Shown piece by piece: positions 1-64,000 of a DNA stretch of 64,000 nucleotides. The notes under the pieces were generated by a model. It was given only the letters and a program-made list of their open reading frames with translations. It was not told the origin of the DNA and searched no databases. A program made the translations under genes and the position numbers. Every line of letters begins with the position of its first letter. Within the stretch, counting starts at the first letter, position 1. Origin of the DNA: Tetmemena sp. SeJ-2015 (Eukaryota; Ciliophora; Spirotrichea; Sporadotrichida; Oxytrichidae); the NCBI GenBank assembly GCA_027382625.1, contig JAJKFJ010022473.1, forward strand, positions 100,905-164,904. Reading direction: 5' to 3'.

Positions 1-120
1 GCTCAATATTCAGATTATTTAACTAGTTGCAAATTTTAATTATCTTACTCTCGTATAAAATTACTCATAAAGTTTAAAGCAATCTAAGAAGCTTCATTTC
101 CAAAAACTACTCAGATTGAT

Positions 121-1035
121 ATGCCTGAAAATCGAAAACTATATTCAAAAAAGTTGGGCCCTCGAACTTGTGTGGCAGCTTTCTTCAAGGACTCAGAATA
201 TTTGCTTGGAAAGAATGACTATCGATAAGCTTCCTCTTAGGATCTATTATGAGGCTCCCTGATTACTATTGTGTATAGTCATTACCAATTCTTGAACGAG
301 ATAGAGAAACTGCCTTAGTGCAATACCTATGATGGCTAGGCAGAAAGTCTCAGATAGTCACACTGCTGATGGAGCTTCCACACTCTTCACACATCCAGAA
401 ATACTTCAAAGATTACCTGGGTATATCTCAAGCCTTCCCAAATATCAAAGCTGTGCACAAAGTTTCAGACTTCACATTATTCTTAAGAATGCAACGTCGA
501 TTTAAATAAAGCTTGTCGAACCCATAGCAAGAGCTGCGCCTACTTGAGTCTGCTTGTGCGATCATCCCTCATAGTGATTATGCTGCACCTCATACTCCTC
601 GAGCTATCAGGTAATGTTCAGAATCATTATTGGTAATTCCTTTTCTCTTAACCCCTATTTGTATTATCTTTAAAGGCAAGGCGAAATGAATTCAAAGTTG
701 ATGAGCACCTAAAACCAGAAGATCCCCGAAAAGTAATTCAAGCTCGTTTGCGATCTTCCACCCAAACCAAATCCGTGAGTTGCACCAATCAACAAGTACA
801 ATAATTCAAAAAGCAATTGAATTAATAGCGGCGATATAATATCCGGCAGCTAAACATATTCTTGAACTTCTCGTTCTAGCTTATCATTGAAAATGAGTCT
901 TCAAGTAAGGGCTCCAAGTAGTTAGCGAAATATTTAGCAAGGCCACGACATCGGCACTCTTCTCAAAATCAATTCATCAAGAGGCCACCAAGACCGAATA
1001 AAGCATTCACAGACACGGATTCTTTCACTCTATGA
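121..1035 (+). pseudogene. Uncharacterised gene in left palindrome arm, frame broken
   Basis: A protein-like frame starts at ATG 121 (MPENRKLYSK) and runs through the arm with TAA/TAG as glutamine, ending at TGA 1033-1035. To stay in frame it needs the one-base-shorter version seen in the right arm near 238, a further shift near 260, and passage through an in-frame TGA at 330-332 (between QYL and WLGRK). A probable intron begins GTAATG near 612 and ends TTTAAAG near 675. The later part is basic (LRMQRRF, then RRNEFKVDEHLK). No domain is recognised. It may be a real gene with sequence errors or a decayed copy. Confidence 0.4.
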
Positions 1036-1949
1036 ACTTGATTAGCATATCCACTCTGAAAAATGGGATAGACTTACGTTTGCTGATGCAGCGATGAAAG
1101 CAGAATGAGCAGCAATCCTCAGCGAATATATCCTTAAGCGTAAAGTGGAACATCCAGCATCATTAAAATAATAATAATTATATCCTTATAAACTTAAAAA
1201 TATTCAACTCCTCACCGTTTTTATTAATCCATTAATTATTGAGGTGCTTCACTCCTCATTCCATCTTAATTAATATAACTGTAAATTCCCTTTATAAATT
1301 TTAAAAATGGAGGTGACTCTTACTGGCTCTTCAGCTCTGGTAGTGCAGATTGTGTCTTGGATTCTACCTCAACCTCTTCTCGAGGCTAGGTGCTAGTTGC
1401 TTATGAATAATAGAAGAACTTAATAAGTTGGAAGAAATGAAATTGCAAGATAAACAAACAATAGCCCAGAAGTCTACAAGGATCTCATCTACGTAGAAAT
1501 AATGCAGGTACAAACTTAAAACTCTGTTCTTCAGCTACTAATTTCAAAAAGATATGATGTCATACAAGATTAGTCAATTCATAAGCAACTAGCACCTAGC
1601 CTCGAGAAGAGGTTGAGGTAGAATCCAAGACACAATCTGCACTACCAGAGCTGAAGAGCCAGTAAGAGTCACCTCCATTTTTAAAATTTATAAAGGGAAT
1701 TTACAGTTATATTAATTAAGATGGAATGAGGAGTGAAGCACCTCAATAATTAATGGATTAATAAAAACGGTGAGGAGTTGAATATTTTTAAGTTTATAAG
1801 GATATAATTATTATTATTTTAATGATGCTGGATGTTCCACTTTACGCTTAAGGATATATTCGCTGAGGATTGCTGCTCATTCTGCTTTCATCGCTGCATC
1901 AGCAAACGTAAGTCTATCCCATTTTTCAGAGTGGATATGCTAATCAAGT

Positions 1950-2863
1950 TCATAGAGTGAAAGAATCCGTGTCTGTGAATGCTTTATTCGGTCTTGGTGG
2001 CCTCTTGATGAATTGATTTTGAGAAGAGTGCCGATGTCGTGGCCTTGCTAAATATTTCGCTAACTACTTGGAGCCCTTACTTGAAGACTCATTTTCAATG
2101 ATAAGCTAGAACGAGAAGTTCAAGAATATGTTTAGCTGCCGGATATTATATCGCCGCTATTAATTCAATTGCTTTTTGAATTATTGTACTTGTTGATTGG
2201 TGCAACTCACGGATTTGGTTTGGGTGGAAGATCGCAAACGAGCTTGAATTACTTTTCGGGGATCTTCTGGTTTTAGGTGCTCATCAACTTTGAATTCATT
2301 TCGCCTTGCCTTTAAAGATAATACAAATAGGGGTTAAGAGAAAAGGAATTACCAATAATGATTCTGAACATTACCTGATAGCTCGAGGAGTATGAGGTGC
2401 AGCATAATCACTATGAGGGATGATCGCACAAGCAGACTCAAGTAGGCGCAGCTCTTGCTATGGGTTCGACAAGCTTTATTTAAATCGACGTTGCATTCTT
2501 AAGAATAATGTGAAGTCTGAAACTTTGTGCACAGCTTTGATATTTGGGAAGGCTTGAGATATACCCAGGTAATCTTTGAAGTATTTCTGGATGTGTGAAG
2601 AGTGTGGAAGCTCCATCAGCAGTGTGACTATCTGAGACTTTCTGCCTAGCCATCATAGGTATTGCACTAAGGCAGTTTCTCTATCTCGTTCAAGAATTGG
2701 TAATGACTATACACAATAGTAATCAGGGAGCCTCATAATAGATCCTAGAGGAAGCTTATCGATAGTCATTCTTTCCAAGCAAATATTCTGAGTCCTTGAA
2801 GAAAGCTGCCACACAAGTTCGAGGGCCCAACTTTTTTGAATATAGTTTTCGATTTTCAGGCAT
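1950..2863 (-). pseudogene. Mirror copy of the same gene in right palindrome arm
   Basis: This is the reverse-complement copy of the gene at 121-1035, carried by the right arm. It differs in the sites checked by a single base, and here the frame across DYRQASS continues one step further (RIYYEAP) than in the left arm. If the palindrome is real, the locus carries two divergent copies whose 5' ends point outward from the spacer. If it is an artefact, only one of the two exists. Confidence 0.35.
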
Positions 2864-2983
2864 ATCAATCTGAGTAGTTTTTGGAAATGAAGCTTCTTAG
2901 ATTGCTTTAAACTTTATGAGTAATTTTATACGAGAGTAAGATAATTAAAATTTGCAACTAGTTAAATAATCTGAATATTGAGC

Positions 2984-3699
2984 ATGCTACTAATTATTGA
3001 GAAGTATTTTATTAAAAATTTGCAAATTCAATGCTAATTTCTTAATATTTCAGAGAATCAATTGGATTATAGAATAATTTATTCTCTACTGGTATGAGCA
3101 TCAAATGATGTGATTCTTATTCTCTTCAGATAAAATCTCTGAAAAAGGCGAGAAAACGAAATTTATAATAAATTCTAATTATATCCAATAATTTCATTTA
3201 GATAAGCAGATTTAAATTAATTCTCTTCTATAATGATTAAGACACAAATAAAAATTAGGAAAAATAATATCAAAGCAGTTGCTAAGACTAGTATATTCAA
3301 AGCAAGCAGTACTACTACTTATATCATCTTTTATATAATGATTAAAGATCTAGTCAATACTATGAATCGACAAGTCATATCAAAGTATGATCATGGGTTT
3401 GGATACTAAATACAAGTGTTTGTATTAAATATGGTAGCAATTTGAGAATGTAGTAGAGAGATCAGAATTAGCATGGTTGTGTCCACACTCACCGCAACTC
3501 TTGGTCACGGTTCAGAACAGGTCTGTTGTTATCATCATTATCTCTAAACTACTTCCTCAAAAGCTCATGCATTCACCTGCGCTTCTCAAAATGCTCAATG
3601 CCTAAGTTAGCATGTCTGCATCTTGAGATGCGGCCATGAGTGCGTGAGTGGTTGAGTATATAGCTCGTATTAAGTATTAATTTTTAAATTAATTATAAT
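2984..3699. other. AT-rich spacer with a possible small minus-strand ORF
   Basis: Most of this stretch is AT-rich with no clear gene. A minus-strand reading frame of about 55 codons ends at TGA 3489-3491 (…VLNRDQELR). It may be joined by a 21-nt GTGAAT…GAG intron to an upstream part (HGRISRCRHANLG) near 3600-3660. It has no recognised start or family and may be chance. Confidence 0.3.
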
Positions 3700-4638
3700 T
3701 CAAAGCAGAGGAGCCAATTTATAGTTCGCGAGGAGGTGACTCTCAAAGTCAGCAGACACCTTTTCCCAATCAATAAACTCCCAAAAAGAGTTAACATAGG
3801 CCTCTTTGTCTCCTTCGTAAAAATAGTCATAAGCATTTAAATGAAATAGTAAGCAGAGAAATAGGCATGCTCCCAGAGATCAAGACCTAGAATAGGGAGG
3901 CACTGAACTAATGCGATTCCTATAGTATGAAGTTAGTTAAGTATTGAGATTGTGAAGAGAAAGTGGTATTACCATGCATGAGAGTATTATCTTCATTGTT
4001 TGTCTGAGTGATGACAAGTTGCTTGTCCTTAGAAAGTCCAAGCCATACCCATCCTGGTAGAACTCTGCTCAGAACAACCTTCTTGAAACTTTCTTTGAAG
4101 CTGCTGAAGTCAGTGAAGTGCTTGTTGATAGCATCTCTTAGCTAAATTATCAAAAGTTAAGGGAAGATTTTCATCTTAATGGGTGATCTTGAGTTTTAAG
4201 ATAATTCTAGATTGGCAAAGTCTCCATATTTGTTTCTTTATAAAATTTTCTGCTAACTTACAGCTCCAGTGGGCTCATTGACTTTAATTTCTTCTCTGTT
4301 CTTGAGAGTGCTAAAGAAGAAGAGGTGATTGAAGAGAGCTCCAATAGCGTGTCTCAACTCTAGGTCGTGGAATCCTGCAGTCTCTTGGCAGGTATCAATA
4401 TCCTCATTCTGCAAATCTTCATCTTCCTACAAAAGAAATCTTAATCTGATTACTCATGCTCAGGAGCATTTAAATAAACTTGCTTAGTTTTTAAATTCCG
4501 TACCTCAAGATGCTTTTCAATTTCTTCAATAGCCTGCTTGACAACAATATGTTGATGCAGTCTCAAATGCTCAGCCGAAATAAAGGGGGCAAGATTTTTT
4601 TGAGTGATAACACTTTCTGCGTCCAAATATCTTTTCAT
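3700..4638 (-). CDS. Iron/manganese superoxide dismutase
   Basis: This enzyme converts superoxide to oxygen and hydrogen peroxide using Fe or Mn. The N-terminal helix carries NLAPFISAEHLRLHQH, followed by LFNHLFFFSTL and then DLWEHAY. Together these give the four expected metal ligands: His of LRLH, His of FNH, and Asp and His of DLWEH. The C-terminus matches the family (AYVNSFWEFIDWEKV), ending KLAPLL then TGA at 3700-3702. At least three introns interrupt it, including one starting GTACGG after HLE. No signal or transit peptide is obvious, so location is unclear. One base is missing from the conserved frame just after WEHAYFSAYYF (near 3840), in a TTTAAA context. I read this as an assembly indel more readily than a true frameshift. 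Confidence 0.85.
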
Positions 4639-4780
4639 TGATTCTGCTCAAATTTTATTGAATTTAAATAACTTATCTAAATTTAAATCACTCTAGCAAT
4701 TAAAATCAGTCAATCCCCTTATCTCGGAGCTATACTAACTTAATCTTACAAAGCTACTTATATAACTTCTTTAAGTTTTC

Positions 4781-6413
4781 TCAATTGTTTAATATACTCA
4801 TCCCATTATTCATCATAGTTTAGCTCACACCACCTCCGAATCCCTGCGCCATACTATTCTGCTGCTGTTAGCTTTGATGTTATTGTTATAGCTGCTGATA
4901 CTGTTGCCTTAAACCTTGAACGGAGTTCTCTTGCATTATTTTGTCAAAATACTTCTTGTTTTCAGAGAAGGTGTCGCCCAAAGACTACTTATCTTTTATG
5001 CCTCGATCTATTCGCCTGCTCAAACCAATCAAGCTCCCATAAGAAGGCCTCAAATCTGGAGATAGATATTACTATTATTGTTGCTGTTGTTGTGAATTAA
5101 TCTAAGTATTATTCATTGGCATGTTTATTGTAGACATGCTCTGGGAGAGTGGTTGCTGGTAATAAGGAAGTCTCTCATGCTACTAGACTAACCTGTTTTG
5201 TGATAAGTTGTATTCTCTGTTTAATTGGCCAGTTGTTTGACCTGCAAGAGTATGAGGCTGATTAGTCTAATGTTATTGCCCTTGCCTCTAAACTAGTCCA
5301 GGTTCAGGATAAAGTGCAGAATAAATTTTCTGGGTGTTCATGTCCACTTGGTAATGGTTAGACTCTGGCCGCCTGCCTGAGGTGTCTAAATGCTTAGTGG
5401 TAACTGCCATAAATGCATTCAATTGATTGTTGTAATTTTACTATCCTGCATTGAATTACTAGCTAGGCAGTTGAGCAGTTGGCTTTGGATTCATAAGCAA
5501 GGAGGGCTCATTTTAAAGATTGTTAGAGTTTGGGGCTAGATTTTGTTAACCCTTAAATGGAGATTCTTAAATAAAAGGAAATATAGTAATCTTTGTAGGA
5601 CTGAGAGACCACAGAGTTAAGACGCTGAGAAGTGCCTACAGTAATGAATGTATCTCTAAGCTGTGCTTGATCCCTCAATATATCGTCTGTTCTTCTAAAG
5701 TTCCCTTAATTTGCTTGCCCTTAGTGGAAGGGGCTAACTCGAGAACCTCTCACTGAGCCTCCATGGTTATCCGTATATGTCGATAATGGCAAAGGTGGAT
5801 CATTTGGAACATAAGTCGCATTAGGATTACTTGTCTTTTACATTATGTAATTTAAAGATACAAATTCTACTTTAACATATCAGGTTGTCCAGAAAAAGTA
5901 GCGACTTCTTATCTCTGGGAATTCATCTGGCAGTTTCTAGTCAAAACCAAGGAGTCTTCTTTTATCTCTAACAGGTTTCTAGTCTATACCATCTACCTGT
6001 AAGATGTCTAATGAGTGAGGATTATCTCTGTTGAACAGTCGGAAGTCAGTGTTGTTTTAATTTTAAAGCACCTAATAATTAATTTATTTAAGTTCCAAAT
6101 GACTTTATTTCTATTATCAAAGTTTGCGCGATAATGTGTGGAACCATTCTCCATCATTTGCTTGTACTTCTTATTGTTTTCTATTTCGTATATTGGCTTA
6201 GGCTTATAGTCCTTTATTAAGGGATTAAGAGTTTGATTAAGAAACTCTTTTGGATTTGATGAATGAGGATTCCAGTCTTGAATCGTTTGATTTACAGTTA
6301 TATATAAAGTTTAATATATTGTGAGTTTCGAAATGCTATCTCTTTGGAGAAGGAGGCTAGTTTGGATCAGCTCTTCGAACAGACACCACCTATCGTGGAA
6401 TAGGATTTCTCAT
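4781..6413 (-). CDS. Glutamine/asparagine-rich protein of unknown function
   Basis: The likely start is ATG 6413 (MRNPIPRQVVSVRR) and the stop is TGA 4781-4783. The N-terminal third is ordered and charged (PLIKDYKPKPIYEIEN; RDKRRLLGFDQKLPDEF). The C-terminal half is strongly Gln/Asn-rich, with tracts written as mixed CAA, CAG, TAA and TAG codons, which is good evidence for UAR=Gln. Inferred introns include a 19-nt one at 6277-6295 (GTAAAT…CAAG), one of about 34 nt beginning GTCATT near 6100, and one near 5610. An in-frame TGA near 5883 is either inside a 36-nt intron or read as sense. It is tandem to and upstream of the superoxide dismutase gene, 143 bp apart. No family is recognised. Confidence 0.6.
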
Positions 6414-6777
6414 AGTCTGAAATGAATGGGTTAGAATGAGAATTGCTTACCTGCTAGTAGTTCTGATTTATGTTTGAGTAATCAATTATCTCAGGTAGTT
6501 ATTCATACCTCTAATTGTAACCTTACTGACCTAGAGAATGAGTTATTCATTAGGACTAAAAGAGATAGAGAGAAACAATTTTTATAAAACTTACCTTCCA
6601 TTGACCCCAAAATAAATTAACTTTGTTTAATCGCATGTCAAATTATTTACCTTTGGTGTAAGATTTGTTGTTGATAATTCGCAGTATATTAGTTTGTGAA
6701 CATTAATTAGGCCTTTGATAGTAGTGATTTTCTTAAGTTAGTCTAATATATTTGCAAATTAGCTTCCAACGCTCAAA
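6414..6777. promoter_or_regulatory. Divergent intergenic region
   Basis: About 365 bp separates the minus-strand start at 6413 from the plus-strand start at 6778. It is AT-rich and presumably holds both promoters. No specific motif was identified. An additional 5' exon of the minus gene in 6420-6540 cannot be excluded. Confidence 0.35.
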
Positions 6778-9333
6778 ATGAATGCCTCTTAGCCATTCTC
6801 ACCACAGAACTTCACAAATATATATGGAGACCAGTCTGATCTCAGGAGGCAGAGACTCCAGATAAGTCACAATCTTCTCACCAGCGCACAGAGAGATCAC
6901 GGAAGAGGAGCGGGGAGATATCTAGACACTTCCAGCATATCATCTAAGGCTCTCACTGCCAGTAACTTGAAGTCAAGACCTTAAAATAATTTTTAAAGGT
7001 GTTTATATATGTAGACCAGGGTCAGCGGTTAGAAGAAGAGAGGATAAGAAGAATCATCAAATGCAGCATTAAATGCTCAGACCCAGTTCTTCCAAGTCTA
7101 AGACAACCACTCACTCCTCACTTCAGATCGGAGACATCCTCTTTAAGTCTAAAGTACCAAATGACGTGGCTCTGAAGGTGGAGAGAGATGAATCGCCTCG
7201 CCACAACTACTGGGCGGATCAGACACGCAAAACTCACATCCCTGCGTGGGCTCGCTGCCAGACTTGCAAGATGTACTACGACAAAGACAAAGAGGCTCTC
7301 TTCGAAGAAGGTACCAAGCATAAGCTTTTAGTCAACTAGCTATCATTCACATTTAGAGTAGATAAATGATTGAATATAGAGTGAAGTCAATATATAGTAG
7401 AGGAGAACAAACTTCTTCGAGTGCAATCTAATAAGCAGACTAAGGAAATGTCTCAGTTAGAAGACTTGCTTAACAGGCTAATGAGTTCTCAAACTCTCAA
7501 GAAGGAGGATTTGAAGGAGGCGAGAGAATCAATGTTCGTAACTGAACTCAAGAAAACTATCTCGAACCTAAAATAGGATGTTGCTGACAGAGACAAAACT
7601 ATCCTTAACTTTGAAAGAGACTGCAAGATTACATTAGCTTATTTAAGGTCTATATGATGATATATTATAGATAACAACCCTCTACGAACATAAGAACCAC
7701 ATAAAGGTGCTGGAGGAAGAGTGCTAAAGACTCAGAGCAAGAACAGAACAAGCAATTAAATTCGCAAGGGAAGTTGACTACGAAAGAATGTAGAGAATTA
7801 GTGAACAATAATATAATACATTTAATAGAGAAATGTGGTGTAGATGCAGAAGAAAATGCAGCAGTAATAAGAGAACCACAACTCTATTTGCTAGGACTAT
7901 GAACAGCAACTTTCTGAACTTAGATCACAAGTTTAAGATAGAGATGACCACATTCAAGTTCTTTAAAACAATATGAAACGTTTTTACCTATGTTTTATAT
8001 TCTTGAAATGCAAATTGCTTAATTCAAGCAAGACATCAGCAAGAAAAAGCAAAAGATTGAAGGACTCTAAGCAGAACTCAAAGATATGACTGAACTTGCG
8101 AGATGAACAAATACAAATCAACGAAGGCTTAAGAGCAGAAATCTCAGAACTAACCAACTAGAATGAAATCCTTACAAAGATGCTACCACTCAAGCCAGAG
8201 TAGGAATATTGATTTTAATCTCTAGCAGTTATTTATCTTTTTGAAGGAGTATATCGAAGATGTAAAGGAGAGAGACACTAAGATTTCGGAGCTTAAGATA
8301 AATCTTTTCATAAAATATCTATCTTTATAGATTTAAGGGTATCATAGAGAACAAAGAGTCTGAGCTGACAAAACAAGATTCAACGGATCAGACTACTTGA
8401 AGGAGACCTTTAGGATTTAAACTCTAAAGCATATAGAATTATAGAATGTATCCCTCTCTTAAAAGCATGAGATTGCAGAGAAAGCCTCTTAAATAAGTTA
8501 TTTAAAGTTTAAAGTGCAAGATTTATGATGATTTATTTGGAGTAGACGAAGCGAATGCTTGAGGAAAACTTATCTTAAAACAGAAAAGACAACTAGGAGT
8601 AGGTTGCAACTCTTCGAGCTGAGTGGCAAGTTATGAGAGAGGAGATGAGCGCTTAATCAACTGCCTTGAGATAAGAAAAGGAAGCACTTAATAGAGAGGT
8701 TGCTGACCTTAGAATTTCTCTCAAATCTGAGACTGAAACTAAATCGAACTTGCAGAATGAATTAAGAGACGTGAAAGCATTAGAAAAATAAGTATCAATC
8801 AAAAATAGTGAACTACAATCAAATCTAACTCGAGTTGAAACTGAGAACTAAAAACTCAGCAACCAAATCTAGGCACTCAAAGATTAGATAACCTAATTAG
8901 ATAGTGAGAGACTTTATAATTATTTTTATTGAGAAGTATTTTTTTGTTGAATTCTTTAGTTACAATAAAGCATCCTTCATTCATAGGCAGAGCAAGAGAG
9001 ACTTGAGTAGGAGCTTTTCAGGATATAGGAAAACTTCGAAAAGGTGAAGTTAGAAATTTCTCAAAACGAGGACATGAATATAAGTATAGTTCAAAATAGA
9101 TAGCAACCTGAGCAAGACGATAAGCCTGAAGAAAGCTAAGTATATGAGTAAGAGGAATAGGCACCGATTAAGAGCCAGAAAACTGTTCAATCGATAAAAT
9201 CGATGAGAGATTCAGGGGCTGGCCCATTGAGTAAAAGATCAGTTGCACAATTCGAAGAAGTGAGAGATCATTAAAGCTTTAAGACTAAGATTTGGTTGAA
9301 AATAAAGAGCAGATTCAGGAGGAGATTTTGTGA
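6778..9333 (+). CDS. Long coiled-coil protein with a Cys-pair motif
   Basis: It begins at ATG 6778 (MNASQPFSPQNFTNIYGDQS). The first ~170 residues are Ser/Arg-rich and include ARCQTCKMYYDKDKEALFEE, a CxxC pair that might bind zinc. Almost everything after is heptad-rich coiled coil (for example QLEDLLNRL, LEEECQRLRART, EWQVMREEM, LRISLKSETETKSN). The end is DLVENKEQIQEEIL with TGA 9331-9333. Several introns are inferred: a 16-nt one at 6999-7014, one of about 87 nt near 7310-7397, one near 8912-8980, and a 17-nt one at 9260-9276. Single-base shifts are needed near 8099 and near 8363 (AAAA run) to keep the heptads. A cytoskeletal or basal-body role would suit the architecture but is a guess. 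Confidence 0.65.
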
Positions 9334-9417
9334 AGAACATATCCCTTTGAAATCTTTATTATAACTTTTAATATTTCCTTCTGAGAAGGAAAACAGTTTT
9401 TATAGATAAATTGTAAA

Positions 9418-11001
9418 ATGTTTAATGTGTACAAACATGACCACGTTTAGCAAGAGCTGTAACAGCAACTGGAGCATGTGACTCTTCAAGATAAGCTGAA
9501 TAAATCGCTCTTAGGTAATGATTTGATAGATCAAGATTTCATTTCTATCTCTAGAGAAGACATTATTATCCTTTTAAAATTTAATTTATTGAAGAGGAAT
9601 AAGCTTTCGAAGTAATATAATGAAAGGATAGCAAGTTTCGTGAAGAATATGCTTACAAAGCCGGTGAAGATTTAGAGAGAGCAGCACATCAGTCAAGCAA
9701 CAGACCCAGACTTTAGATTTAAGCAGTCTGTACGCTTGGATTCAAGCCAGATCATGAGAAGGCCGACCAAAGAAATGCGCTTCCAATCCAACAACTTAGA
9801 ACGTATAAGAGTAAGTGATACTTTTAGAATTATTCATGCATAATAGGAAGCAATAGACTAGAATAAGTAATTGATAACTGAACCTGCTGAGTTTCCTAAA
9901 GGAAACAATACCCAGGCAATCCTAAATCTAAGGCCATATGATAAATAAAAACTAGTAGACCCGAGTAACCCAGCATTCAAGTTCAAAGCCAACTCAGGAA
10001 TGGAGAGAGTCATAGATGCAGTTTAGAATAGTAGGAACTTAGCTCCTCATGACTCAATCAATTAAACAGTTCAATTGAAGAGTAACATATCTTCAAAGAA
10101 GATTTTGTTGAAGCACAAGAGCTATGTTAATAGAACTCTTAATGTAAATTCTACTTCGATATCTCCAAGAGACTTGCACTCAGGCTTACATCAAAAGACT
10201 CACTTCAAAGCCGTTTATGAAATGTTTGTAAATCCTGCTAGTGGAGTAAACTAAGTTCAAGATGAATCTTTGAAAAGAGCGATAAGAATGGCACCTTCAA
10301 TTGAGCAAGCTAAAACTTAAGCATACTTGAATAACTAGTTTAAATTTGACTAAAAAATGAATGTAAGCTATTTAATTAACTCCTTTCTTGCTAATAAGTG
10401 GGACAGTAAAGGTTACACTTCCTTGAATTAAGCAAACACTAGCTAAACATTTGCGAATGGAAATAGATTCAAAAGTGAAAACAAGAGCATGTCGGAGGGA
10501 GTAAATGAGAAGGAGTTGGCAATTCAGCTGTTGAGAAACTGCAACTATATTCGTTCCTCAAAGCGAAACATTAGTCTTGATAACTCAGTATCTTAGTATA
10601 CTCTTAATGATTACCACCTTAAAAAGCATTCTCTTATTAGAGATATAAGCTAGTACAAGAATCTCAAAAATGAGAGAGAGGCCTATGCCTCGGGAAACTA
10701 CTCTCATGCTCAGCAATCTCCAAATGGCTAAGGCAAACTTAACAAGACTCTCTTGCTTGTTTAAACTTCAAAGTCTAAACTTGATCCTTACGAAATGAAT
10801 ATCTATATCAAGGATTCAGATAGTATGGTCAACTCTAATAATAAATATAACAGCAATTCATCTGCGCAAAGCAAACAGTTCACTCAAAAGCGATAGTCGC
10901 ATGGCATCATTGGAAATAATCCCTCTTTAATGCCCTCACTCCCATTAGTTAATTTAGGAACATAAATTGAGTTACGATAGACTTTGATTAGAGTTTTGTG
11001 A
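9418..11001 (+). CDS. Uncharacterised basic, Ser/Asn-rich protein
   Basis: The reading frame from ATG 9418 (MFNVYKHDHVQQELQQQLEH) to TGA 10999-11001 has no TGA inside, giving up to 527 residues if unspliced. Frame-neutral introns are possible, for example a 36-nt GTAAGT…TAATAG segment near 9810. The sequence is basic and low in hydrophobic residues, with an N-terminal Gln-rich helix and many short Ser/Asn/Lys tracts, so it looks largely disordered. It starts 84 bp after the coiled-coil gene and ends 48 bp before the next gene, all on the same strand. No domain is recognised. Confidence 0.6.
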
Positions 11002-11049
11002 AATGTATTAAAGATTAATTGATGATAATTTAATAATATAAAATATAAA

Positions 11050-11858
11050 ATGAATATAAGCAAGAGAATTTTCATGCTTGCAAAACTGCAAAATGCTGCA
11101 GTCACTAGAAGCACTTTCCTTCTTCAAGCGCCAGTGAGATTCACTCACGCACGTGGATACAACGATTTCTATGATGGACACGGGAAAATCTTCCATGAAA
11201 CTAACATGGCTCTTATGAATGCTAAGGAAACTCCTCAATTCCTTTACATAATCAATAAGTATGATACTTCGATATTTTTATTATTCTAAAATTTGAAGTA
11301 TGGGTATCAAATGACTGACACTCAACTCGCTTACGCTTTCAGCTTCATTGGAAAAAGAAATCTAGACAAGGATAGCGGCTTCTGGGAAACCATTTTCCCA
11401 GCTGTCAAAAAGCAACTCGCCACCCTTGATAGAAACTGTACTCGCTCTCTATTTAAATACTTTTAGTTAGCTAAATTTTATTTGCTCTCTATTCCACTTC
11501 ATTGAGGGAGCAAGTTTGTTGAAGATTTAGGACAATGAATTTTGGGAGCTCGTAGAGCAAAAACTTGTCGATGAGCGCCTTCACAGATACTTCACTCTCG
11601 AAAAACTCACTGAGACCCTCTGCCTCCTTGCTGAGGTCGGAAATCAAAAATTCGATTGAAGTTTAGATTATTGATTAAGGAAGAGGTTCAGATGAGCTGA
11701 TCGACATAGTTGAGAAAACTCTGATCAAGCATAAACTCGCCATCACCCCAGAGATCGCTGACAAGGCCAGAGAAGGATTTCGTCAAATCAACAAAGGCAG
11801 TGAAATTCTCTTCAAGGTCCTCGATGACCCAACCGTCGAGCTTCCTGCTCTCGAGTGA
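11050..11858 (+). CDS. Helical protein, possibly mitochondrial
   Basis: The start is ATG 11050. The first ~30 residues (MNISKRIFMLAKLQNAAVTR) are basic and amphipathic with no acidic residues, which suits a mitochondrial transit peptide. Downstream are repeated helical pairs such as QLAYAFSFIGKRNLDKDSGFWE, NEFWELVEQKLVDERLHRYF and SDELIDIVEKTLIKHK, a pattern like FAST-kinase or helical-repeat mitochondrial RNA proteins. The stop is TGA 11856-11858 after ELPALE. Two introns are inferred, one in about 11440-11510 and one of about 60 nt near 11636-11695 (GTCGGA…GATGAG). The function is inferred only from the architecture. Confidence 0.55.
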
Positions 11859-12050
11859 AAATAACTTCAGCACTTTGGTTTTGCGAAGCAAGACTTCTAT
11901 TATTTAAAATAATGCATTTTTTATAAATACCTTCATCAACACTCTCTCTAATATTGATAATAAATATAGACCAATGAATCTAGATAACCTTGTTATACAT
12001 ATTGAAATTCAATTAAGATTAAGAGTTCATAAATATTTTTCGAAGAGCTC

Positions 12051-12717
12051 TCATACGGTCTGATATTAGTCGTCAGTATACCTAAAACATTTCAGAGTAA
12101 TTCGTTTTATAAAAATCTTACCTGTCAAAAAATCTCTCTCTTTAATAATCTGTGTCATTCGAACGAAATCTGAATATTTTTGAGAATCCCCAGTTTATAC
12201 CATCGTAGAGGGACACTACTAGATATTTCGCACTTCCAACTACATACATATTTATAAATAATTTAACATAAGTCGAAAAGGTTTCTGAGACAGTTTGCGA
12301 AATTTCAGCAAGTCTGTATCCCGACCCAGAGCTCGAATCTTCGGATAGGTAATTTCCCATTCCATGAATTCTTGTATCAGAGAGGCTCCTCCTCTAATAC
12401 TATTCATTCTATTGAGAGTTTCTAGAGTCATTTGGCAGGGGTTCATAATATTATTGTATTAAAGCATTTAGGTAAGGGTCGGGGTTTTAATCTAGTGGCT
12501 CTGACTCCAAAAGATTTGACTCTTAATCCCTCTGTCTCTCAAATCTATCTATTTTTTTAATAAGTAAGAGGATTAAACATTATTTTTTCCCTAAATTATT
12601 CCAGAGTGACTTACCGTTATCTTTGGAGGTGTAATATCCGATGTAGTCTTGGGTAGTTTTAGAGATCGCTGAAAGTGAAGATGTCAGAGTTGAAGTGAGT
12701 TGACCTGCAACTTGCAT
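12051..12717 (-). CDS. Small Gln-rich protein with hydrophobic C-terminal part
   Basis: It starts at ATG 12717 (MQVAGQLTSTLTSSLSAISK) and ends at TGA 12051-12053 (…YTDDQYQTV). Two introns keep the frame: one GTAAGT…AAATAG just after KDN, and one GTAAGA…TTTTAG near 12080-12121. The middle is acidic and polar (QRDQESNLLESEPLDQNPDP; EDSSSGSGYR). Residues near the C-terminus (FINMYVVGSAKYLVVSLYDG) are moderately hydrophobic. Other frames over the same bases look open, but this one has the more protein-like composition and consistent splice phases. It is tail to tail with the gene ending at 11858. No family is recognised. Confidence 0.5.
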
Positions 12718-12805
12718 TTTAATAAGCTATAATTTATTTAATTCGCTGCTACAAAATATTTATTTTTGTAAGAAGATGATAATTATATTCAAAAATAATT
12801 ATTTT

Positions 12806-15800
12806 TCAAAGTTAGATCTTATGATTAAGAGTATTAAAGTTTGAGTTATTCTAGGGCATTATAGTTCTTTTATTAACTTTTTTAGCAGAAGTATTGTTGC
12901 TTATATTTTCAAGCATTGACCGAATTTCTTTTACAAAAGTATCCCCTGTTTTCCTTCCGCTAACTTGCTGTTAATTTATTTTTGAATCATTCACTGAATT
13001 TTTATGATTGATGGGAGTCATATTTTAGAGATGATTTTGCTTTTATGTCAAGAAGCTTGGATTCTTTCTAATTTAAGTCATCTGTCTTTTATTAGGGGAA
13101 TAGTTGTAGCTTCCCTTCTAACCAGAGACTGCTTTTCTATTCTGAATATCTTTCCCATCCTTTTAAATGTTTGTACTGCTCAAGTCATTGCTATCTGGTG
13201 GAGCAATTAAGCTCACAGCTTTTGAGGTATGAGTTTGAGTTTGCAACCTAAATGCTGGTCCGTTCATATGATTCCTTCCCATGGCCTTTACTTTTATTCC
13301 AAATTTGGTTTTCATGGAGTCAGAATCTTTCATCTTTGAGGGAGGGCTTTAGTTATTTCCAGCTACTGATGCTGTTATCTTAGACTCGTATTTGCCTCCT
13401 TTCTTTCTAGATCCAGCCTCAGGAGATTCAAAAGTGCTTTACTTGGAGTTTAAATTGACTGCTTAGATTTTCCTTTGAATTTCTTAGATCTTTTTCTTCG
13501 TTGAAGACTGTTATTCAATACCACTTCTGCGATCTTTATCTCCACAGGAGATGTCAGAGATGTTTGAGCACTCTTCCACTAGCAAAGTACCGTAGCTCTA
13601 ATCACAGAAAGACTATCTTTTACCAATGGGAGACACATTTTAAGAACTATCTCCTGTATTTATCCCCTTTTGACGGAAAGAACAGGCTTTAATTATTCAC
13701 GAAAGAAGACTTTTTATTTGAGTAATTTAGCTTAGCTTGAGCATTTCTATTTATCAAGCTCGACAAAACTGTGCTCTTACAATAAATATAAGGCCATTTA
13801 CTTTCATTGTAATATAGTTATAATATCCTTCATTGGAACTTTTTATAGGTTAGGAGCTTAAAGGTTTGACAGTGAAATTTAATTGCTTAGATTTAAGGTC
13901 TGTTGGCTTGAGCTATTGCTTTGACCCTTTGTAAATCTCTTGAGCTTCATCATCTTTTTGTAATTCTCTTATATTGCCACATCGTCGTCTAAATCCTGCA
14001 AGATATCGTATTAGTCAAGTCCTTGCAGATTATCGAACAAGAATGGATACTTACTCTCTGGAGAGTCCTTAAACTCTCTGAATTCGATAGGAGATTGATT
14101 ATTGTCACTCAGGAGCTGAGATATATTCAAGTTCTTTTAATTGTCCAAGGAATCATCCTCCAAACCATATATATGCTACCCTATCACATTTTAACGATGC
14201 TACTGTACTTTCTAGAGAGATCGAGGGCTTAAATTGTCATCCAAGGAGTCTAGGAGCTCTTACTTGAAGTCTATTCTTTTTATTAAGTCGTCTTCATCCT
14301 ACCTGTGGAAGACATAAACTCCTCCTTAATCGTAGCTGCTGACAGTCATAGGTGACTACTATTGAAGAGATTTGAAATTTTTTAGACCCTGAAGATTAGT
14401 ATTTCTTCTATTGCTTGTTTGATTGGTATTTGCTAAATTCTTATGCAGCTGACTTTAATTGAAGAAAGCTTTATGATGACTTTCTAAATTCCTAGTTGAG
14501 CTCTGGTAGTTCTGTTATAGAAATGGGTCTTCCAAATCATTTTTAGTCAATGAGTTATCAAAAATAAGTTATAATAGAGAACTAAATATTAAAGTTCAGA
14601 AGATTGATTTCTTGAACATGTTTCCTTGTTCCTTTTTGGCTGGATGTGTACTTATTGAGAGATGGACGTTTATTTTTCATGAGACTGTGATCCATATTAG
14701 ATTTAAGTCAAAATAGAACTAATTGCAATTATTTTTGCGATCCATATCATAGTAATCAAAGTCGACTCTAGAAGACTCTCCAAGAGATTGTATATCTCCA
14801 GGCTGGAGCGTATACATGTCTCGACTCACTCTCTTTTCATTATTGATCTTAGAGCCTCTTTTTGAATGATAATTCTAAGCGAAACTCATTCTGCTTAAGC
14901 TTCCTTCAACTCTAACTCTCGAAAGTTATTCTGCTGTCAGCTTTTGATTAATTCCTGGCTTTGAATATAGATAGAAAAGCAAGTAGTCGACTGTGAATTG
15001 AGGAAAGCTCTCACAAAGGCCTCTGAAAATTGATCCTATATACTCCAAATCTATGTGACTAGATCCCATATGCTTTAAGAAGGAAGGGTTCATAGATGAT
15101 CTCCCATGCATCTGAGACTTTTCTTTATTAGAAATCGCATAGATAGAGAGGCCATCGTATTTTCCCAAAGAGAAAATCATGTCATAAAATACTTAAAATT
15201 TAATATATAGACATTTGTTTAACTTATCTGCCTATATCTTGGAATTGAACTTCGAATAGATCTTGGTCTGAAGACTGCGTAACAACTACATTATCCTCGC
15301 ACTCATTTAGCTATAAGTGTTGCTTATTCTTTAGGACACAAATATCTATCAATTACTAGAAAGATATGAGGAAGGCTTTTACCAACACTTGGGAGCTCTA
15401 TATCAGCTGTGTTATACAATAATGATTATTTACATTTTTCTTTTAGAGATATGCATACTTAGGCTCTTAAAATACAAGTTCAAAGTGCTGAATCTTTAGT
15501 GACTAATATTCAAAAGGGTAAGTTGTGTCCTAGCAGTTCGATATCTTATCAAGAATTTGAGAGTTGAGCAAGTCATCATCATATGCAGCATACCAAACAT
15601 AGTCATTTACTAATTGATCTTTGCGTCTCAAAATGTGAGGATTCACATCTATAAAAACTGTTGCTTAAAATCTTTATTTTACCTGGATTGAAGCTTTTTT
15701 TGATGGTGCTTTCTAAGTCTCTATCTATATCGACATTTTTATTTCTGGCTGTTGATACATTTAGGCTATCTTCGTCATAGCTTTGAGTCTCCTTTAAAGG

Positions 15801-16350
15801 GCTGTCCTCAAAATCATTCTTCTTCATCTCAAGTACAGATTTGAAAGCGCTTTTGAACTTATCTCTTTAAAAACTGCCAAGAGGCTGCTTGGTGTGGCTT
15901 TGAAAGTTTCTATCATTTTTCTGCTATATCAGTTTTTATTGGTGTGATCTGTGAATCACTTGAGGAGATTAAGAATTCATCAGCCCCGAAAATATCATTA
16001 AAAATAGTAATCTATTAAGTAAGAAAATTAGAATTCTGTTATTTAGCTGGTGCCTCCTATTATGGTCCCTTTTAATGAGTTTTATTGGGTAGTGTAGTTT
16101 TTGCATTTGCTGAAGAGCTTTGAATCAAGTAACTAGCCTTAGTGGTGGCTCCACTTAAAATGGCGGAACCTTTGAATGAACTTGAACCTAGCAAGTCTAT
16201 TGTACCCACGCTCTAAATTGTTATAATGACTCTTATTGTTTATAAATTTACCTTTTTGAATTTATGTTCACTGACATAGGGCTGTCTGGTATTTCTATGA
16301 GGTGTGGAGCTGTCATTATTGCTGGTATTTTGCTTTTTTTGAGACCTCAT
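12806..16350 (-). CDS. Large multi-exon protein of unknown function
   Basis: The start is ATG 16350 (MRSQKKQNTSNNDSSTPHR), followed by an intron of about 41 nt with clean GTAAAT…TTTAG ends. A globular part near 15.6-14.9 kb includes DQLVNDYVWYAAYDDDLLNS, KYDGLSIYAISNKEKSQ and LEYIGSIFRGLCESFPQFTV. The C-terminal half is acidic, Ser/Gln-rich and probably disordered (QGLDQYDILQDLDDDVAI; FKDSPESKYPFLFD). It ends FNTLNHKIQL with TGA 12806-12808. A one-base shift near 15893 (A run after IAEK) is needed. The total is about 1,100 residues. Its 5' end faces the U2AF-like gene, 210 bp away. No domain could be named. Confidence 0.5.
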
Positions 16351-16560
16351 GTTAAATCCTCTTTAGCCCGCGGAATTTTATTTTTCATTCATCTTAAGCA
16401 TCTTAAGAGTTATTGTAATTATTTAAGTTTAAATGATGCTCCTACTCCAGTTAAATTATCAACAAATATGTAAAATTACTGAATTGATAGAGATAAATTG
16501 AATATTATAAGAAGTAAGAAGAAAGTTTAAGTAGAATTAATTATAATCTGAGAAATAGAA

Positions 16561-17961
16561 ATGGGTAAGAGATCTAGATCAAGAGGCAGGAGAGAATTGT
16601 CTGAAAATTCTAGAGATAGAAAGGATGACAAGAAGAAATCTGCAAAGCATAAAAGTTCCAAGAGAAGTAGAGAGAGGGATAACTTCAGAAACGGGAGGCG
16701 CTCTAAGTCAAACAGCAGAGATAGGAGAAGAGATAGAAGCAAGGAAAGAAGGGATAGAGGTGGAAGAGACAACAAGAAGAGAGACGACTTTAGATTTGAT
16801 TCTCCTCCTAAAGACCATGAGCTTACTAAAGGTATTATGGCTGCTGCAGCAAGTATAGGAGGTGGATCTATAGCAAATGCTTAGAGCATACTTTCAAGCA
16901 TTTAATCAATGAGTATGGCTCAGACTGCAAAAATTGATAGGAAGCTCTATGTAGGAAATCTTCCTCCTGGCATTACATAAAGGATGCTGATCGATTTAGT
17001 AAATGAGGCTATGCTAAGTCTTGGAGTAATTGAAGAGCCTGGAAATCCAGTTGTGAGTGCTTGGATATCTTCAGATGGTCACTATGCTTTTGTCGAATTT
17101 AGAACTGCTGACGAAGCTAATCATGGATTTAATCTGCAAGGCATGAATATCTAAGGCAATGAAATCAAAATTGGTCGGCCTAAGGCTTACAGTGGCACCA
17201 TGAATGCAATTGGCTTAATGGCTGGTGGTATGAATATCTAAGGAGGAGCTCTAGCAGGAACTGCTCTTCTCGGAATGAAGAATTCGACTTATCATGCTCT
17301 AGATGATAACACGACTTCTGGTATTTAAAATCCTTTAATGGGTGGCAAGATGGCTGATGAAATTCTTGTCATTCAGCAACCATCTCGGGTGTTGATGATC
17401 AGAAATATCGCAACTCTGGAGCTCACTAGAGACGATAATGTCTTCTCCGATTTTTACTCTGATATTATGGACAAATGCCAAACTTATGGAAAAGTCTAGG
17501 CAATTAAAATTCCAAGGCCTGTTTTCATCGATCGCTCAGAATAAAATACCAAAGAAGATGCTGAGTTTGAGAGACTGGCGAAAGAGCTTGCCGAAAAAGA
17601 AAAGGAGGAAATGGATGCTGATCTATTGACGAGCAAAAGAAAAGCAGAAGAAAAAAAGAAAAAGGCACTTCTTCCTTTGGAAGATCCAAGAAACTATAAT
17701 TATCCTGAGGGTTTTGGATCAGTATTTATTGAATTTGCATCTGTCAGTGATGCCAGGAGAGCGAGGAAATATATTCAGTTGTTGAAATATTCTGGCAAAG
17801 TAGCAGAGTGTGAGTATCATGATGAGGATAAGTTTGCCAATGATTTCTTCGCTAGACCAGATCCAATTAAAAGAGAGATTAGAGGTCTTGAATTCGAGGG
17901 ACTTGAAAATTGTGCAATTGAATTCACGGAGGCGAGACCTAGTGAGCCAATGAAGATATGA
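16561..17961 (+). CDS. U2AF large-subunit-like splicing factor
   Basis: The frame is uninterrupted from ATG 16561 to TGA 17959-17961, giving 466 residues with TAA/TAG as Gln. The N-terminal ~75 residues form an RS/RD-rich domain (SRDRRRDRSKERRDRGGRDN). An RNA-recognition motif follows, with RNP2 KLYVGNLPPG and RNP1-like HYAFVEFRT. A linker rich in Gly/Met comes next, then a C-terminal U2AF-homology motif: VLMIRNIATL, a long insertion, GFGSVFIEFASVSDARRARK, and NDFFARPD near the end. This order matches U2AF65, which recognises the polypyrimidine tract at the 3' splice site, although tiny AT-rich introns leave little room for such a tract. Only one clear central RRM is seen. It is one of the few genes here needing no correction. 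Confidence 0.88.
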
Positions 17962-18322
17962 TAAAGTAAATTCTTAATTAATTTTCAAATTGATTGTATG
18001 CTGAAGTAAGATGATAGAATTTAAAAACTTTATATTATATACATATAGTGGGTTAGAGATCTTATAATTTGTAATAAATAAAACGATAAAAAACTCAAAA
18101 GAAGAGGCTGCTTTCTTTCAGCTTATTGGAGCTTTAATTTGATGAGCTTATCTATTTAAAAAAGCTCTAAATAAATAATTAATATTTTATGGTCCCTTCA
18201 TTATTAAATAAGAGAATAATCAATCGCATTTTAAGGGAAATATGCAAAAAATTTTATTGCACAACTTTTATAAAATTTCTCTAAGTCTTTAACAGAAGAG
18301 TTTGCTAGATAAAGTTGAACTA

Positions 18323-21300
18323 TCATCGAATCTCTCTATTTTCAGCTGGAAAAAATTCTTTGAGGTCAATTTTAAAAAGTATTTAAATTAAAAATTAATG
18401 TTTCAAACATTAAAGATGAAAATTAGATTTAAAATGGGAAAAGATTTAATCTTTCATAGCCAAAATTAATATCCTTTGGTTATAAAAATTATTTTTATAA
18501 TTCGATGAAACCTTTCCTTGAGATCCATTTGTAAAATTTTTGCCTCTATTTGAATGCTATTGGCTTGCTTGTAATTTCATTTCATACCCAGTCTTATTCT
18601 CATTTTATTGCTTATAAGATTGATAGTCCTGAGAATCATTAGTAGACTACTATTACTTATTTGAAAGCAGAGTTTTATCTTTTTAATTGGAATATTGGTA
18701 ATAGTCATCCTCGTTATTATTTGTGATTGATTTATTCTTCTAATGGTTAACACTTTGCTGCAATTTCAATTAATTAACCTTGCTCTCAGTCATTTTCTTA
18801 GATGATTGTCTCGAATTTAACCCACTGGTATTTTTAGATTGTCCTTAAGATTACGTAAGAGATGTTATGCCTCTGTTTTGATTGTTTATGCTCATTTGAA
18901 TAAGAGCAGCATTTGAACTAGGAGCATCTTTCTTTTTCTTTACTTTAAACTTTAAATCTTGATACTCATTCTCACTATCGTCATCACAAACTCCAAACTT
19001 CCTCCTTTAAGAATTAAATTTCTGTAATTGCATATTGTACTCTGAATCATCAGCTATACTTTTTTAATTTGGCTAGGTAATTGTCGCATCAGATTAATAG
19101 TCATCAAAGTTCAGTTTAAAAGAGCCCATACCATAGTCATTAAGCTATCCTCGATTTTTATTTTTATCTGTTAGGCCCTCTCCTCCAAAAGAAGATTCAC
19201 GAGACATTAGCATCTTGATACCTAGATTTCTTCTTCTTGCTCTTTCCTCCGGATCTAGTTACTGGGAGGATATTTGAATCATGTCCATTTAATCTTCTTA
19301 GTTATTTTCATAATCATCAGAGTGAATGCTGAAATCTCGATGCAGTTTGCTATAGGTATCCCTTAGTCTTATTCCTGATTTTTAAATATTTTAAACCGAT
19401 TTTTGGTACTCATTAGGAGGACCTGCTCTGCTTTACTGCATTATTGTACTCTAACTCTCATCGATTTATTTATTTCCGATGATTTAACTTTGTCTATTTG
19501 TTTCAGTAGACTAGAGCATCTTTACAAAATCCTAAATGGGTATCAAGTTCTTTCTTTGCTCAAGTCTTACTCTTTCCCATTCCTCATTTTTATGTGGATC
19601 TTAAACATTATTCATAACTTCTTTAGCATCTTCTTCATCTTCATAAGACTGTTAGTATCGATTTTAACTTTAGCTTTTCTTTGACCCATTCACACCTTCT
19701 CTACTTCCGAACGAGCTTCTTTTAATATTTTGTTAGTTTGATAGGATGATATTGATGTGCCTATCATTAGATTTCCTCCCTCCTTGCTGTTTTGAAGATT
19801 AGTGGAGGGTGTTGCTGTAGTTATCGATTGTGGATTCTTATAATGAGTAGTTAAATGATTCATCCTGCCTAGCTGCTCAGATTTTAAATTCCAAACCCTT
19901 TTGCAGACCTTGTGTCTCTGTTAGCAATGACGCTATTTGCAAATTTGGTGTTCATAATGTTAGTAACTCCAGCTTATGGGAGTTTATGAGTTTGAATACC
20001 TTCCTTTTAAAAAGAGAGCTTATTGACTCTTGAATCTCCGCTGCTGCTACTTGTCACATCAACGCAGTCATCATCGTCATCTGAACGAGTATCCAAGCGT
20101 AAAGTATTTCCTCCCTCTTTTCGAGTTATAATGTTTTCGTTTTTAAAATCAAGAGTTGCCATCTTCTTGAATTAGAAGTTATCCTCATTCATAAAACGAT
20201 TGTTTGTATTCCCTTAGAAGTAATTGTTCTTCAAATTTGGCTAGTTTTTTAAATAGTCATCATTAACTCTCCCTGCAGAATTATTCTTTTTGTCGTCTGA
20301 GGGAGGAATCCTCAAGTAGACCACTCTATTATCAGGATTCTAAATGGCCTCTAAGTTTGGCTATTTAGAATATAGACTGGTCTTGTTTCCCTTATGATTT
20401 TAAGGAGGTGGAGATGCAAATTTTCTTCCAATTTGCCCTATGAATTTCGAAGCCCCAATCACAATATCTTCTAAGACTGCATTATTTGAGCCTGTGGGTC
20501 TATGGTGAGGGTTTTACATATTGTTAGTTATCACTCCTTGGTCATTTGCTTAGTATCCATTGAAATATGAAGAGACAAATAATCAGTAATAATATTTCAC
20601 TTAATATGCTATTTACCTCTGAATACTTTCCTAGTTTTATAGATAATTGTTCTGTTAGATGCCAGCAGCTCCATTAGCATAATATCTTTTTTAATTTATG
20701 TTTGAATTGTGAGGATTTATATTTAATTAAACTATCGGGTTATCTGAGAGATATGGAGGTGGAGTTAAATCTCTGAGAGTTTGCTGATTTCTACTACTAA
20801 CCTTTTCTTTATTTCTGTCCTCTAGCTTTTTGAATTCTTATTCTAGGAAGGGGTCATCGAAAATACGAGGTTTGTCTCTTGGAAGGATCCTATCGATTAA
20901 GCCCTTTACTAGCTAAATTAAGTAAGTACGCTCGCACATTAAGAGCTAGATAACTACTCTTAAGTCTTATGGCTAATTTTTAACTGTAATTATTACTCAA
21001 AATTTAAAAGTGGCATGCTTAAAATTCTTAGGTAATTAGTATCTTCGATGAACTTATATAGGCTCTTCAGGAAGTTGTTATCACTTGCTAGTATTTCAGA
21101 TCTGCCAACTTTTTTTACCTAGCTGCTGAGGACATCGAGGTCAGCCTCTATAGGAAACATCCTATCCAAGAGTTACTTCTCTTTCATTGCCATTTTTTCG
21201 TCTATTAAGGATGTGTACTGATCAAAACAAATTATCTATTATAGCTGATCAAACAAGAGATCTCTTGAATTCTTAGCATTTATTGATTGCTTCCTCGCTA

Positions 21301-21349
21301 ATGAATATTATCTATTCGGCTATTGAGAAGTAGTTTGTTTATTATTCAT
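18323..21349 (-). CDS. Long, mostly disordered Asn/Gln/Ser-rich protein
   Basis: The likely start is ATG 21349 (MNNKQTTSQQPNRQYSLARK). The N-terminal ~130 residues look folded: KQLLDRMFPIEADLDVLSSQ, then FLKSLYKFIEDTNYLRIL, then LIDRILPRDKPRIFDDPFLE after a probable splice. The remainder is polar and low-complexity (for example TRSDDDDDCVDVTSSSSGDS), reaching the region at 18480-18700 rich in Gln and Asn. An in-frame TGA at 18323-18325 is the nearest stop, but the last ~150 bp are AT-rich and the real end may lie upstream. No domain is recognised. Confidence 0.45.
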
Positions 21350-21569
21350 AGACGAGTGCGTGTTATACTGAGCAACATTTTAGTTCTTCATTGCACTTTC
21401 TCTCTGTTAAAATATATTATTAACTTGCTAGAACATTTACAAACTTTTATAATTTTACAAAGAAAAGTCTTTCTCCACTCTTCTTACATTAAGATTAATC
21501 GAAAATTTGAATGAAAACTATTAAATTTAAGCTATTGGATGTAATACAATCCCGTGTTTTGTAGTTAGT

Positions 21570-21809
21570 ATGATTGATATGCTAACAATATAGAAACAAA
21601 CTAAGAGCACATTATAAGGAAGACAAAGAGTTAATTATCAATGCGGGTTCTGCCAAAGACAATCATCATTTGGACATCGCATCAAAGTCTGTGTTCATCG
21701 TTATGTTAGAGCGATTGCTTATGGACATGCGTTCAAGGAGTGTGCTTATACTCCTTAGCTCTACTTCTTAGTTAGATATGTTTCTATTTAAATTCAAATG
21801 CATATTTGA
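21570..21809 (+). CDS. Small Cys/His-containing ORF
   Basis: An 80-codon frame runs from ATG 21570 to TGA 21807-21809 with TAA/TAG as Gln. The core has CGFCQRQ, then VCVHRYVRAIAYGH and KECAY, so a CxxC pair plus further Cys/His residues might bind zinc. G+C is higher than in the flanking AT-rich DNA, which favours coding. It lies beyond the start of the minus-strand gene at 21349. There is no family match and it may be part of a longer spliced gene. Confidence 0.35.
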
Positions 21810-22398
21810 AATTCCACTGCTTTGCAGCTCTCTATTAAAACAATTAATTATTCATGAGAGAGGTCATGGAATTTTTGGAGGATTATTGGCCATGAGAGAA
21901 AAGACTTTCTCTTCGCCAAGCAATTGATTTCTTAGATAGATTTCCACTCATATTCATCATGTAACGCCTCTAATAGATATTTCTCTCAAAATAATCAAAA
22001 AAGTTCAAAGATGATAAGGATTAAATTATAAATTAATTAACTTTATATGAAGGTGTATGCAACTCTAATTTAAATAGTTAACACAAAAATTGAAGAAAAA
22101 AATTATTTTGAAGAACGCTTTTTCATTGCAACTCTAGTTTTGAAGAAGTTTAAATATGTGTTTTGAGATAGAAAATTAATTAAAAATTACTAAAAATGTT
22201 AAAGATTGGAAAATCTCATTTACTAATTAAATTTTACTAAAATTCAAGTTAATTAGATTAAAATTTTTTATTCCAAGGATTCTTAAAATTAAAGAATAAG
22301 AAATAGCAACTGAGTTACTCAATATAATTTAGAGAAGAAAATTTCGAAATTTTTTTTAATTTATTGATCTTAAGAATTTAAATCTACTTAATTTTATT
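21810..22398. other. AT-rich intergenic region
   Basis: Almost 600 bp with poly-A and poly-T runs and no frame with coding composition beyond the small ORF to its left. The sequence at 21840-21990 is slightly less AT-rich but gives no convincing protein. Confidence 0.4.
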
Positions 22399-23352
22399 TC
22401 AATTTATTATGGTAATAAAATATATTAGCTATAACACGCTGTTGGTGTCACTGAAGCCAGGAAGAATTTTTTTGACTCCATGATTATTGATTTTGCCTTG
22501 GAACGATTTTTGGTCATCAGTGGTTAAAGACTATGAGGGAATATTTCTAGGCTTCTCAAATTCGTAATCTCCTGGAATAAGAGATACTGCCTCTTCCATC
22601 GGACTAGTGTTTCCTTAACTAGCGATACCCATCAAATTTGAGCTGAATCTATTAACGTACAGCGGTGAATAGCCCTGATTTTATTACTAATTCTAAGGAG
22701 GAGTTTTATTATGAGTAATTTTTGCTCCGTTTAATATTTATTGACTACCATTGCCTCCACCCAAATGTGGATCTTAAACAGTTAGATAAGCTCTATCCAT
22801 AGAATCTTATTACCTTTAGCTGTCGATTCCATTATTAAAGTGAGAGTAAAAATCGTAGGTGGGATCCAAGTTTTTACATTCATTTCCTTCACTATCAGTA
22901 ATTATTAATGGCGGAATAGTCTCTCGATCAGTTGATTCCCTTATGATTGAAGTTGACCGAGTGCCATCATCAAACTCGTCAGACCAGGCTTAGGATGTAA
23001 AATTCTTGTCTTTTTGAGAATGCAGTTTAATCGCATGAAGTTGATTATATAAATTGATAATCATGGCCTCATTTCTTCCAGGGAAGAACTTCTAGATTTC
23101 TCTTCTATAGCATATTTAGACAGCTTTCATAGAGTTAAAAGAGTTTTTTATCCTCAATGGGGCTAAACTTTTTAGCTTCAGATATCTTTATAAGAGTCTC
23201 CTATTTAGCGAGCATTTTTGCCAGGTATTAATTGGGCAATCTACTTCCAATTACATCCGAATTTTTTCTCCAAACTTAAAATTAGATTATCAGTTTCTGG
23301 GTAACTGGAAATAACAATGAGTCCTCCTATAAGATGAAATCTATTTCGACAT
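22399..23352 (-). CDS. Myb-like (R2R3-type) DNA-binding protein
   Basis: A Myb-type region is followed by a polar tail ending near TNSVL, with TGA at 22399-22401. The first repeat has VWRKNSDVIGSRLPN; the second has KKFSPIEDKKLFQLYES and then EIQKFFPGRNEAMIINLYNQ. This closely follows the Myb pattern of an acidic EED-like helix, then the KFFPGR recognition-helix lead-in. The tryptophan normally before the third helix of the second repeat is replaced, and a 22-nt intron or one-base indel lies just there. The true 5' end is uncertain: a 29-nt intron seems to follow a short first exon, and ATG 23352 is only the nearest ATG. A role as a nuclear transcription factor is inferred from the family. 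Confidence 0.5.
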
Positions 23353-23402
23353 TTGAGAAGACCAGTTACCTTTGAACTACTAGATTTGCTTCTAAATAAA
23401 AA

Positions 23403-25458
23403 TCAATTAAAAAAAATAATTATATACAAAAATTATTTTATCGCTAAGAATTTATTGAATAATTGAATTAAATTATCAATTAAATAAATTAATCCTTGAA
23501 CTAACTCGCAAAATAAGTCTTTCTCTACCATGTCGGGAAATTAATATTTTTAAAGTACATGGTCTCCTTTATATATTTAGTTATAAAATTAATCCATGAA
23601 TAAATTTAAATTTGCTGCCCGATAAACTCGCTGAAAGTAAAAACTAAGATATTAAATCTAAAATTGTTTACCAAATAGTTATAATTATCATTTGTCTTCA
23701 ATTAAACTCTCATCTATATTGAAGTTGATGATATCTCTCCTTGATCATGGTGAACTATTTATTTCTCTCCATTTGTTAGGATAGCTTTCTCAAAATAATA
23801 TCTCAGATATCTTAAACTTTAGCACATTGTGAAATCGGTCTCCTTATCTTAATATGCCAGATAGTTAACGATATCTGGGTCCCAAGATTCACTCTTTTGC
23901 ACTATCTTTGAGGTAGAGTTCTTCTTATTACCTTTATTTTGGGAAGGCTTGGTTAAGGGAGCGGAAATTCCCTTCGATATAAGCATCTGGTATCGCTTTC
24001 TGCATTACACAGAATCTTTACCGTGTCCCAAAATAGATGCAATAGCAGACCATATCAAATATCTTTTGAACTATACTTAATCCATTTTATTGCACTAATT
24101 AATGTTTGCATTTCAATTTACTCACAGACCGATAGAAGTTAATCATCTTATTTGTGGTCCACTCTTTCAAGTTTTTCTTATACTTTGTGTAAATTTTATT
24201 ATATATAAAGAAATATAGTGGTATAGAGAGAGTCAGGGTCATCAAGTGGGAGGCTTAAGCTCTCTGGGATTAGATTTGCACATGATGTTGTGAGGGTACT
24301 CTTGAGCTGAGGAAATTTAATTTTTGTAGCTTGCTCTATTTTGATATCAATCTAGGTTTTCATGTTAATCAGTTTTTGAACATCATCATCAAGAGAATTT
24401 CCTCCCTCCTCAAAATATTCATAATCTCCAATGCCCTCGAAAGCCTTTTCTAGTATCTAAGAGTCCTGATGAGTAATTCCTAAATCTTGCTTCCTGCCAG
24501 ATTTCTTAATTTAAATATACTAACTGAAAAACGAAGAGAATAGTATATAGTGCTTCTAGCTTCGATTTTGCATTATTGGGCAGAAATTCAGATTTTAATG
24601 TAAGCGTCTCGTGTTTTGAGTCCTTTTCACACTTAAAGAGCTTGAATTGAATTCAAAATTATGAAAGGCTTATTCTTCAACTTCAAGACTAGACTGAGTT
24701 GTTCATATTAGAGTAGCTAGCAGAGAGTTTGGAAAAATTATTTGAAAATGCACTTCAAGGAGAGATTACAGTACAAACTTTTAGGATAGCAGACACGAGA
24801 TTAGTCCTCCTTTTACCAGGCTTTACATAATCAAACTCCAAACTTTTTAAAAAATCTGGGCTGAACAGATAATACTAAAGAAAGTTTATTAGCTGTTGAA
24901 GACTTAAGAGTTTGGTGAATGAATTGTAGCGCCATCTAGGCTTGAACCCCTGCTTGAGGATCCTCTTAAACCTCGCATCATAATTTCTTATTGCTGAGTT
25001 TTGCTAGGCGTGGTAATTTAAGTCATCCTCTTGCCTATCTTATCGATGGGGGAGCTCTTCAACACCTAGAGGTTGGTGTTAAGTACAAGATTTTCTTCGT
25101 TTAATTATCTGACGTTGCTATTGTCGCAACATCCACACAACATAGAGATAAATGCTTGCACCAGAGGAATGCAATTCAAAATACTAATCTATATTTAATT
25201 AGTATTAGGATTACCTCTCTCCCTTTCTTGCTAAGTTTGAGATGGAAGCCTAATTGACCTTGAGTAGTATTACGTACTTTCACGCTTTTAAAGAGGGTCA
25301 TCAGAGGCGTCTCCTGTCGATTCATACTACCCTCCAGTTTCGGGCTAAGTCCGACAGCTTCCCTATGAGGCCTGCGACTATGCTTCATCCTCAGTTTTAA
25401 TAAGCTCAAGCTTCTGCTTCGAGATTTTGATTCCGTCCGTGAGATACAAACTCTGCAT
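23403..25458 (-). CDS. Multi-exon protein with C-terminal SANT/Myb-like segment
   Basis: It starts at ATG 25458 (MQSLYLTDGIKISKQKLELI). A 26-nt intron (GTAATC…AATATAG) follows QQERER. The middle includes NYDARFKRILKQGFKPRWRY and FLQYYLFSPDFLKSLEFDYV. Near 24.05 kb lies IWSAIASILGHGKDSVQCRK, which fits the tryptophan, I-A and C-R pattern of SANT/Myb repeats. The frame stays open through AT-rich sequence to TGA 23403-23405; the genuine end may be earlier. The next Myb-type gene starts only about 50 bp further on the same strand, so one longer Myb gene cannot be ruled out. Confidence 0.4.
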
Positions 25459-25741
25459 TTTTATAATACGTCTTCAATATTAAATTTAATATCATATAAA
25501 ACCCTCAGCAAGTTAAATGCAATATTTCTAGTATTTATAAATGATTGAAGCAAGGCATTTCGCGAGCTTTCTTGCAAATATTTTATAAGAACGATAAGGA
25601 GTAAAGTTCGAACGTATCCTACTTAATATGAGATATTTCTCTCCTCCATAAATTCTGGCCTTCCCATAAGTATATAACTTTCTAGCTAGCATCGTGAATG
25701 ATTTAATTGTTAAGTATTAAGATAAATTGATCGATTTTAAT

Positions 25742-28384
25742 ATGAGTGTGATTAACAAAAAGGAGTTTTTTCTGCTTTGGGCAAAGCAAACGGTCAAAAA
25801 TCTCAACTTGAAATTCGAGGCAGTTGAAAGAAACTCTCTTGCCAAGCAAATTATGAGGGAAAATCAGGACTATCAAGTGCTTGAAGCTTTCCTTCAGAAA
25901 TATGGACAGTCTAAGATCTCTATGGACCTTCTCATGATATAGTACTTTAATTTCATTATTTGAAATGAATCCTGAATTTTTGAGCGAGATGCTTATTTTG
26001 CATAATAGAAAGGAGTTCTATCATATTGATCAAATGGATGTCTCGCAAGGCTTCATTAAAATTAAAGGGGACAATAAATAATCCATAGCAGCTTAAAAGA
26101 AGAGTAATGCAGCATTTAACACAGATTTCTTGGAAATAGAGAGGCAACTTAAAGAAGCCGAAGCATTGAGTACTTTTGAATATAATGATAATATCATCGG
26201 AGAGACTAAAGAATTGCAGAAAGATCAGTTTGATTAGTCTATAATTTAATTTCACTTAACAATTTGAGCACATGCTTTAGCTAATGAAGGCTTTCTTTAG
26301 AAAACGAATGCTTGATGGCAAAAACATTTTCAAGGTCTTAGCAAAGAACTATGAGTCTGAGGATGTGAAACTTAAGATTTTTGAGCTCATTAAAAAATGA
26401 AACTGATATTTATTACAAGCTAGTGTTTTTGGTGTGTTTCTTTTGCAAGGACATAAAAAGTGACTTAGACTTTTACTAACAAGCTGACCAAAGTCTAAAC
26501 ATTTTCTCAAATGCTCTCTCAAACTTGCATCATGACTGTAACCCAATGCTTACTAAATGCGTGACCTAAGTTGTAGGTGAAGCCTTGAAATAATTCACGC
26601 TCATCAATGTTAATGATTGCATGCCTTTCATCGGTTAAGATGAGATTTTTATGCGCAAAGCTGCAAAAATCAATCTTAATGAGAGTAAATTTATAGGCAC
26701 AGAAGAGAGCCAATAGAATTGCAGCAATCTTTTTTAAAACTAAAAATAGAATTAATTTGCCAATCGATCTAAGCCTTACTAGTTGTCTTAATTCAAAAGG
26801 ACAGAGGATCAATTTGGGGACAAATTAGCCTTGTAAGATGAGCTAAATATCGTTATTGAGCAGAGTTAATTAGGGCAAGGGCTTGGAGACTTTGACTTTA
26901 CAAAGGGCTAAATTACTCAGCCCTCAATGAATTGGAGAGACACAAGTGTCATAGAAAACACCCTGAATCTTACTCCCAAGCTTAGTCCTCGCAGTCCATA
27001 AGCACATGACTTTTTCGGCCAAATGAATGCTAATAAAAAGAGGACTACTCTCAATAAATCAACAAAAATTAGATGTTTTTGTATATTTACTTATATTGGA
27101 TTACTATAAATTCTTCTCACAGAGACGAGGACTTGTAAATAAAGTTAGAGGAGTTAGAAAGAGAACTTTTCTCTCTTAGATCGGAGAATAAGGCATTTTA
27201 AAAATCTATAGATATGATGTAGGACGAGTTAGCCTCTTCAAAAGAGAAAGAAGAGGAATAGTCAAATCGAATTAGTGAGCTAGAGGAAGAAATTCAGACT
27301 CTTGATTTTGAGTGTAGATCTTGGCAGAACAAACTTTAGATCAGCGAAAATAAAAGGATATAGTTAGAGTAAGGTGCTAATGGCAATGAGTAGCGACTGA
27401 ATTTGATAGATAGTCTAAATAGATAGAATGAACTTATGCTTACTGAAAATGACAACTAAGCCCAAGAGATAGAATTCCTCAAATAAAGATACCTCCTATA
27501 TTATACTTACATGCTATTTTTACTTTTATAAAGAGTTGAAGAACTGTAAAGGCAAAACGATCGAAAAGAGAAGGATCTAGAAAAGTTGAATAGCAAAATA
27601 GCAGAATCAAAAACTCATTTTACCGACCAGGGTTCTCTTATTTTATGCAATTTATAAATCTCACAAGGAGTTGGTGACATTTAGAAACAGAGACTCCTTG
27701 TAGAATGAGATATTCGAATAAATTCTCCCCTTAATTCAGTAGAACAAGACCTAAATTCAGAATTATCCATTCTAAAGTGATCAAATAAATCCTGAGAAAA
27801 ACTAATCGATACCTAAATTATAGCTGGCTCAAATGAATTAAACTATTCCATTAGAAAGTAGAGGCATATCTACTAAAAATAAGGACAAATAAGTGAAGAG
27901 AAAACTATTATACTCAGTAGGGTGCCAAGTCTATGAATAAAAGTTTAGGAATTAACACTAAGTAAGAGCTTCAAATTAAAAAACAATAACTGGAGGAGGC
28001 TTAGTAAACTTATCACTACTTTTTATTTAGTGTTTGGCTTTTAATTTTAAGCTTTAACTGGCTCATTTGAATGATAATTAAATAAGCATCGCAAAATAAA
28101 ATTGCTTACGATTAGAGGATGAAATAGTTGTGAAGGAATTAAAATTAAAGAGATAGGATCAAACAATTTAAGATTATTTAGATGAGATATCCTCGCTAAA
28201 GAATAATTAGGAAAGAGTAAGAAGGAAAAATCTGAAATTAAAAGAAGAGTTATAGGCTATTGAAAAGTCTTACTTGTAAATATAATCAAAGACTTCTAGA
28301 ATAAATCCCAATCTCCTGACTAGCTTTGTCTTTTCTATTGCTTTTGCCTATTTATTCAGTAGAATGTTTAATTAGGCTTAGTGA
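25742..28384 (+). CDS. Tail-anchored coiled-coil protein (golgin-like)
   Basis: The start is ATG 25742 (MSVINKKEFFLLWAKQTVKN). An earlier frame beginning TTG at 25727 is less likely. The first ~400 residues look folded (SNALSNLHHDCNPMLTKCVT). From about 27.13 kb the protein is long coiled coil (EELERELFSLRSENKA; RISELEEEIQTLDFE). At the C-terminus LLTSFVFSIAFAYLFSRMF forms one hydrophobic segment just before TGA 28382-28384. A coiled-coil rod with a C-terminal membrane anchor is the plan of golgins and similar tethers, so a Golgi or vesicle role is plausible. Several introns are needed, including one in about 27075-27119. Confidence 0.55.
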
Positions 28385-28550
28385 GTATTTAGGAAATACA
28401 AACTTACTAAGAAGAGGTCTGCTATATATATTTTAAATGAAGATTGAATATAAAGACAGTCTGTGGTTGGAGATATTTGTAAACATAAATTTATTACTAG
28501 TTCTTGTTGACTTAGTATTTTTTGTTTAAAAATTTGTTATAAAAATTGAA

Positions 28551-31500
28551 ATGAACTTTTTGAAAACTATAATTGAAGTAACAAAATCTCAGCAGCATGA
28601 AGAGCCCAGAGATCCTTTTAATAATTCTGAAGACTAACTGCACGAGTCTGCAACAGATTATAGTCAAAATCGAGACGAGTATCATGAATCAGAACCCTCA
28701 TAATAGAGTGAAAAACACTTTAACTAAAAATAGCTCAACTAAAATCTTGATGAATAAGAATAAGTGATTTCACCCTAAAGGAGTTCAATTAATATGATGA
28801 GAATGATGATTTTGAAAACAATTAAGGACTGTAGCCAGTTTAAGAATACGTTGCAGAACTTCAAAGATAGTAGTAAGCCTTAATTGAGAATCTCAACTAG
28901 CTATAACAGAGGTAAGCTACATTGAAAGATTAGCAATAAAATCCTTAACCTGAAAGTAAAAATAACAATCTGGAGCAAAGACATTTAGAATCTCAAGATA
29001 TTGCCTAAAATGATTACAGCAAGGTGTCATCAGCCCTGCCTTTAAGTATCTAGCTAATGAGAGATAGGCAAAAGTAAAAGACTCAATAACTATAAGAATA
29101 ATTGCGTAAGAGTAACCTCAATCCCCTCATATAGAAGAAATAGTAGGCGAGCCAAGGGTTATTGAAGTGGTAAATGCCTGAGGAAATAATTACTTAGAAG
29201 TAAGCTGCAACTGTCACTCCGCAAAATCAAGGGGGCTATTCTTCTATATCTCCTGCAGCTAAGAAGATGGTTTCAGTAACTATAAATACTCATCAAAATC
29301 AGTACATGGAGTTCTAGAAATCTAATCCCACCTAATTGATAGAAAAGCAACTCAAAGAATTAAAGCCAGAGCAGTTTTTATAACTAATTTTTATTAAAAT
29401 TTTGCAGCCAAAGTCTATTATTAAGGCAGAGTAAAATGCACATAAAAAGAATAAGCAAAGCGAAAAAAGAATATAGCAAGAAGTGGATAGAATTGTCGAG
29501 GAATTATAAAAAGCTAAAAGGATAAAAGGACTTTCAAGTTAAACTTCAAAAATTAAAACTGTTGATTACATTGTCAACACTGACGTGGATTATTTAGGCA
29601 ACAGTATTCTGAGTTCAGATAGCAATTCCCCTTCAAAGAAAGCTTAAAAGAAAAAAGCAAAGATGCAAGGATCCATAAACTAATTTTTTTAACAGTATAG
29701 ACTCTTTCTTGTCTTCTCATCATAATAAACTTAATCATTATTTTATTAAGATATATAGATAAAATAGATCTAATTTAGGTCAACATCTATGACCTCTCTT
29801 TTAGGATAAGATGATGGCAAAGGCAGTATAAGCGAAAAGTAAAATAAGTCTTTAAAATTCAGAGAATATGTGGCGGATGATTGCGTTTTTTGTTTAAGAA
29901 GAAGAATAACTGTGATGCAATTGAGTTGTGGCCACAAGTTTTGTGCTTATTGCATAGAGCAGCAACACAACATAAATGGAATTCGTATATACCATATTTA
30001 AACATAACTATGATTTTGCAAGAAAACAAGGGCATCTTAAATAGACTCATTCGATGCTACGAATGCAAATCCTAGCATAAACTAACAAATGATTAAATGA
30101 ATCAAATAAAGCAGCATTAAAAAGATAAACGAGTTTAACCTCCAATCCCACAGCCACCTCTGATAAGAGGCTACAAAAAATGCGAGACTTGCTATTAGGT
30201 TAACCAAAATCTTGATAACGTTTTGAATGCTGAGTTTGAGTGCTTGAGTTGTAACATCATGATCTGCAGAGATTGCTTGGAAATGTAACATTTCATTTAT
30301 CTTAAAGTTCTTTAGTCATTTCTAGAACCCAAAGCATGAAAATCATAGAGTCCTTAAGCTCTTAGATAATGGGAACATTGAAAAGACAGAAAATGATTTC
30401 TGCGAAACTCATAGAGAGCGCTTAAGATATTTTTGTTTCACAGATAGAAAACCATTGTGTATCGTGTGTGCAAACTATGAAAACCATAAAAATCACAGAG
30501 TCAAACTTATCACCTAGATTTTAGAGGAATAAGCAATCATTAGGTAAAAGCTCTAGTAAGACATTACAAAACTTCTCGCTGAGGTAGATAAAAATATAGG
30601 GTTCTTTAAAACTACTAGAGAGGCTATTCTTGCTTAGAGAGAACTTTATCTGTCAAAAATTAGAGCAGATTTTGAAGTGATGTTCAAGTTATTGGAGAAG
30701 AAATATAGTGAGATGTATCAAAAAATTGAAAAGGCATTTTAAAATTCACTCAAGGAAAGTGTATTTATACAGGCCGGATTTTCCTCTTTTCATCAGAGAC
30801 TAAATTATTTGCAAGGAGTTAATCCTTAGAGAGACATGGATAACCTCATTATAAACGAGCTTGCCGAGGACATTCTAAATTTGGATATAGATAAGAGATT
30901 CTTTAATGACTTTGATATTTCTGATAGTGTCTTCTTAAATGAGCCCTAGAATAAAATACAGCAAGTGCTTGAAGATTACGATTTCAAAGATGTTTCAAGC
31001 AGACATCTCAAGCATATGAGATACTGCTTTATAGAATCTAAGATTCTTGAAGGGCCAACATATATCACTAACGAACTATATATAATGTTTCCTAAAATCA
31101 AGGCTACAGAGCTTTTGTATAGAATGAATAGAGATGGCTGTACTCCAGAAAATTTTCACAGAAAGTGTGATAATAGAGGAGCAACACTTACTTTTGTTAA
31201 AACTACTAATGGCTTTATAAATTCTGCGTAAATTAAATGAGATAAATTTAAAGAGATTTTTTGTTTATTTGGAGGGTACAATCCTTCTTCTTGGGTGCCC
31301 TAATATTGCTACACAGATTATATTTCAATCTATATAACATTTGAGATTGTGATGATGCTTTCATATTTTCGATTTATGCGCCAGGTACAAATAGATCACC
31401 TTTTAAATGCCCAGTGAAGAAGGATAAATCTGAATTTGCGATAAAGAATTCTGAACCTGCTTTTAGTCCTGGCTTTGGAGAGGCAAACAACTGCGATCTT

Positions 31501-31686
31501 TTTATTGCATTTAAGAATCCTGCTAAGAGCTATTCAAAGCTAGGGAATGTGTATCAAGTTCCATTTCAGTACAAGGGCCTAAACTAGTTTGAGCTCCATA
31601 ATTTATTAGCAGGAACTGAAAGTAACTGGGAACTAGAAGAAATTGAAGTTTATTCTGTCAAATTATAAGACTAATATGATATTTGA
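28551..31686 (+). CDS. RING / B-box / coiled-coil / TLDc protein
   Basis: From ATG 28551 a ~380-residue Gln-rich, partly coiled-coil region is followed in frame by a RING finger near 29880 (CVFC…CGHKFCAYCIE). Cys pairs follow (RCYECKS, KCETCYQ, CLSCNIMICRDC), then a B-box-like FCETHRERLRYFC and a coiled coil (VMFKLLEKKYSEMYQKIEKA). The C-terminal ~200 residues form a TLDc domain (TFVKTTNGFIFGGYNPSSW, GNVYQVPFQY, EEIEVYSVK), ending at TGA 31684-31686. The RING predicts ubiquitin-ligase activity; TLDc domains are linked to oxidative-stress response and V-ATPase binding. A 17-nt intron lies at 28764-28780. ATG 29789 is an alternative start if the Gln-rich part is a separate gene. Confidence 0.7.
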
Positions 31687-32247
31687 TTTTAGATTTAAAT
31701 TATAAATTTTCCAAGAGATAATGTACTCTATTTCTTTATAGAAAGCCTTTTTTATTGAGTGAGTTATGACTTAGTATTTTCAAAAGCTTTAAAATTTAAT
31801 AAAAATTGAGAACTTGGATCACAAGTAGCTTTTATTTTAGCTCTGCGTCTAGTTTATAAATAGAAGACTTTGATATTTTTAGTTTCTTGCTTGCTTTAAC
31901 TATAAATTATTGATAGCAGTATTTTTAATCCTAAAGCCAACTGACTCATTTTTAGAATTAGAAATGCTTCTAAGGACTTAACTTTTGTAATTTCATCAAA
32001 TTTTCAAGATTCTACTAATGCTAATCAGAACTTATTATCGCTTGCTTAAAAGTTTATTATCCTTCTTCATTCTATTTAACTTTTTTAAGCTTGGTCATAA
32101 TAAATAAAGTTTTAAAAAGAACCAAAATGGAATAATTATTTTAAATTTATTCAATCAATAAAAAATAAAATTGACATAATTATTAAATATTGTGGTATTT
32201 CTGTAGAATAAATTTACAAATAGCGCGAAGTAATCAGTTTTTTATTA
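31687..32247. other. AT-rich spacer between convergent genes
   Basis: About 560 bp of AT-rich sequence between the TLDc gene stop and the minus-strand stop at 32248. No coding frame, repeat or structured RNA was recognised. Confidence 0.4.
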
Positions 32248-33322
32248 TCAAGTAAATTGCTTCACCAATTTATAATGAATTTATAAAATATGTATAATAT
32301 ATTTAGTCATATTCAAATCTTTATTTAGATTTGAAGTATCTTTGTTGGGTATTGATTGCTTCTATTTTTGCTGATTGATAATCTACTGCGCCTCTATAAA
32401 TGTAGTTAAACTGTCACTCTCAAAAACAATATTAGAATAATGTTGTTGCTGTTTCTAGTTTCTAAATCTAGAGACATTCAATGACCTCTCTTTAATGCTC
32501 TAAGATATCACTTAGTTTTTACTTTATTGGGCTGCTTTCTTTTTCTCAAAAGATTAGAAAAAGCTCTTGCTTTGAGTTTCAGGACCTTCAAAAGAAGAAG
32601 ATTGCTACTGATTAATGTCTTCATTTATTTATTGCTTTTGAATAGTTGATGAAGATCTTTCTATTGAGTTTTATAATAGTCTTAAATAAGAATAGCTTTA
32701 AAATATCTTGTATCCTAAGTTTAATGTGAGAGCAGTTAATTTGATGGAGTTTAGCCCTCTCTAATGTTCTTTGATAATTAACTGATGTCTCTTTACCTGT
32801 GCTGGAGGTTCGATTAACCCATTCCAAAAGGTATAATGCTTGCGTTGTATTGAGTAAAGTTGTATATGGTAGGCTTATCAATCTCGTTCAAAAGCCTTGT
32901 CCTTCTTTTATACAGATTGTTCAGGTTAAATTAACCCTGCTGATTGCTAATCTGCTCTCGCTCTTACTATTTATTTTTTGCTTTCCTGTATCTAGAAGCT
33001 ACTTTTATTCATCTACTTAGAGTTATTATGGTATTTCTCCCTCAGAGTCTTAATTAAATAGGCGCTAAGTTTCTCTTGCTCTGTTCATAGAATTGTACTC
33101 TAGTTTCTACAGTTACTAAGAATGAGCTTTTTAATGGTGAGCGCGGACTCCTTGCACTTGTTGCAGTATGGGAACTTGAAGCAGCTCAGATTTTTAATAG
33201 AGGTTTTGGATTTTAAGCGCACTTGAGCTTAGTATTTGATTTTGCCAGACCATCTGCTTTTGCAGTAGCTGTTAATCCATTCGTGATTTTTAAGTTTCTC
33301 TAACGTAGTCTATGAAATTCAT
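32248..33322 (-). CDS. Gln/Lys-rich, probably coiled-coil protein
   Basis: The likely start is ATG 33322 (MNFIDYVRETQKSRMDQQLL) and the stop is TGA 32248-32250. It is rich in Gln, Ser and Lys with helical stretches (EKKKAAQQSKNQ; KLEYNSMNRARETQRLFNQD). One intron, GTTAAT…TAAAAG, lies near 32893-32927, and a 36-nt frame-neutral intron may lie near 32755-32790. A frame change near 32640 is unexplained and may be an indel. No family is recognised. Confidence 0.45.
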
Positions 33323-33509
33323 TCTCTAAGACGAATGAGAAAGGGTACCCACTGCTTTCGGACTCTAGGTCTGAAAATATTCAGCATTTAGGTTTATAAA
33401 GTTTTGGGTTTAAGGCTAAATTTCCATCTGAAAATGCAAAATTTTAGCTTAATAAAATTGAAAATAATTTATAATTATGATACTCTTATAACAATTTTAA
33501 TAAACTCTC

Positions 33510-33650
33510 TGTCATGGGTTAACACGTAGCATCAGGTCGGGCCGCACTAATTATAAGCGTGTTTTAGTGGGTGATATAAAAGCCTATAATATATCCCCTG
33601 GTGGGTTCTTAATTCCACTAATATTCTAATCTAATCTAATCAAATCTATA
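33510..33650. other. G+C-rich patch with a short stem, possible structured RNA
   Basis: In AT-rich DNA this patch contains AACACG … CGTGTT (about 33521-33563), which can form a six-base-pair stem around a GC-rich loop, followed by TAGTGGG and CCCCTGGTGGG. It is not a tRNA or a recognised spliceosomal RNA. It could be a small non-coding RNA, a promoter-proximal element or part of the repeats beside it. Confidence 0.25.
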
Positions 33651-33659
33651 ATTAGCATT

Positions 33660-34510
33660 CAAAAGGATTTGATCAAACTATAGCTGGAAGCTTAATAGAA
33701 AATAGAATTAAATTAGGATTTAAATTAAAATGGAAAGTTATCTTAGCACTTTAATTGTGCCCAATTTAAATAATTCTTCAACCATTCGAAAGAGCATGAA
33801 ATTCTAAGAATTTTTTATCGATGCAATTTTTGTGTGGGAGTGCTTAGTCAAGAGTTATAAGCGATACAATTTCTGCTGAAACTGATATTTGGTTTTGAGA
33901 GCACTGCGCTAGCCAAATCTCTCAGCAGAGATAAGCTAAAAGAATCTCCAAGAATGAAATAGTCGTAGAATATAGCTGAGAATTTAATGAAAAATCAAAT
34001 TAATTAATAAAAGTGATTAAAATGGATTTAAATCGCGACAGTTGAAGTGTCTCAGAATCGAGCAATAATTAGACCATTCGATTCAGCATAGAATTCTAAG
34101 AACTTTTCATCCTTGCAACTTTTGTGTGGGAACGCTCTGTCAAGAGTTATAAGCCACACAAGTTATTCTGAGTTCGATATTGAAGAATTTGAAGAGTGCT
34201 CACTTCATATCTCCCTGGTGAGAGGTGCTGAGGCGATGATTAAAGAAGAAACTCATATTAATTTTTGATAAGCTATCGAACAAGCTACAGATCGAGGGGT
34301 GAATCTGCGATTTCAACTGCCACCATTTTGCAACTCCTCATTTATTATTTTAATCAATCACCGATTTTAATTAAATTCTATACTATAATACAAGCTATCG
34401 AGCAAGCTGCAGGTTGAGAGGTGAATCTCACAATTTAACTGACAAATTTTTACAGATTTCTCCTTATTATGTTAAACAATTTCCGATTTTAATTAAATTT
34501 TATATTATAA
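33660..34510. repeat. Dispersed repeat, two tandem diverged copies plus a partial one
   Basis: Two units share an ordered block: a TTCTAAGAA motif, then TGCAA.TTTTGTGTGGGA, then GTCAAGAGTTATAAGC (units at about 33690-33960 and 34010-34385). The 3' part of the second unit (AAGCTATCGA.CAAGCT, GAGGTGAATCT, ATTTTAATTAAATT) is repeated again at 34386-34510. Another copy is at 44700-45075. Copies diverge by many substitutions, and no coding frame is conserved among them. They may be a non-autonomous mobile element or an RNA-gene family. Confidence 0.7.
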
Positions 34511-34679
34511 TGGCTTTTTAAATTAAATTATTTATCTCATTAACAAAATATATTTTTCTTTTTTCACTTGCTATTAATTTACTTATTTAAAATTCCTGTG
34601 AGAATTAAATTATCTCTTTATATAAAAGTTTTTCTTTTTTACCTTAAATAATTATAGCTTGCTAAATACTATTTTATTT

Positions 34680-36447
34680 AGAGCCCTTTCTAATAAATCT
34701 TCTGCCGATTGCGTACTCATTGTTTGCATGCCACTCTTCGAAAGATTTTCTTAAGATATTCTCATAAAGTTCTTGTTTTGGACCCGTTTGAAATTGATTA
34801 GTTGCCCTATTATAGATTGGATAGAGTATCTCAAAATTTTAACCTTTCTGATTCCTTTCCCAACTATCCTTTGCCTTCAACCTCCTAATTTTGATTTGAT
34901 CTCTTTCCTCTTATGGTAATTACTATTTGCCAAATACCACTCTTCATTATATCTCTACCTTCTCCTTCTTTAAGTATTTTTCTTTTCTTTTATTATTAAG
35001 ACCTAGTATTCTGATAGTGTCTTCGATAAGCGATTGTTTTATTGTACAATCAAGAGGAGTATCAGTGTTTAAACTAGGTGAATAGTTTACCTCCAAAAGC
35101 CAAGGCTTCAGATTCTGGTCAAACAACACATCAAACCCGAGAATATGGAAACATTAAGAGTTTTCTAGATCGTCAGGCTTAGCACTTCAGTAGCAATCAT
35201 GAATTTAGGGAAGCCCAGAAAGTATAGTCTTGAGAATAATATCCTTTATTTGCATCCATAAATATTCATAGATTATCCTAGTTCTGGTTTGAAATTTATA
35301 GCAAAACAGATCATAAGCTTCTTTTATGGCCTACATTTAATAAATAATATATTTTAATGGCAAATTTTTATTTTCTTAGTTGCTCTCATTGCCATATGTA
35401 AATTTATCACTATCCTTGTTGATAGCGTAATTAGTGAGATGCATGCAAAGATCAGATATATTAGATTATTTCGGTTTTTCATATTGAGAAGTCGCAAATC
35501 TAGCTAAACCGTCATTATAAATAAAAGCTCTAAGAGGATTCACTCCAGTTATTAAAACATAAACGCGAAGGTCGAATTTTAATCCATCTATCAACAATGG
35601 CTTATCTATATATTACTATACTATGATATTTTTAAGTTAGTTTGAAGTTATTTAATGATTGTTAGAGCTCTCAAACTTTTTATTAGCCTCCAAAAAATCT
35701 AGATTTCAACTCAGAAATATTCCTTTACCTTAGCAACTTGCCTCAGGCTTGACTATGAATGTATCTTAGCTATTTTTAGAGACGAAATGTTATTTTAGCT
35801 TTTTTAAATCCTGTGGCAGCACCCAGGTTTCTGGAAAAAATTGAAATTCATCTGGATAACATTTTTTTAGGCTAGAGAGATTTATAGCGAGTATATTTTT
35901 CCTGGAAAGAGAAGAAATGCCTGGGAATCTATTGACTCTTTGGTAGATTTTCATTTTAATAAGGAAAGAGGGCTAGACTTGTCCATCTAACCAACAAATA
36001 TCCCAATCATTTTATTCTTCTTCGTTCTTGATCTTAAAATTCATAGACTCTGCAACTCACTCCATAATATCATACTAAGTATGCTATATGTTTAAAATCA
36101 AGTTATTAGCATTCTAATCGCTCTATTTTTAATTCTTTCTTTTTTACTGGCCATCAATTTAGGATGGTTTTTCATCTTAAACTTATATGAGTGCTGCATT
36201 TTTACTTAAGTCTATTTGATAAGGAGAGTGGTGAGGCTATAAGTCCTTGGTATTATCATTTATCGTATCATGATAGTTGTTTGAATTTATATCCATAAGA
36301 TGTGTACTCTAATTTTGCGGAGAATGACTAGTATTTTGTTAGATTTGGTAACTCATTTTATCCTAATTATCCGTTTTAATCCAATTTATTTTTCACCTAA
36401 ACTTGTTACTCTTATAGGTTCATTCCATCAGAGTGATCCATTTTCAT
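34680..36447 (-). CDS. Tubulin–tyrosine ligase-like (TTLL) glutamylase/glycylase
   Basis: TTLL enzymes add glutamate or glycine chains to tubulin in cilia and basal bodies. After a Gln/Asn-rich N-terminus from ATG 36447 comes the TTL core: [53 protein letters not shown], and near the end [19 protein letters not shown], which carries the usual ATP/Mg residues (EVN). Helices after the core ([25 protein letters not shown]) also fit. Within the conserved core an in-frame TGA lies at 36057-36059 between QYDIME and VAESMNF, with no splice pair that removes it. A second in-frame TGA near 34950 can be removed as a 36-nt intron. The N-terminal part needs a one-base shift. The 3' end is approximate. 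Confidence 0.75.
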
Positions 36448-36527
36448 TTAAGAATTATTTAAGAAAAGAATTAAATTAATGAAGAGTAATTAAGGTCTCA
36501 TTGCTGCTGGTTTATAGCCCTCTGTTC

Positions 36528-37139
36528 TCACTTAGTTTTCTTGTCATCGTTTGCAGCCTAGGCAACAGATTCCCCATTGTCATCAAATTTGTCATTCATT
36601 GTCATAATTTCTCTCTCCTTCTTATTGATAGTTCCTCCTCTGCTAGTGGCGCCAGTCTTGCTGCCACCCTTTTTGCCGCTCATCTTTATACCTAAAGCCT
36701 TGGCTTCAGCAATTGCAGCTTATCTGGCTGCTAGCATAGCTTGCTTATTATGCTTTCCGCCGCTTTCATCCTTATTGAGTTGCTTTAGCATGCCAAGTAT
36801 AGTGACATCCATTCCCCAAGGTGCCTTAGCGTTCAGTTTATCTTGTTTCATCTTTGCGAGGCGCTCATCTTAAGTAGAGAGTGCTCTGCGAATTTAAGCA
36901 AGTCTTACTTCATAGCCTCTCTCAAGCACATCTCCCTTAGGCTTGCGATTGTAAGGAGAATTGAAGTCTACTTCTTCAGTTTCCTTCTCATAAATCCAAG
37001 GCACTCCTGCTTTCTCAAAATAAGTTCTTAGTTCTGCTTTCTAGCGACCATTAATAACTGCGGGCCTCCATTTTCCATTTACAAGGGAGGGCTTTATCAT
37101 GTCCTCTATTGAGTTCTTAGAAAGCAATTTCAACCACAT
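36528..37139 (-). CDS. Small basic protein, possibly mitochondrial ribosomal
   Basis: An uninterrupted 203-residue frame runs from ATG 37139 (MWLKLLSKNSIEDMIKPSLV) to TGA 36528-36530. It contains NGKWRPAVINGRQKAELRTY and YFEKAGVPWIYEKE, then FNSPYNRKPKGD. It is Lys-rich, with a Gly/Ser/Lys-rich C-terminal region. The W-(R/K)-P…GR(K/Q)…L(R/K) pattern resembles some mitochondrial ribosomal proteins, but I cannot name a family member. The region is divergent from epsilon-tubulin, with 270 bp between starts. On the opposite strand it looks open in shadow frames. Confidence 0.6.
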
Positions 37140-37408
37140 TTTATTAGATTATTATTTATATCACTCAAACATATTAACTATACTAATCTTTATGAAAATT
37201 ATTAAATTGAAAATATTTCACGCTAAAATTTTTCGTTTGTTTATTAATCTCCTTATCTAAATAAATAAAAAGATTAAGGAAATAATTTGCGTCATTAAAA
37301 ACTCTCAGATTAATCATTAAATTTAACATTACCCTTATATTAGACTCCAGTGAATATTATTCAATAATAATATGATAGCAAACAAAATTAATTAAACTAA
37401 AAATTTAA

Positions 37409-39234
37409 ATGCCAAGAGAGATAGTAACAATATAAGTTGGATAATGCGGGAATCAGGTACAATTACACTTGTTTTCATTATTCTTTTTTTTAGATAGGTC
37501 TCAAGTTTTGGGAACTCGCTCTTAGAGAACATGCAGAATATAATAAAGCTTTGATCTATGATGAAGCCATCAGCAGCTTCTTTAGAAATGTTGACACAAG
37601 GTTCAAAGAGCAAAAAGACCTTACATGTGGCTCGCAAATTGCAGATTTAAAAGCAAGAGCTATCGTCGTTGATATGGAATGTGGAGTTATAGACAACAAA
37701 ATTCTAGGCGGCGAGCTTAGAGATATATTTGAAGAAGACTTATTTTTTGAAAAATTATTAAATTTGAAGCTAGATAGTGTATTAAAGATATGTCTGGTGC
37801 AGGAAATAATTGGGCATGTGGGCATCATTTCTATGGCCCCTAATACAGAGAAGAAATAGAGGAGAAAGTTAGACAAGCAGTAGAAAAATGTGATTCCTTA
37901 CAGGGCTTTTTCTTTCTACATTCTCTGGGTGGAGGAACTGGAAGTGGTTTGGGAAGTTACATTATAAAAGACTTGGCAGATATCTATCCAACAGTTTTTA
38001 AGTTTTCAACCTGTGTATTTCCTGGAGAAGATGACAACGTTGTGACATCCCCTTATAATTGCATGCTTGCACTTAATGTTCTGATAGAAAATGCTGATTG
38101 TGTGTTACCAGTCGACAACTAAGCCCTTTTCGATATTGTTAGTAGAGTTGAAAACTAGTACACAAAGAAAGAAGAGGCAAAGAAGGATGTATTCAAGGAC
38201 CATGGAAGCAACCCATCAAACTAGATTAAGGATGGATCTTCAGTTTTCGATATCTCTGGAGCAGGCAAGAAAGTTCGTCACTATGAAAAAGAAAATTCTG
38301 TAGTAGCTCATGTGATTAATAACCTAACATGTTCGATGAGATTTGAAGGAGATTTAAATGTCGATTTGAATGAGATTACCATGAACTTAGTTCCTTTCCC
38401 GAGAATGCACTTCCTCTTATCAAGTCTCTCTCCTCTTTATAATGTGCTAAACCCTAAAGTTTAGCCTAGAAATATTGACGAATCGTTTAAAGAAGCACTT
38501 GACAGAGGAAATCAGTTGATTCAATAAGCAAACCCTCAAGACTCTCTTTACCTTGCCTGTGGTTTAATTGTGAGGGGACAGAAAATTGAAATATCTGACA
38601 TCAATAGAAACGTGGAAAAACTTTAGAAAAAGCTAAAGTTTGTGCACTGGAATAAGGAAGGATTTAAGGTTGGACTCTGTAATTAGCCTCCGCTCAATAT
38701 GAATTACAGTCTACTTGCACTTTCAAACAATACATGCATCAGGTAAATTCTTAATAGACTTAGGACGAAGTTCATGAAGATCTACAAATTTATTAAGCTC
38801 AACATGTATGATATTATAAATTCATTTTACAAACAGAAGGTTTTCGTGCATCATTACACAGAATATATGGAATAAAGTCATTTTGACTACAGCTTAAATA
38901 ATTGCGAGAGTGTCATCAATAGCTATGAAGAAATGGAGCAAAAGTAATCTGGAGTTTATTTAGGAGGGATGGGCTTTGATGAAGAGGAAGTTGATTATTC
39001 ACATAAGCAATATTTATGTCTTTAATTTAGTTTTGTTTTTCAATTTTCAATAATATAGATTTCGTCCTATCATTTGAAGAAGAAAGAGATAGACTAACGC
39101 TTATAATTGTACGATTATAGATTCTATATAATCTTCTGTATTTAAACGTAGAAAAATAAATCTAGAAAAAGAGAAACTATATCAATGGAATATATGACTC
39201 CTCATTATAAACTCTTTCCTCAGATCTAAAATGA
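37409..39234 (+). CDS. TUBE1: Epsilon-tubulin
   Basis: The protein starts MPREIVTIQVGQCGNQIG, the tubulin N-terminus, split by an intron (GTACAA…TTTTTAG, 37457-37494) right after CGNQ. The body has SGAGNNWACGHHFYGPQY, the GTP-binding GGGTGSGLGS, and TCSMRFEGDLNVDLNEITMN with NLVPFPRMHFLLSS. The long insertion after RVENQYTKKEEAKK and the DLNEITMNLVPFPR block are typical of epsilon rather than alpha or beta tubulin. Epsilon-tubulin is needed for triplet microtubules of basal bodies. One base is missing in the A run near 37750: restoring it joins DLFFE to KIIKFEARQC and so to SGAGNNW. The last exon after SHKQYL is less certain and overlaps the end of the converging Kelch gene. Confidence 0.88.
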
Positions 39235-41269
39235 AAATATCATTAAATGGCATATGATGTCGATCCCCACCGAATATAACTGCGTAGTCTCCATATATCA
39301 AGCAAGAATGGCCGTCTCTTGGCGCAGGTCTTTGGCCTTAAATCCTCAAGTAACTTCCATCGCCTCCCATAATACCTTATAAAGGCTCATTAATCTTTGA
39401 TCCAAAAGCATCAGAGTTTATTTAAGCGATGCTCTGTCTTTTCTTCTTCAAAGCACTGAAGTGAGACTCCAAAGTTTGATCTGCATTCTTTATTATATAG
39501 GAGTTCATCATCTTGACTGATGTTGGGGAATGTAGCTCAACTTATTCCCTTTCTTGAGTAGCGATTTTTTGAAGTTTAAGACGGTTGAACTTATTCCTCG
39601 ATAATGAACTAATCCTTAATCCAAAATTTTAAGAAGTAGATAGCATTTTATTGGCAATACTCTATGATTGATTGATAAAGGTCTAGTTGACTTTAAAGTT
39701 TAGATTAGCAGCCTATGTTGTTAATCTCTTGTTATAGTTCTTTCTTTGAACACCTTCCTGGGAAAATTACAATCTTCCTACCATAGAGTTACGAGTCAGC
39801 TATGTTGGATTCAATTTTAAAGTAGAGAGCTAGCTATTTAAGTTCAACTCTTGCTGAATATTTTAATAGGGAAAATTTGCTTTCTCATAAGTATTTGGGT
39901 CTATCGTCTATAGACTTTGCCTCGCTTCGTCTTCTAACTTCCAAATTTTCTTAAGTCTTACAGGAGACTAAAGTTCTTCAAAGAATATTATCCAGCGCTT
40001 GTTTCGAAAGTCAAACAAAACCATGTCATCAAGTTCTTTTGTGATGTCATACATGCCGCCATACACCAACATCATATCTCATCACATAAAACGTTCATGT
40101 ATGCACATTAAATATCTTTATAAAGGCAAGCAGTATGACCGCTTCGAGGCCAAGGCTTTATATCGTTCTCATCTAAGCGAATTTATTCCCACTGCTTTGT
40201 TGAAAAATTAAAAATCCAAATGTCGTTTAGCATCTAGAACTAGGTAAACTAAGACAAAAATAAAAATCATTTTAAATAAACTGGGCCAAAGTTTATCTCT
40301 TCCTCCAAAAATGATCATAGAATCTCCAAATATCAAAGCTGAATGACCTGCCCTTGGCTCTGGAGCCTCTAATCCTAAAATTGGAACCTGATCCCATTTA
40401 TTCTCTCTCAGATGATATTTGAAAATTTCGTTTGACCTTTCTCCGTTTGGTAAGAAGCCTCCAAAAATGATCATCGAGCCTCGTACAAAACGGCTGAATG
40501 ACCTTCTCTGCTGCATGGAATTTCTCCCTTTGCCTCAATTATATCCCATTTATAACCCTTTAAATCTAAGACATACAAGTTGCTATCTTAAGGCACTTTG
40601 GTCTCCTTTTTAAAACCTATTTAAAACAAGAATATGGATATCCTCTGCATCCACTTCATATCTACTCTATCTTCTAAGACTTCTTTTGGGTTACAAAGTA
40701 CTCCCTCCAAACACATAAAGTCTTTCTCCATAAACAATAGAGGTGTGATAAGAAATTAGCTAATTTATTCATTAAGATATTATTTTAAAGATTAAAATGC
40801 GACCTGGCTAATCCTTTCCATGAGTATCTATCTTGACCCAATTTACCTTTTTCTCATAAGATTCTTGATATTCACCATAGCTTTGAAATTCTGAAAGTCG
40901 ACCAAGATCGAGCATCCATAAACTATCAAGAGATCCCACCTTGATATCACTTCCACCGAACACATACATCCTAATCGTTTTGAATCATTCATCAAACTTA
41001 CTTTTTGCCTATCAAAAAGGAGGAGTGATAGGCTCGCCGCTCTGGTTACTTTCCCTGCATTCGGACTTCAAACCAATTCTAGTTCTCTCCTGTGTAAATG
41101 GTTTCACTCTTTAGACTCGTTTACCGAAATATAGAATTATAGGCCTAAACCTAAGTTCCGAAAGTATTTTACTGATGATTAGATTTATTAAGGTAACCTG
41201 ATTTGTTTAGAGTTGAATTTGAATTGAATGGGCTGCTCTATGTTTGGATAAAAATTTAATGCAAGCCAT
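39182..41269 (-). CDS. Kelch-repeat (beta-propeller) protein
   Basis: Multiple Kelch motifs are visible: RMYVFGGSDIKVGSLDSLW, RLYVFGGSTL, GSMIIFGGFLPNGERSNEIF, SMIIFGGRDKLW and DYAVIFGGDRHHMPFNDIF, each preceded by a RxGHSA-like strand. The start is ATG 41269 (MACIKFLSKHRAAHSIQIQL), with a 26-nt intron after TNQ, and a GTAAGT…GATTAG intron after GKK. The stop is TGA 39182-39184. One extra base near 40611 (TTTTAAAAA) breaks the frame between LVLNRF and KKETKVPQDS. It is probably a protein-interaction scaffold. Its 3' end overlaps that of epsilon-tubulin by about 50 bp as modelled. Confidence 0.75.
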
Positions 41270-42215
41270 TTTTAGATTAGGAATTATAATTAGTGTTTTA
41301 GATTCCATTTCAACTCAATTTAGTTGGTTATTTATTATTCAAGATAGCTTCCTGTTCCTCATTTGATTCTTGAAGTTCTACAAACTACCTCAAGTCTACA
41401 AAATTAATTTAATGAAGAGGATCTTTCTTTTTGATAGTGAGCTATTTTGGCTTAGCTCTGCTATTCTCTCTTATATTTTGATTACTGCTTTACATTAAAT
41501 TACAATCTAGTTACTCAAATTATTTCAAATATTTTAAACAAATTGTTATGAATGTGTTGATTAAAGAACGGATCCTTTAGAGATTATAGAGATAGTTATT
41601 GCTATCATTTGTTTGAGTTCGTTAATTTATAACAAAATTATTTAGTAGATTTAAAATCTACTTTAAAAGTCGAAAATAACTCCTAGATATTCATCAACTA
41701 ATGTTAAAAGCTTTAGCGCTTTTTAGAGAAAGGACTAGAAAGCAAGTAGTATATCCACTTTTGAGGTACTTCATATTCAAAATCTGAGAAAGATAGTTAT
41801 CTCTCAATACGAGCTTCATCCAAAGTTTACACCTATTGCATCAGAGTTATTAAGGGTTGATTATCTTAATCTAGAATGGTAAAGATATAGATAATTTTTC
41901 ATGATAATAGATTAGATTCACACTCTGTAGCTTTGTAACCTTCACCAGGTGAAAATATAGCTATAGATATAGAGATGATTTTATTTGAATTAAACTTTTT
42001 TAGGAAGACACAAGCTTTTTAATTATTCGGCTAATTTAGTTTCAAGATATTTGAGAACTTTAATTTCCTCAAATGAGGAACTTAAATTAATTAAGATAAC
42101 TAACTTTGTTAGGATCTAATAAATTGCGGCTTATAATGGATTTAAATTAAGTTATTATAAATTAAGTTTCCATCTTTAAAAGCAAAACTTAATCTTTGAA
42201 ACAGAATAAACATCC
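41270..42215. other. AT-rich divergent intergenic region
   Basis: Nearly 950 bp between two divergent starts. It is AT-rich, with no convincing coding frame. It presumably contains both promoters. No repeat or RNA gene was seen. Confidence 0.4.
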
Positions 42216-44163
42216 ATGTTAAAGCACTTTATCCTAAAGGCAAAATCGATAGTTAGGCCTGATCCCACTCTCAATTTAAAGTTAAACAAATTGAACTTCG
42301 ACGATAGTTTGCCAACCTATGGGCTCATTCGCCAGAGTCCCTAGTATAGATTTCTGGTAGATGAGTATTTGCAATAGCATCCAGAGCCAATCGAAATCAA
42401 AGAAGATCAGGACATTACTAAAATTGAAGGTCTTAGTGATCTCTAAAAACTCCTATTTATAAAATATGTTATAAACAGATACTGTCTTATCATCAGAAGA
42501 ATCATTTGAAAAAGCTGAATGTGGGCACTATCTCCGATATGTTTGAATTCCTCACCAAGAATTACTTCACTCAAAAAGATATCAGGGAAGGTATTTAGTC
42601 TCACTTTGTTTAAATTAGTATTCTGATGCTTCTCAGTTCACAGCATAAGAAAGTTGATGCTAACTATTTTGTGAAAGGCCTCTTCCAGTCAGTTTTAGAG
42701 CACTCTCCGACTTAAGATCAGATAGAGTTCTTCTACTTCATGGATAAAACCAACCTGATTTACCCCTACACACTTGTCTACTCTGATGCAATGGAAAAGA
42801 GGACAGAGACAAACTGGAAGAGTCTTAAAGTGCTTGAGCAGGAGCACAGACTCATGAATTACTCAACTATGGGGAAGTTCATAGACTTTGAGATAAGTAA
42901 TCTGAAGAGATCTACTCGCCAATATTTTGACCGACTTCACAAGGAAGTAACTAAACACATAAAGTAGGGAGGTGACCTCACCAATTAGCAGATGATTGAT
43001 ATTTTAGAAGTCTACTCTATCCAAGAAAAAGGCTCTCTCTCGAAGGTAGATATGCTGTTGGAGCGTCTGATAGTTGATTACGAGATTTCTACTGTGGACT
43101 AAGCTTTGATGCTTTCTTATTACCTCATTAGAATGCCAGGGTAGGTCAGAGACCTCAAGAATTCAAAGCACTACAAGAATGTTTTAGAAGAATGCTTGTA
43201 GTATATCTCTGATAATCAAGATGACATAATATACGTTGATCAATTCGTGACACTTGCAAGCCTCACTTTATCGCCAGAGTACTAGCAAATTGTACCTAAG
43301 GAGAAGCAATATGAATTGGTTTAAATTCTTATTGCTTAAATTTAAACTCAAAACATCTAATTAGAGTATAACCTATGATTAAAATGAGATAATCAATGAG
43401 GAATTTGGGTCTAAGCTGCATGATGCAATATCATTTAAGTTTAATGAATGCAAATAAGGTAGATTTCTTGAGACTAGTTGAGGGGTGTCTTCGTTATAAG
43501 GGAACCGCTGAGAAGAAAACCGAAGTGAGAAAGAGTATATTGAGTATCTGCAAAGATGTGCCACAGATTAGCGGCATTTATCACAATGAGTACCATAACA
43601 AAATGATTAAGAAAACTCTCACGCCTATGATCAAGTACTGCAACAAACACTTAGAGACTGATTCCAAGAAAGCCCCCAAAGATATCTTTGGAACAGAGAC
43701 ATGGACTGCTTTCGCTCTCCTCTTTATAAATAATTCAATTAAGAAGTTAAATCAATACATTATGTATCTTAATTAATTTTCTCTGAGGAATTAGAATGAA
43801 CACTCAATTTATAATCGGTATTATAAGTTATGATAGTTTTTCTTTAGTTTGAAGCAAGTGCTTGAATATAAGAAAGACTACAATCACTTAAACTTTGATA
43901 CCCTGATGGAACTGATTAAAGTAGATCTCCAAAGCTTGCCAAACCCAGATGCTCAGCCTAGTTTACTAAACAGAGAATTCGGAAGATACATAGTGACTAA
44001 ATTTACCTAGGACGAGGCAAGGATAAAAGATAAGCACCTCAGTCTAATTCAGCAAGGCATCTCCAAGTACAGCGTTGCATTCCCAGAACCACAAGATACC
44101 TACAAAAAGTGCTTCGACTTAGTTCTTACTAGGAGTCTCAAATAAATATACAACTAGAAATGA
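42216..44163 (+). CDS. Helical protein, possibly mitochondrial (helical repeats)
   Basis: The start is ATG 42216 (MLKHFILKAKSIVRPDPTLN), a basic N-terminus that could be a mitochondrial transit peptide. The rest consists of helices with spacing like FAST-kinase or OPR-type repeats (GTISDMFEFLTKNYF; SHFVQISILMLLSSQHKK; NQQMIDILEVYSIQEKGSLS; DFLRLVEGCLRYKG). It resembles the plan of the gene at 11050-11858. Introns include a 24-nt one near 43360-43385 and a 30-nt one (GTATTA…TTTAG) near 43819-43848. A shift near 42470 is needed. The stop is TGA 44161-44163, only 27 bp from the stop of the convergent gene. A role in mitochondrial RNA processing is speculative. Confidence 0.55.
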
Positions 44164-44190
44164 AATTAATTATTAGCACTATTATTTTTA

Positions 44191-44640
44191 TCAGTTGGGT
44201 AATTCCTTCATCTCTAATATGTGATTTTAATGTTTAATCGAACTAAATATTTTATCTACCCCACTGTAAAAGATTCGAGGATGAAGGAAATATTATTTAC
44301 TTAAATCATAATAATATATAAAAATACAATACGAGTTATTATATAGGAGATAATATGCTGGGGTAAGTCCCACAGCTTAGTTGAAAGTGAGTGAGTTATT
44401 AGCAGGTTAAACATTTTAACTTTCTACCTTTCCAACTTTAAGAAGGGGTGAATTACTCTTGTCTAAGTTATTATTTCTAACTTTAGAAAGAGAAAGTATA
44501 CTTTCACTGTTTGCTATCTCCGCACCATTTTCGAGATTCATTTAGTCCTCTGGAAAAATCTAATCTTCAAACCCTCATAAATCTTTATAGTCTATATTCT
44601 AAAATTGTGTCTTTGTTGTGCGTATGGTGAAGTTTTGCAT
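44191..44640 (-). CDS. Small ORF with one in-frame TGA
   Basis: A 150-codon frame runs from ATG 44640 (MQNFTIRTTKTQFQNIDYKD) to TGA 44191-44193 (…EMKELPN). One TGA at 44575-44577 interrupts it between YKDL and GFEDQIFPED. Composition on both sides is clearly coding (IANSESILSLSKVRNNN). No GT–AG pair removes the codon neatly. Reading it as tryptophan gives DLWGFEDQ. It may be a sense TGA, a sequencing error or a decayed gene. No family is recognised. Confidence 0.4.
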
Positions 44641-44699
44641 TTCAAATGCGTTTGAATGTAGGTTACAAGTGAACTATAGATGAGAATGAACTGAAAAAT

Positions 44700-45075
44700 A
44701 AAATTAATTTTCTATTTAAATAAAAATAAGTTAAATCAGCTGCAGTTGAAGTGTATCCAATTTAAATAATTATTAGCACATTTGACATATCATCAAATTA
44801 TAATGACTTTATATTATTGCAACTTTGTTTTGGGGTGTTCAGAGTTTTAAGCGACAAATATCAATATTGAATATGAAGGAGAGTATATCTCACTACTGAG
44901 AGGTGCTGTGAAGTTTATTAAAGTAGAAACTCCTATTAAAGTTTTATAGTCTATCAAACATGCTACATATGGATGGAGGGAGGGTGTAAATCTTCAAATT
45001 TGACTGCCACCATGCTTCATCTACCGACTTATTATTTTAATAAATCATAAATTTTAATTAAATTCTATTCTATAT
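44700..45075. repeat. Third locus of the dispersed repeat
   Basis: It shares with the 33.66-34.51 kb repeats the same order of blocks: GTTGAAGTGT, then TTGCAACTTTG with the GTTATAAGC-like AGAGTTTTAAGCGACA, GAGAGGTGCTG, AGAAACTC.TATTAA, GACTGCCACCAT and ATTTTAATTAAATTCTAT. Divergence is substantial but the order is unchanged, so this is one family spread over at least two loci 10 kb apart. Confidence 0.65.
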
Positions 45076-45389
45076 ATTTGTGTATCTCACACACTCTCAC
45101 TTACTTTCTTATCATTTTAATATAATTATTCTCAAAGTTGCAATCAACTTCAAATAATTGCCTAAATTTATTTATTTGCAAGGCTTAATATTGCCATTAT
45201 TCTAATAAAAAACAGATGAATGTTAAAAGTAAATATGTTCTGAATCGATAAAATATATTCGTAAATGTTATAAAAAGGGATTTACTAGAAATTATTAAAG
45301 AGATTTGCATGCTAAATTAATTTAAATATCAAACTATAAATGAGGAATATATGTTGAGTTATTATTCCATTAGATATTGAAGCGATTGT

Positions 45390-45800
45390 TAGACATATAA
45401 GCCTAACAAAAGCTGTGTCACTTTCTCTCTGAAAGTGACTTTGACTCCTTCTGTCACTGGCCCTGAGCGAGGAAGGATCTTTTGTACTGACTGGGGATAT
45501 TGGGAGTGGGGCCTTAGATGAGAATCTTTGCTCTGTGTGATAAGTTTGAGTTCCCCCTAGCAGATTCCATAGGTCTTCCAGCAGACTAATCTCACTTCTT
45601 ACTGTCTCCGTGCTACTTCTTTTTCAAATAATGGCATAATAATTATTATGAAGATGTTTCAGATTGAGTTTTAGCAGACTACTATAAGTTATTGTTGGGG
45701 CCTAGGCATAAGCTCCTCCAGGACTAATCGATCCTAAATAGTTATTGTTATTGGAAGCATTCAGTGTGACGTTGTTCATGTTTATTTGAGAGTTTTCCAT
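45390..45800 (-). CDS. Asn/Ser-rich small protein, one in-frame TGA
   Basis: The start is ATG 45800 (MENSQINMNNVTLNASNNNN). Coding composition continues to about 45390 (SLLEDLWNLLGGTQTYHTEQ; PLPISPVSTKDPSSLRASD). A TGA at 45624-45626 interrupts the frame between NNYYAII and KRSSTETV, with no clean splice alternative found. No TGA is met soon after the coding part, so the 3' end is uncertain. It may be the last exon of the gene lying just upstream at 46-47.4 kb. Confidence 0.35.
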
Positions 45801-45999
45801 AATTATACCTCCGTTAGAGGACTCAAGCAAATTGTTTTAATTTAAATTTATGGGGAAAAATAAAAAAGAGCAGAATAAAGCACAAAGCTTTGAGATATTC
45901 TAAATTTATCTAGGGTCAAAATATTTTTAAAATCATCAATTTAAAGTATTAATATATTGATTTGACTAAACTTTCTCATTTTATATAGAGAGAGAAAGA

Positions 46000-47340
46000 G
46001 ATGTTCACAATCTCTAATATAATATTTTAAGATAGCCTATTGTTGAGTACGCCTGAATTCTATCTTGACAAATAATTTTTAGGGTCCATTTTTTTCAAAT
46101 TTGTGATGAATTGAAGGAGAAATATTGCTTAACGATTGATTGAGAGAGCTTTGCTGATTGATTCCCAAAGCACTATAATTTATAAACATCATTTTTTATT
46201 AAGAGTCTTTTATAGGAGCAACTATAGGACTCTTAAGAGTAAACTTAAAATCTTTAGTAGTGCTAGTGCCGTATCTTACTACAGAAACGTTCTATATCGA
46301 CTTCAGTTCTTTACCGCTAAAGAGAGTTGGTTTAACTTTTAATCTGTGCTTTTTGGTTTACCAGGATAGTCCCATCCGCAGAAACTCCCTAGATTAATCC
46401 GTTTGAGTAAGCTGAGTCACTCACTTCATTTGGATGCTGAGATAGCCCAATCGCCATAGAATGATTAAGCGAGTGATTTAAATTCAAAATTAATCTTGAA
46501 AATTGATTTGCAGAGACATTAATTGTATTAGCCATGAGCTGTTCTGCTAGCCCTTAGATCTCTCTCTTTATTTCAACCTCTATTAGATTGAAGGCTGGAT
46601 TCATGGCTTGAGCGCAGAATCTCTCATAGTAGTCTTTCAAGCTCATGCACATTTGCACTTTGGTATTGTAGTTGTTCTTTGCATTTTAATTATATACTAT
46701 AATCCTTATATACTTTACATCTATCTCTGCTATTTTCTTCTTTAAGTATGATTCTAGCTCAATCTCCATGAGTTGTGCGAACATTTTGTTTTCCTCTGAT
46801 GGCCTGTGGACCCATTTCTCACAATATTTCATAATGAAGATTATAATTCGATAGGTAGTGTTTCTTTGAGATGTTGAATGATCGGATCATATCCTTCTTG
46901 CAATGACTGAGATAGTCATCGAACTCTGGTTAAGTCATCTCCTAAATATTTTTGTCAGAAGTACCTGGGTAAAACACTCTTTGCATCTATACTTTTGTTG
47001 TCAGACCAGTTTTGAGCCTTCTGCTGAGCTTTTTGATAGTTATAAGTAGTAAACTTAATTTAAAATGAGATAGTCTTGTTTCTGAATTCATTCTTCTCTT
47101 CCTAGTTTGAGTCTGGGAGGCCGCTCAAAGCCTTGTGCATTAGCCAATAAATAAATGGATGATATTGCATGGCCTCAAAGAGCAAGTCTTGCATTTTCAT
47201 CTTTCTTTTGGAGGCTATGTTTTTGACTCGCTCTTTCATAATTCTGAAGCGGACTATGCTTGGGGCCTTCACATTCTTATCTGCTAAGGGTAAGTCATAG
47301 TACTTCTTGCGTGTAAACAAACCTGCCTTTTTAGTGGGGT
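46000..47340 (-). CDS. Uncharacterised charged helical protein
   Basis: The exon around 47340-47000 encodes KIDKDPTKKAGLFTRKKYYD and FEAMQYHPFIYWLMHKALSG. After introns come EFDDYLSHCKKDMIRSFNIS, YCEKWVHRPSEENKMFAQLM, KDYYERFCAQAMNPAFNLIE and ANQFSRLILNLNHSLNHSMA. No ATG is clear: the 5' exon probably lies upstream near 47460, where ATGGAAAATAAAGAAGC begins a short frame. The 3' exon may include SGKELKSIQNVSVVRYG. Boundaries are approximate and no domain is recognised. Confidence 0.45.
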
Positions 47341-47479
47341 CTTTATCTATTTTGTACTGATAGCAAAATTAGCAAAGGATATAATATATTAAGAGATCAA
47401 TATTGAAATAAAAACCCTTTTGGTTAAATTTTTTAAAAAAAGAAAGCTTCTTTATTTTCCATTTTTAAAGAGATTTTAG

Positions 47480-48540
47480 AGATAAGTTTAAGTTTGCTTA
47501 CAATTTCAATCAAATAAGAACCTATGGATAATCATAAAGGTGGCTACTCAATTTAATAATAGAATACATCGAATAAGTTACACCTGAAATTTTTATTTTA
47601 TCTTTTAAAATAAATGGAAACTTTAATATAATTGAAGCTGCATTCTGATGCTACGTGGAAGGAGATAAGGTCTAGTTGGTTTTCAAACAGAAAATCAAAA
47701 GAGCGCCATTAATTTATATATAATAAGGTTCTGATAAATTATTGTTAATCCCCTAAATTTTAAAAAGAAAGGCCCCGCAATTTATTTTATGTTATATATT
47801 AAATAAATAAGTAATGCTATCTCTGAAAAATATACTATCAAAGTGTTAAAAGTTTATTTGGGGGGGGCTTACTTTTATGAGTTGTACCTTTCTTTTTTCA
47901 GCCGTGAATCTTAAACAACTATCTGACCAAAAATTCTTATAAATAAAATTATATGCATTAGTTTTATGCATTAATCAGATACAAACATTATTTTTAAAAA
48001 TTCTTTCTTCTAAATGAAAAATTATCTTAGAATACTTCGATCTTAATTTATAAAATTCTTCCTTTATTTGATTTAAATCTTGAATAATCTTCATTTGAAG
48101 CCAAAATAAAAATATAAATTAGTGACCTTTGTACTTTTGGTGCAACTTTAAAGAATTAGAAGCATTTCTTTTTCATAGATATCTTAACAAGTTCAGGCCT
48201 ATATCCTTATAAATGAGTAAATGAATTATCCTCTTTTGTGGCTGCTAATGTAGGAATAGTAGTATGCGTGCACCCCATCCTGAGCTATTTCTCCATAGCC
48301 TCTTATCTTTCTTGGAGAGAAGCCTGTACATTAAGACTTTCTTTGGCTCTTTATTCTAATTTAATGAAATTTATCATAGAGTGAGCTCTATCTCTAGCTG
48401 AACTTTTTTCCGATTTTGGTATAGACCTATGACTGTTCAAATTATCTAATCAAAATTAATTTTTTTTCTTTTATGATAAAAAGAACATTCAAATTTTAAA
48501 AAAAAATAATGGTAGATTTTATCAATTTAAAAAGGATTAA
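47480..48540. other. Very AT-rich non-coding stretch
   Basis: About 1 kb of AT-rich sequence with long A and T runs and a run of eight G near 47861. A few short frames (48180-48420) are unconvincing. Nothing else was recognised. Confidence 0.4.
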
Positions 48541-48543
48541 AAT

Positions 48544-50330
48544 TCATCCTATTTTGAAAGTTTGAAATCTTCTGGATTTTTTTTCTCTTATATATTTAAC
48601 CTTTAAAGAATATTTCAAAAATGTGTGCATACTGATTTAAATTAAGTTAAGAATTAAATTGAAATTCTTATCATTCTTATCGTCTTCATTATTTACAAAC
48701 AAGTTGCTCTTGTTAGATCTAAGATGGGAATCGTTTGAAATAGCTCTTTATACTTAGATGTCTGAACCCTAAACACTGAATCTGTTGATGTTGGAAATAG
48801 ATCTATTATGCATTCTTTCGAAAGAAGACTTCTAGTTCTCAGAATTATTTTACTGATAAGCTTTCCCATTTTCATAGGTACCTCTGCCGAGCATTGAATT
48901 ACCCCTCCCCACATCTGCTAAAGTACTCATGTGCCGTTCTCTCTCAGGCTCTTCCAGGATCATCTAATTATTCCCTCTAATCATATCTCTTGTAATACTT
49001 CTCTAGTCTCTGTGCTAGCAGGAAAGCAAGTTAATATTTGAGTCTTCCTCTTCCTTGATTGCTTATTGCTTTATAAGAGTTCAAGAAATCTAAAGGCCTC
49101 GTAACTATGTTATTTTATGCAGTTACAAAATAACAAAATGTTTTAATCAATGGCAGACTTGTACTGATAAGTATTCTACCTCTAGTGCTAGTGATAAGGT
49201 TCTCTATCTTGTCTTTTTCAGACCTTCTTATGAATTAGGGGGAATTTAGTCTTGGACTGAGGAAGTAGTTCCTCTCAAAAGGCAGTTCATTTGACTGTAT
49301 TAGTCAGAATAAGGCATTTAAGATGACACCTTATACTCGCTATCAAAACATAAATAGGATTTAAAAATTGCTAGTATTCTCAACGATAGTATTATTCTTT
49401 CCTATTCCATTTAAGGGACTGTTTCTTTTCATAAGCAGATCATACCCGAGCCCTCTTTGATTGTAATTCGATATCTAAAGAGGCTACGTGATATTCACAT
49501 TGTTAACAAAGTAAATTTAGATATCTCATAATTTTGTTGCTCCTATTCAAAGCTGAGAAAATAAAAATACAGTTATCTCAAACTGGTAGAATAATGATGT
49601 TGTCTTAGAGAAGAGCGTTTTCTGCATTTCGATTAGAGTCCAAGTTAAATTATGAAATAATTTACTTTAAAGTTGTCAGTTTTAAGCTTGTAAAAGCTAG
49701 TCTGCTTCTTCATAAAGTGAGGCACTCCTGAGTCTTAATTTAAAAATAATGGTAATATTTTCTTGCTTTTCCTCTTCTTATTGCTTGCCTGCAACTGGAC
49801 TTAGCATTATAAAGTTGTTGTTATTCTCAAAGAAGTTGCGAGTAGAGCCCTTCTTTTCCTCTATCAAATTAAAATGAATTGTTTTGCCTTTCATTTTGAT
49901 CAAAATTGGATTCGAAATTGAGTCTGTAGTCAGGCTTGAATGTTGCAATATCAGAATTCTTAATAGAAAATACACTTAAGATAAACTCTTTGACTTGGAC
50001 ATATTATGGAGACCAGAGCTTTTTCCATTTGATTTGAGGTGATACTTCTCAGAGTGAATTTAAAGAAGTTTAAAGTATGGAGTGTAGTTGGTGTGCTTCT
50101 CTATACGCGATCTCCTGAGTGTTACAGCCCTCCTTTCGATAGCCATCGTTTCCCGAGATATTGAGTTGCTCTGTATGTGTCTTGTCTCTACCATCAACAC
50201 TGATGTTGAGGAAGGGTTTTCCTTCTCTGATAATCTTCTTATTTTCTTCTTCCTCATCGTCTTCATCATCTAATTGGTTTTATCCAAGGTGTATTTTTGA
50301 CACATCATTTATTTCTATAGCAAATAAATG
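48544..50330 (-). CDS. Acidic and polar disordered protein
   Basis: Near 50290 an exon encodes LDDEDDEEEENKKIIREGKP, then NISVDGRDKTHTEQLNISGN. Further on the frame passes through Ser/Asn/Lys-rich sequence. The C-terminal exon (49000-48544) includes MSTLADVGRGNSMLGRGTYE and RSNKSNLFVNNEDDKNDKN, ending at TGA 48544-48546. Exon joins between 49.1 and 49.9 kb were not resolved, so this could be two genes. No family is recognised. Confidence 0.35.
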
Positions 50331-51339
50331 TTATACAAAATCCTTCCCATAAAAGAAATGTGCTTATTCTATATTGTAAATAACACTTACTAAATGACAA
50401 ATCCATTGCATATTTGTTCACTCGCTTGCTACATTAATTCAAAAATTAAAAATTTAATAATTCTAAAAGTCGAAAGGACTCTCAAACTCATCAGTCACTA
50501 AAATCGTAGTTAAATATACTTGAGATAGATCACAGAAATAATTCAGTATGATAATTATTTCTTAACGCATCTATTTAACTCAGATACCCTAATGACTTTA
50601 TATCTCCTTAATTGAGATAGAAAACCGCTGGCGGCCAATTTTTTTAAAATCCAAATCCAAAATTTTTTCCTCCCTCCTTTCTTAAGTATTGATTAGTAAA
50701 GAAGTGAAATTTTATTTAGCTCATATCTTAATTTGAGATAACTTACAGTCCACAAGTTTTGAGGCGTTAATTTTGAAGTTGTTTTCTCCAATGAATATTT
50801 TCTTATATGATATGATCTGCCTTTGCTAATCATTTACCAGAAAACTGTCTCTATTGAGCTCAGTTTTTTCCATCTATACTTTACTAGAGTCAGCTGAAAG
50901 ATGGTGATGATTAATGGATTCGTTTAATATTCCTATCTATGCATTAGCTAGAGTTTAAATTATACTAGCATGCAATTAATCGCTTAAAAGTTTGATGAGC
51001 ATTTAATGAAGTTGATGGTGGCAGGTCTTCATCAGGAATCGATCTGTTCTCTAACTCATCAATCTCTTCCTATTAACAAATGTAATTATCATTTTGCCTA
51101 TATATTTAAATTATATTTTTGAATAGTTGGCAGAGTCTTCACTCTCCTCTTCATCTTGCCCATCTCTTGATTTCTTCTAGCTCTGTAGGATTCTCAAATT
51201 TTCATAACTTCCTGATTAAAATATCAATGCTTTAATTTAGCCCAAGAAATTACAAACATACACTTTTTCCAATATTACAAATGTACTTGCTAAATTTATT
51301 GCTATTCTTTTGAGTATAAATATAAGAGATTGGTTGTTG

Positions 51340-51970
51340 GTGTTATTTTAGACAAAAGACCTTGGGCGTAGGCTGGTGGCTGATTTTTGTTGGACAGGGG
51401 ATGCTGATGGGAGTTCAACTTGTTGTGTCATCTCTTGCATATTTTAGTGGTCAAACTGGGAAATATTCCCTGTAAATTGTCCGCCTGTAGTAGCCCCTCC
51501 CCCAACATGCATTGTGCTCTTCAGCATGTGCTAGTCCAGGAATTATTGCGTATTATACTTGTCTGACGAACTAAAATAAACAAATTAACATACGAATGCC
51601 AAATAAAACAAGATCCATCATCAAATATCGTAGTGCAAACTCAATATAACTACCTGAAATTATATCGTAAATAGGCATGCATTAAAGATAAATTTTAGTG
51701 GGACTCATCGAACTTTCTCTATTGAATTTTGAGATTGTTAATCGTATCGTCTCTCTTGAAAAACCGAATGTTATTTTTCAGCTCTTTGTTTTGAGGTGAC
51801 TAGATGAATATAAATAAATTACCAAATTAAAAAGAAGTAAAGTTTTAAGAATTGATTTTAATTGATTATATATTAAATAATTATCGAAATCACATATAGT
51901 CTTTCTAAATTTATCTTCATTTTCCCTAAATAAAAGTATGGATTTAGTAATCAGACTAAAATTCACACTT
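51340..51970 (-). CDS. Exons of a polar protein (partial model)
   Basis: One exon (about 51790-51650) encodes NNIRFFKRDDTINNLKIQQR. The next, after an intron at about 51590-51660, encodes STMHVGGGATTGGQFTGNIS then QEMTQQVELPSASPVQQKSA. Composition and UAR=Gln usage support coding. Neither start nor stop was found with confidence. It may belong to the gene downstream on the same strand. Confidence 0.35.
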
Positions 51971-53207
51971 ATTTTTGGCTATAATCTGATGAATTCTATA
52001 AAATTAGTTTTATAGAGATTACAATGTCCTTTAAGGTATGGCAGACATTTCCTATGTAATTAATACAGAAATTTAGCTGAAGTTCAATAGTTATCAATTT
52101 AAAAAATTGGGGAGGGAGGAGAGTTCTTCTTTAAAGTGTAAATATTTATAGGTTATTTTTTAACTCAGTTTTAAATATTTTTATGCTACCATTTATAAAT
52201 TAAGAGCATATTTTTATCCCAAGCAACACCATTGATTAGCATAGAAATTCTCTAATTAATGAAGCGATGGCAAATGCTATTAAAAAAATCTGGGTTTTTA
52301 TTTCGTAAAAAATTAAAGAATAGCTTATCGTTATTGGCTATTTCATTTAAATAGCGGAGAGAGGCCTGGGAGTTAGAGCGGTGGCTGGTGCCGATGCGCT
52401 CTCTCAACTTTTATTCTTCCATTTATATAAATATAATATCTCACAGAAACCAATTCCTAATTAATAAACTCTATCAAACTCTATATCCCAACTCATTTAT
52501 TATAGATTAGTTTATTTAGCTGCGGACAAAGAGCAAAGAAAGCCTATTCTTAAATTTAATTACGATTGAACTGTGCCCTAATAATATATCAGTAAAGTTA
52601 GGTCGGTTCTTAATTTAGCTCGAATTTATTATGGGAGGATTCAAGAACTCGAGAATCAAATTAATCAAACTTATAAATCTGGCTATATTGTTGGCACTCC
52701 TAAAACTTTTCTTCTAAAAAGGGAAACAAAATTCACACTTTTTTAATTCCCTCACATTTAACAGCATTAAGAACAAAATTCCTCCGCCCCTCAAATAGAC
52801 CTAGCCAGTTTGGATTACCTAAGCTCCTTTTTAAAGGGGAGGGCCTCAAACTATTTCCAAACACATTATATATTTAATAAGTACACTCAAAGCAAACTAT
52901 AAACGTATAATTTAGCAGATTATTTAATTCTTACCTTTACTCTTTATTCCAATTATATCTCACCTGATATTTTCGAACTAAAATATAGTAAATTTCTTCA
53001 TTCTGAAATAAATAGTTATTTATAATCTTGAATGGCTGATATAGATGAAAAATAGTAGAAGTTACAAAAATAAAACTTATTTCATTGATGTATTTCAGAT
53101 CCTTAAAATAGATAGTTTCCCAAGTTTTTGTTTATCAATCTTGCTAAGCAGATATAATAAGTACTATATAAAATTAAGAATAAAACTTTAATTTAAAAGA
53201 TTTATAT
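51971..53207. other. AT-rich intergenic region with a GC-rich patch
   Basis: No gene was recognised. At 52355-52410 a short G+C-rich patch has GAGAGAG…CTCTCTC ends that could pair into a hairpin of about 50 nt. Elsewhere there are only AT-rich tracts and short frames. Confidence 0.35.
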
Positions 53208-55536
53208 TCATACGAAGAAATTCAGTTTAACTTATTTAAAATTATTCGGCTTCCATAAGAAAACTTCTCTTAAATTTAATTTAAAGTTTGAGCAAGTAAT
53301 ACTAAAATCAAATGAATAGATATCTAATCTCAACAAATTGAATAAAATTATAAAATGAAGCAGAGAGGATATAGAGTCTATCTTAGATTATATTTTTTGT
53401 TTGGCTAACTTTTCAGTCTCTATCTTTTTCTAGAGCTGCTCCATTTTTTGCATTGCCAATATTTCACTCCTTTTGCTGTTTCCTTTCTCTTTTGATAATA
53501 TAAAATAAAGATGAGAGTCTACTAGAATTTGTAGTTCTCTCAGTAAACTTTGGCCTAACCTAGGAATATCCAGTTTCTGGATTATAAGAGGAAGCTGTGT
53601 TCGCTCCTGTCTTTCTAGATGCCAGACTGCTGCGTTCTTGGATTTGCTTGGTGCTTAAGCGTTTTAGTTAACAAATATTATTGAAATTAAGCGGCCAGTT
53701 GAGAAAGGAGCCTTATTGGCTGGATTAAATATCTCTGAAGAGATATTCTTTGCGTAGCTTTGTATTCTCTTAAGTTGCTCACCCCCATTTCCGTCTGCTA
53801 ACTATAACAAACCTATACAATCATAGAAGCTTAATTTATTTTTAGTAGAGAGTATTTCCTGCATAGTCAATTACAACTCTTGGAGGCTTTGTTCTTGATG
53901 ATTGTGACTTCACTCCGTTGTTTAAGTAAAACTAAGAACCCTTTGAAGAGTCGAATATAAATCCAGTGCCATGAGTAGCAGATAGGAATCTATCTGACTG
54001 AGCACCCTTCAATTAACTGTCATCTAAAGTTTTATGAGAGTAGTGCATTGGTTTAATATATTGCTGATTCTGTGCCTTCTTAAGACTATGAGTAGTTGAT
54101 GAGGTAGTCTTTACATTGTAGCCATCCACTATAGAATCTTAAAAATTCAAAATCAAATCTGAGACATAGTGAGTTTTGAGGAGAGAAAGGAGCTTATCTG
54201 GCTATAGAGATTATAATCAATATCTTTCTTATAGGAATGTAAATTAATTGTAGCTGAATAGATTATTTCTTCTTTAACTTCCTCCTGAGTAAGCTTTAAA
54301 CCTAGAATCTGTTCTAGAGCTATCTTTCCCAGTCCAACCTAGTTCTTACTCGCCTTATGGCAATGTATACTTCAAAATTAAGGCAAATTAATAAATACTC
54401 CACCATGCCTATTCTTTTTCCGAAGTCTCTCATGGTATTAGGATCACTTGCTGTTTCATAAGTAGAGTCCAAAACATAATAGGGGAGTTTCTTAATTTAT
54501 TTCATATCTTAATTTGTCCTCATGAACTTAATAAGTAAGACTATCATATAAACTTTTTCACCAAACCGAAGCTATTTGCCCCTTGAAATGAGTCCAAATA
54601 ATTTGGAGTACTACTTTCATGTGATCTTCTCATCTTATTGAAGATAAACACCTTTAAATTGCTTAAAATTTCTAATTAAAATTCTATATAATAAGCTTTT
54701 AATAAAGTTTACTCTTTGTTTAGGGTTTTTGAATTTGATAATCTGGGTGTGAAGAATTCTCATAGTGCTAATAGTCAAATGACTTTCTTATTTTTGAGTC
54801 TGTGTTTGAGTATCTGGTATTTTTGTTAACACCACTAGTTTAATCAATATCGGATTCCCCAAATACGAATAAAGGGTTCCCAGTTTTGTATCTTCTATCG
54901 AAATCTCCTGCTGGATTTTGAGATATAGTCTCCATGGTGGATGTGAAATACTTGGCTGCAAGCTTCTAAGTTTGACTTAGATTTTGATTCTTGGAGCTAG
55001 ATTGCTTAGTGCTCCCATCAGTGGGAAGATTTTAGTTGAGAGTGGCTTTGACAGCAAAGTTGGAGTTGGTGCTGCCTGTTCTGCTTTTCTTGGCTTGAGT
55101 AGTTATTTGGCTTCTCGCTGCTCTCTTAATTGCCTTATCGAGAAGATAAGTTTAGTTGCCTCCTTAACCCTAGGATTACTAATTCTAAGCATGTTCTGCC
55201 TAGGATTTATCAAACGTTCTTTGATGAGGGAGCTCATCATTATCTCTCTGTGGTTTGTAGAATTAATAAAATGGAAAACTAGCAAATGAAAATGGTTTGG
55301 TATAGATAGACTAGTTAAATGTATTTTTTGTGGAGAGACCATATTGGTTTAAAGATGAATTAGGTCCTAGAGTAGATGAGCCACTATTCTTATTCAGCAG
55401 CATCTTAAATCTATTTGCTTGTCCTAGTTCTTTGTTTATTCTCTAAGCCCACCCATTATGAGAGTCCAAAAACGATAAGGAGTTTTGATACAATAAAGCA
55501 TATATAAGTACGTTTATCTGATTTATACGTTGCCAT
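53208..55536 (-). CDS. Asn/Ser/Gln-rich protein of unknown function
   Basis: A likely start is ATG 55536 (MATYKSDK), followed by a splice to QRINKELGQANRFKMLLNKN. A long exon at 55440-54680 has coding composition (LLDKAIKRAARSQITTQAKK; PAGDFDRRYKTGNPLFVFGE). Later exons near 54.2-53.4 kb are Ser- and Gln-rich, ending in helical AMQKMEQLQKKIETEKLAKQ. The nearest in-frame stop is TGA 53208-53210, but the last 150 bp are AT-rich, so the true end may be near 53390. No domain is recognised. Confidence 0.4.
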
Positions 55537-55959
55537 TTGATTACTGATCTAGATTACTACGATGATATTAAATAAATAAAACTAAGATCAGGATAAGTCA
55601 TAAGCTCATATTCAAATCATAAAAATGCTTTTATAAAAATATTTTAAAGCTATATCTAAAAAATTAAATTATGGACTAATTATCCGAAATTTCAAAATAA
55701 AACTCTTTCCTCAATTGAAATATATCTTTGATTTTAATGAGAAAAAGATGAATTATATAAAGAAAATATAAGCGACACTTTACTCACGGACATACACACG
55801 CATATAACTCTGTCAACATATCAAAAACTAACTCATTAAACTATTTATATTTGTATCTAATATCAATCTTAACAACTTTCTTTCTCTCATTCATTTATAT
55901 GTAAGTATAAATATAGAGAGAAATTTTATTAATTTGCTGTGTCAGCTCCGCCTTGTGCT

Positions 55960-57155
55960 CCGTTTCCACTTAGCCATTTTAAGAAGCATAACGAAATATT
56001 AATTTGACTCTCTTTCCGTCCATCCATTGGCCTTTTTTAGTTTCTCCTTTGCTCGTGGTGTAGTAACCATAACCATGTTATTTTCCGTTAAGCCAGGTTC
56101 CCTCATAGCGCCTTCCATCGGGCCAAATGAATATGCCTTCACCTTATTATAAATGGTCCACAACATACTATTCACTTTTTAACCTTGCTTTTTGTCATCG
56201 AAGTACTCTCCATCATACTTTCTTCCATCAGCCCAAGTGAAAACACCTCGTCCGTGCATTTTATTGTTGACCCACTAGCCGTTGTATTGGCGATTATCTG
56301 CCCACGTGTACACTCCCATTCCCTTGAATATTGTTATCAACAAACTGCCCTTGATAGGTGGAGCCGTCAGCCCAGGAGAATTTACCGTATCCATCTTTCT
56401 TCCCTTCCTTGTACTCTCCTTCATAACAAGCTCCATCGGGCCACGTTTCTTTACCATGGCCATGCTGCTTGTCTTCCTTCCAATAGCCCTCGTACTAAGC
56501 TCCATCCGTGTGATAATATCTGCCGAATCCGTGCGCCTTATCGTCTTTCCATTCTCCTTCATACACATCCCCATCTGCGTGGATTAATCTTCCACGTCCG
56601 TTGGCTTTATCATTTCTCCAGTATCCTTCATAGAGAGAGCCATCAGCCCAAACTTACTTGCCTTGGCCGTCTCTCATATTTCTCTGAAGGTCCCATTCTC
56701 CTTCATAGCGAGCTCCATTTTCGAGGGTGGTGAGAGGTTGGAATTCACGGTGAACCTTGTCTTGATACTTTGGAGCTGGTTCGTAGTTGAATGCTCCCAA
56801 CTTATAGAGTATGTTCTGAACAATTTAATAGACAAATAAGTTTATAATTGGGTTGTCATAGTTAGGCACTAGCATATCAGACATGCCTCTTCTGAGCATG
56901 GGATTCATTGAAAATCCATATTGCTGTCTTACTCTATTTCTAGCTAAGGAGCCTCTAAAAATATTTCTTAATTTAATTAAAGCCTCTAATGAAGGACTGA
57001 AGCTTGATGATGAGTTTAATAAGTTGCTTCTTGTCTTTAATGTTTGATTGGGCAAGTAGTTATTACTTTAATAAGATTATAATTAAAAAATGAGTTTAAT
57101 TATAATTAATTTGATAATTAACCATATCTCCATGCCTGGAGCCTCCGTAAGTCAT
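55960..57155 (-). CDS. MORN-repeat protein
   Basis: The start is ATG 57155 ([11 protein letters not shown]), with an intron or indel before [11 protein letters not shown]. After an ~80-residue N-terminal region come about eight MORN motifs: [117 protein letters not shown] and [20 protein letters not shown] proteins act at membranes and in cytoskeletal or ciliary assemblies. Two single-base shifts are needed, near 56326 (GGGAA) and near 56180 (A5 run). The opposite strand shows a long open frame over the repeats, but it is a shadow. The C-terminus is approximate. Confidence 0.8.
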
Positions 57156-57479
57156 GTTAATTTCCTTATCCTTGTTATTTGGGTAAAATTAATAAAAATT
57201 AAACTTTCGTAATTTAAATGAAAAAGTTTAGATAGAAAGAGTAATTACATCAAGCTATTTAGCTTTATTTTTATAAGCAATAGTATCTTATTTTTAAATG
57301 ATTGGACTTGTTAAAATGCATTTAGCCTTTTTTTACTTTTCTCTAATTGATATTATTTTCATAAACATTGAAACCCAAATTTGTATTGCCAATATTTTAG
57401 TAAAATAATATTAAATATTGTTATTTTCATTGTGAAAATAACAATATGGATTTTAACTTTATAGCTCAGCATTATAAGG

Positions 57480-59330
57480 AACTAAATAAGAGACTAAGTT
57501 CATAATGTTGAAAGCAGATAGTTTAATTTTTTAAAAAAATAAATGGAGCTTGCTTGCATATTGATACTTTGGGGGGGGGCCTTTCCGAATTTTTCTTAAA
57601 AAAAAAATAATTTCCTAAAATTAAAAAAAAAATTATTAGCCAAAAAAACAAAAAAAAAATGCCCTTTTATATTCAAATTTTAAGATTTTGGAAAAAAAAA
57701 AGAAAATTTTGAAAAAAAATTAAATTTTAAAGCATAAAATTTTTCAATTTCCTTTTTAGTTTAAGATTTTTAAATTTTAAAAAAATAAATCCCCAAAAAT
57801 TTTTTTTATGTTTTGTTTTAGGTATAGAATTAATCTCTTCTTACTAGAAGCTCCTAAAAATAGTTAATTTTAAAAATTTATATTTAAATTAAATTTAATT
57901 TATTTCAAACATTTTCTTTCTCAATATAAAATGAAAAATAAAGAAGCTTTTTTTTTTTTAAATTTTTCTTTCAAATTTTTTTAAAAAAAAATTTAATTAT
58001 TTATTTTTTATTTTAAAGTTATTGTAAGAAAATTTTAAAAAAAATGGTTTAAAAACCAAAAAATAAAATTTTTTGGATAATTAAAAATTTTTTTTTAATT
58101 TTTTGCAGAAAAAAGGTTTTCTCCCAAAGCTGGGGTTTAAAAATAAAAATTTTCAATCCCATGGCAAAATAATTTTAAAATTACTCTTTAAAAAAAATTA
58201 GTAAAATTAAAATTTTTGAATTCCTTAAAATTTCCCCAAAAAATTTTAAAAGCTTTTGGTGATTTTGGGAGATTTATTTTTAAAATTTTTAAAAAAAAAT
58301 TGGGGTTAGAAAAGGCCCCCCCCAAAACTTTTTTCCCCGGAAAAAATTTAAAAATCCTTTAAAAAAAAAATAATTTTTGTTTTTTCCCCCCAAAAAAAAA
58401 AAAAATAATTAAAATCGACCAAAGAAATCAAAAAAAAAAATTTACTTTTATATTCAAGACTTTAAGGGTTTCAAAAAAAATTTTAAAATTTTAAAGGAAA
58501 GTAAAACCGGGTTTTAATTAAAAATTTTAAAATTGGCTTAAATTTTTCAACTTCATTTTAGTTTTAAATATATTCACTTCAATTTAAATTCTCAAATAAG
58601 CCCACAGATTTGGTATTTATGAAAAGTATGATTTTGGGGGGTTTTGTTTAAGCCTTTCCTAATTTAAACCGAAAATTTTTAAAATTTAATATTTAATTTT
58701 TTAGAATCTAAATAACAAAAAATAAAAATACAAATTTTAAAAAGGAATTTTATAAATAATTTTTAAAAAAAAAAGCAAAAATAAGTGATGAAAAATTTTT
58801 AAAATTTTTAAAATTTTACAAAAAAATAAAGAAATTTTTTTTAAACTTGGGAAAGGGGTTTTTAAAAAAAATTTAAAAGTCAAATTATAAATTTTTTTTC
58901 CCCTCTTAAAAAATTTTAATCCTGTTTCATCCCAAAACTCAGGCTGCTACAAACAATTTCCTCAATAAAAACTGCCATGGAAAATCAATAAAGCACTTCA
59001 TCTGTTAGCCGCTTTAGTCAAAAATTCTTCCTTTAACCTCCCTTTAAATTTTAATAAATTCAAAATTTATTAGGAAGGTTAAATTTATAAAACTTTTTAT
59101 AAATAAATTTTTAAAATTTTTTTTTAAAATTTTAATTTAAATTAAAATTGCAATTTTAAAACTTTTTTTAAAATAGTTAACCAATAAATGCATCTATCTG
59201 TTTCTTCTCCCCAGTTACACTGTCTTAGATTAATTAATAACTTGTTAAATTCATCCCCCCCTCTAGAGCACATTAATTAATTTATTGGTTTTGCCTCTAA
59301 AAGGTGGGATTCAATACAAATGTTTACTTT
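57480..59330. other. Homopolymer-stretched low-complexity region
   Basis: About 1.8 kb in which nearly every base is part of a run: A and T runs of 5-13, plus runs of C and G of 5-9 (for example near 57571, 58314, 58385). No gene, repeat unit or RNA can be read. The texture differs abruptly from the flanks and looks like low-quality consensus with stretched homopolymers. A true AT-rich slippage-prone spacer is the alternative. Confidence 0.6.
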
Positions 59331-59362
59331 CATTTTACAATGACCTAAAGTAGAAACCACAG

Positions 59363-62330
59363 ATGATGAACTGGAGGCAGATACTGGAAAAGAAACCTCC
59401 AAGAATTGGATCTTCAAGCTTAGGGGCTTTCAACCCTTCATTTTAGCAATAGAATATTGAATTACAAACTCTTCAGTAACTTTTGCAAATTGACTCAAAT
59501 TAAAAGCACCACAGAGATAGAGCAAATACTCTGGACTCGCAAAACCAAGATCATGAATATCATAAACAGGCTTCTCATGATATAAAAGCATTCATCGTAT
59601 TTTTTAAGCCTTGATTTAAGATGAGTAGATGATGAATTTGTTTCAGACTCCGATGCGGCCTCACAGACTGAACAATGTTGCAATACAACAATAGCAGTAG
59701 TAACCCATAAGTAGCTAGAACACTGTTATAAATAGTTCAAGACAAATAGCTTAAAGTGTCAGAAGCAGCACTGAGAGGCTGAGAGTGGAAAACAGAGATT
59801 AAATTCCTTCTCCTGAAGAACCTGGCTTCACACCCTCCAATAATAGCAGTGTCATCAGGAGTTCTGACTTTAAGTAAACTATCATCTAGAGAAACCCTTC
59901 CCAAGTCTAATCAATTGATATGTTTGGTGAATATGTTAATCATTAAGATACAAGAATACCAAGAAGCATAAGAGATAATCTAGTTAAACCAATGATAAGA
60001 GCGAGAGCGAATCCGCAGACAGAACTGTAGAACTTCCTCAAAACTACTAAATTGTTAAATTAGTATTGTAGATATAGTGAGGATTTTCAAAATTTTAAAT
60101 TAATCCAGTGGCTGTTGACAGACGTTAGAGGAGAGCAGGCTGGGTTTCCTGATGTAGTTGGCAGGTTTCGTGGCAGTTTGAAATGCATGTGTCTATTCTA
60201 GGTGTGATTCAATTGGAAATAGGAATTAATTAAAAGTACGCCTTAATGAAATAGGGTTAAATGAGTTTGGCAACAAATAGGCCTGGAATATTGGAATACT
60301 GGAATATTGGAATACTGGAATACTGGAATATTCCAGCAAAGGATCAGGACTACCAGAGGAGTGTCGGGAGGGGGTTAGTGCGGGGGGCTTCATTATTAGG
60401 GCGTAAAAATATTCCAATAGTCCAACTATCTCGGCGAGTGAAGTGAGATTTATTAATTAGGGTGCGAATACTTAGGACTTATAAAACCTAACCATCACAA
60501 CCTATCCTGCTTGTTCCAGTCTTCTTACCAGGCTCTGCCATTGGAAGTCTCCCTTGTCGATGTAGGCCATGTCTTAAGTGCTAGATCTATGATCTCCTCT
60601 TAATCTTTTCAGAGTGCAGGCCGATCCTTCCCTCTCAGTTCAACCTCTCCTCAAAGTGCATGTCTAGTTGGGCTGTAATCATCTGGCAAGCCTTCAGATT
60701 ACAGTTCTCATCTCTCCGCATCTCGACGAATCGGACCCTGGTCCATCAAGGCGCCTCTATAGAACTCAATTAGTTTAGCTTTTAGTTGGTGCGGCCCAAT
60801 GAGCTCTATTTTAGAAGAATGACCATGTAGAGCGATCCACCCCTTGCAGTCTGACAGATGGGGGCCATGCTACCTCTGGAAGCACGTGTGGTCATTGACG
60901 CCTAGAGAGCGGTAGCTTGCTCGCCGGGAGAGCAGCGTTGAGAGCCAAGGAACATGCCTTCTTCTTATGGTAGGACTCAGGATCTCTCTTCTTAGAGCTG
61001 GAGCCGTTCATAGGTGGGATTGCGAGAGAGAATGCCGCGACTCTTTTAAGAATGCCATAAATATTTTAACTTAAACTAAGTATTCGACCCTAATTAAAAA
61101 TCTCAACTTCACTCGCCGAAAATAGTTGGATATTATTGAATATTTTTACGACCTTAATAATGAAGCCCCCCGCACTAACCCCTCCCGACACGCTCTGGTA
61201 GTCTGACTTTGCTGGAATATTCCAATATCCATATTCCAAATTCCAGTATGTCCAATATTCCAGGCCTATTATGTTGCCAAACTCATTTTAAACCTATTTC
61301 ATTAAGGGCGACTTTTAATTAATTCCTATTTCCAATTGAATCACACCTAGAATAGAACACAGCATTTCAAACTGCCACGAAACCTGCCAACTACATCAGG
61401 AAACCCAGCCTGCTCTCCTCTAACGCTGTCAACAGCCATGGATTAATTTAAAATTTTGAAAATCCTCACTATATCTACAATATTCTATTCTTCTAAATTG
61501 TTAAGCATGATGAAGAATCAAAAACAAACAAGCCAGCTGAGATCAAAGATGAGAGTGTCTAAAAATAAGACTTAACTCTTTAAGAAGAAGATAGACATAA
61601 CAATATTTACAAATGATCTCTTATTTGAGTTTTTTAGATTGTGATTTATTGGAAGTTGATGAGACAAATGCGTTCCACTAATAAATAAACAAAAGAAGAT
61701 AGACTTTGGAGGCAAGATTGACTTACCCTCAATAAGACGATTTTTTTATTTATTCCGAGAACTAATGTGACGAGACAAGTTAATCAGGTCAGTCATCTCT
61801 GTAAAGCACTTTCATTCGATCCTTTCATCAGCATTTCCAGCTGAATTCTATCTCTCAACTTTAATTAAAGACTAGTTAAGCATTCAAAGCTCTAAATAAT
61901 CTAAATTAGGAAAGTCAAAAGAATAAAATCAATTTAGTAAAGTAGAAAATTCAATCTTCCAGCGATCAAACTTTAATTTATTTATTGAATCAGTTAGTTT
62001 ACATTTCATTTACTTTAATACCCGAATAGAGAAATAGAGATTCAGAAGAAACTATAAAAGACCTCATGATAAACAAGTGCATGAGTGTTGACGAATAAGT
62101 AAGCCTCCTAGAATTCAAGAAACCTTTCCTACTTGTGCATATTTTCATTTTTACTAAACAAAGAGTATGAAGAAGCAATTCCTCAGTCTTTAATCGAATA
62201 GAACTCCTCCAAGCATCATAATCCAAGCATATTGTTTCAGAAAAAGTTACTGATAACTTTGAACGAGATAATTTATTTTCATTTAATTTTCGACAGGAAA
62301 GTTTCTGAGCCTTAAGTTAACTAGATGCAT
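59363..62330 (+). CDS. Polar coiled-coil-like protein split by an inserted element
   Basis: The start is ATG 59363 (MMNWRQILEKKPPRIGSSSL). Exons up to 60050 encode Gln/Asn/Ser-rich sequence (QQNIELQTLQQLLQIDSNQK; EEPGFTPSNNSSVIRSSDF; PQTELQNFLKTTKLL). At 60047-61492 an inverted-repeat element interrupts the gene. Coding resumes in the same frame right after it: TKLLSMMKNQKQTSQLRSK, then Q-rich helices (RSFHQHFQLNSISQLQLKTS; RDSEETIKDLMINKCMSVD). One intron or indel near 59605 and one frame change near 61637 are unresolved; the 3' end is approximate. Without removal of the element, translation would meet TGA within it. No family is recognised. Confidence 0.55.
60047..61492. mobile_element. Terminal-inverted-repeat element / candidate internal eliminated sequence
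   Basis: The left ~410 bp (about 60064-60475) is an imperfect reverse complement of the right ~410 bp (about 61071-61482). A 12-bp direct repeat, CTAAATTGTTAA, lies at 60047-60058 and again at 61493-61504. Each arm holds a small array of GGAATATT/GGAATACT units (left: 60287-60345). The central ~590 bp (60480-61070) is unique and clearly more G+C-rich than the rest of the window, with no convincing transposase frame. The boundaries given keep one repeat copy inside. Long inverted repeats without an obvious transposase suggest a fold-back or MITE-like element. Confidence 0.8.
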
Positions 62331-62699
62331 TTCTTAATTTCATACTTTCATTTATAAATCTTAAATGCAGTCAAACTCTCCGACAGAGTCTACATTCCAC
62401 TAACCTCGTAAATCCCTACCTGAAAATACTCCTACCAATCACTTCGCCTTCTAAAATTTTAACAACTTCTAGAATATAAATCATTTCAACAATTCTAAAT
62501 TTTCACACATTCCAAATTAAATACACGATTAGCTTGATCAAATCAAATATGCTCACTAATTTTTAACTTAATTAAATCATTAAATTGCTTAAATTTACTA
62601 CAAATTATTTATTGGCATAAAAATTCAATTTATAGTGATTTAATAACTCATGGATAGTACTAAGAAATTAATCATTAGTACCTATAGAACTAGAGCATC

Positions 62700-64000
62700 A
62701 ATCACTTTGATTTACCTAAACTAAGTTAGCCATAAGTCATTAGTTCAAGCTCCCTAAATTAAAGAGACTAGGATACAAGGCCAATTAGTGCAGAGCCATA
62801 TAATCCTCAAGAGATTAGCATTCAAGACTAGTACTAGTAATTTGGTTAGGCAACTCAAAGGGAAGAGGAGAAAGAAGAGATAGTCCAAATTTCTCCTCAA
62901 ATTCTTACTGGACGTGTAAATGCCAGAATCAGTAGGCACTCAAATGCTGAAAGTAATAACTCAGATTCATCTAGTTTATCAATTATGTATACTTAATCTG
63001 CTGAGGAGCGGAGACAGAGTTCTGAACTAAAGCATAGAAGGACTATGAGCCAGATTAACAACTAAAGTCCTTAGGAGGGAAACCCCCAAGCAGTTACTCT
63101 CTATTGCAATACTCAGTACCAAGCTTCCCATTAAATGCTTACTGACCATTCTTATAGGAAGTGATCGTCGTTAATTGTGGAAGTGATATAAACATTCTCA
63201 TATAATAAAAATCTAATCTTTGAAATGGTGGACTCCAAGACAACTATCGACCAACTCGCAAAATACATAAACTCTAAGTAGGATCTCTATGAGGCTGCCT
63301 TAAGGAACTAGTTCTTTCTGCCCTGCATCAAGTCCAAACTAGTTACCGAAGACTATATAATGAGTGTTATCAATGGCACTATCTGGTGTCCTTACTATAA
63401 AGAGATCCGACTACTTCCCTGTCCTCGTCCTCCAACTATGGATATTCTTGTGAAGAAGTTGATCACAGTAGCAGAAAGGTTGAACAAGAATATAGGTATT
63501 GATAAGTCTCATATGCCTGATAAAAGATGGATTCTGGCTATTCTCTCAACGCATTCACCCAAAGATGAAATATTCGCAAAAGATTATGTTGCCCCAAAGT
63601 TACAGAAAGTGGATACAATGTATCGCACAGTTGATTTGGCTCCTACTTTCTTAGAGGGATTGCCATAATCGCAGAAACGAGGCAAGGTGCTGAGGCTAGG
63701 ATTTGTGAGCAAAGGGAGAGCCACTTTAAAGTACATGCGTTTGAAGGAGGCTAGGAACAAGATCGAAGGCAGATTGAGATTGAGAAAATAGAAATGGAAG
63801 TTCGGAAGCAGAGCAAGGCAAAGTTCAACGAGAAGTTAGCATTTACAATGCAACAGACAGCGACCAAGGAGAGAACGCCGATAAAAGGAAAATCACATCA
63901 GAGAGCTCAGACTGAGTGGCCACGAAGCGATGAGAGCAATTTCCTGTAGTGTGAGCGTGAGATAGCTTTAACTTAAGTTTAACTTAAATTTTTAATTATA
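62700..64000 (+). CDS. Uncharacterised protein, runs off the right edge
   Basis: Coding composition begins near 62790 (EPYNPQEISIQDQYQQFGQA) and continues through a Ser-rich linker (NAESNNSDSSSLSIMYTQSA). A splice near 63160 leads into a globular part: MVDSKTTIDQLAKYINSKQD, SVINGTIWCPYYKEIRLLPC, MDILVKKLITVAERLNKN, DKRWILAILSTHSPKDEIF. After a one-base change near 63665 a helical charged region follows (EIEKIEMEVRKQSKAKFNEK). No TGA is met before the window end, so the 3' end may be missing. The Cys/Pro-rich CPYYKEIRLLPCPRPP is distinctive but unassigned. Confidence 0.45.

Follow-up and report, generated by a model that had tools for sequence, protein, structure and literature searches.

The inverted-repeat element that interrupts a probable gene in the window (the whole 64,000-nt stretch analysed, G000:C3147:100905-164904, within a 146-Mb assembly of 5,213 contigs from which all copies mentioned below also come) appears, from comparison with its relatives, to be a non-autonomous, MITE-like derivative of a larger element, having kept the arms and carrying a shared internal deletion of the autonomous relative. 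The notable part is this parent family, which encodes a putative SF3 helicase; the 12-bp direct repeat around the insert is not the element's own signature. For the reading as a whole, i.e. a non-autonomous copy of an initiator-type ciliate element that entered by break repair and is probably removed from the soma, we see about an even chance, and somatic excision of the insert, taken on its own, is plausible and slightly favoured.

The insertion site and the boundaries of the element

Two copies of CTAAATTGTTAA, identical at 12/12 positions and 1446 bp apart from start to start, enclose an insert of ~1.42 kb (60059-61492). Inside it, inverted arms of ~410 bp each, 92 % alike, lie around a 600-bp core (Table 1). 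An exact 12-bp repeat flanking the element had been claimed in the preliminary description, and it stood up to all three comparisons. Exact repeats of at least 12 bp between two 25-nt flanks occurred in 7 of 200,000 composition-matched shuffles, 12-bp or longer repeats at the same spacing were found at 3 of 55,400 window positions (3100-58500), and no mismatched pair among 462 formed between the 25-nt flanks of the 22 copies equalled the window repeat. With 22 copies taken into account, chance remains an insufficient explanation of the repeat. The repeat does not mark the end of the element, however, as the arms start 5 bp (left) and 10 bp (right) further in, at TATT. This motif is present at 38 of 44 ends, the boundary having been set partly at it, and the TA is nearly constant at both tips; with the inverted-repeat alignment alone, the left start falls 0-2 nt from TATT in 15 of 22 cases.

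Table 1. Features of the insertion site and of the surrounding probable gene (window positions)
Feature	Position	Strand	Basis
Probable upstream exon	59306..59596	+	codon score
Probable 50-nt intron, GTATTT...TTTCAG	59597..59646	+	removal joins two coding-like frames
Probable exon broken by the element	59647..60058	+	codon score
Direct repeat, left copy, CTAAATTGTTAA	60047..60058	+	in left coding-like frame; sequence
5-bp spacer, direct repeat to left arm	60059..60063	.	sequence; arm alignment and tip comparison
Left inverted arm (ITR), tip TATTGTAG	60064..60475	+	inverted-repeat alignment
Iteron-like tandem repeats of 8 bp, (TGGAATAY)n, within the left arm at 220 bp from its tip	60284..60330	+	
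Core: 5′ and 3′ remnants of helicase gene joined by internal deletion	60476..61075	-	tblastn, copy alignment
Right inverted arm, rich in indels, probably insufficiently polished	61076..61482	-	
10-bp spacer, right arm to direct repeat	61483..61492	.	sequence
Direct repeat, right copy	61493..61504	+	sequence
Possible gene continuation	61505..62170	+	frame after element ambiguous, then weak coding signal

The two arms of the window copy differ by 6 substitutions versus 23 gap events. Compared to the copy on contig C3393, the right arm shows 25-27 indel events (15-16 deletions, 9-12 insertions) and the left arm 2-4 (1-2 deletions, 1-2 insertions), with a similar number of substitutions in both (10-13). 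The right arm is probably poorly polished long-read sequence, and because of this the exact interior length, and with it 1446 = 3 x 482, means little; the join at the 12-bp repeats is independent of interior length. No 8-bp tandem array was detected in the right arm of the window copy. Dating by arm divergence was rejected, because one arm carries most of the differences and these are largely short indels. Relative to the other copies, short indels cluster at 60964-61464, mainly in one arm and with few substitutions, and a local sequence error is likely there.

The preliminary description had offered a 12-bp target duplication as one of two readings; taken as a rule of the element, it finds no support in the 21 other copies. 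Their matched flanks (25 nt) were no better than mismatched ones (permutation p 0.43, or 0.074 once the window copy is included), and the longest flanking repeat reported among them was 8 bp. Since no such repeat flanks these copies, 12 bp is not the usual target duplication. Mutator-like (MULE) elements have long TIRs and an 8-11-bp duplication; we rejected this class, which would need such a duplication in most copies, on the same comparison of flanks. Two copies come nearest to the window copy, whose 12-bp repeat has gaps of 5 and 10: C3473 has an 8-bp repeat with gaps of 3 and 1 (0.6 % of mismatched pairs are as good) and C2193 a 7-bp repeat with gaps of 1 and 8 (1.7 %). Compared post hoc, the three copies hint at duplications of variable length accompanied by filler bases.

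The parent family

The left arm has at least 41 matches in the genome (40 of 287 candidates scored), the core has 28, and the helicase protein family at least 86 (83 of 491 candidates scored). Long copies measure ~2.2-2.4 kb and contain one ORF of ~450 aa counted from the first Met; in the long copy C2552 the helicase frame is broken in two. Short copies of ~1.4 kb have lost ~0.9 kb internally. We aligned 12 of them to C3380, setting aside C2003, C3041 and the C2617 type. One breakpoint, at position 1591 of C3380 (reverse orientation), is the same in 12/12; the other (690-694) is common to eight within 5 bp, and in C1715, C3188, C3653a and C3085 the match to C3380 ends earlier, at 532-653. By its coordinates the deletion takes out Walker A, Walker B and motif C of the helicase.

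There is also a second short subfamily of ~1.22 kb (C2617:58152-59373, C2964:177271-178493 and C3569:55662-56884). It has ~190 bp of arm ends in common with the window element, its arms are 99.5-99.7 % identical and it has no 8-bp array. The copies on C296 and C2810 have an identical 25-nt flank on one side, and the far arm of C296 resembles another subgroup, a pattern that could come from recombination, segment duplication or an assembly join.

All ten aligned members of the protein family keep Walker A GTGK, Walker B ILDE, motif C TSN and, in addition, LDRxAFxxR. Five members were compared with profiles, and each of them matched DUF5906 (best 9.6e-9), Parvo_NS1 (6.5e-4) and RNA_helicase PF00910 (1e-3) from Pfam as well as PHROG 1156 (DNA primase; best 4.2e-10), while PPV_E1_C matched three of the five (best 0.046); the tabled member scores under every curated Pfam cut-off. 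Motifs found in 10/10 members and profiles, mostly weak ones, in 5/5 identify the predicted protein as an SF3 helicase. Solved structures yielded weak P-loop or primase matches (Lon protease 0.0039, primase 6k9c 0.0055). We found no relatives in the protein database at E 0.001 or 0.01 among the 7,996 and 7,994 top candidates sharing 5-residue words. Two peptide patterns searched in IMG/VR gave 47 stretches, none of them confirmed, and the PF00910 profile had no match over the whole genome (70 candidates scored). Seven of the 45 possible pairs were tried for dN/dS. The pair L053/L067 was saturated, and six pairs gave 0.208, 0.355, 0.173, 0.131, 0.117 and 0.137 (0.355 being the closest pair), so the codon comparison argues for purifying selection on the helicase gene. 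The eight long helicase-bearing copies contain 13 other ORFs of at least 150 aa; ten of these were scanned against Pfam and none matched at E 0.01. No DDE transposase and no coat-like ORF was seen among the ten, and five helicase ORFs likewise had no DDE match.

The arms of helicase-bearing copies are ~350-460 bp long and mostly near-identical. Twelve such copies have both arms present, and in eight of them (C3380, C3473, C2193, C2552, C2311, C3265, C1882 and C2296) the arms are 98.7-100 % identical; the four with less similar arms, a point against our best explanation, are C3484 (79 %), C2479 (89 %), C3301 (95 %) and C2856 (87 %, truncated where the contig stops). When substitutions only are counted over the first 345 nt, the arms are at least 98.5 % identical in 18 of 19 copies and 96.0 % in C3301, the 19 excluding C3484, C2479, C2856 and part of the short copies. 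Matched against the arms of other copies, an arm reaches 76-97 % with its best partner (alignments of at least 150 nt).

An 8-bp tandem array is present in 16 of 21 copies, and the top array always has period 8 (periods 6-12 tried, direct count). It starts 199-222 bp from the tip in at least one arm of 15 of these 16 copies and its unit varies by subgroup (TGGAATAY, TTGGAACW, GACTAATS). By their appearance, the arrays may be iterons to which an initiator binds. The five copies lacking an array (C2617, C2964, C3569, C3041 and C3301) count against our best explanation. In 6/6 cases tested, the outermost 140 nt of an arm had no special folding (z -0.58 to 1.78), which disfavours parvovirus-type hairpin ends.

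Building on what can be observed directly, namely the copies, their arms and 8-bp arrays, the helicase gene under selection, the shared deletion and the coding-like frame running to the repeat, we propose the following scheme. Full-length members would code for a single protein of replication-initiator type, made up of an N-terminal domain and the SF3 helicase, between iteron-bearing arms with TATT tips. The initiator of a full-length relative would bind the iterons and copy the element from its arms, probably by replication, and one arm could correct the other during copying. A copy may have entered the coding exon via a break, the repair of which would have left the 12-bp duplication and a few filler bases. 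The germline would tolerate such an insertion, probably through its removal from the developing somatic genome, and the 12-bp repeat would then be the somatic junction (pointer).

The probable interrupted gene and competing explanations

Coding potential was scored in bits per codon with a cross-validated model based on 14 window ORFs picked as coding-like (156 true-frame stretches: median 0.10, 10th percentile -0.02; 780 false ones: 95th percentile -0.03). The stretch 59638-60057 scores 0.12 in the frame of the preliminary description (training-ORF median 0.10). As described there, the frame runs as far as FLKTTKLL in the left repeat and, after a join that keeps one repeat copy, goes on with TKLLSMMKNQ; the joined frame stays open to a TGA at 61642-61644. 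With the element in place an in-frame TGA follows, also as described, and it lies at 60205-60207 after 49 residues of read-through. The exact restoration of the frame is a weaker point: the joined frame does stay open, but this happens by chance in 1 of 3 cases and on the right side a second frame is just as coding-like. At 61505-61615 both score as coding, 0.18 for the described frame and 0.25 for the second one. Further on (61652-62170) the best of six frames, another one than before, scores -0.05, under the 10th percentile of true exons. Candidate introns lead into it by five pairs from the described frame (e.g. 61555-61594) and by three from the second (e.g. 61555-61637). Since two right-hand frames look coding and introns lead onward from either, the frame argument is not decisive. 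Of the claim that the element sits inside a gene, the mobile inverted-repeat element with ~20 relatives and the codon signal as far as the left repeat are well founded, but the gene itself is only probable. A search of the assembly turned up no empty site, the left flank being single-copy at the DNA and protein level and the right-hand protein (61652-62167) also single-copy. Further upstream, 57150-59180 is a very A/T-rich, low-complexity region of ~2 kb between two probable genes, perhaps a germline-limited spacer.

If the element is a plain insertion that is never excised, the 12-bp repeat would go back to a single duplication during the repair of a break, and the gene would be either truncated (TGA 60205) or dead. 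The single-copy left flank, the short read-through into a TGA and the weak coding signal right of 61615 are all compatible with this, but coding-like frames lie close to the element on both sides, and such inserts are common in, and removed from, ciliate germline genomes (PMC9942856); we regard plain insertion as possible but doubtful. The element could also have entered a short intron, or act as an intron itself, and be spliced out. Genes here do have short introns (50 nt, Table 1), and 48 GT/AG pairs span the element, 18 of them leading to the described right-hand frame and 10 to the second, the latter restored from outside the arm by donors at 60027, 60054 and 60063; the pair 60027 to 61505 would amount to an intron of ~60 nt without the element. 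However, chance would be expected to yield that many pairs, an intron of 1.4 kb would be very unlike the 50-nt one, the codon score is positive right up to the left repeat and the repeat is left unexplained. Splicing therefore seems quite improbable to us.

Tec/TBE-type and Paramecium IESs are excised at their own TA tips. Should the present element leave in the same style (TA...TA), the 12-bp repeat would be unrelated to its removal. The tips described above, with TATT at most ends (boundaries set at the motif) and a nearly constant TA, and the many DDE_3 transposases in the genome would suit such a course, but removal at TA puts an in-frame TGA at most 10 codons from the join and the 12-bp repeat again has no explanation, and we hold excision at the tips to be very improbable. 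The abundant Tc1/mariner transposases might still move the element in trans, with the helicase as a passenger, and the nearly constant TA at both tips would fit this. We consider this unlikely in view of the lack of Pfam matches in the ten scanned ORFs (of 13), the purifying selection on the helicase and the constant position of the 8-bp arrays in most arms. For our preferred reading, in which the insert is removed from the soma, it might be cut out as an IES whose pointer is the 12-bp repeat, since the genome is that of a ciliate and, like germline genomes, rich in Tc1/mariner transposases.

Known mobile elements and genome context

TBE and Tec of spirotrichs are germline elements with TIRs that interrupt genes, are removed in development and encode a Tc1/mariner DDE transposase. 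The window element likewise has TIRs and interrupts a probable gene in a probable germline genome, but no such transposase was found in the ORFs scanned. This speaks against a Tc1/mariner element or its MITE, five helicase ORFs and 10 of 13 other ORFs of at least 150 aa in eight full-length relatives having no DDE match. HUH Rep elements comprise CRESS, Helitron, Replitron and parvovirus. This group was rejected, the HxH (HUH) motif being absent N-terminal to Walker A from all ten initiators, which also counts against our best explanation. As in parvovirus NS1 and papillomavirus E1, the SF3 helicase is C-terminal to another domain and there are weak profile matches, but the tabled member is under curated cut-offs and the arm tips have no special fold.

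Transposable elements resembling ssDNA viruses include a geminivirus-like one in Tuber, a parvovirus-like one in the acorn worm and the related PEVE/PIVE of planarians, and the Tuber element has 37-bp TIRs and no obvious TSD (PMC3198968). The ciliate family is similar in having an initiator/helicase instead of or beside a transposase and terminal inverted repeats, and it resembles the Tuber element in lacking a clear target duplication. It differs in having neither HxH nor a coat-like ORF (10 of 13 other ORFs), in its 350-460-bp arms with 8-bp arrays, and in that no full-length sequence relative was found. BogoMITE/MITIES of Blepharisma derive from a Pogo/Tigger DDE transposon, have ~30-bp TIRs and a TAA duplication, and are at the same time IESs (PMC9942856). 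Like the present copies, they are short and non-autonomous, have inverted repeats, stem from a larger element and reside in the germline of a ciliate; the difference is that the parent here encodes an SF3 helicase. A germline study of spirotrichs also exists (PMC10901763). In the open-access literature, searched by titles and abstract openings, no SF3-helicase element in a ciliate is described, and the helicase-carrying family is apparently undescribed so far.

Few eukaryotic mobile elements rely, to our knowledge, on a replication initiator, and the known ones use an HUH nuclease. We tentatively suggest, with considerable doubt, that the family represents a mobile class in which an SF3 initiator-helicase acts on iterons in long arms, with neither DDE nor HUH, the arms kept identical per copying round, no fixed target duplication and removal from genes in the soma, seen in one ciliate germline. 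A sizeable family under selection that combines long arms and iteron-like arrays with an SF3 helicase but has no recognisable nuclease or transposase raises the question of what cuts and joins its ends, and it adds a possible non-Tc1/mariner parent for DNA interrupting ciliate germline genes.

Genetic code table 6 yields long ORFs. A window protein at 11026 matches NDUTT15 (3.6e-5), which we take to be a Tetrahymena complex I subunit, and owing to this match we regard the genome as a ciliate one. The DDE_3 profile (Tc1/mariner) matched all 150 scored candidates, with 921 candidates in a first look, and RVT_1 gave 14 matches from 19 candidates, 13 of them above the cut-off. Given its richness in Tc1/mariner transposases, as is typical of germline genomes, the assembly probably represents the germline genome. 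Exact C4A4 arrays were found in three contigs and C4A2 arrays in none; with contigs of up to hundreds of kilobases, it does not appear to be a nanochromosome assembly. A search of the window for tRNA and Rfam RNAs returned none. Window 1-3049, together with 65 bp left of the window, forms a near-perfect palindrome with arms of ~1,473 bp, 99.8 % identical, and a 168-bp spacer, which could be real or a chimera of amplification or assembly. Diverged repeats, ~69-81 % alike and both tandem and dispersed, are located at 33699-34511 and 44675-45074.
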